Assembly: GCA_016939365.1 (NCBI GenBank)
Contig: JAFGHD010000059.1
Span: 1 to 32,757, forward strand
DNA: 32,757 nt
Reading direction: 5' to 3'
Source: Bacteroidales bacterium
Lineage (GTDB): Bacteria > Bacteroidota > Bacteroidia > Bacteroidales > JAFGHD01
Each line of letters starts with the position of its first letter. Positions within the stretch are counted from its first letter, which is position 1. The notes under the pieces are model-generated. The model worked only from the letters and a program-made list of their open reading frames with translations. It was not told the DNA's origin and did no database searches. Position numbers and translations under genes: made by a program. Below are positions 1 through 32,757 of the stretch, one piece after another.

Positions 1-75
1 TACTGATGCTGTTTGATTTTGCCTGCCTGATCGGCCCGCCTGTCGTCGGACAGGCAGACAGGCAAAAGCAAAATC
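1..75. repeat. Palindromic intergenic repeat, left copy
   Basis: This is an inverted-repeat element. The outer arms GATTTTGC (15-22) and GCAAAATC (68-75) are complementary, TTTTGCCTG (17-25) pairs with CAGGCAAAA (59-67), and an inner hairpin GCCTGTC (38-44) pairs with GACAGGC (49-55) around a four-base loop. Its first 25 bases are identical to 32675-32699, and 48-67 is the exact reverse complement of 32691-32710. It lies 3' of the SAM adenosyltransferase gene in non-coding sequence. It resembles a REP/MITE-like dispersed element; no transposase is nearby. Its position at the very edge of the window fits an assembly break at a repeat. Confidence 0.7.
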
Positions 76-187
76 TTACAGATCAGCGAAATGATGAACC
101 TGAGGGGTGTGAAACGGGTCTGCGGGAAGAAAGAAGTGGGCTTCCTGGCCCTTGATTTTCAATTTGCTGCTGACCGGAAAGCGGGAA

Positions 188-976
188 TTATCTGACTGTG
201 AACTCGATCCGGATCAGGTCTTTATAATCCAGACCAAGCAGTGTTGCCGCATTGCCGTTGTTCATGGCGATCTCCAGAAGGTTGCCTGTGTTGAAAAGGG
301 CCAGTATCTCACCGGGAGTGACATCCGAATACGACTGGCTGATCCGGCTGATGGAATGTGACCTGAAAATGATCGTGAATGGCCTTTCCATACCTACCTT
401 CCTGAACAAATCGTTCGAAATATTTGTAATGACGTTTTCATATGCATCAATGTAAATGACATGCCCCTTGATCAGGTCTTCACTTGTCACCGGTTGAAGC
501 GCCATCTTCTCGACGATGGATTTCTTCTGCGTTCCAAGCTGTTCCATCGGCAAATCATTGGCAAGATGAATCGCGGCGGAAACAAATCTGTCGCGTGTAC
601 TGAAGGTGAAGTTCCCGGAATCCTGAAATATGTCCAGCTCAATGATTTGTTCGGGTTTTTCATCGAATATCAGGGAAAAAATCCCGTTGTCCGTGCCGAT
701 GAAAAACTGTCCATGGTGTCTGATCACGGTATGAGGATAGCGATCGGACTCCTCGGTATTGATGGCTAAGATATGTATCGTGCCAGGCGGAAAACAGGGA
801 TAGGTACACCTGAGGATGTAGGCGGCCTGATCCGTATTGAACGGGGGAATTTCATGCGAAATGTCAACCAGGTTGATGCCCGGGAGCTTCGAGAGAAGCA
901 AACCTTTTATGATGGGAAGATAGGGGTCTTTTAAACCCCAGTCGGATGTCAGTGTGATCATGGGCATACTCTTCAT
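188..976 (-). CDS. SAM hydroxide adenosyltransferase (DUF62 family)
   Basis: This family hydrolyses S-adenosylmethionine to adenosine and methionine using an Asp-activated water. The protein opens with the typical segment MITLTSDWG.KDPY, followed by LVDISHEI.PF, the FPPGTIHI stretch and FIGTDNGIFSLI, which are the SAM-binding N-terminal domain signatures. The C-terminal half has the DAYENVITNIS motif and a beta-barrel-like GEILALFNTGNLLEIAMN ending, so the gene looks complete. An upstream in-frame ATG exists at 1048, but the 24 extra residues look unlike the family, so I start at 976; 967 is also possible. It is divergent from phoH. A TAnnTTTG box at 1057-1064 on the minus strand could drive it. 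The cellular role in Bacteroidota is not established. Confidence 0.88.
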   Translation of the reverse strand: MKSMPMITLTSDWGLKDPYLPIIKGLLLSKLPGINLVDISHEIPPFNTDQAAYILRCTYPCFPPGTIHILAINTEESDRYPHTVIRHHGQFFIGTDNGIFSLIFDEKPEQIIELDIFQDSGNFTFSTRDRFVSAAIHLANDLPMEQLGTQKKSIVEKMALQPVTSEDLIKGHVIYIDAYENVITNISNDLFRKVGMERPFTIIFRSHSISRISQSYSDVTPGEILALFNTGNLLEIAMNNGNAATLLGLDYKDLIRIEFTVR

Positions 977-1056
977 CCCTACCTGAGTTTTGTGTTCATT
1001 GTTTTCGCCTATTTTTGCATTGTTAAGGCCGGTCTGACAAAAATCCACAACAAATG

Positions 1057-1064
1057 CAAATATA
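1057..1064 (-). promoter_or_regulatory. Bacteroidota -7 box for the SAM adenosyltransferase gene
   Basis: The minus strand reads TATATTTG, matching the Bacteroidota consensus TAnnTTTG. It predicts transcription starting near 1050, which gives about a 75-nt leader to the ATG at 976. A TTG lies 24 bases upstream of the box, further than the usual 19-21, so the -33 part is weak. Confidence 0.45.
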
Positions 1065-1119
1065 AGCAGGCTGGATGAGATTATTATTCAAATGCTTCAT
1101 GATTATCTTTCAATACGAG

Positions 1120-1135
1120 CCGGATCATGATCCGG
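1120..1135. repeat. Perfect 16-bp palindrome upstream of phoH
   Basis: CCGGATCATGATCCGG is a perfect inverted repeat located 68 bases before the phoH start, between the divergent SAM adenosyltransferase and phoH genes. It could be an operator or a short hairpin in the phoH leader. No T-run follows it, so it is not a terminator. Confidence 0.4.
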
Positions 1136-1202
1136 GGGAATCATTAAATCCCTGCACCTGCATGACAGAAGAACTTTTTCATCACAGAACTTTGTCTGGC
1201 GA

Positions 1203-2168
1203 ATGAGCGAACGGATCATTGATATTGCACCCCACAATCCCCTCGATTTATTCGGGGTCTCTGACAAGTACCTGGAGTTGATCAGAGGGTATTTCCCCAA
1301 GCTTCGTGTTGTGGCACGAGGCAATATGGTCAAGGCTATCGGGAGTGAAGACCAGTTGGATCTCTTTGAAGGAAAGTTTTCGTTGTTGCTGGCGAATTAC
1401 GAGCATTTCGGGCGTATCACTGAAAGGGACATCGATCAGATCATGGGTGCCGAAGAACCATCCATGGTGGAATCCAGTCTGGGTACCCCTGAGACATTGC
1501 TTCACGGACGAAGTGGCCTGCTGATCAGGCCGAGGACTGAGAACCAGAAGAGACTGGTGGATAGTGCCATGGTGAACGATCTTGTTTTTGCCATCGGACC
1601 TGCCGGCACAGGCAAAACCTACACGGCGGTTGCCCTGGCGGTACGGGCTCTGAAAAACCGGGAGGTAAAGCGGATCATCCTGACCCGGCCGGCTGTCGAG
1701 GCCGGCGAAAATCTCGGATTCCTGCCGGGTGATTTCAGGGAAAAGCTCGATCCGTACATGCAGCCCTTGTATGATGCGCTCAGGGATATGATTCCCACTC
1801 AGAAGCTCCTGACATACCTTGAGGACGGGACCATAGAGATCGTTCCCCTCGCCTTTATGCGAGGCAGAACCATCGATAATGCCTACGCCATCCTCGATGA
1901 GGCCCAGAATGCCACTGAGCTTCAGATGAAAATGTTCATCACGCGTATGGGACGTTCTTCCAGGTTTATCGTCACAGGTGATATTACCCAGATCGATTTG
2001 CCCGCACGCCAGATGTCGGGGTTGAAACAGGCCGAAAAGCTACTGAAGGGTATTCCGGGCATCGATTTCATATACCTTGACGAATCGGATGTGATCCGGC
2101 ACAGGCTGGTTACCCGGATCATCAGGGCATATAATAACATAAACCACCATTCAAATCATCAGGCCTAA
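1203..2168 (+). CDS. phoH: PhoH-like ATPase
   Basis: This is a cytoplasmic P-loop ATPase of the PhoH/PhoL family, related to the helicase superfamily I core and linked to RNA metabolism in other bacteria. At 321 residues it has the usual length. The Walker A motif GPAGTGKTY is at residues 132-140 and the Walker B motif YAILDEAQN at 228-236. It also carries the family signatures [18 protein letters not shown] and [13 protein letters not shown]. The N-terminal 110 residues form the usual KH-like region. The stop codon TAA shares its last base with the ATG of purC, so the two are probably translationally coupled. No recognisable promoter box was found just upstream. Confidence 0.95.
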
Positions 2169-3118
2169 TGGATCATGTACTTGTAAAAACAGATTTTCAG
2201 TTCCCCAGGCAAAAGAAAAGATACCAGGGAAAGGTCAGGGATGTTTATTTCATTGATGAACGGTTCCTGGTCATGGTGGCCACTGACCGGATATCCGCAT
2301 TCGATGTAGTGCTGCCGAGAGGAATCCCCTACAAGGGGCAGGTGCTGAATCAGATCGCCTCTGAATTCCTCAATGATACCGCAGATATTGTCCCCAGCTG
2401 GAAGATCGCCTCTCCTGATCCCATGGTTACCATCGGATACTGGTGCCAGCCATTTCCCGTGGAAATGATCATCAGGGGATATCTCACCGGGAGCTCATGG
2501 CGTTCCTACCGGCAAGGCAGCCGGGAAATCTGTGGGGTAAAGCTGTCTGACGGATTGAGGGAGCATCAGAAGTTTGAGGAAGCCATTATTACACCTACCA
2601 CTAAAGCCGAATCAGGGCATGATGAGGATATTTCCCGCCAGGAAATCATTGAAGGAGGTCTGATCTCCGAGGAGGATTACCTTCAGATTGAACACTATAC
2701 AAGGGAATTATTCCGGAGGGGAAGCCAGATCGCTGAAAATAGGGGGCTTATCCTGGTTGATACCAAATATGAATTTGGAAAACGCAACGGCAGGATTTAC
2801 CTGATCGATGAGATCCATACGCCCGACTCTTCCCGTTATTTCTATCTTGACGGTTACGAGGAACGTTTCCGCAGCGGAGCACAGCAACATCAGCTTTCCA
2901 AGGAATTTGTAAGGGAATGGCTGATGCAGCAGGGATTCCAGGGAAAGGAAGGCCAGAAGATACCTTTTATGCCTGACAGTTTTGTGAAAGAGGTGTCGGA
3001 GAGATACATAGAGCTTTATGAAAGGATTACGGGAAAGGACTTCATATTGACTGATACCCTTGATGTGGAGAAACGCGTGGAGCATAATATCATGGCATTC
3101 CTGGAATCGATCCTGTAA
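2168..3118 (+). CDS. purC: Phosphoribosylaminoimidazole-succinocarboxamide synthase
   Basis: SAICAR synthase joins aspartate to CAIR in an ATP-dependent step of de novo purine synthesis. The sequence shows the N-terminal G.GKVRDVYF nucleotide-binding element, [20 protein letters not shown], the phosphoribosyl region [10 protein letters not shown], and [12 protein letters not shown] near residue 220. At 316 residues it is the longer form common in Bacteroidota rather than the 240-residue E. coli form. It follows phoH with a one-base overlap, so both are likely on one transcript. Nothing looks truncated. Confidence 0.97.
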
Positions 3119-3180
3119 TTTTCAAGAGGCTGTCTGCACACGGCTTGTAGGTATGGTCATCGGTTTTAAATATCATCGGT

Positions 3181-4401
3181 TTGATCAAGAAAAACATTCC
3201 CTTCTCACCTCCGCGGATTGATGAAAGAATCATTGAGGAGGTGGTTGACACCCTGAGATCGGGCTGGATCACTACCGGGCCCAAAACCCGGCTTTTCGAA
3301 CAGCGTCTTTCATCATACTGCGGGGTTCCTGCAACGGTTTGTGTTGGCTCTGCTACTGCCGGCCTGGAACTCATGCTCAGATGGTACGGTGTCGGACCCG
3401 GAGATGAGGTCATCCTGCCGGCCTATACCTATGCAGCCACAGCCAATGTAGTCATCCATTGCGGGGCTCACCCGGTTCTGGTCGATGTCGGTAATGACTT
3501 TAACATATCGCTATCTGAGGTGGAAAAAGCCCTCTCACCGCGTACCAAGGTGATCATCCCAGTGGATGTGGCAGGACTGCCGTGTGATTATGACGATCTC
3601 CATAATCTGGTGAACAGGAGTGATGTGCGTGCATTCTTCAGAGCTGCCACGGAAGAACAGGAGACGTTGGGAAGGATCATGATCCTTGCAGATGCTGCAC
3701 ATTCCCTGGGTGCATGGTACCGTGGCATACGGTCAGGGAAGCTTGCCGATATCTCCGTTTTTTCGTTCCATGCCGTAAAAAACCTGACCACTGCCGAAGG
3801 AGGGGCCATATGCCTGAATCTGCCTGCACCTTTTGATCATGCCCGGCTCCAGGAGTATCTCTGGATTTTTTCGCTGCATGGCCAATCCAGGGACGCTCTT
3901 GCCAAAGCCAGGGCAGGCAATTGGAAATATGACATCCTCATGCCAGGCTTCAAATGTAATATGACCGATATCCAGGCCTCGATCGGACTGGTTGAATTGG
4001 AACGCTATGATGATGATATGCTGGTCAGGAGAAGGGACATCTTTCAACGTTACGCCAAGGCTCTTGAGGGATTATCATGGGCCAGCCTGCCAGTGTTTGA
4101 GACAGACCTGAAAACTTCCAGCTATCATGCCTTCCTTTTGAGGTTGCAGGGAATCGATGAGGAGCAGCGTGACAGGATCATACAGGAGATCACGGGACAC
4201 GGAGTGGCGGTGAATGTGCACTTCATCCCTTTGCCGATGATGTCCTGGTACAGAAACATGGGATACCGGATGGAGGACTATCCCACTGCCTATGAGAACT
4301 TTTCGAAAGAGATCAGTCTTCCCGTTTATTATGACCTCAGCCCTGATATGCAGCAGCAGGTGATCCGGGCATTGACCCAGGTCGCCGGCAAAGCACTGTG
4401 A
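3181..4401 (+). CDS. DegT/DnrJ/EryC1/StrS-family sugar aminotransferase
   Basis: This is a PLP-dependent fold-type I aminotransferase of the family that transfers amino groups to nucleotide-linked keto-sugars for O-antigen or glycan synthesis. The PLP lysine is K200 in VFSFHAVKNLTTAEGG, and the cofactor Asp is in ILADAAHSLGA. The N-terminal PP.IDE..I.EVVDTLRSGWITTGP and VGSATAGLEL segments are typical. No ATG is in frame upstream before a stop, and the next ATG is about 65 codons in, so the TTG at 3181 is the likely start. It sits 62 bases after purC, possibly in the same operon. No sugar-nucleotide partner genes are nearby, so the substrate is unknown. Confidence 0.9.
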   Translation: MIKKNIPFSPPRIDERIIEEVVDTLRSGWITTGPKTRLFEQRLSSYCGVPATVCVGSATAGLELMLRWYGVGPGDEVILPAYTYAATANVVIHCGAHPVLVDVGNDFNISLSEVEKALSPRTKVIIPVDVAGLPCDYDDLHNLVNRSDVRAFFRAATEEQETLGRIMILADAAHSLGAWYRGIRSGKLADISVFSFHAVKNLTTAEGGAICLNLPAPFDHARLQEYLWIFSLHGQSRDALAKARAGNWKYDILMPGFKCNMTDIQASIGLVELERYDDDMLVRRRDIFQRYAKALEGLSWASLPVFETDLKTSSYHAFLLRLQGIDEEQRDRIIQEITGHGVAVNVHFIPLPMMSWYRNMGYRMEDYPTAYENFSKEISLPVYYDLSPDMQQQVIRALTQVAGKAL

Positions 4402-4474
4402 CAATCCCTTTGGCAAATTTGAAATCCCTGATGTGGCACAGCCCGGGTTGAACCCTTGCCTTCATCCTGAAACG

Positions 4475-4497
4475 AAAAAAAACGAACCTGGGGTTCG
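4475..4497 (-). terminator. Rho-independent terminator after the propeller-protein gene
   Basis: On the minus strand CGAACC-CCA-GGTTCG forms a six-pair hairpin with a three-base loop, followed directly by a run of T residues (plus-strand A-run at 4474-4482). It lies 30 bases after the stop codon of the 4527-5399 gene. Confidence 0.75.
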
Positions 4498-4526
4498 GCA
4501 TATGACGGGAGTATGTCATGTTTTGC

Positions 4527-5399
4527 TTATGGGATCTGAAAGCAGATGACCCGGTTGTCCTTGAAGGTAGGGATGAAAAGCATACGGTTCTCAGGTGAAA
4601 ACTCGATATCCGCTGCATTCATCTGCCTTGTGGTGAGGTCGACGACGAGTTCTGTTCTGCCATCGGCATCCAAATGGAATACGCTGCCTGACCAATCGGA
4701 AAAGAAAATGCCTCCCGTTCCGTCGTTCACCAACCCATCCACCGGGGAGGTATTGCCATGGAAGATACCTTCCAATGAACCGCTCTCCGGACGGGCAGAA
4801 TAAATGGCATCCCTTGTGCCGATAAGAAGCATGTTTTGGTGCCAGCACAGACCATTGGGATTTTCCCATGACTGGCCGGTGATCATCTCTGTAATGGTTC
4901 CGCCGGCTAAAAGGTGTACCTTGCCTGTCCCCATGTCGGTAATGAAAACCTGCCCCAGGGGATCTACTGCAATGTCATTGAGGAATTGGGCGCCATGTAC
5001 CGGATACTCGGCATTGATCCGGGCATTGGGAATCGAAATTTCCACGATGCGGTCGATATCAGTGACATAAAGTATATCCCCAAAAGACCCCAAACCCTTT
5101 GGGGCATTCAGTCCCTCAATCCATTTCAGCTGTGTAATTCTACCCTCCATGGAACATCTGGCGATGTATCCGTTTCCATCTTTTTCCATGGGGTTGCCAT
5201 TGATACAGGAAACGAAAAGACAATTTTCCGGCGCATAATACATCACGGATTCAGATGTGGCAAGCCGGTCATCCGTGATCCACATTTCCTTGATGGACTT
5301 TTCCTCCTGGGACATCAGGGTACTTGTGCCTGCCGTCATTCCCCAGAGCAGGAGGGATGCTATAAAGTAACTGCGGGTCATGCAGTCTGGTTTGGGCAA
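4527..5399 (-). CDS. Secreted SMP-30/NHL-like beta-propeller protein
   Basis: The protein has an N-terminal signal peptide (hydrophobic YFIASLLLWGMTAGTST, then SQ) and about 260 residues of repeated beta-rich motifs. These include LYVTDIDRIVEI, FLNDIAVDPLGQVFITDMGTGKV, NPNGLCWHQNMLLIGT and FFSDWSGSVFHLDADG. The pattern is that of SMP-30/gluconolactonase/strictosidine-synthase-like six-bladed propellers. Family members bind a divalent metal and hydrolyse lactones, or act as non-enzymatic scaffolds; the substrate cannot be read here. Translation may start at the second Met (MTRSYF), six codons in. It follows a lipoprotein gene by 7 bases, so the two are one operon and probably act together in the periplasm or at the cell surface. 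A terminator follows. Confidence 0.75.
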   Translation of the reverse strand: MPKPDCMTRSYFIASLLLWGMTAGTSTLMSQEEKSIKEMWITDDRLATSESVMYYAPENCLFVSCINGNPMEKDGNGYIARCSMEGRITQLKWIEGLNAPKGLGSFGDILYVTDIDRIVEISIPNARINAEYPVHGAQFLNDIAVDPLGQVFITDMGTGKVHLLAGGTITEMITGQSWENPNGLCWHQNMLLIGTRDAIYSARPESGSLEGIFHGNTSPVDGLVNDGTGGIFFSDWSGSVFHLDADGRTELVVDLTTRQMNAADIEFSPENRMLFIPTFKDNRVICFQIP

Positions 5400-5406
5400 T
5401 ATCCGG

Positions 5407-5763
5407 TCATTGGGTTATTAAATGGCCGTTCGGAATACTCCAGCTGAGTTCCACATGCGGATTGATCAGGAAGGTTTTTTCATAGACCTGAGGATCGGGG
5501 CTTTCTGGATTTAAAGCCTTGATTCTGAATGAGTAACCCAGTTCCAGTTCAAGTAAAATCTGCTGGTTCTCGTGGATGATACCCTTGTACACTTCGATGC
5601 CCGGGGCTCGGTCCAGATCAGTGACATATATCTCGAAGTTGAGGTTCGATACATTATTGACCTCTACCTGACCAGGCTCGATATATACTTCTTCCTCCAC
5701 CTGGCATGCGCCGATAAAGATCAGGATAAAACCGGCAACCAGAGGCATCATCATTTTTTTCAT
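5407..5763 (-). CDS. Small lipoprotein of unknown function
   Basis: This 118-residue protein has a Lys-rich start (MKKMMM), a hydrophobic stretch and a lipobox ending in FIGAC, so it should be lipid-modified at Cys20. The acidic EEE run after the Cys is common in exported Bacteroidota lipoproteins. The rest resembles a single Ig/transthyretin-like beta-sandwich (VEVNNVSNLNFEIYVTDLD, then LLELELGYSFRIKAL). I do not recognise the family. It is the first gene of a two-gene unit with the propeller protein, separated by 7 bases. The two share the tripeptide context VTDLDR/VTDIDR, but this may be chance. Confidence 0.7.
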   Translation of the reverse strand: MKKMMMPLVAGFILIFIGACQVEEEVYIEPGQVEVNNVSNLNFEIYVTDLDRAPGIEVYKGIIHENQQILLELELGYSFRIKALNPESPDPQVYEKTFLINPHVELSWSIPNGHLITQ

Positions 5764-5956
5764 AATACATTGCGAGTTGGTTTGTCATTTATACATGAGA
5801 AGTCTGAGGAAGGTTACCATTATACGGCTGAATTTGTGGTTGATAGTAGTCGTGGATGTTGATAAGAAACCTGTTTTGGTTGAAAAGGTGCCCCGGCTGG
5901 GAAGTTGGTTTAGTGTATGATATGTTATTTTCGTAGGATTAACAATATCTGTCACC

Positions 5957-7258
5957 ATGCCGAGAAATTCCAGGGCTCCCCTTCATGTGCATTTGAACCT
6001 GAATGTGAGGGGATTGAACCCCTCAGCCACTCTGGAGATCAATGAAATGAGCAACCGTCTGAAGAGGGAGGGCAGGGAGGTGTTCAAGCTGGGTCTTGGC
6101 CAGTCTCCTTTTCCTGTACCTGAGCAAGTGGTGGATGCGCTCAGGCGCAATGCACATCAGAAGGATTATTTGCCGGTAAGGGGTTTGCCGGCACTCAGGG
6201 AAGCTGTGTCCGCCTATAATATGCGATACAATAAGATCGAATCATCGCCGGATGACATCCTGATCGGCCCGGGATCCAAGGAACTGATTTTTATCCTTCA
6301 GCTGGTATACTATGGTGATCTGATTATCCCTACGCCCAGCTGGGTTTCTTACTTTCCGCAGGCCAGGATCATCGGAAGGCATACCCACTGGGTACCCACA
6401 TCCGAGGTGAATGATTGGCGTCTCACCCCTGAAAAGCTGGATCTGATATGCAGGAACGATCCCGACAGGCCCCGTGTGGTCATATTGAATTATCCGGCCA
6501 ATCCCACAGGTTCGACATATAAGCTTGAGCGGCTAAAGGAACTGGCAGAAGTAGCTCGCAAATACAAGCTGGTTCTTGTTTCTGACGAGATATACGGCCA
6601 GATTCATCACAACAATCAGCATGTTTCCATAGCCAGGTTCTATCCTGAGGGGACTATTATCAGTTCGGGGCTTTCCAAGTGGTGCGGTGCAGGTGGCTGG
6701 CGCCTGGGCACCTTCACCTTCCCCTCTTCCCTGAGATGGCTCCATGATGCCATGGCAATCGTTGCCAGCGAGACATATACTGCCACGTCCGCCCCGATCC
6801 AGTACGCTGCCGTCGCTGCATTCAGCGAAAGCCCCCAAATAGAAACATATCTGGTATTGACCAGGAAGATACTGAAATTTCTGGCAAAATATCTTTCCAC
6901 ACGCCTGGAGGAACTTCATGTCTCCTTCCCTGCTCCCCTGGGTGCCTTCTACTTATTCCCCAATTTCGAGAATTACAGGGACAGACTGAAACAGAAGGGC
7001 ATCTTTACCGCGGAAGAAATGTGCGATCGGTTGCTCCAGGAGACGGGTGTGGCGATGCTGCCCGGAAGCGATTTCGGCCGGCAGCCTGAAGAACTGACTG
7101 CCCGGATTGCATATGTGGACTTTGACGGATCCGAAGCCCTCAGGGCGCTCAGCGGTGAATATGCAGACACGCCGTTGAACGGAAGGTTTGTATCAAAATA
7201 CTGTCCAAGGATTGTTAAGGCTTTTGACAGGATAGGCGACTGGTTTGGCTCCCTGTAA
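5957..7258 (+). CDS. Class I/II pyridoxal-phosphate aminotransferase
   Basis: This is a cytoplasmic fold-type I aminotransferase of 433 residues, somewhat longer than the usual 390-400. The PLP-binding lysine is K241 in SSGLSKWCGAGGWRLG. Other signatures are LGLGQSPFPVP near the N-terminus, YLPVRGLPALREAVSAY, the cofactor-contact NYPANPTGSTY, LVSDEIYGQI, and a C-terminal PGSDFG..PEELTARIAY that supplies the carboxylate-binding Arg. The likely substrate is an amino acid such as aspartate or an aromatic one, but specificity cannot be fixed. The gene stands alone, divergent from the lipoprotein gene and convergent with pyrF. A weak promoter-like TTATTTTCG sits about 25 bases upstream. Confidence 0.9.
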   Translation: MPRNSRAPLHVHLNLNVRGLNPSATLEINEMSNRLKREGREVFKLGLGQSPFPVPEQVVDALRRNAHQKDYLPVRGLPALREAVSAYNMRYNKIESSPDDILIGPGSKELIFILQLVYYGDLIIPTPSWVSYFPQARIIGRHTHWVPTSEVNDWRLTPEKLDLICRNDPDRPRVVILNYPANPTGSTYKLERLKELAEVARKYKLVLVSDEIYGQIHHNNQHVSIARFYPEGTIISSGLSKWCGAGGWRLGTFTFPSSLRWLHDAMAIVASETYTATSAPIQYAAVAAFSESPQIETYLVLTRKILKFLAKYLSTRLEELHVSFPAPLGAFYLFPNFENYRDRLKQKGIFTAEEMCDRLLQETGVAMLPGSDFGRQPEELTARIAYVDFDGSEALRALSGEYADTPLNGRFVSKYCPRIVKAFDRIGDWFGSL

Positions 7259-7294
7259 GACCGGATTCCATCTCCCGTGCCTGTGGCCGGCGGG

Positions 7295-8131
7295 TCAGAG
7301 CAAGCCGTGCCGGTCGAGCAACGATTCCATTTTCCGTTGGAGGTGTCCGGCCTCTGCGGCTGCTGCCTTGCCAAAATCCCGGTCAGATGAGGCATAAATG
7401 ATACTGCGAGAGGCATTCACGAGCAACCCGCAATGGGAATTCATTCCGCTGGCGGCCACTTCTTCGAGATCCCCTCCTTGTGTACCGATACCGGGTACCA
7501 GGAAAAAATGATCCGGAACGATCTTTCTGATTTCATGCAGCATGGAAGCCCTGGTAGCCCCTACCACATACATCATCTGATCGGATTCGCACCATGTCCG
7601 GGACTTCCGGATGACTGCCTCGAATAGGCGTATCTCGCCGGGATACGTTTTCAGAAATTGGAAATCTTCAGAGCTCTTGTTGGACGTAACGGCCAGCAGG
7701 ATCACCCACTTGCCCGGATATTTCAGGAAGGGCTGCACGGAGTCGTAACCCATATAGGGTGCAACCGTAAGTGCATCGCATCCCAGATTCTCAAAGAAGG
7801 TACGGGCATATAATGAGGATGTATTGCCGATATCGCCCCGCTTTCCATCGGCAATGATCATGGCCCCCGGGTCCGTTTTGCGTATGAACCGTATGGTCTT
7901 TTCAAGCGATTTCCATCCTGAAGCCCCTTCTGCCTCATAAAAGGCGATATTGGGCTTATAGGCCACTGCAAGGGTGTGAGTGGCTTCGATAATGGTCCTG
8001 TTGAATGTAAAAATGGGATCATCCTCCCCGAGCAGGTGGCCAGGGATTTTCTTCATGTCGGGATCCAGACCGATACACAGGAATGACCTCCTGGAGCGGA
8101 TCCGCTGGTAAAGCTGTTCGCGGCTGTTCAT
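7295..8131 (-). CDS. pyrF: Orotidine 5'-phosphate decarboxylase
   Basis: PyrF decarboxylates OMP to UMP in the last step of de novo pyrimidine synthesis. The protein has the catalytic Asp-Lys-Asp segment IIADGKRGDIGNTS, the N-terminal SFLCIGLDPDMKKIP, and a phosphate-binding FLVPGIGTQGG with a nearby Arg in LLVNASRSIIY. This is the type 2 (subfamily 2) arrangement of about 270 residues. It lies 98 bases downstream of prfA on the same strand, so it is probably co-transcribed with it; I recall this pairing from other Bacteroidota. Confidence 0.96.
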   Translation of the reverse strand: MNSREQLYQRIRSRRSFLCIGLDPDMKKIPGHLLGEDDPIFTFNRTIIEATHTLAVAYKPNIAFYEAEGASGWKSLEKTIRFIRKTDPGAMIIADGKRGDIGNTSSLYARTFFENLGCDALTVAPYMGYDSVQPFLKYPGKWVILLAVTSNKSSEDFQFLKTYPGEIRLFEAVIRKSRTWCESDQMMYVVGATRASMLHEIRKIVPDHFFLVPGIGTQGGDLEEVAASGMNSHCGLLVNASRSIIYASSDRDFGKAAAAEAGHLQRKMESLLDRHGLL

Positions 8132-8229
8132 ATGTCAATATCTGTTGTCAAGGCCTGAAGGCATATCAGGCAAACCATCCGGAGAACCCAGGTATGTCAC
8201 ATCAGACATCTGGAAGCCGGGACTTATGA

Positions 8230-9303
8230 TCAGGTTGCCGTTTCTGCCCGGAGCCTTTCTGCATTTTCTGCAAGCTGCAGCTGGTCTATCAATTCCTGAA
8301 TATTCCCGTCGATGATCGAATGAAGATTGTAGAGGGTCAGGTTGATCCTGTGGTCTGTTACCCTACCCTGCGGCCAATTGTATGTCCTGATCTTTGCAGA
8401 CCGGTCGCCTGTGGAGACCATTGTTTTTCTTTTGGAAGAGACATCCTCAAGGTATTTTTTATATTCAAGTTCATAGAGCCTGGTACGCAGCACCCTCATG
8501 GCTTTCTCGTAATTTTTGATCTGTGATTTTTCGTCCTGGCAGGTCGTCACGATCCCGGTGGGAATATGGGTCAGCCTGACGGCAGAATAAGTGGTATTGA
8601 CAGATTGCCCGCCTGGTCCGGAAGAGCAATAGGTGTCTTTTCTGATATCGGAGGGATTGATGATCACATCCACTTCATCAGCTTCAGGCAACACCACTAC
8701 TGTGGATGCTGAAGTATGAACCCTTCCCTGGGCTTCGGTTTTGGGAACCCGTTGTACGCGGTGAACCCCGGATTCATATTTGAGCTGTCCATATACTTCT
8801 TCTCCCTTCACTTCAAAAATGATCTCCTTGAATCCTCCCATTGTGCCCTCGGTGAATACGACCGTTTCTACCTTCCAGTTTCTCGACTCGCAGTACTTGG
8901 AATACATGCGGAACAGATCGCCGGCAAAGATACTGGCTTCATCCCCTCCCGTACCGGCCCTGATCTCCACAATGGCATTCTTGCTGTCCTGCGGATCAGC
9001 GGGGATCAGCATCATACGGATGGTTTGCTCAAGCTTGTCTTTGCGTTGTGTCAAATCTGCAATCTCCGTCTTGGCCAGGTTACGGAATGCCTCGTCCTTT
9101 TCATGATACAGTACATCACGAGCTGATTGCAGGTTGCTTAAAAGGACACGGTACTCCCGGTAGGCATTCACAATGGGCTGCAAGTCCTTATAATCCTTGT
9201 TCAGCTTGATGTACTTCTTTATGTCCGAAATCACTTCCGGATCATTCATCTGCTCTCCAATCCTCTGCCAGCGCTCATATATGGCTTCCAGCTTGTTCAG
9301 CAT
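8230..9303 (-). CDS. prfA: Peptide chain release factor 1
   Basis: RF1 reads UAA and UAG stop codons and triggers peptide release in the ribosome. The sequence shows the GGQ loop in SSGPGGQSVNTTYSAVRLTH at about residue 230, and the codon-reading PxT motif as PKT in HRVQRVPKTEAQGRVHTSAS, which separates RF1 from RF2 (SPF). At 357 residues it has normal length. Translation has a good Shine-Dalgarno match (AGAGGA) about six bases before the ATG. A TAnnTTTG box at 9327-9334 lies just upstream. It is the first gene of a probable prfA-pyrF unit. Confidence 0.97.
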   Translation of the reverse strand: MLNKLEAIYERWQRIGEQMNDPEVISDIKKYIKLNKDYKDLQPIVNAYREYRVLLSNLQSARDVLYHEKDEAFRNLAKTEIADLTQRKDKLEQTIRMMLIPADPQDSKNAIVEIRAGTGGDEASIFAGDLFRMYSKYCESRNWKVETVVFTEGTMGGFKEIIFEVKGEEVYGQLKYESGVHRVQRVPKTEAQGRVHTSASTVVVLPEADEVDVIINPSDIRKDTYCSSGPGGQSVNTTYSAVRLTHIPTGIVTTCQDEKSQIKNYEKAMRVLRTRLYELEYKKYLEDVSSKRKTMVSTGDRSAKIRTYNWPQGRVTDHRINLTLYNLHSIIDGNIQELIDQLQLAENAERLRAETAT

Positions 9304-9326
9304 CTCAATCCTCTTTCATTGCGTTG

Positions 9327-9334
9327 CAAAATTA
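9327..9334 (-). promoter_or_regulatory. Bacteroidota -7 box for prfA
   Basis: The minus strand reads TAATTTTG, a match to TAnnTTTG, 24 bases before the prfA ATG. This would give a short leader containing the AGAGGA ribosome-binding site. I see no convincing TTG -33 element at the usual spacing. Confidence 0.5.
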
Positions 9335-9434
9335 ATAATTAATAGTCACGAAGGTTGGGTATGCACCTGCCTTGTCCGAGGAAGTTTATTTTGGGTCAAA
9401 TGTTTTATTTTTAATTTTATTTGCGATATTTTTT

Positions 9435-9442
9435 TAAATTTG
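9435..9442 (+). promoter_or_regulatory. Bacteroidota -7 box for the secreted protease
   Basis: TAAATTTG matches TAnnTTTG and lies 51 bases before the chosen ATG at 9493. If used, transcription begins near 9449, which rules out the in-frame TTG at 9421 as the start codon. The -33 element is not clear in this very AT-rich stretch. Confidence 0.4.
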
Positions 9443-9492
9443 ATGACGCTCGGGAATACTTTCCTGATGCAATTGCAGTTGCATTAGAAAAC

Positions 9493-11178
9493 ATGAAAAA
9501 AAACAGATATAGGATTAAGCATCACCTCCATCTCTTTGGTCTTCTTCTGATGATACCGGCTCATGCAGCCGCACAATTGTATATTTCTGATACACCCCTT
9601 TCATTTGATATGGATTTTGCCGGTAAGGAACCTTCCGTGCTGCGTCTGGAAGCACCTGACAAGGAGCAGATCATTATGGAAGATATGCAGGATGAATCAT
9701 ACGGGTTTCCGCGCAGGATGGCTGTGATGGTGTCGTGTCACATTACGCCATCAAGCCAGGGATTGTGGGAGGAAGGCCCGAATGGTGCACGGGTCTGGAG
9801 ACTCAGGCTGGAGGTCGCGGGAGCCAAGGCGCTGAGTCTCTATTTTGACCGTTTTAATATGTTACCGGATCACCGGCTTTTTATTTACTCTGGAGACCGC
9901 AGCCAGGTATTGGGAGCGTTTGGAGCGCACAACAACAACAACTTCGGTCTCTTTGCCACCGGATTGATCAGGGGGGATGCCCTTCAGATCGAACTCAACA
10001 TGCCGTGGGATGCCCAGGCTGTTCCCGATATCCGGATATCGGAAGTGGGTTATGCTTACAGGGATACTGGTGGATTGACAGGTGCTCTGGGGTTTGGTGA
10101 TTCGGGCCCCTGCGAGGTCAACCTGGCATGTAACCCGGAAGGGGATGCATGGAATGATGTCAAGAACGGAGTTGTCAGGATCCAGTGCAAGGTGGGTGGG
10201 GGTTCATACTGGTGTACAGGAGCCTTGGTGAACAATACGCTGCAGGATATGACTCCTTACGTCCTCACGGCTGATCATTGTGCCTGGAAGTTCGGGCATT
10301 ATGCCTCGGTTCAGGATCTTGCCCAGTGGATATTCTATTTTGGTTTCGAATCGAATACCTGCGACAACCCCCTGCAATCACCCGTGCCGCATTCATTGAC
10401 CGGAGCAGTCAAGATAGCCCAGGGGGGCGACAGGGGAGAGAATGGCTCTGATTTTTACCTTGTGGAACTCATCCAGCCCATACCAACCTATATTCCAGTG
10501 GCTTTCCTGGGATGGAACCGTGCGGAATTTCCGGCACAAAGCGGCGTTTGCATCCATCATCCGGAAGGAGATATCAAAAAGATATCCACATTTACCTCTC
10601 CGCTGCAGTCCGTGGCCTGGACACCGGGCGGGCCACAAGCCCACTGGAAGGTGTTTTGGGCTGAGACGCAAAACGGACACGGGGTCACCGAGCCCGGTTC
10701 ATCAGGATCACCGCTGCTTGACGATGCAGGACGTATGGTCGGAACCCTTACAGGCGGCCAGGCTTCCTGCACGGGAACCGACCTGCCTGATTTTTTCGGA
10801 AAATTCTCCTATCACTGGCAGTCCAACGGCAGCCATGATACCCTTCAGTTGATGCCCTGGCTCGATCCCACATCAAGTGGCATCCTGCAGATGGATATTC
10901 TGTCAGATAATGAATGCCATTGGTTACATCCATCCGGGATTTTTCCCCAACTTTACCCGGTCCCCGCATCAGATTTGCTCTCGGTTGATTTTACAGGCAT
11001 GTCGGCCACTGAATACCAATGTTTAGTCACCGACCTGGCAGGTAGGAAACGGATGAACTTCAGAATTGCTATTCCTGGCATCTATCACATCAAGGTGTCT
11101 GATCTTCCTCCTGGCATGTATTTCCTTGCCATACGGGATAACAGAAACCTTCAAATAAGGAAATTTGTTATCAAATGA
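9493..11178 (+). CDS. T9SS-exported trypsin-like serine endopeptidase
   Basis: This is an extracellular protease of 561 residues. A signal peptide (MKKNRYRIK then a hydrophobic run ending AHAAAQ) is followed by a long pro-region and an S1-family domain with the catalytic triad: H262 in VLTADHC, D320 in GSDFYLVEL and S404 in EPGSSGSPLL. The layout resembles Achromobacter lysyl endopeptidase and P. gingivalis-type relatives; specificity cannot be assigned. The last 75 or so residues (YPVPASDLLSV, then LPPGMYFLAIRD and a Lys-rich end RKFVIK) form a type A T9SS sorting domain, implying outer-membrane export and probable surface attachment. The ATG at 9493 was chosen over the upstream TTG because it starts the signal peptide. 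The receiver gene starts 22 bases after its stop. Confidence 0.9.
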   Translation: MKKNRYRIKHHLHLFGLLLMIPAHAAAQLYISDTPLSFDMDFAGKEPSVLRLEAPDKEQIIMEDMQDESYGFPRRMAVMVSCHITPSSQGLWEEGPNGARVWRLRLEVAGAKALSLYFDRFNMLPDHRLFIYSGDRSQVLGAFGAHNNNNFGLFATGLIRGDALQIELNMPWDAQAVPDIRISEVGYAYRDTGGLTGALGFGDSGPCEVNLACNPEGDAWNDVKNGVVRIQCKVGGGSYWCTGALVNNTLQDMTPYVLTADHCAWKFGHYASVQDLAQWIFYFGFESNTCDNPLQSPVPHSLTGAVKIAQGGDRGENGSDFYLVELIQPIPTYIPVAFLGWNRAEFPAQSGVCIHHPEGDIKKISTFTSPLQSVAWTPGGPQAHWKVFWAETQNGHGVTEPGSSGSPLLDDAGRMVGTLTGGQASCTGTDLPDFFGKFSYHWQSNGSHDTLQLMPWLDPTSSGILQMDILSDNECHWLHPSGIFPQLYPVPASDLLSVDFTGMSATEYQCLVTDLAGRKRMNFRIAIPGIYHIKVSDLPPGMYFLAIRDNRNLQIRKFVIK

Positions 11179-11200
11179 TGATGACCAAACCCCTAAAGCC

Positions 11201-11692
11201 ATGAAAGAACTCAGGAAAGAATCCATTATCGTGGTCGAGGACGATCCGGTATATATGAATCTCATTGTGAAAGAGCTTGAAAAGCTGGGATACACAAACA
11301 TCAAGACCTTTGCAACCGGCAAGGAAGTCCTTTCTAAACTGGATTTCAAACCTGATATTGCCTTTTTGGACTACTGGCTCGAAAAAGATCTTACGGGCCT
11401 GGATGTGCTACTGAGAATAAAAAAGATGTATCCTTACACCCAGGTGATCTTTCTGACGGCATCCGACGATGTCAATATCGCTGTCAATACTATGAAAAAC
11501 GGGGCATACGATTATATTGTCAAGGGGGAGACCGCCTTTATCAGGATCCGCCACCTTCTAAAGAAGATTTCGGATGAGCATGAACGAAAAACCCGCAGCC
11601 GTTCGATCATTCAGTTCCAGATCATTGTCATCATCATGATCATTATCGTTTCCATCCTGGGGATTCTTTATTACCATTATATTCATGATTGA
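11201..11692 (+). CDS. Single-domain response regulator with C-terminal membrane anchor
   Basis: Residues 8-125 form a CheY-like receiver. The acidic pocket is in VVEDD (13-15), the phospho-acceptor is D57 in FLDYWL, the switch Thr is in FLTASDD and the conserved Lys in YIVKGE. There is no DNA-binding or enzymatic output domain. After a charged linker (EHERKTRSRS) the protein ends in a roughly 23-residue Ile/Val-rich transmembrane helix (IIVIIMIIIVSILGILYYHY). A tail-anchored receiver is unusual. I start at the ATG at 11201, which leaves a normal receiver N-terminus; an in-frame TTG at 11165 would overlap the protease gene. No histidine kinase is in the window. It may be co-transcribed with the protease gene. 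Confidence 0.85.
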   Translation: MKELRKESIIVVEDDPVYMNLIVKELEKLGYTNIKTFATGKEVLSKLDFKPDIAFLDYWLEKDLTGLDVLLRIKKMYPYTQVIFLTASDDVNIAVNTMKNGAYDYIVKGETAFIRIRHLLKKISDEHERKTRSRSIIQFQIIVIIMIIIVSILGILYYHYIHD

Positions 11693-11701
11693 AAAAATGA
11701 A

Positions 11702-11731
11702 TTGCTTATTAGAAAAAAACAATTACCTTTG
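11702..11731 (+). promoter_or_regulatory. Promoter of rpmE2 (TTG-N19-TAnnTTTG)
   Basis: TTG at 11702-11704 and TACCTTTG at 11724-11731 are separated by 19 bases, which is the textbook Bacteroidota primary-sigma spacing. Transcription would start near 11737, leaving a leader of about 19 nt before the rpmE2 ATG. Confidence 0.8.
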
Positions 11732-11755
11732 CACCCCGATTAAACTAATGAGCGA

Positions 11756-12028
11756 ATGAAAAAAGACATTCATCCCAAGGATTACCGTCCTGTTGTGTTT
11801 ATGGATATGTCGAACGGTTATACTTTCATGTCCAAGTCTACTGCCAGGACAAAGGAGACCATCAAATGGGAGGACGGTCAGGAGTATCCGCTGGTCAAGC
11901 TGGAAATATCCCATACATCCCATCCCTATTTCACCGGAAAGATGAAACTGGTCGACACTGCCGGAAGGGTTGATAAATTCAAGAACAGGTATCAGAAGCA
12001 CTTAGAGAAGAAGAACCAACAAAAGTAA
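11756..12028 (+). CDS. rpmE2: 50S ribosomal protein L31 type B
   Basis: The protein is 90 residues and starts [15 protein letters not shown], which is characteristic of L31. The later [10 protein letters not shown] and [14 protein letters not shown] segments also match. It lacks the CxxC zinc ligands of the type A form, so it is the zinc-independent type B version that many bacteria use when zinc is limiting. It has its own strong promoter just upstream and its own terminator 18 bases after the stop, so it is a single-gene transcript. Confidence 0.96.
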
Positions 12029-12045
12029 ATGAGCCTGTTACAGGA

Positions 12046-12078
12046 AAAAGCCCTCTTCTTACAAGGGGCTTTTTTTTT
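12046..12078 (+). terminator. Rho-independent terminator of rpmE2
   Basis: AAGCCCTCTT and AAGGGGCTT pair around a short loop (cttac) and are followed by eight or more T residues ending at 12078. The A-run before the stem means it could also work on the other strand. Confidence 0.85.
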
Positions 12079-12159
12079 GGAACCAAATGCCATTTTTTAT
12101 CGTAATAAGCATATATGGTGATAATTACTAATCTTTTATTTCGGTAACGCATATTTCAG

Positions 12160-13344
12160 ATGAATTTTATTCTTTTCGACGATCAATCGCGGAATAATCT
12201 CCTCCCGCTTACTTATCTGAGGCCTGTCGCTGATATCCGTTTCGGCATCATGACCATCCGTGAAAAATGGGAGCACTATCTTCAGGCAAAAACATCCACA
12301 CTCACGGAGAGCTATTTGAGTGCCAGATATCCTCTTGAAAAGGGAGATCAGAATATCCTGGTGAACGGATCGGTCTGTCCCACACCTGGCCTTGTGAAGG
12401 AGATCAGAAAGCTCAAGCCGAAGCAGGCCCTTGGAAATGATGAAACCATTGTGGCATTGAACATTCTTTCAGATGAATTGCTGGAATCGGGGGAGATGGA
12501 TATTGAAGGTATTGAAGAGGTTCCAACCGGTGAATCCTTCCTCAAGATCAATGACCTCTGGGATATTTTCGCAATGAACGGGGAGGCCCTGTCGATGGAT
12601 TATCGTCTGATCACGGGCCGGAGAAAAAGCCAGGAGGTACGCGATACCAACCGGGTCATCGGAACTGACGTCTTTCTTGAGAAGGGTGCCCGTGTGGAAT
12701 GTGCCGTGCTTAATGCTTCATCAGGTCCCATCTATATCGGAAAGGATGCTGAGGTGATGGAGGGAGCTGTAATACGAGGCCCTTTTGCTCTTTGCGATCA
12801 CGCTGTAGTCAAAATGGCAGCGAAAATTTATGGTCCCACTACTTTTGGCCCATACTGCAAGGTAGGCGGTGAAATAAATAATTCGGTGATTTTCGGCTAC
12901 TCCAACAAGGCACATGACGGTTTTCTGGGTCATTCCGTGATCGGAGAGTGGTGCAATCTCGGCGCCGACACCAACGCATCCAACCTGAAGAACTCTTATG
13001 ATACGGTCAAGCTCTGGAATTACCCCCAGCAAACATTTATCGATACAGGCCGGCAGTTTTGCGGCCTGATAATGGGTGATCACTCCAAATGCGGGATCAA
13101 TACCATGTTCAATTCCGGCACTGTTGTGGGAATCAGTTCCAATATCTTTGGTTCCGGATTTCAGCGAAATTTTATTCCTTCCTTCACCTGGGGAGGAACC
13201 TCAGGTTTCAAGACATACTTCGCCGATAAAGCCATTCAGGTAGCAGAAAGGGTTTATGCCAGAAGAGACAGGGCCCTTACAGAGATTGAGAAAGACATTC
13301 TGAACAGCGTCTTCGACCTGACCCATGAAAACCGGAAAATCTGA
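12160..13344 (+). CDS. GlmU-like protein with left-handed beta-helix
   Basis: The first 150 residues (MNFILFDDQSRNNLLPLTYLRPVADIRFGIMTIREKW) resemble a divergent nucleotidyltransferase domain of the Bacteroidota GlmU-like family. From about residue 165 the hexapeptide pattern begins (VIGTDVFLEKGARVECAVLNAS, IYIGKDAEVMEGAVIRGPF, IYGPTTFGPYCKVGGEI), which builds a left-handed beta-helix of the acyltransferase type. True GlmU makes UDP-GlcNAc, but the canonical nucleotide-binding GGxGTR loop is not seen here, so the activity is uncertain. At 394 residues it appears complete. It stands alone between rpmE2 and lon. A structural or regulatory role in cell-wall sugar metabolism is only inference. 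Confidence 0.8.
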   Translation: MNFILFDDQSRNNLLPLTYLRPVADIRFGIMTIREKWEHYLQAKTSTLTESYLSARYPLEKGDQNILVNGSVCPTPGLVKEIRKLKPKQALGNDETIVALNILSDELLESGEMDIEGIEEVPTGESFLKINDLWDIFAMNGEALSMDYRLITGRRKSQEVRDTNRVIGTDVFLEKGARVECAVLNASSGPIYIGKDAEVMEGAVIRGPFALCDHAVVKMAAKIYGPTTFGPYCKVGGEINNSVIFGYSNKAHDGFLGHSVIGEWCNLGADTNASNLKNSYDTVKLWNYPQQTFIDTGRQFCGLIMGDHSKCGINTMFNSGTVVGISSNIFGSGFQRNFIPSFTWGGTSGFKTYFADKAIQVAERVYARRDRALTEIEKDILNSVFDLTHENRKI

Positions 13345-13547
13345 ATCATAACAGATAATGACGATTGCATTGATTCGGTTCCTGACGTATAAACCGGCGG
13401 AAAGGAGCCGGATTATGGCCGATGAAGAATGGCATATTTATTGAATTGTTTATCGTTTGCCCTGCGTCATCGCTCATATGAAGTGAGCAGGATTCCGGGA
13501 GATGCAGCAGGGCTGACAATTTGACCGTAAACCCGATATTGCGACAG

Positions 13548-15983
13548 ATGCATTTATATCACCTAATGGATTTTATGGAGGGTGAAACCGAGTTCATCCC
13601 TTTGCTCAGCCAGGAGGATGAGGAACTGTTCAATGCCGAAAAGGTTCCGGATATCCTTTCAATCCTGCCGTTGCGGAATACGGTTCTCTTCCCCGGAGTG
13701 GTAATTCCCATTACCGTGGGGAGGGACAAGTCGATCCGGCTGATCAAGGATAGTTACCGGAAGAAAAGCATTATCGGCGTCGTGGCGCAGAAGGATTCTG
13801 AAATGGAGGAGCCTGAGTTCGAGGACCTGAACAATATAGGTACGGTTGCCAGCATCATCAAGATACTGCAAATGCCTGACGGAAGTACTACAGCCATCAT
13901 TCAGGGAAAGAAAAGGTTCCGGCTGGTGGAAATGGTTCAGAATGAGCCGTTTTTTACTGCACGGGTAGAACAGTTTGATCGCCCCGGAGTGTCCAGGAAC
14001 ACTAAGGAATTCAATGCACTGATTTCTTCGCTCAAGGATTTGTCCATACAGATCATCAAGCTTTCCCCCAATATTCCGTCTGAAGCGGCTTTCGCCATCC
14101 AGAATATCGAGAGCCCTGTGTTTCTTGTGAATTTTGTTTCCTCAAACCTGAATATTGAGATCAAGGAAAAGCAAAAGTTGCTTGAGATATCTGATTTTCA
14201 GGAACGTTCCAGGATCGTGCTTGCCGCATTAAGCCGTGAGTTGCAGGTCATCAAGCTGAAGAACCAGATTCAGGACAAGGTTAAATCAGATCTGGACAAG
14301 CAGCAGCGTGATTTTCTGCTGCATCAGCAGTTGAAAACCATCCAGGAGGAGTTGGGGGGTATTCCGGGGGACCTGGAGATCAAGACACTCCGGGAGAAAG
14401 CACTGAAAAAGAAATGGCCCGATCCGGCCCGGGAGGTCTTTGAGAGAGAACTGGCGAAACTGCAGCGGATGCATATCCAGGCCGCTGAATATTCCGTACA
14501 GTTGAATTATCTGGACCTGTTGGTGGATTTGCCATGGAATGAATATACAAAGGACAATTTCGAACTATCCCGGGCACAGGGGATACTTGATGAGGACCAT
14601 TACGGACTGGAACTGGTCAAGGAGCGCATCATTGAATATCTTGCGGTTATTAAGCTCAAGAATGACCTGAGGTCACCGATACTATGCCTGGTGGGGCCAC
14701 CCGGAGTGGGTAAGACTTCTCTGGGCAAGTCCATTGCCCGTGCATTAAGCCGCAATTACATCCGCATGTCTTTGGGTGGCATGAGGGATGAAGCGGAGCT
14801 CAGGGGGCACCGGAAGACATATGTGGGAGCCATGCCCGGCAGGATCATCCAGAATATTAAAAAAGCCAGATCCTCAAACCCGGTTTTCGTGCTTGATGAA
14901 ATTGACAAGGTGTCAGGTGCCAATATCAGTGGTGATCCGCAGGCAGCCCTGCTTGAAATACTCGACCCGGAGCAGAATGTGGCTTTTCATGACAACTATC
15001 TTGAAGTGGATTTCGACCTGTCGCGTGTGATGTTTATTGCCACTGCAAACAATCTGAGTACCGTACACCCTGCACTGATCGACCGCATGGAGGTCATTGA
15101 AATCAGTGGTTACCTGGTGGAGGAGAAGGTGGAGATCGCTCGCAGGCATCTGGTGCCTAAACAACTGGCGGAACATGGGGTTAAAAAAGGCCAGATTTCC
15201 TTTCCTCGTCCCGTTATCGAAAAGATTATCGGAGACTACACACGGGAAGCAGGTGTGAGAAGGTTGGAGAAGCACATTGCCAAAATTATCAGGAAGAAAG
15301 TCAAATCGATCGTTGAGAAGGAAGATTTTAACAGGAGGATAAACACTGAAGACCTGCATGCCATTCTGAAAGCCCCCCTTTACAAGTATGATCATGACCT
15401 CGGGGGAGAGACAGCGGGTGTGGTGACAGGGCTGGCCTGGACAGCAACAGGCGGGGACATCCTTTTCATCGAAGTGAGCTTAAGCCATGGTAAGGGCCAG
15501 CTTACACTCACAGGTAACCTCGGCGATGTGATGAAGGAATCCGCCACCATTGCATTCGAATATCTGAAGTCGCATGCCGTTTTCCTGGGTCTGAAACCTG
15601 ATCTGTTCCGGAGATGGAATGTTCATATCCACGTTCCGGAAGGAGCTACTCCAAAGGATGGCCCTTCTGCGGGGATCACCATGTTCACCGCACTGGTATC
15701 GGCATTTACCCAGCAAAAGGTGCGGCCGAGACTCGCGATGACCGGCGAGATCACCCTGCGGGGCAAGGTACTTCCGGTAGGCGGTATCAAGGAGAAGTTG
15801 CTGGCAGCACGGAGGTACGGCATCAGGGAGGTGATCCTTTCATCGGATAATCTCAAGGATATTGATGACATTCGTCCGGAATATCTGAAAGGGCTCCATC
15901 TGCATTATATCGACAGGATGATTGATATAGTACCCCTTGCCTTGCAAAAGGTCAGGGTGAGAGATCCGCTCCCCATCGAATGA
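13548..15983 (+). CDS. lon: ATP-dependent protease Lon
   Basis: Lon is a hexameric cytoplasmic AAA+ protease that degrades misfolded and regulatory proteins. The N-terminal substrate domain starts with SILPLRNTVLFPGVVIPITVGR. The AAA+ module has Walker A GPPGVGKTSLGKS (near nt 14695) and Walker B VFVLDEIDK. The protease domain has the catalytic Ser in PKDGPSAGITMFTAL and the Lys in VGGIKEKLLAARRYG. Length is about 811 residues, which is normal. Start choice is open: ATG at 13548 or 13566, or TTG at 13521. A roughly 200-nt intergenic region precedes it and contains small hairpins (CCGGC..GCCGG at 13395-13412 and GCTCA..TGAGC). Lon converges with rnpB, 11 bases apart. Confidence 0.96.
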   Translation: MHLYHLMDFMEGETEFIPLLSQEDEELFNAEKVPDILSILPLRNTVLFPGVVIPITVGRDKSIRLIKDSYRKKSIIGVVAQKDSEMEEPEFEDLNNIGTVASIIKILQMPDGSTTAIIQGKKRFRLVEMVQNEPFFTARVEQFDRPGVSRNTKEFNALISSLKDLSIQIIKLSPNIPSEAAFAIQNIESPVFLVNFVSSNLNIEIKEKQKLLEISDFQERSRIVLAALSRELQVIKLKNQIQDKVKSDLDKQQRDFLLHQQLKTIQEELGGIPGDLEIKTLREKALKKKWPDPAREVFERELAKLQRMHIQAAEYSVQLNYLDLLVDLPWNEYTKDNFELSRAQGILDEDHYGLELVKERIIEYLAVIKLKNDLRSPILCLVGPPGVGKTSLGKSIARALSRNYIRMSLGGMRDEAELRGHRKTYVGAMPGRIIQNIKKARSSNPVFVLDEIDKVSGANISGDPQAALLEILDPEQNVAFHDNYLEVDFDLSRVMFIATANNLSTVHPALIDRMEVIEISGYLVEEKVEIARRHLVPKQLAEHGVKKGQISFPRPVIEKIIGDYTREAGVRRLEKHIAKIIRKKVKSIVEKEDFNRRINTEDLHAILKAPLYKYDHDLGGETAGVVTGLAWTATGGDILFIEVSLSHGKGQLTLTGNLGDVMKESATIAFEYLKSHAVFLGLKPDLFRRWNVHIHVPEGATPKDGPSAGITMFTALVSAFTQQKVRPRLAMTGEITLRGKVLPVGGIKEKLLAARRYGIREVILSSDNLKDIDDIRPEYLKGLHLHYIDRMIDIVPLALQKVRVRDPLPIE

Positions 15984-15994
15984 AAAAAAGAAAA

Positions 15995-16409
15995 GGGCCA
16001 TTCTGTAAGCGGGATTCTGTACCCGGTCACAGACCGGGCTTCTATCATTTATCTGGGCCTGACGTCACCGCCAGGCTCTAGCAGCCAACCCCTCCCGGGA
16101 AGTCCTGAGCGAGCAACCCATTAGGTCTTCAGTGACACGGTGTGTACATCAGACCGCCGGGATATATTTGGCCTTGCAACCCGTAAGGTTTACCCCCGGG
16201 AGATGTCACCACCCCCCGGTGTGAGCTCTTACCTCACATTTTCACCCTTGCCGGCCCCGACCTTATTAAGGGCAGGAACTTGGGCGGTTTTTTTCTGTGG
16301 CACTCTCTGTCCCCACTGCGGGGGCCTTCCTGTTGGGAAGTACGGTGCTCTGTGTTGTCCCGACTTTCCTCCCTTTCAAAAAACAAAAGAGCGATAGAAC
16401 GAATGGCCC
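15995..16409 (-). ncRNA. rnpB: RNase P RNA, bacterial class A-like
   Basis: The ends form the P1 helix: GGGCCATTC at the 5' end (16409-16401) pairs with GAATGGCCC at the 3' end (16003-15995), nine perfect pairs. The 5' P4 strand GGAGGAAAGTCGGGAC lies at 16372-16357, and the 3' partner ACAGAATCCCGCTTA lies near the 3' end. The conserved GGTAAGAGCTCAC core and GGTAAACC, the L15-type loop that recognises tRNA CCA ends, are also present. It is the catalytic RNA that trims tRNA 5' leaders. Its 3' end runs into T-rich sequence (TTTTCTTTTTTTC) that overlaps the end of lon and should terminate it. Open reading frames across this span are not genes. Confidence 0.97.
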
Positions 16410-16419
16410 GTTCCCACTG

Positions 16420-16427
16420 CAAAAATA
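16420..16427 (-). promoter_or_regulatory. Bacteroidota -7 box for rnpB
   Basis: The minus strand reads TATTTTTG, matching TAnnTTTG, and ends 11 bases before the P1 5' strand at 16409. This agrees well with the mapped RNA 5' end. The -33 region is not a clear TTG. Confidence 0.6.
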
Positions 16428-16460
16428 CGAAAACCAGGAGAATAAGTCGGTAATATTGCC

Positions 16461-16468
16461 TATTTTTG
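16461..16468 (+). promoter_or_regulatory. Bacteroidota -7 box for the amidohydrolase
   Basis: TATTTTTG matches TAnnTTTG and lies 22 bases before the ATG at 16491. It is back to back with the rnpB box, so this 80-base gap is a divergent promoter region. Confidence 0.5.
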
Positions 16469-16490
16469 AAGGTGTTTCAAATCTGACCTG

Positions 16491-18131
16491 ATGAGATCCT
16501 TTAATTTCCCGAAACTGATTCTGATGATGGCAATCCTTGGAATGGCATGTGACAGACCACGCGAAAAGGCAGATCTGGTGGTTTTGAATGCAAGGGTGTA
16601 TACTGCCGATCCTTTCTTCACTGTGGCCGAGGCCTTCGCATGCAGGGATGGCCGGATACTTGCAGTGGGGACGGCCAGTGACATCCTGGAGTTATATAAG
16701 CCCGAGCAGAGGATCGACGCGGGAGAGAAAGCGGTTTATCCCGGATTTATTGACGCCCATTGTCATTTTATGGGCTATGGGGTCAATCTTGTAACCCGTG
16801 TCGACCTGACCGGTACCGGGAGCATGGAGGAAGTGCTGGATGTCCTGGTGGAATACGCCGGGACATATCCCGGTGAATGGCTGGAGGGTAGGGGATGGGA
16901 TCAGAACGACTGGCCCGTCAGAGAATACCCCTCCAGGGAAGTCCTGGATAAGATATTTCCCGATCGGCCGGTATTCCTGGTTCGTGTGGATGGACATGCT
17001 GCACTTGTGAACAGCGAAGCACTCAGGCGGGCCGGCATCACATCCGCGACTTCAGTCGCCGGAGGAGATATCCCGCTCCGGAATGGAAAACCCTCCGGAA
17101 TACTTATCGACAATGCCATGGATATCATAAGGAATCTGATCCCGGAACCGGGGGAGGCAACCCTTATCCAGGCGCTGATCACTGCAGAAAAAAAATGCTT
17201 TGCCCAGGGCCTCACAGCCTTAACCGATGCCGGTCTGGATCACGATGTGATCCGCTTGATCGATAGATTGCATCAGGAGGGACAATTAAGGATCAGGGTA
17301 AATGCCATGATCACTCCTTCCGCAAAGAATCTTGAATTTATCAAAAAGGGGCCTTTCCGGACAGACCGGTTGCATGTATGCGCCCTGAAGTGTTACGCAG
17401 ATGGTGCACTGGGTTCGCGTGGCGCCTTGCTCCTTGATCCCTACAGTGATATGCCCGGACATCGAGGCTTATCCGTCTGTTCAGAGGATTCTCTGTTTGA
17501 AGTATGCCAGCTTGCCCTGGACCTTGGCTTTCAGGTGAATACGCATGCCATTGGGGATTCTGCAAATCGTCTCGTACTGAAAACCTATGGCCGGTTGTTG
17601 AAGGAACAAAATGACAACCGCTGGAGAATTGAGCATGCCCAGGTGGTGAATCCCCGGGATTTACCTATTTTTTCAAAGTATTCCGTAATACCTTCGGTTC
17701 AGCCGACCCACGCTACTTCCGATTATTCCTGGGCTGACGAGAGACTTGGATCTGAAAGGATCAGGCATGCCTATGCCTACCGGCAACTGCTGAAGCAAAA
17801 TCAATGGTTACCTCTTGGCACCGATTTCCCTGTGGAGGACATCAGTCCCATGAAAACCTATTATGCTGCTGTGGCCCGTATGACTCCCGACGGGAAGCCT
17901 GAAGGCGGATTCCAGGCAGAAGAAGCCCTCACGCCCGAAGAGGCCATCCGGGGTATGACTGTATGGGCTGCACGGGCAGGCTTTGACGAAGAACATATGG
18001 GAAGCCTGGAGCCCGGGAAATGGGCGGATTTTGTGATTCTTGACCGTGATATCCTTTCAGGGAATCCCTACGATGCATTGCAAACCCGGGTGATCGCCAC
18101 TTATGTGGCCGGAAAGAAAGTGTACCCATGA
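16491..18131 (+). CDS. Lipoprotein amidohydrolase (amidohydrolase family 3, YtcJ-like)
   Basis: The N-terminus has a lipobox ending LGMAC, so the mature enzyme is probably tethered to the envelope from Cys20. The body is a metal-dependent hydrolase of the amidohydrolase superfamily: VYPGFIDAHCHF carries the HxH metal motif, ALKCYADGALGSRGALLL holds the central metal-ligand region, and INTHAIGDSANR, RIEHAQVV and LGTDFPVE are further family blocks. The C-terminal GSLEPGKWADFVILD is the typical small beta domain. At 546 residues it has the expected length for this subfamily (N-substituted amine/formamide deacylase-like). Substrate unknown. It is transcribed alone, divergent from rnpB. Confidence 0.92.
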   Translation: MRSFNFPKLILMMAILGMACDRPREKADLVVLNARVYTADPFFTVAEAFACRDGRILAVGTASDILELYKPEQRIDAGEKAVYPGFIDAHCHFMGYGVNLVTRVDLTGTGSMEEVLDVLVEYAGTYPGEWLEGRGWDQNDWPVREYPSREVLDKIFPDRPVFLVRVDGHAALVNSEALRRAGITSATSVAGGDIPLRNGKPSGILIDNAMDIIRNLIPEPGEATLIQALITAEKKCFAQGLTALTDAGLDHDVIRLIDRLHQEGQLRIRVNAMITPSAKNLEFIKKGPFRTDRLHVCALKCYADGALGSRGALLLDPYSDMPGHRGLSVCSEDSLFEVCQLALDLGFQVNTHAIGDSANRLVLKTYGRLLKEQNDNRWRIEHAQVVNPRDLPIFSKYSVIPSVQPTHATSDYSWADERLGSERIRHAYAYRQLLKQNQWLPLGTDFPVEDISPMKTYYAAVARMTPDGKPEGGFQAEEALTPEEAIRGMTVWAARAGFDEEHMGSLEPGKWADFVILDRDILSGNPYDALQTRVIATYVAGKKVYP

Positions 18132-18170
18132 CTTTTCAGATCCTTGCAGACGTAAGACACAATATCCCTA

Positions 18171-18303
18171 TATTAACAATTCCGCATCCTCCTGTGCATT
18201 TCCTTTAACCACTGACTGTTTACGCACATTAAAGCATTTGGTTGTAAGCCACTTGAATGCGAAGGAAACTTATTAACAATTGTTAATAACCCCTGTTAAC
18301 AAT
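18171..18303. promoter_or_regulatory. TTAACAAT operator-like array upstream of the structured RNA
   Basis: TTAACAAT occurs at 18173-18180, 18273-18280 and 18296-18303 and inverted at 18279-18286. The middle pair forms a perfect 20-bp palindrome at 18270-18289 (TTATTAACAATTGTTAATAA). The 11-mer TATTAACAATT is repeated exactly at 18171-18181 and 18271-18281, 100 bases apart. TGTTAACA at 18294-18301 is itself palindromic. All sites lie 27 to 160 bases upstream of the -35 element, where activators or repressors often bind. Confidence 0.5.
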
Positions 18304-18329
18304 ATGTGCATATCGATCCGCTGAAAATC

Positions 18330-18361
18330 TTGACATCGGTGGTCTCATTTGCCTATATTTG
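18330..18361 (+). promoter_or_regulatory. Strong promoter of the structured RNA
   Basis: TTGACA at 18330-18335 and TATATTTG at 18354-18361 are 18 bases apart. The second box is a perfect Bacteroidota TAnnTTTG element and the first a perfect -35. Transcription should start near 18366-18368, exactly where base-paired sequence begins. Confidence 0.8.
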
Positions 18362-18365
18362 TTTC

Positions 18366-18888
18366 ACCAAGCAAGGGATAAAAGGTTGGCTTGGATCGCC
18401 AGGGGTCAAGAAAGGAAAGCTGGCAACGGTAATCCCGGAATGACCCGATCCTGCAACCTGGAGGGCATTAGGTTGTCGCCACTGCAGGATAGCTTTGAAA
18501 TCAGGATGTTCCGGAAAGGGTTGCCCGCAAGGGCAATCGTAGAAGGATTCAGACAGACCGGATAACGGCTCTTCGGAACCGGGACTCTGGAATGTCAGCC
18601 TGAGAAGCCCGGAAACCGGGACACCCGCTTCGGCAGGTCACACCGGTTTCAAACCTGGAAAGGTCTCTTCGGAAACCTGACCGGGGAGCGGGAAAAGCAA
18701 CGGTTCACGGAAGAAAGATTCGCAAGAACCTCTCAGAAATGAACCGGGCTGACCAGGCAGTTAGGCCGAAAGGCTTAACCACCAAAGCAGCAGCCATAAT
18801 AACCGTACCTTGGCACCTGACGGCCGCTACGGCGACCGAAAGGTGAGTGGGGATTCTTCCGCCAGGAAAGGATCCCCACTGTGTTTTT
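18366..18888 (+). ncRNA. Large structured non-coding RNA, family not recognised
   Basis: About 520 nt with a promoter at the front and a terminator at the end hold no credible protein gene but many stable stems. Examples: CCAAGC (18367-18372) with GCTTGG (18389-18394); ATCCTGC (18448-18454) with GCAGGAT (18484-18490), enclosing AACCT/AGGTT; TTGCCC-GCAA-GGGCAA (18521-18536); CCCGG/CCGGG (18608-18620); CCGG (18643-18646) with CCGG (18681-18684), enclosing a UUCG hairpin; CGGTTC (18701-18706) with GAACCG (18741-18746); an eight-pair GAAA-capped hairpin at 18760-18779; and CACCT/AGGTG (18814-18845). Three hairpins end in UUCG. It lacks the conserved cores of RNase P, tmRNA, SRP RNA, group II introns and common riboswitches. 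The gene lies between two convergent genes, so it acts in trans rather than as a leader. Function unknown. Confidence 0.8.
18846..18887 (+). terminator. Rho-independent terminator of the structured RNA
   Basis: AGTGGGGAT (18846-18854) pairs perfectly with ATCCCCACT (18872-18880), and GTGTTTTT follows. The next gene on the other strand ends at 18957, so this hairpin closes the RNA transcript. Confidence 0.85.
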
Positions 18889-18956
18889 ATACTGCGCATC
18901 CTATTCAGCCCTGGCTCCTTCCTGTCCGCCCTGCTCTGTGTCCGGAACTCCGGATA

Positions 18957-19547
18957 TTACTTGTATATCACTTCCGTGCCGAACAACCGCACCAACTCCT
19001 CAAAAACCTCAAGCTTGTCCATACCGTATTTCATGATCTTTTTTCGGATCTTGTCAATAGGCTTGGGTACCGTCAGGTGCTGAGGGGTTTTTGAATAGAA
19101 TTTGTCTGCATAGCAAATGAGTTTCTCCTCCATCGTTATAGGAACCATATCCCGTTCCGGGAGGGGGTAGTGATGGGTGATGATATCCTTTAGGGTGAGG
19201 CCTACACCGATGTGCCGCTCACAGACAGGAGCTACCTTCATCTGGCCTGCCTCCTCCAGCATCTGACGGCCCAGGTAACCATGAGCCAGATAGGGATAGG
19301 TGCCATGACACCCGATTTCCGGAGCATAGGTCTGAATGATCCCGATATCATGCAACATGGCTCCACGGATGAGAAAATCCAGGTCAAGGTCAAATTTTTT
19401 CTGATGAAACGAAGCAATCTTCAGCGAGAGCTCGGTGACTTTGATACTGTGTTGAACAAGGTACCTGCGGGCTTCGGGATGATCAGCATAATACCGGTCG
19501 ATCAGCGAAGTGACCTGCTCAGGAATTTCAAATTCAGGTGATGTCAT
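18957..19547 (-). CDS. HD-domain phosphohydrolase-like protein
   Basis: This 196-residue cytoplasmic protein has the HD-superfamily metal ligands. A first His is in VQHSIKVTEL, the HD doublet in GAMLHDIGI, a further His in HGYLGRQML and a C-terminal Asp in KLICYADKFYSKT. It also has a HIGVGLT block typical of the small HDIG/YfbR-like group, which act on nucleotides or related phosphates. No second domain is present. Its start overlaps the end of the cation transporter gene by 14 bases, so the two are translationally coupled. The substrate cannot be read from the sequence. Confidence 0.85.
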   Translation of the reverse strand: MTSPEFEIPEQVTSLIDRYYADHPEARRYLVQHSIKVTELSLKIASFHQKKFDLDLDFLIRGAMLHDIGIIQTYAPEIGCHGTYPYLAHGYLGRQMLEEAGQMKVAPVCERHIGVGLTLKDIITHHYPLPERDMVPITMEEKLICYADKFYSKTPQHLTVPKPIDKIRKKIMKYGMDKLEVFEELVRLFGTEVIYK

Positions 19548-20490
19548 CTCCGACTTTGTTTGTTAACGTACCTGTGTTGCCGTCCTGACCTTCAGTTTTT
19601 TGCATCGCACAGGGTTCGATGTGTATATTGATATCCACTTCGCCAAGGTGCTTCTGTATGTCGTCCTCAATCCGGTCACAGAGCCCATGTGCGTCACTTA
19701 CCGACATGCTGCCGGGAACCTCCAGGTGAAAGTCAACATATTTTCTGGGACCGGCCTTCCTCGTCCTGAATTGGTGAATCCGGATACATCCCTGCATATG
19801 ATACTGGATGATATTCCTGATCTGCTCGATATCTGTTTCCGGTAAACACGTGTCAAGCAAAGGTTTATATGCCTTCTTCAGTAAAGTTGATGCTTCGAAC
19901 AGGATGATGGATGCAACGCCCAGCGCGATGAGGGGGTCAATAATGGATATTCCTGTAAGCTCGATCAGCAGCAAGCCGACACCCACCCCTGCAGATGTAT
20001 ACACATCAGTTTTCAGGTGAAGTGCATCCGCCTCAAGTGCGACTGAGTCGGTCTTCTTTGCAACGGCATAAAGTCTTCGTGAAATGATCAGGTTGACCAG
20101 GGCAGAGATCAGCATCACAGCGGCACCCAGGTATTGGTTTCTCAATGGACTGGGGTGTAACAGCTTTCCCCAGGCTTCGAAAATGATCCAGGCCGAAGCG
20201 ACAACGATCAGCAGTGCTTCCACTACACCGGAAATATTTTCGTATTTACCGTGCCCGTATGGATGATCCCTGTCAGGAGGCTTGCCGGAAATCCGGACCG
20301 AAAAAAAAGCAATGACCGCAGCCATCAGATCCATCCCAGAATGAATAGCTTCGGAAACGATACTGATCGATCCGCTCAATAATCCGGCAAACAGCTTCAG
20401 GATTACCAGACCGGAATTGGAAATGACCGAAAGCCTGGCCGTATGAATCTTAAGCCGATCATCAGGATTTGTGGATCGGATGGACATCAC
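19534..20490 (-). CDS. Cation diffusion facilitator (CDF) metal transporter
   Basis: CDF proteins are dimeric inner-membrane antiporters that export Zn, Fe, Mn or similar divalent metals in exchange for protons. The 318-residue protein has six predicted helices. The helix II metal site is in EAIHSGMDLMAAVIAFFSVR, the family loop is DHPYGHGKYE, and a helix V ALEADALHLKTDVYTSAGV carries the second pair of ligands (HxxxD). The C-terminal cytoplasmic domain (VDFHLEVPGSMSVSDAHGLCDRIE, then DINIHIEPC) is the usual metal-sensing fold. The metal is not determinable. It is upstream of and overlaps the HD-domain gene. A TAnnTTTG box ends two bases before the first ATG. Confidence 0.93.
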   Translation of the reverse strand: MMSIRSTNPDDRLKIHTARLSVISNSGLVILKLFAGLLSGSISIVSEAIHSGMDLMAAVIAFFSVRISGKPPDRDHPYGHGKYENISGVVEALLIVVASAWIIFEAWGKLLHPSPLRNQYLGAAVMLISALVNLIISRRLYAVAKKTDSVALEADALHLKTDVYTSAGVGVGLLLIELTGISIIDPLIALGVASIILFEASTLLKKAYKPLLDTCLPETDIEQIRNIIQYHMQGCIRIHQFRTRKAGPRKYVDFHLEVPGSMSVSDAHGLCDRIEDDIQKHLGEVDINIHIEPCAMQKTEGQDGNTGTLTNKVGDDIT

Positions 20491-20491
20491 A

Positions 20492-20499
20492 CAAATGTA
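20492..20499 (-). promoter_or_regulatory. Bacteroidota -7 box abutting the CDF start codon
   Basis: The minus strand reads TACATTTG, a TAnnTTTG match. The CDF start codons lie at 20490 and 20487, so if this box is used the transcript would be leaderless or almost so. No TTG lies at the expected 19-21 spacing, so it may be a chance match. Confidence 0.35.
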
Positions 20500-20659
20500 T
20501 GGGATTATTTGTAATGGTAAGAAGCAAATTTGGTTTAGGTTCCTGAGCAGGGGAACTACCGATGGCCATTTGTAAATCCTGATGATGTATCAAAAACCTC
20601 AGCCTGTTGTCCGGAGTCCATTGCAACCTTCATTTTGAGCACGCTCGGAAAGCGCGGTG

Positions 20660-21547
20660 CTATCCGATTGACAGATCGGTATCCCATTTGATCCTTGAAG
20701 GTTTGGATCCCTGTATCACACCATTGATGAAAGATTCTGTGCACTGCCGGATTTCGTCATGATAACCACCTTCCAAGATGGCGAAAACATGGCTGAATGA
20801 CCTTCTCAACTTGAGACCGCATTCATGGAAAGCCTGCAGAGAATATTCCAGATTGAGCAATTTGTCCTTATAGTACCCGTCGAATCCCGCTGAAACGCCG
20901 ACAATATCAGGTCTGAATTCGTTGGCCCGTTCCAATATCCTGTCGAGTGCCTTGAGGAATTCTTTGTCACCACTGCCTGCCATGAGGGGGATGTTCATGG
21001 TGTATCCCTCTCCTTTGCCGGTACCTGTTTCTGTTGGAAACCCTGAAAAGGGATAGGAGTAAAGCTGATGGATTGAGGCATAGAAAACTTCCGTATTGTC
21101 GTAGAAAACCGATTGTGTACCATCACCATGGTGGCCGTCGATGTCCAGAATAAAGACTTTCTGCCCTTCATCAACCAAATGCTGGGCGGCGATTGCCATA
21201 TTATTGAAGAAGCAAAAGCCGCTGGTGCTGTCCTTGCGGGCATGATGTCCGGGAGGCCTCACCATAGCAAAGGCATCTTCCTTTGAAGCCCGAACGGATA
21301 ATCCCACTGCGAAGACGGCTGCATCATAGCTTTCGGGGGTAAGCTGCACCTCTGCAACAATGCTTCGGTTCATGCATGATTCCCTGAAACGATCCACATA
21401 AGGCTGCGGATGGATTCGCGTAATATATTCCTCTCCGTTGTCATCAGCCTCTTCAAAAATATCCTGGAATCCTGCGAACCTGTATTCGCCTTCATAAGGG
21501 CTTCCGATATTGTGGTGCAGGAACCTTTTGTTAAATAATACTTTCAT
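20660..21547 (-). CDS. Histone-deacetylase-like (class II HDAC/acetoin utilisation) enzyme
   Basis: The protein belongs to the zinc-dependent deacetylase superfamily (AcuC, AphA, HDAC). It has the charge-relay segment VRPPGHHARKDSTSGFCFFNNMA, the metal-binding ILDIDGHHGDGTQ and the second Asp ligand in GVSAGFDGYYKD, with a final ILEGGYH containing the glycine-rich loop. At 295 residues it is slightly short but complete. Bacterial members deacetylate polyamines, acetyl-lysine or small molecules; the substrate here is unknown. It follows the S46 peptidase by 26 bases on the same strand, so they are likely co-transcribed. Confidence 0.93.
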   Translation of the reverse strand: MKVLFNKRFLHHNIGSPYEGEYRFAGFQDIFEEADDNGEEYITRIHPQPYVDRFRESCMNRSIVAEVQLTPESYDAAVFAVGLSVRASKEDAFAMVRPPGHHARKDSTSGFCFFNNMAIAAQHLVDEGQKVFILDIDGHHGDGTQSVFYDNTEVFYASIHQLYSYPFSGFPTETGTGKGEGYTMNIPLMAGSGDKEFLKALDRILERANEFRPDIVGVSAGFDGYYKDKLLNLEYSLQAFHECGLKLRRSFSHVFAILEGGYHDEIRQCTESFINGVIQGSKPSRIKWDTDLSIG

Positions 21548-21573
21548 AATGCCATTCCGGCTGCTGTCGTTTG

Positions 21574-23733
21574 CTATTCTATAAAAGTCATCTCCTCAAG
21601 CAGATGACCGGCGCCGGCCAGCTTGTCGATGACAAAGAGGCAGTATCTGATGTCAAGTACGATATTCCTGCATCTTTCAGGGTCATAGATAATATCGCTC
21701 ATGGTACCTTCCCAGCATCGGTCAAAATTAAGACCGATCAGATTGCCGTCGGCATCCAGAACCGGGCTTCCGGAATTGCCTCCTGTGGTGTGGCAGGTTG
21801 CGATGAAACATGTATGCATTGTGCCATCCTTGTCGGCAAAACGTCCGTAATCCTTTCGCTGGTAAAGTTCCTTCAGCTCGTCATCAACCGCATAGTCGAA
21901 TATATCAGGGTCCTCTTTTTCCATGATGCCTTCCAGTGTGGTGAAATAGTCGTAGAATGTAGCGTCGGCCGGATAATAGGGCTTTACCTGTCCATATGAT
22001 ATTCTCAGGGTGGAGTTGGCGTCCGGATAAAAACGGCCTTCCTGAGACATCTTCATCAGGCCGGCCATATAAAGGCGCTGCAGACTGTCGATTTTGTTGT
22101 CGAGATACTGCATTTCTTCCCTCAGGTGTTTCATATAATGATCTCTGAAACCCCTGGCAAGCTTGTAGACAGGGTCTTTTTCAATTTTTTTGGATCTGTT
22201 CGGGGAATAAGATTCCAGCAGATCGCTTACTGCTGATTCTCTCGAAAAGATTGTCCTGTCGAATATTTCATCGGCAAAAGCCTGAAAATCCATCTGATAC
22301 ATCGATGCCATGTCAATCAGCACAGCCGGCTGATCTTCAGGGAGGATATTCTCGTGATAGATACTAAGGAGAGAGGCAAAGACTTTCCGGTCAACATCAG
22401 CATTGAAATTCTTGAAGAACTGGGTGGTATTCTTTTCAAGCCTGCTGACTTCTTCCTGCCATTTATCACCCCCCTGTGGATCCTTAGAAATATCCACCAG
22501 ATCACCAAACGATCCGGCGAAACGTATGATTTCCGGGCCGAATCCGGCCTCGTTCAAGTAAATCGCAGAGTTTGCCAGTGGTTTATAAGCTTCATAGGCG
22601 GACTTGAATTCACGGAAGAGCTCCTGGTAGGGTTCGCCTTCAGGGGAATTGTGGGTCCATCTGAGGAAGCCGGCCTCCTCCGACTGCTTGTTCTCAATCT
22701 CGTTCAGTCTGAGAATGCCCCTGTTTTCACCGATCCATTTCTTCCACCCGTTGGCCAGACCGGCTTGTTTGGCGGCATATTGAATCCTGATTACTGCATC
22801 CTTGTTCATGGCTTGTTCATAAATATCAAGCTTTTCACTTCGGATGGCGATCCTTGCCGGATTGATTGTATTCACCTGCATGTCCACCGCAAAGGAAGGA
22901 ACATACTGTTGCGTCCTCCCGGGGTAACCGAAGACAAAAGTGAAATCTCCTTCGCTGACACCCCTGAGGGATATGTTCATCTTGCTTTTGGGGTGGTAAG
23001 GTATATTTTCAGAGGAATAGTCTGCCGGTTTGTTGTCCGGGCCCGCATATATTCTGAAAACGGAAAAATCTCCCGTATGCCTGGGCCACATCCAGTTGTC
23101 GGTATCTCCCCCGAATTTGCCGATGCTGGAGGGTGGCGCACCGACGAGCCGGATATCGCGAAACACTTCGTTGATGAAGAGAAAGTATTGGTTTCCGTGG
23201 AAGAAAGCAACGACTGAGGCTTCGTAATGAGAATCCCCAACAGCATCCTTTTCTATATTTTCAATGTTCTTCCTGATGGCCATATCTCTCACATGCTCAC
23301 TCATCGATGCATCGACACCTTCAAGCACCCTGCCTGTCACATCCTCCATGCGAACCAGCAATGTAACAGTCAGGCCCGGATTGGCCAACTCTTCCGAGCG
23401 ATTCATAGCCCAGAATCCATCTGTGAGGTAGTCGTGTTCCAGTGACGAGTGGGCCTGAATCCTTCCATATCCGCAATGATGGTTGGTGAGGATCAGACCT
23501 TCATCTGATACGATCTCTGCCGTACATCCTCCACCGAAGATGACAACGGCATCCTTCAGACTGGGCTGATTGATGCTGAAAATATCCTCTGCGGTGATTC
23601 GCATCCCGAGTTTTTGCATCTCTGCCTCATTCAGGTCACCTAGATACAGGGGTATCCACATACCCTCATCGGCCTGAACGGTGTTGTTGAAGATAAACAG
23701 GCCGAGGGCCAGGAAAAACGCAATGATCCTCAT
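21574..23733 (-). CDS. S46-family dipeptidyl-peptidase, DPP11-like
   Basis: S46 enzymes are periplasmic or surface exopeptidases that cut dipeptides from the N-terminus of peptides in asaccharolytic Bacteroidota. A signal peptide (MRIIAFFLALGLFIFNNTVQA) starts the 719-residue protein. The triad is His in TNHHCGYG (85/86), Asp in GDTDNWMWPRHTGDF and Ser654 in GGNSGSPVL. Arg672, 18 residues after the Ser in GLNFDRCWEG, matches the Arg that gives DPP11 its Asp/Glu preference; DPP7 has Gly there. The in-frame ATG at 23832 adds 33 residues before the signal peptide and upstream of a promoter box, so I start at 23733. The deacetylase gene follows. Confidence 0.94.
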   Translation of the reverse strand: MRIIAFFLALGLFIFNNTVQADEGMWIPLYLGDLNEAEMQKLGMRITAEDIFSINQPSLKDAVVIFGGGCTAEIVSDEGLILTNHHCGYGRIQAHSSLEHDYLTDGFWAMNRSEELANPGLTVTLLVRMEDVTGRVLEGVDASMSEHVRDMAIRKNIENIEKDAVGDSHYEASVVAFFHGNQYFLFINEVFRDIRLVGAPPSSIGKFGGDTDNWMWPRHTGDFSVFRIYAGPDNKPADYSSENIPYHPKSKMNISLRGVSEGDFTFVFGYPGRTQQYVPSFAVDMQVNTINPARIAIRSEKLDIYEQAMNKDAVIRIQYAAKQAGLANGWKKWIGENRGILRLNEIENKQSEEAGFLRWTHNSPEGEPYQELFREFKSAYEAYKPLANSAIYLNEAGFGPEIIRFAGSFGDLVDISKDPQGGDKWQEEVSRLEKNTTQFFKNFNADVDRKVFASLLSIYHENILPEDQPAVLIDMASMYQMDFQAFADEIFDRTIFSRESAVSDLLESYSPNRSKKIEKDPVYKLARGFRDHYMKHLREEMQYLDNKIDSLQRLYMAGLMKMSQEGRFYPDANSTLRISYGQVKPYYPADATFYDYFTTLEGIMEKEDPDIFDYAVDDELKELYQRKDYGRFADKDGTMHTCFIATCHTTGGNSGSPVLDADGNLIGLNFDRCWEGTMSDIIYDPERCRNIVLDIRYCLFVIDKLAGAGHLLEEMTFIE

Positions 23734-23756
23734 GATTTTTTTCGTTTGAAGGCGGA

Positions 23757-23764
23757 CAAATATA
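23757..23764 (-). promoter_or_regulatory. Bacteroidota -7 box for the S46 peptidase
   Basis: The minus strand reads TATATTTG, 23 bases before the ATG at 23733. It supports the shorter start of the peptidase. The -33 region is not a clean TTG. Confidence 0.55.
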
Positions 23765-23934
23765 GCAATATCATGATTCCTGTGCCATAAAAATGGCGGG
23801 AATTCAATTTTACAGCAGGGGTGAGGCAACATTCTCCCGAAATTTGTGAGAAAAACGGGTACGCCTGGTTATTGCCTGATAGGTTATTTTACGAAATGGG
23901 ACCACCAGTCTGATGGTGTCAATAAAAGAACATT

Positions 23935-23972
23935 TTCAGGGATTGCATCCACCATGAATGAATATCCCTGAA
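23935..23972 (-). terminator. Probable terminator after the cytochrome c gene
   Basis: On the minus strand TTCAGGGAT (23972-23964) pairs with ATCCCTGAA (23943-23935), nine perfect pairs around a 20-base loop, followed by a T-rich tract (AATGTTCTTTTATT). It lies 16 bases after the cytochrome stop codon. The long loop lowers confidence. Confidence 0.5.
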
Positions 23973-23988
23973 GGAACATTGCATGGAA

Positions 23989-24966
23989 TCATGGCGTGAA
24001 TCTGATGATTTTATTCCTGATGGGCTTCAGCGTCAAAAGGTATGAATGGATCGCTTTCATATCCCCATCTGTCATGCCTGCATAAGCTGTCCATGGCATC
24101 TCCGTGTTAAATCCGCCGGGCTCAATGCTCGCGCTATTCTTGTCAATGGAATCGGGGTGAAATGATTTGAATCTTCTGACAAAGCTGTCAGCACTCCAGG
24201 AGCCAATACCGGTAGCAGGATCAGGGGTGATGTTGGAGGATCGGACAATACCACCGGTAGGCAAGGGGAACTCCATACCGCCTGCAAAGTCCATGTTTTC
24301 GATAAACCGCCCCTTCTTCATTGGTGTATGGCAATGATTGCATCCTGCGGCCAATGTCATATACCTTCCATAGTCGATCGTATCGTCGGGACTGGGCCGC
24401 TTTGAAAATAAAGCTTCCCTTGGCATGGTATTGATGAGCAGGTTCATTGGGAAGTCGGCTGAGGATTTGGGCTCGTCATGCTCAATGGATTTCAGTGTCC
24501 TCAGATATGCGATGACCGCGTAAATGTCTTCCCTGTCAAGTTTGCTGAAATTGTCGTATGGCATGATCGGGAATAATGCCCGGCCGTCCCGGCTTACGCC
24601 AGATGTGACGGCCCTGAAAAGTTCCCCGTCCGTCCAGTCTCCGATACCTGCCGGAGTTAGGTTGCCCGGAATGAATTCACCGGGGAATCCCCTGTTGCGA
24701 CCGAAAGCCTCCCCTCCCGCAAAATAGCCATGATCCACCGGTCCTGAGAGTTTATTCCAGTTACGAGGGGAATGGCAGTCCATGCACATCATTACATGGT
24801 GGGCCAGATACTTACCCCTTTCAACACGTTCCGGGGTTTTCTCGATCATCAGGTCGGGTGCTGCACCGACGTTTGGAAGGTAAAACTTCAGATATCCAAT
24901 AAGAGCAGAAACTCCTGCAATAATCAGCAACAGGAGGATCAGCAAGCTTTTCCGGATCAGTCTCAT
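23989..24966 (-). CDS. Membrane-anchored dihaem cytochrome c
   Basis: A basic N-terminus and a 17-residue hydrophobic helix (LLILLLLIIAGVSALIGYL) without a clear cleavage site suggest an inner-membrane anchor with the rest in the periplasm. Two CxxCH haem c attachment motifs are present: CMDCH in the first domain and CNHCH in the second. Each domain has its own downstream Met region (FPIMPYDNFSKLDREDIYAVIAYL and EMPWTAYAGMTDGDMKAIHSYL) that could give the axial ligand. At 325 residues the two halves resemble tandem class I cytochrome domains. The role is electron transfer; partners are not in this window. It is a single gene with its own promoter box. Confidence 0.92.
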   Translation of the reverse strand: MRLIRKSLLILLLLIIAGVSALIGYLKFYLPNVGAAPDLMIEKTPERVERGKYLAHHVMMCMDCHSPRNWNKLSGPVDHGYFAGGEAFGRNRGFPGEFIPGNLTPAGIGDWTDGELFRAVTSGVSRDGRALFPIMPYDNFSKLDREDIYAVIAYLRTLKSIEHDEPKSSADFPMNLLINTMPREALFSKRPSPDDTIDYGRYMTLAAGCNHCHTPMKKGRFIENMDFAGGMEFPLPTGGIVRSSNITPDPATGIGSWSADSFVRRFKSFHPDSIDKNSASIEPGGFNTEMPWTAYAGMTDGDMKAIHSYLLTLKPIRNKIIRFTP

Positions 24967-24980
24967 TTTGTTGTTTTGTG

Positions 24981-24988
24981 CAAAACTA
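24981..24988 (-). promoter_or_regulatory. Bacteroidota -7 box for the cytochrome c gene
   Basis: The minus strand reads TAGTTTTG, matching TAnnTTTG, 14 bases before the ATG, so the leader would be very short. Upstream (25024-25046) AGATTAACAAAA occurs twice with an 11-base period, about one helical turn, which could be an activator site. Confidence 0.45.
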
Positions 24989-25023
24989 ATCGTCGGCTGA
25001 CTTTCTGTTTGAATTTAATAAGC

Positions 25024-25046
25024 AGATTAACAAAAGATTAACAAAA
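25024..25046. repeat. Two helically phased AGATTAACAAAA repeats
   Basis: The 12-mer AGATTAACAAAA is at 25024-25035 and again at 25035-25046, so the period is 11 bases. It lies 36-58 bases upstream of the cytochrome c -7 box, on the side expected for a regulator. The core TTAACAA is shared with the array at 18171-18303. Confidence 0.4.
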
Positions 25047-25145
25047 AACGCAGTTTTGGAGATTTGGATTTTTACTTATGGGGGTTGAAGTAAGGCCGGA
25101 AAGCTGATTGAGGGATTTATGGGGATGTCCTGAGCCCGGCAATAT

Positions 25146-25316
25146 TCAGAAGGGCCGGCTTTGCGGGTAAAGCCAGAGAACCAGCAGGCCGATGGCAAGC
25201 AGAAGTATTCCTGTGATAATAAAACCGGCGCCAAGGAGTTTCTTTTTTCGATAGGCTGAAAAAACGCCGAAGACAAGAAAAAGGAATGCAAAAATGATCA
25301 ACTGAAGCATCAGCAT
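25146..25316 (-). CDS. Small two-helix membrane protein
   Basis: This 56-residue gene begins MLMLQLIIFAFLFLVFGVFSAY, continues with a short basic loop RKKK, and has a second helix (GAGFIITGILLLAIGLLVLWLY) before ending PQSRPF. It has two hydrophobic helices and a positively charged loop, so the loop is probably cytoplasmic with both ends periplasmic. A ribosome-binding site AAAGGA lies eight bases before the ATG. It follows the nine-repeat secreted protein by 22 bases and would be the last gene of the lptD operon. I do not recognise the family. Its hydrophobic pattern, basic loop and Shine-Dalgarno site make it unlikely to be chance. Confidence 0.7.
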   Translation of the reverse strand: MLMLQLIIFAFLFLVFGVFSAYRKKKLLGAGFIITGILLLAIGLLVLWLYPQSRPF

Positions 25317-25338
25317 AGAGGTGTCCTTTCATTCAGTT

Positions 25339-26430
25339 TTAATGTGTATAAATTTTGTCCTTGTACCAGATACGTGTACGGTTGATGCCTTCCACAAAGA
25401 TGATCAGGTCTCTTAAAAGATTGATCTCCCTTACGGATTCATAGCTGATATGCAGGGAGCGGCATTCTGTGAACGCCTTGACATTCATGTTCTGGTCGAT
25501 GTAGGCGATGGTATTGTATGAAAGTTGGTACGGGTGGGGTATATACCGTTCGATGATGCAGACCTGTCCGTTACAGATGGTCTTGAACTGGCCCTGCTCC
25601 GAAAAGACCATTGACTGGTCTGTAACCGTATAGAATTCAGGCCTGAAGGAGCTGATTTCCATTACTTCCCCTTTGTCAAAACACTTAAACCGTCCCAAAT
25701 TGTCGACCCATGCCATACATTCGTCACCTACCTGGAAGGATTCCGGTTCAAATCCTTCCAGCTCGAACTCTTTTCCTTTGTAAAACACGCGGAATGATTG
25801 GTCCGGAACATCCATATAGGCCATGATATCACGTCCTGCAGCAAAATTCATTTCCTCCACGAACTCATCCAGTATCCGGGTTTTGCCGTGAAAAAACAGC
25901 TTGAACTTCCGGTCGAAGGTGGTCACCCATGCGATCAGGTTATCTCCTGTCTGGTAATCATCCACCGGCCAGCTGACCAGCCCGTCTTCAAGCAAAAACA
26001 ACTTGCCGTTGTAATACACTTCAATGGTGGCACTGATCGTGTTGTGCCATGCGATGAGGCTGTCCTCCACAAACCAGGTGCCTGCCTGGGTGCTGAGCAG
26101 CCTGGGTTCATCACCGTCATAGACATAGAGATGCTCGTAGATGGAGTATCCCAGCAGGAAATCCGTCGTGGTATATTTGACTGGATTTCCGGTAATCAGG
26201 GTTTTAACATTGCCATCCTGGTAAACTTTCAGATTGCTTCCGTTATCAATATATGCGATCAGTGTGCCTCCCACCTGGAAGGACTGAATTTCAAGGTATT
26301 CAAGCTTTCTGAATGTGGCTGCATCAAAAACCCAGAAATGATTCATGTAATCATTAAAGGCAGCCAGATGCTGTGCATTCAGGGGCATCCAAAGGATGGC
26401 TGTGACCCACAGTAGCAGTCTTTTATGCAT
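25339..26430 (-). CDS. Secreted protein with about nine beta-propeller-like repeats
   Basis: A signal peptide (MHKRLLLWVTAILWMPLNAQ) is followed by about nine tandem units of 33-40 residues with the pattern f.vgD.liAw.D....fkvfykGk...Le.f. Clear copies are FQVGGTLIAYIDNGSNLKVY, QTGDNLIAWVTTFDRKFKLF, FQVGDECMAWVDNLGRFKCF and QLSYNTIAYIDQNMNVKAF. The strand-rich repeats suggest a beta-propeller or solenoid exported to the periplasm or surface. I do not recognise the family and see no catalytic motif or T9SS tail. It lies 50 bases after ridA and 22 bases before the small membrane protein, so these genes probably form one transcript with lptD. Confidence 0.75.
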   Translation of the reverse strand: MHKRLLLWVTAILWMPLNAQHLAAFNDYMNHFWVFDAATFRKLEYLEIQSFQVGGTLIAYIDNGSNLKVYQDGNVKTLITGNPVKYTTTDFLLGYSIYEHLYVYDGDEPRLLSTQAGTWFVEDSLIAWHNTISATIEVYYNGKLFLLEDGLVSWPVDDYQTGDNLIAWVTTFDRKFKLFFHGKTRILDEFVEEMNFAAGRDIMAYMDVPDQSFRVFYKGKEFELEGFEPESFQVGDECMAWVDNLGRFKCFDKGEVMEISSFRPEFYTVTDQSMVFSEQGQFKTICNGQVCIIERYIPHPYQLSYNTIAYIDQNMNVKAFTECRSLHISYESVREINLLRDLIIFVEGINRTRIWYKDKIYTH

Positions 26431-26480
26431 TGCAAATCCTCCTGTCAGGTGATCCTGGTAAAGCGCAAAGGATTACCAGG

Positions 26481-26861
26481 TCAAGTCCGGATGGCTATGG
26501 TCTCGATCTCCACGAGTGCACCCAGGGGCAGTCTGACCACGCCGTAGGCTGCTCTTGCCGGAGGTTCCTCAGAGTAGTACCGGGAATAAACTTCGTTCAT
26601 TGCGCTGAAATGATCCATATTGCTGAGCAGGCAGGTCGATTTGACCACATCCCGGAATGAATAGCCTGCGGTCTCAAGGATCGCGCCGATGTTTCGCATT
26701 ACCTGCTCCGTCTGTACCCGGATATCCCCTTCGACCATCTTGCCTGTTGCCGGATCAATGGGTATCTGCCCGGAAATATACAAAATCCCGTTCGTTTCGA
26801 CCGCCTGGCTGTAAGGTCCGACGGCGGCAGGTGCCTGTGGTGTGTAAATGATCTTTTTCAT
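26481..26861 (-). CDS. ridA: RidA-family enamine/imine deaminase
   Basis: RidA hydrolyses reactive 2-aminoacrylate and similar enamines from PLP-enzyme reactions. The 126-residue protein has the family start KKIIYTPQAPAAVGPYSQAV, the central GQIPIDPATGKMV, and the C-terminal PPARAAYGVVRLPLGALVEIE with the carboxylate-binding Arg (in PARAAY) and the catalytic Glu. An in-frame ATG at 26963 would add 34 residues and overlap lptD, so I start at 26861. It lies 70 bases after lptD on the same strand. Confidence 0.96.
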   Translation of the reverse strand: MKKIIYTPQAPAAVGPYSQAVETNGILYISGQIPIDPATGKMVEGDIRVQTEQVMRNIGAILETAGYSFRDVVKSTCLLSNMDHFSAMNEVYSRYYSEEPPARAAYGVVRLPLGALVEIETIAIRT

Positions 26862-26931
26862 ATCATCTGATTTTACGACTTGGAAAAACAGGGCTGTTCT
26901 TGCCCATTTTTTTTCAAATTTACTCAGCATT

Positions 26932-29547
26932 CTAAAAATCCCTGAAATCCTTCTTTTTGTCAAGCTTCAAATCCTGCAGCAGGCTTGATTTGATGTTGAT
27001 GGTAAATCCCCACTGCTGCCTGAATCCAAGGGGTACCCAGTTGAATCGCATCTCCCAGCAATGAAGATCGCGGTATACATCGATCGAAGTATAGGTGAAT
27101 TTTTTCTCAGTAAAATCATATCCCGAAGTAAATCCGATCTTCCATTTTGGAGTTACGTTCGCGTCTCCCCGGAAGGAAATCGTCTGTACCAGGCTTTTTT
27201 CACGACTGATATCGTAGTTCCGGTAACCGTTCTGATAACGGAATGTCGTGGTATGGTTAAAGTCGTATGAGATATTCAGTGTCCAGGGGACGCTCCAGTC
27301 AACGTAATTTTCAGGATTTTCATTAACTTCCCTGAGCTCTTCCTCTGTACCTGCCGTGGAAGCCCGCTCCCCCTTTATGAGGTCGGAAGAAAGCCGGAAG
27401 CTGAGTCCCAGCCTCCAGTTATGCCGCTCCTGCCGGAACAGTTTTCTGTTCACATCCCATTCGAAGCGGTTGATTCGCTGACCCTCTTCATTCAGTGCGT
27501 AGGGATCCCACGAACTGGAATAATAGACCTGAAGGTTTTTGAAAAGGGTTGTTCTTCCGGAAATGTTGAGGGGGCTGAAGTTCAGCGAATCTTTTGCAAG
27601 GTCGTATGAAACAGCCAGTGAAAGGTCCTCGATCAGGATGATTTTCCTTAATCCTGAAACCGTATCTTTTTTGGATCGGATCTTCATCTCCAGGTTGTTG
27701 CTGAGCCTGAAACCGATATTTCCCGATTTTCTCTCAGGAGGCGATCCATAGATCGAGCCCTCGAAGATGGAGTAAATGGCAGCATTACCGGACTGATCGG
27801 TGTAATACCTGTAATAACCGAACCGGGGCTGGCTGAAATCCGGTCTGAAGGAGAAGGATAATGAGGGTTTGATCACATGCCTGACGGCACGCACCGGTCC
27901 GCGGCTGTATGTAAACACCCCATACAGGGAGGTGGAAATGTTTGAGCTGAAGTTGTAATCCCTTGCGGCTGCGAACCCATCAACGGTATCGGTCATTAAA
28001 GAGCCGTATTCCCAACCATTACCTGTCAATATGGAATCGTTGGACCAGTATTTGCGTATGGTGCGGGTATACCACCTTTCTGTGTAGTTGATGTTATTTG
28101 TCCAGACGAGATACCTGAGCAGTTTCACCGATCCGCTGGAGAGGGTCAGGTTATGCTGAAGACCGTTGCGCATCATCTTCCGTACATCTTCCTTGAATAT
28201 CAGCGTATCATATGTATTGATCCGGTTCTCAGCCTGGTTGTTGTAGTTGACACTGATGTTTTCGTACCACCTGGGTTTTCCCACCAGCTGCTTTTTTCTC
28301 AAAGGGTAAAAGCGGTTCACTGAAAATGTGATCTTGGGGAGGATCAGATTGACCTCGCGGGTGATGGTGTTTTGCTGGTGGTTCAGAGCCGCTGTAAGGA
28401 AATACTTACCCTGCCAGCTGGTGGAGTAATTGATGCTCGACTGGAATGTGTTTGAAAGATAGGCATTGGATGAAACCGGATTGAATTTGTTGTATTGACT
28501 GCTGACGACATTGACATTGGCGGAGAACTTGCTCAGGGGCCTGGCTTTGGGATCCTGGTTATGTACCCACCGGAGCTGGAAATCCTTGTAACGGTTGTAC
28601 TCAGGGGAACCCCTCTCACCAAGCAGGTTTTCGGCATAACTGAAGTTGAACGCCCCGTTGAAACGGTAACGTTTGTTATAACGAACCTGCGGCTTTAACG
28701 CCCAGCTTCCCAGGCTGTATATATCTCCGGTTACCTTCAGATCCATGTAATTGTTGATCACCTGGTAATATCCGCCGTTTTCCAGGTAGAATCCCCGGCT
28801 GGCTGATTCGCCGAATGTCGGTACCACAATGCCTGACCGTTGGCCTTTTTTGTTCGGGAACATACCAAAAGGAATGAAGAAAGGGGTCGGGACACCCTCA
28901 ATTGTCAGATAGGCGGGCCCGGTAACAATTTTATTGTCGGGAATCAGTTTTGCCCGGTTATACCTGAACTCAAAGTGAGGTGGGTCGTGGTCACAGGTTG
29001 TGTAGGATCCCCGGAAGACATTCACCTCCTGGTTAGGCATGTATTTGACTTTGGAGCCATGGATGTATCCTTCCCCGTCCTGTGTAACCACAGTCTGGAC
29101 CAATCCCTTCCTGGTACGGTAGTTATATCTCATCCGGTGGGATTCGAAACTGTTGCTACCTTCGGTGAAGACAGGGCGTCCGGTTTGATTCCCTGAGGTA
29201 TCTTCCTGGTATGTGGCCGAAACGATACTCGTTGTGAAATCAATCTCAACGTATCCGGCCTTCAGGTTGATATTCTTGTAATTGATATCGTTGTTACGGT
29301 AAAGGTATACCTTCTGTGTGGTGATATCAAACCTTATGGAATCAGACGAAAGGTAATCGACACGTGCATCCAGGGCATTGGCTGATCTTCCACGGGCTAT
29401 GGTGTCGGACTGCAGGGTATCCGATACAATGAGCAGGCTGTCAGGATCGTTAATGGTCTGTCCATGCAACATATGATTCAATCCGGTAAGCACCAGAAGA
29501 AATGCCCATAATTTTGCGCACCGGAGTGTTAATAATTTGGCCGACAA
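26932..29547 (-). CDS. lptD: LptD-like outer-membrane LPS-assembly protein
   Basis: LptD forms a beta-barrel that inserts LPS into the outer leaflet of the outer membrane. This 871-residue protein has a signal peptide (AFLLVLTGLNHMLHG). Its N-terminal OstA-like periplasmic domain includes DARVDYLSSDSIRFD, GYVEIDFTTSIVSATY and YIHGSKVKYMPNQEVNVFRGSYTTCD. A large barrel region follows, with IPFGMFPNKKGQRSGIVVPTFGES near residue 225 and many aromatic strand ends such as NGYYQVINNYMDLKVTGDIYS. This is the divergent Bacteroidota LptD type. It heads a minus-strand run with ridA, the repeat protein and a small membrane protein, and is divergent from the amidase-MCE genes. Confidence 0.93.
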   Translation of the reverse strand: MSAKLLTLRCAKLWAFLLVLTGLNHMLHGQTINDPDSLLIVSDTLQSDTIARGRSANALDARVDYLSSDSIRFDITTQKVYLYRNNDINYKNINLKAGYVEIDFTTSIVSATYQEDTSGNQTGRPVFTEGSNSFESHRMRYNYRTRKGLVQTVVTQDGEGYIHGSKVKYMPNQEVNVFRGSYTTCDHDPPHFEFRYNRAKLIPDNKIVTGPAYLTIEGVPTPFFIPFGMFPNKKGQRSGIVVPTFGESASRGFYLENGGYYQVINNYMDLKVTGDIYSLGSWALKPQVRYNKRYRFNGAFNFSYAENLLGERGSPEYNRYKDFQLRWVHNQDPKARPLSKFSANVNVVSSQYNKFNPVSSNAYLSNTFQSSINYSTSWQGKYFLTAALNHQQNTITREVNLILPKITFSVNRFYPLRKKQLVGKPRWYENISVNYNNQAENRINTYDTLIFKEDVRKMMRNGLQHNLTLSSGSVKLLRYLVWTNNINYTERWYTRTIRKYWSNDSILTGNGWEYGSLMTDTVDGFAAARDYNFSSNISTSLYGVFTYSRGPVRAVRHVIKPSLSFSFRPDFSQPRFGYYRYYTDQSGNAAIYSIFEGSIYGSPPERKSGNIGFRLSNNLEMKIRSKKDTVSGLRKIILIEDLSLAVSYDLAKDSLNFSPLNISGRTTLFKNLQVYYSSSWDPYALNEEGQRINRFEWDVNRKLFRQERHNWRLGLSFRLSSDLIKGERASTAGTEEELREVNENPENYVDWSVPWTLNISYDFNHTTTFRYQNGYRNYDISREKSLVQTISFRGDANVTPKWKIGFTSGYDFTEKKFTYTSIDVYRDLHCWEMRFNWVPLGFRQQWGFTINIKSSLLQDLKLDKKKDFRDF

Positions 29548-29575
29548 CTTGCTTTACAAATGATACTGTAAATGC

Positions 29576-29583
29576 TAAATTTG
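29576..29583 (+). promoter_or_regulatory. Bacteroidota -7 box for the amidase-MCE operon
   Basis: TAAATTTG matches TAnnTTTG. Transcription would start near 29590 and give a leader of about 145 nt before the ATG at 29735. In that leader GAATCCG (29587-29593) can pair with CGGATTC (29631-29637), and ACAGG with CCTGT further on, so it could be structured. Confidence 0.4.
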
Positions 29584-29642
29584 CGGGAATCCGTCAGGGA
29601 CGCAAACGTTCCTCCGGCATGAACCGGTCCGGATTCTGAATG

Positions 29643-29650
29643 CAAATATA
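29643..29650 (-). promoter_or_regulatory. Bacteroidota -7 box for lptD
   Basis: The minus strand reads TATATTTG. The start would be near 29636, with a leader of about 90 nt before the lptD ATG. It faces the plus-strand box at 29576-29583, so the two transcripts would overlap by roughly 50 bases. Confidence 0.4.
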
Positions 29651-29734
29651 CACGGGACGGGGTTACCGTACAGGGGGAATGTTCCTGTGGGTACAATTGA
29701 TCCCTGATACAGAAATAATTACCGGATATCATTG

Positions 29735-30844
29735 ATGCATCGAAAACGTTTTTTTCTGCTGTTTGGTGTCTTATCCCTTGCGGGTGTATATGTTTCCTTC
29801 GCGCAGACCGAAAGCAGGATTACACGCATTGTGCTGGATGCAGGGCATGGAGGCAAGGATCCGGGTGCCCTTGGGAAGAGATCGATGGAGAAGGATATCG
29901 TGCTGGCCATTGCGCTGAAAACCGGTGAAATGATCCGGGATACCCTGCCCGACATAGATGTGATCTTTACCCGGAAGAGTGATGAGTTTATCGAACTGCA
30001 CCGCCGCGCCAGGATCGCGAATGAATCGGGGGCAGATATTTTTATTTCCATTCACTGCAACTCAAATACTTCATCAACCCCTTTCGGTGCTGAGACTTAC
30101 GTGATGGGGCTGCATAAAACCTCGGAAAACCTTGAAGTTGCCAAGATTGAAAATGCAGCGATCTTCTTTGAGGAGGATTTTTCGCAGGAATACGGGGGCT
30201 TTGATCCCAATTCCGATGAAGATTATATTGTGCTTTCCATGTTTCAGTCATCCAGTATAGACCAGAGCATTGATCTGGCTTCCCGGGTACAGGAGGAATT
30301 GAAGATCATTGCAAAAAGGAAGGACAGGGGAGTCAAGCAGGCCGGATTCTGGGTTCTGTATAAAACGACTATGCCCGGGATACTCATCGAAACGGGATTC
30401 CTGAGCAATCCTGCGGAAGAGGAATTCATCAGCTCGGTAGCTGGCCAGGATCTTATTGCACGGGCCATCTGTTCGGCCTTCCTGGCATTTCGGGAGCGGT
30501 TCGAAGAGACCAACAGCCACCTGGTTTCACTTAATGTTGCAACGAAGGATTCAGTGGTCGGGATTCCTCTGCCGGAGATTCGTTTCAGGGTTCAGTTCGC
30601 ATCATACAAGAAGGAAAAGGATTTGGATTTCAGAAAATTCAGGGGCCTGGAAGATATCCGGATGTACGAGCATGATGGAATGTTCAAATACACCACCGGC
30701 AATGAACAGAATCTTGAAAGCGTGCAGATACTGAAGAAAACCCTAACACAGAAGGGCTATAAAGATGTTTTCATTGTGGCTTTTCTGGACGGGAAAAGGA
30801 TATCGCTGGAGGAGGCGCAGAAAATTACTGAGAACAAACGCTGA
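29735..30844 (+). CDS. N-acetylmuramoyl-L-alanine amidase with C-terminal SPOR-like domain
   Basis: This enzyme cleaves the amide bond between N-acetylmuramic acid and the stem peptide in peptidoglycan. After a signal peptide (FLLFGVLSLAGVYVSFAQ) comes an Amidase_3 domain. It has zinc ligands in VLDAGHGGKDPGA, in the IELHRRARIAN region (Glu/His) and in FISIHCNSN, and a catalytic Glu in ILIETGFLSN. Residues from about 285 onward (FRVQFASYKKEKD, MFKYTTGNEQN, DVFIVAFLDGKRI) form a SPOR-like peptidoglycan-binding domain. The ATG at 29735 directly follows an in-frame TTG. It leads an operon with two MCE-domain genes; the next starts four bases after its stop. Confidence 0.94.
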   Translation: MHRKRFFLLFGVLSLAGVYVSFAQTESRITRIVLDAGHGGKDPGALGKRSMEKDIVLAIALKTGEMIRDTLPDIDVIFTRKSDEFIELHRRARIANESGADIFISIHCNSNTSSTPFGAETYVMGLHKTSENLEVAKIENAAIFFEEDFSQEYGGFDPNSDEDYIVLSMFQSSSIDQSIDLASRVQEELKIIAKRKDRGVKQAGFWVLYKTTMPGILIETGFLSNPAEEEFISSVAGQDLIARAICSAFLAFRERFEETNSHLVSLNVATKDSVVGIPLPEIRFRVQFASYKKEKDLDFRKFRGLEDIRMYEHDGMFKYTTGNEQNLESVQILKKTLTQKGYKDVFIVAFLDGKRISLEEAQKITENKR

Positions 30845-30848
30845 TCAA

Positions 30849-31550
30849 TTGGCATTTGTCAGGGAAAAAAAGGCAGGTCTTTTGTTTTTGGCAGTCCTGT
30901 TAGTGCTGGCCACCGTTTTGCTGTGGAACAGGGGTAAGGCCCTTTTCATGGTAAAGAATACTTATTATGTGTTATTGCCTGATGCCGGAGGCCTTTACCG
31001 CGGCGCCGCGGTTTTTACCGGTGGGGTGGAATCAGGCAGGATTTCATCACTGAAGTTCCACCCGGACTGGAAGGGTGTGGTGATCGCTACCCTGAGGGTG
31101 GACAGTGATATTCACATCCCTCATGGTTCTGATGTTGAGCTGACCGAAGTGGACAGAATAAGGGGGGAAAGCGCCCTGTTAATAAATCTGGTAGGAGGAG
31201 CCGGTTATTATGCCTCCGGTGACACCCTGCTGTCAAGGGATCTCCTTTCAGGCAAACCGGATGGGCAGGATGCGGTTGAGAGGTTAGAAACGCCGTCGTC
31301 CGCTGAGATATTCAGAATACAGGTGCTGGCTTCCGCTATCAAAAGAAAGGAAAGCGATCCGGTCTTTCATGGTGTTCCTGTCATGGCTGTCCAAAGGAAC
31401 GGGATATGGAAGTATTATACCGGTAACTTCAACAGCCGTGAAGAAGCGGTCAGAGCGAAGGATTCCCTGCGTGCCCGCTTTTTTCCCGATGCCTTCATCA
31501 TCTCATTTCCCGATGATAAGCTTATCAGGACGGATGAAAAATCAAATTAG
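30849..31550 (+). CDS. MCE-domain protein fused to a SPOR-like domain
   Basis: A single N-terminal transmembrane helix (AGLLFLAVLLVLATVLLWN) is followed by one MCE domain (YYVLLPDAGGLYRGAAVFTGGVESGRISSLKF, then VDSDIHIPHGSDVELTEV). The last 75 residues (EIFRIQVLASA, IWKYYTGNFNSREEAVRAK, DAFIISFPDDKLI) align with the SPOR-like tail of the upstream amidase. MCE proteins build hexameric tunnels for lipid movement between membranes, and SPOR domains bind peptidoglycan stripped of stem peptides, which is the amidase product. The TTG at 30849, four bases after the amidase stop, is the likely start, because the first ATG would lose the membrane helix. It is shorter than a typical MlaD. Joining these two domains is unusual. 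Confidence 0.75.
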   Translation: MAFVREKKAGLLFLAVLLVLATVLLWNRGKALFMVKNTYYVLLPDAGGLYRGAAVFTGGVESGRISSLKFHPDWKGVVIATLRVDSDIHIPHGSDVELTEVDRIRGESALLINLVGGAGYYASGDTLLSRDLLSGKPDGQDAVERLETPSSAEIFRIQVLASAIKRKESDPVFHGVPVMAVQRNGIWKYYTGNFNSREEAVRAKDSLRARFFPDAFIISFPDDKLIRTDEKSN

Positions 31551-31552
31551 CG

Positions 31553-31560
31553 TATATTTG
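31553..31560 (+). promoter_or_regulatory. Possible promoter box before the MlaD-like gene
   Basis: TATATTTG is a perfect TAnnTTTG, directly after the stop of the MCE-SPOR gene and eight bases before the TTG at 31568. A start near 31567 would make the mRNA leaderless. No TTG lies 19-21 bases upstream, so it may be secondary to the operon promoter. Confidence 0.35.
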
Positions 31561-31567
31561 CTAAAAT

Positions 31568-32524
31568 TTGTCCCGATTGAAAAGAATACGTGAGATCTGG
31601 ATCGGCGTGCTGGTTATCGCAGCCCTTGCCCTGATCTTCTGGGGAATCAGTTTCCTCAAGGGAAGGGATATTTTTTCTCGTGAACGGGTATTTTATGCGG
31701 TCTATGAAGACATCGGAGGCCTTGTCAGAACCAATCCGGTTTCCATCAATGGCCTGTATGTGGGTCAGGTCAGGGATCTGTATTTTGATCCATCAGGCAC
31801 TGCCCGGGTAATTGTGGAACTGGTGATCACAGATCCCATCACCATTCCGGAAAACTCCATAGCCCGTATTTTCAGCTCAGACCTGATGGGTTCCAAAGCT
31901 GTGGAGATTAAACTGGGCTCTGCCACTGAAGAGGCTCTGCCCGGGGATACCCTCTTCCCGGAAGTCGAAATTTCTTTGAAAGAAGAGGTGAACAGGCAAG
32001 TGCAGCCCCTGAAACGGAAGGCTGAAGACCTGATGCTCTCCATCGACAGCGTCATCACCGTGGTTCAATATGTGTTCAACCGGGCGACACGTGAAAACCT
32101 GACCCAGAGTTTTGAACATATTGCCAACTCTTTTGATAACCTCGAAAACACCACATTCAGCATTGACACCCTGGTTACCACTCAGAAAAACCGGATCAGC
32201 CGCATACTCGAAAACATTGAATCCATCACTTTCAATCTTCGCAACAACCAGGATAAATTCAACCATATCATCGCCAATTTTTCCTCCCTGAGCGATTCAC
32301 TGGCGAAGGCAAGGGTGGCTGAGACATTGCTCAGTACCCACAACGCCATGAATGAAGTGGCCAACATCGTTGCACGGATAAATAGCGGGGAAGGCAGCCT
32401 GGGATTGCTGGTGAACGACGATTCATTATATGTACAGGTTGAACGTTCCGCCAGGGAACTCAACCTCCTGTTGGAGGATATCCGCAGCAACCCGAAAAAG
32501 TATGTGAAGTTTTCGGTATTCTGA
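31568..32524 (+). CDS. MlaD-like MCE-family lipid-transport protein
   Basis: The protein has an N-terminal membrane helix (IWIGVLVIAALALIFWGISFL) and an MCE domain at residues 40-130 (YAVYEDIGGLVRTNPVSINGLYVGQVRDLYF, then SIARIFSSDLMGSKAVEIKLG). A long coiled-coil-like helical region follows from residue 150 on, rich in Ser, Asn and Asp (MLSIDSVITVVQYVF, then NFSSLSDSLAKARVAETLL). This layout matches MlaD/PqiB-type substrate-binding subunits that carry phospholipids between inner and outer membranes. At 318 residues it has the expected length. The TTG at 31568 or at 31577 is the start; no ATG is suitably placed. It is the third gene after amidase and MCE-SPOR. No MlaE or MlaF partner is in the window. 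Confidence 0.92.
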   Translation: MSRLKRIREIWIGVLVIAALALIFWGISFLKGRDIFSRERVFYAVYEDIGGLVRTNPVSINGLYVGQVRDLYFDPSGTARVIVELVITDPITIPENSIARIFSSDLMGSKAVEIKLGSATEEALPGDTLFPEVEISLKEEVNRQVQPLKRKAEDLMLSIDSVITVVQYVFNRATRENLTQSFEHIANSFDNLENTTFSIDTLVTTQKNRISRILENIESITFNLRNNQDKFNHIIANFSSLSDSLAKARVAETLLSTHNAMNEVANIVARINSGEGSLGLLVNDDSLYVQVERSARELNLLLEDIRSNPKKYVKFSVF

Positions 32525-32559
32525 GCAGCAGATACCGCTGCACCTGAAAAAATATTCCG

Positions 32560-32567
32560 TAATTTTG
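32560..32567 (+). promoter_or_regulatory. Bacteroidota -7 box after the MlaD-like gene
   Basis: TAATTTTG matches TAnnTTTG. With CTG at 32538-32540 the spacing is 19 bases, though CTG is not the preferred TTG. It would start a transcript near 32573, just before the small reading frame at 32588. Confidence 0.45.
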
Positions 32568-32587
32568 CATTCTGACAGGGGAGTGGC

Positions 32588-32680
32588 ATGTGTGATAAAC
32601 ACATGGGGAGTGCCGGCAGAATAGTCCGAGATCAGGAGAAGTATGTAAAATACTGGCAGTGGAAGAGGGTTGTATACTGA
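32588..32680 (+). CDS. Possible 30-codon small gene
   Basis: An ATG at 32588 opens a 30-residue frame beginning MCDKHMGSAGRIV and ending KYWQWKRVVY, with a stop at 32678-32680. A purine-rich GGGGAG lies four bases before it and a promoter box 21 bases before it. The product would be basic and aromatic-rich (nine Lys/Arg/His of 30). The stop codon lies inside the 25-base repeat that also opens the window, so the frame might belong to the repeat element. The 5' part contains an inverted repeat (CATGTGT/ACACATG), so this could also be a small RNA. Treat it as a candidate only. Confidence 0.3.
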   Translation: MCDKHMGSAGRIVRDQEKYVKYWQWKRVVY

Positions 32681-32757
32681 TGCTGTTTGATTTTGCCTGT
32701 CTGCCTGTCCAACGATTTATCTGCCTTCCTGGAGGAAGACAGGTCGAAGGCATGACA
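32675..32757. repeat. Palindromic intergenic repeat, right copy (incomplete)
   Basis: Positions 32675-32699 are identical to 1-25 in the same orientation, and 32691-32710 is the exact reverse complement of 48-67. After that the copies diverge; a weak second arm (GACAGG, then GGCA) lies near 32739-32752. The element runs to the window edge and may continue beyond it. Confidence 0.65.

Follow-up and report, generated by a model that had tools for sequence, protein, structure and literature searches.

OLE, ROOL and GOLLD are presented in one study as large, elaborate bacterial RNAs that were found by comparative genomics, form homo-oligomers, have poorly understood functions and are represented by models within Rfam (PMC12286853). 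Two 6S families, Bacteroidales-1 (RF01693, 179 positions) and 6S-Flavo (RF01685, 108 positions), come from the same bacterial class as the RNA described here, and both are shorter. RNase P RNA and tmRNA resemble it in size, and combine paired ends with a variable interior. CcnA of Caulobacter crescentus is a non-coding RNA tied to replication and cell-cycle control, reported to lie at the origin and presumably to be activated by CtrA (PMC8959179).

In a window of 32,757 nt (the whole stretch of DNA analysed, contig JAFGHD010000059.1 of a Bacteroidales bacterium), a first-pass annotation had proposed an unassigned, free-standing, large structured RNA gene between converging genes. Judged from its sequence, the segment at 18366-18888 (+ strand, about 520 nt from the predicted start to the end of the terminator T run) does resemble a stand-alone RNA gene that has a promoter and a terminator of its own, and the proposal is supported by homologues, promoter, terminator and the absence of any Rfam match. 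The neighbours, an amidohydrolase gene upstream (+) and an HD-domain gene downstream (-), both converge on the RNA as described. The putative promoter (18330-18361, +) is of the -33/-7 type of Bacteroidota and consists of TTGACA, an 18-nt spacer and TATATTTG; the -33 element TTGACA (18330-18335) and the -7 element TATATT(TG) (18354-18361) give 11 of 12 consensus matches. A promoter scan of the window returned one site where shuffles would give 0.7, which makes the window promoter weak evidence when taken alone. Its support comes from retention across homologues: the strict -7 box TANNTTTG lies immediately 5' of the RNA in 37 of 47 non-redundant homologues and a looser -7 pattern in 42, counts influenced by a genome-contig search pattern that already included TTTG. 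The strict box was found in 13 of the 20 hand-placed homologues, which were derived from the 3'-end model.

At the other end, the nine-pair terminator stem that had been noted is present (AGTGGGGAT/ATCCCCACT at 18846-18854 and 18872-18880), with a T run at 18884-18888. This element (P4, 18846-18888, +) has the form of an intrinsic terminator stem with an internal loop followed by the T run, and the stem covaries in the two subfamily alignments, A2 and A3, described below. A simple terminator scan of the window listed no sites, a miss that we would put down to the internal loop and to the GTG ahead of the T run. The predicted fold of 18366-18888 has an energy of -220.1 kcal/mol (z -6.17), equalled by none of 100 shuffles. 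Since the opposite strand also folds strongly (z -6.47), the strand was not chosen by fold energy; it is set by the promoters, terminators and conserved ends. Four small ORFs within the region had no Pfam match at E<=1, and the interiors differ between families, which argues against a conserved protein frame.

Rfam gave no match over 18366-18888 at gathering thresholds and nothing credible at E<=10. None of 37 homologue or candidate loci (19 + 18) matched a family, although the loci include repeats (L104 carries the same RNA as L111) and one locus, L138, was later judged to be coding. The annotation's view that the RNA belongs to no known family thus held for the window RNA and for these loci, and we call it new in the sense that it appears to have no detectable relation to any curated RNA family. 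RNase P RNA, which had been located elsewhere in the window, was placed by Rfam at 15990-16410, separate from the RNA gene, and the sole RF00010 signal inside the RNA scored 7 bits (E 9.3). There was no tmRNA (RF00023) match in the window; the genome encodes its tmRNA elsewhere (G000:C58), and tmRNA was above cut-off in 19 of 22 carriers of the new RNA, with only weak matches, of a kind that also occurs in archaeal controls, in the other three. RNase P RNA and tmRNA are both encoded separately from the new RNA in its own genome. No GOLLD, ROOL or OLE model matched when the whole Rfam library was searched, and this RNA was not named in the titles and opening abstract lines of the open-licence papers searched.

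When blastn (E<=0.001) was run with the RNA on its own genome and 40 relatives, 41 genomes in all, the query itself was the sole match, and even a genome of the same genus (G001) had no match. Against 395 genomes of the class at E<=10 there were short matches only, mostly chance by eye. Several of these coincided on the 5' end just past the -7 box and provided the route to the homologues: loci read at these matches agreed at both the 5' and the 3' end and had a terminator, around an unrelated middle. A scan of genome contigs with the promoter and 5' core gave 43 stretches, 36 of which also had a good 3' core. Forty-one of the 43 were titled as Bacteroidota groups, bar L073, which has a Chlorobiota title and an RNA nearly the same as that of L080. 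The seven stretches with no good 3' core were L065, L075, L093, L097, L101, L069 and L079; the contig of L093 ends soon after the 5' core, L101 lacks the RNA architecture, and L079 (Mycoplasma) and L069 (Lachnospiraceae) lack it as well and are unrelated. A search with the 5' core allowing two mismatches was too noisy to use, with counts by eye like those of a reversed-pattern control.

Thirty-nine cores, the window included, pass a 3'-end weight matrix; these comprise the 36 stretches together with loci from the class-genome blastn, six of which repeat stretches. At E<1e-8, a model of the 3' half built from 37 sequences (R1) matched 24 of the 395 class genomes; ten of these match by construction, having contributed to the model, and 14 are new. 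At E<=0.01 it matched 70 of the 395, 46 of them at E>1e-8. We inspected 26 of these 46 weaker genomes by eye and judged 10 to be real (G120, G154, G185, G212, G270, G318, G337, G340, G382 and G400), 5 unclear (L146, L151, L152, L158 and L160) and 11 unrelated or coding (L144, L149, L150, L153-L157, L159, L177, L178 and L179). Within families, R1 matched 7 of 9 sampled f53 members and 6 of 7 f67 members. Across a 395-genome sample of the phylum, R1 (E<=1e-5) matched 5, one of them the window's own and all in the window's class. Twenty homologues were added by hand from fetched regions to reach 59, or 47 after removal of near-identical ends; the hand anchors, like the upstream motif considered below, were picked after looking at the data. 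Loci L143, L145, L165 and L172 look real and stand outside the 59, as do L139 and L141. It is near certain that these loci represent a new RNA family in the window's class, which we take to be Bacteroidia.

Neighbouring genes tended to be kept inside lineages (PIN-PhoH, amidohydrolase, DadA-like oxidoreductase and DnaG, names that are our reading of the sequences except for the scanned neighbours in the window), and no neighbour common to all lineages was seen among the loci compared. This pattern suggests that the gene is inherited vertically and that its RNA acts in trans. Two copies of the RNA occur in some genomes (L089, G086:C75, G164 and G263); the pair in L089 is a tandem spaced by about 690 nt, and the second copy in G086 (L162) has an altered core.

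Like OLE, ROOL and GOLLD, the new RNA is large and came from comparative genomics, and it is free-standing with many tetraloop-capped stems in its predicted fold. It might therefore be an RNA-only scaffold of the same type that assembles with its own copies, as homo-oligomers are reported for those three RNAs (PMC12286853). We regard this as quite unlikely. Unlike them, the new RNA has lineage-conserved chromosomal neighbours and no Rfam match, and combines paired ends and a conserved internal loop with an interior of highly variable length; short members also occur (L064, 233 nt). Phage and plasmid records had no blastn match, although blastn misses diverged members. Viral contigs gave six exact 18-mer matches, and the three that were scanned (L105, L106 and L110) had neither the promoter nor the 3' core. 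As a separate observation, viral contigs L105 and L106 have in common the 18-mer CAAGCAAGGGATAAAAGG in near-identical upstream surroundings (GTTATCCCCTG before the 18-mer), with other features of the RNA absent.

The conserved part of the RNA is its two ends, a feature that the first-pass annotation had not described. Members have a common 5' end (CCAAG-YRAGRGAUAAAA), a common 3' end (AAUAACnGUAR-CUUGG), a terminator and usually a UNCG-type hairpin. In the window (all + strand), the 5' strand of helix P1 (CCAAG, 18367-18371) pairs with its 3' strand (CUUGG, 18809-18813), and the 5' strand of P2 (18384-18388) with CAGCC at 18791-18795, as judged by pairing in homologues. Between the two helices lies an internal loop formed by YRAGRGAUAAAA (18372-18383) and AYAAUAACnGUAR (18796-18808), which in the end alignments is the most conserved sequence seen in the family. 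P3 (18814-18845) is a hairpin with a cUACGg tetraloop (18827-18832); by a loose regular expression, its loop is of UNCG type in 41 of 47 homologues, GNRA in 5 and other in 1. The distance from the 5' to the 3' strand of P1 varies from 151 to 584 nt across the family.

We assessed P1 by joining 5' and 3' ends from different members 500 times. Standard pairs made up 98.7% of P1 in the 47 non-redundant homologues; the re-paired controls averaged 91.5% and never exceeded 94.5%. In the 28 members that were not hand-placed the value was 97.9%, against a mean of 90.8% and a maximum of 95.7% (0/500). Compensatory changes in P1 included G-C to A-T, A-T to G-C and C-G to T-A, and variants such as UCAGG/CCUGA in L131 and CCAAA/UUUGG in L162. 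P2, tested in 39 members with the standard core, had 70% standard pairs against a mean of 62% and a maximum of 66.7% in 500 re-pairings, so its covariation is weaker than that of P1, yet above control. The diverged f83 group has the same layout with another core, in most members CAAGAACGAYGUAYUUUGACA facing ACAAAACUUGRUGC; two f83 loci, L139 and L141, have an A-A mismatch in P1 by eye and were excluded from the 59. We do not claim a sarcin-ricin-like core, as L031, L095 and L020 break that motif with no matching change.

The interior (18389-18790 in the window) is a lineage-variable domain with many helices, as judged from pair counts in five window-type homologues. Resemblance by blastn is found mainly inside subfamilies, and length and sequence differ between families. 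In A3 (8 sequences, f53), pairing was 94.3% against 83.2% when shuffled, and 30 of 61 pairs had both sides changed against 16.7 in shuffles (0/500 as good); in A2 (5 window-type sequences), the values were 88.1% against 79.4%, and 56 of 136 pairs over the whole RNA against 26.6 (0/500). Two caveats apply: the structures were taken from the very alignments on which they were tested, an advantage to them in the slide control, and related sequences can surpass such shuffles. Changes between homologues thus keep the stems in P1, P2, A2 and A3, the opposite of the uncompensated substitutions that would have spoken against the structure. Interior fold energies were moderately unusual (mean z -1.91, 20 of 47 below -2), compared with a mean of -0.75 for flanks (6 of 29).

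Paired ends are common to the new RNA and, by prediction, Bacteroidales-1, and an internal loop near the ends could act as a promoter-like bubble. The RNA might be the 6S-like regulator of RNA polymerase of these lineages, unrelated in sequence to known 6S. Neither RF01685 nor RF01693 matched in the RNA's own genome (G000). 6S-Flavo was found in 2 of 61 genomes, both f97 and below the family cut-off, and in none of 33 RNA-positive genomes; Bacteroidales-1 was found in 6 of 30 genomes and in none of 20 RNA-positive ones. The Bacteroidales-1 positives are all six f41/f42 genomes tested, which belong to the window's order and have no R1 match. Among genomes tested for both, 6S (G072, G113, G179, G210, G147 and G356) and the new RNA never occurred together. 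This complementary pattern is suggestive, but both 6S families are also missing from the RNA-negative genome G059, so their absence says little; G103 and G073 lack both as well, with weak R1 matches at E ~0.007. Moreover, the window RNA is multibranched by prediction and almost three times the length of Bacteroidales-1, and no sequence common to it and eight 6S loci was seen by eye. We consider a 6S-like identity unlikely.

Besides its ends, the gene is accompanied by upstream sites that go beyond the first-pass annotation. In an unbiased count, the top enriched upstream 9-mer was TGTTAATAA, present in 23 of 46 loci and in 0.4% of 853 background segments. The broader motif TGTKNATAA resembles the DnaA box, TTATNCACA. 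It occurs at 73 upstream sites, with at least one in 38 of 46 loci (23 of 27 matrix-placed and 15 of 19 hand-placed) and at least two in 23 of 46, and is absent from 8. Its density is 8.7/kb upstream and 0.20/kb farther off in the same loci. In most loci the sites lie between the promoter and about -200, and a related pattern counted in bins peaked at 18.3/kb at -100 to -51. The window has the putative DnaA-binding sites TTATTAACA (18270-18278) and TGTTAATAA (18281-18289), with a near match, TGTTAACAA, at 18294-18302. Perfect TGTGGATAA/TTATCCACA sites, the DnaA-box consensus, numbered nine within 200 nt upstream over all loci together. There were no TGTKNATAA sites upstream of 19 tmRNA loci (three of them mis-anchored) or within 300 nt upstream of the eight 6S loci. 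Two of 10 dnaA loci had sites, so autoregulation via this motif was not seen.

We also searched 16 genomes for site pairs, defined as two sites within 25 nt. There were 0-5 direct pairs per genome in 14 of the 16, 9 in G340 and 10 in G154; a reversed-pattern control gave 0-3 in most, so some of the pairs elsewhere are chance. One pair, in either direct or inverted orientation, sits at the RNA in 10 of the 16 genomes (G000, G167, G345, G365, G086, G318, G340, G270, G400 and G154). An exact TGTTRATAA-N11-TGTTRATAA pair was observed about 85-115 nt past a match to fmt in three families (L276 at G000:C48, L303 at G086:C80 and L290 at G049:C17), and may be a further binding place of the same factor; as a candidate origin it was rejected, since fmt in G270 lies at 3.59 Mb, away from the skew minimum. 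In G107 the pair TGTTGATAACCCATGTTTTTGTTAATAA occurs five times, mostly at contig ends (L284, L296 and L304), and so probably lies in a repeated element; Rfam gave no match on these three loci.

Such clustering at one upstream place, with few pairs elsewhere in most genomes, would fit a functional element of its own, a datA-like titration or reset site with the RNA as by-product or modulator. This seems very improbable to us, given that the ends and stems of the RNA are under clear selection, which would not be expected of a by-product, and that 8 of 46 loci have no sites. The sites beside the promoter could instead mark a chromosomal origin, as with CcnA (PMC8959179), and the only direct pair found in G270 is the one at the RNA. 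Bacteroidetes oriC is reported to lie commonly far from dnaA, in a paper on Prevotella (PMC4755523). GC skew was informative in family f83, in sampled windows of G270, which is near-complete, and G318; the window's own genome is split into 197 contigs. In G270 (40 windows), skew is lowest at ~0.91 Mb and peaks somewhere from 2.46 to 3.1 Mb, which puts the RNA, at 2.69 Mb, on the side of the terminus. Contig C6 of G318 showed no sustained skew change at the RNA, with one +0.008 window ~25 kb off, and the skew of G365 was too noisy to place an origin. An origin at the RNA, disfavoured in f83, is extremely unlikely. Because the skew origin is away from the RNA, the upstream sites look regulatory or titrating and not replicative, at least in f83. 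Unlike CcnA, the new RNA does not sit at the skew-defined origin of the genome tested; the likeness would be a link to replication, and no homology is claimed.

On balance, we favour as the probable overall explanation a new family of structured, trans-acting RNA whose transcription is tied to a factor at the upstream sites, plausibly DnaA. RNA polymerase would start a few bases before CCAAG at the RNA's own -33/-7 promoter and stop at the intrinsic terminator. P1 would join the 5' and 3' ends and hold the conserved internal loop (strands of ~12 and 13 nt), which separates it from P2 and is the likely docking site for a protein or for another RNA. The interior would be a scaffold rebuilt by each lineage, comparable to those of RNase P and telomerase RNAs, and the UNCG hairpin and terminator would form a 3' tail. 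We infer that the RNA is expressed. Since different lineages place it beside different genes, it most likely works as a trans-acting RNP; an RNP with its conserved loop near the paired ends is the likely form. Some 40-200 bases upstream, the TGTKNATAA sites would most likely be bound by a factor to which transcription is tied; DnaA heads the candidates, and its plausible control of transcription would couple the RNA to replication. A bolder version, which we hold tentatively and think less probable, is an ancient, undescribed RNP RNA of Bacteroidia, whose transcription DnaA would control from a dedicated array of boxes remote from the origin, and which would be coupled to replication and perhaps replace 6S RNA where that is lacking.

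Few large structured classes of bacterial RNA are known, and this one spans many families of its class and escapes both blastn and Rfam. The defined gene, end motifs and search model can be used by others at once. To our knowledge, replication control has been little studied in this phylum, and if the upstream sites bind DnaA, they would offer a direct way to test a link between the RNA and replication.
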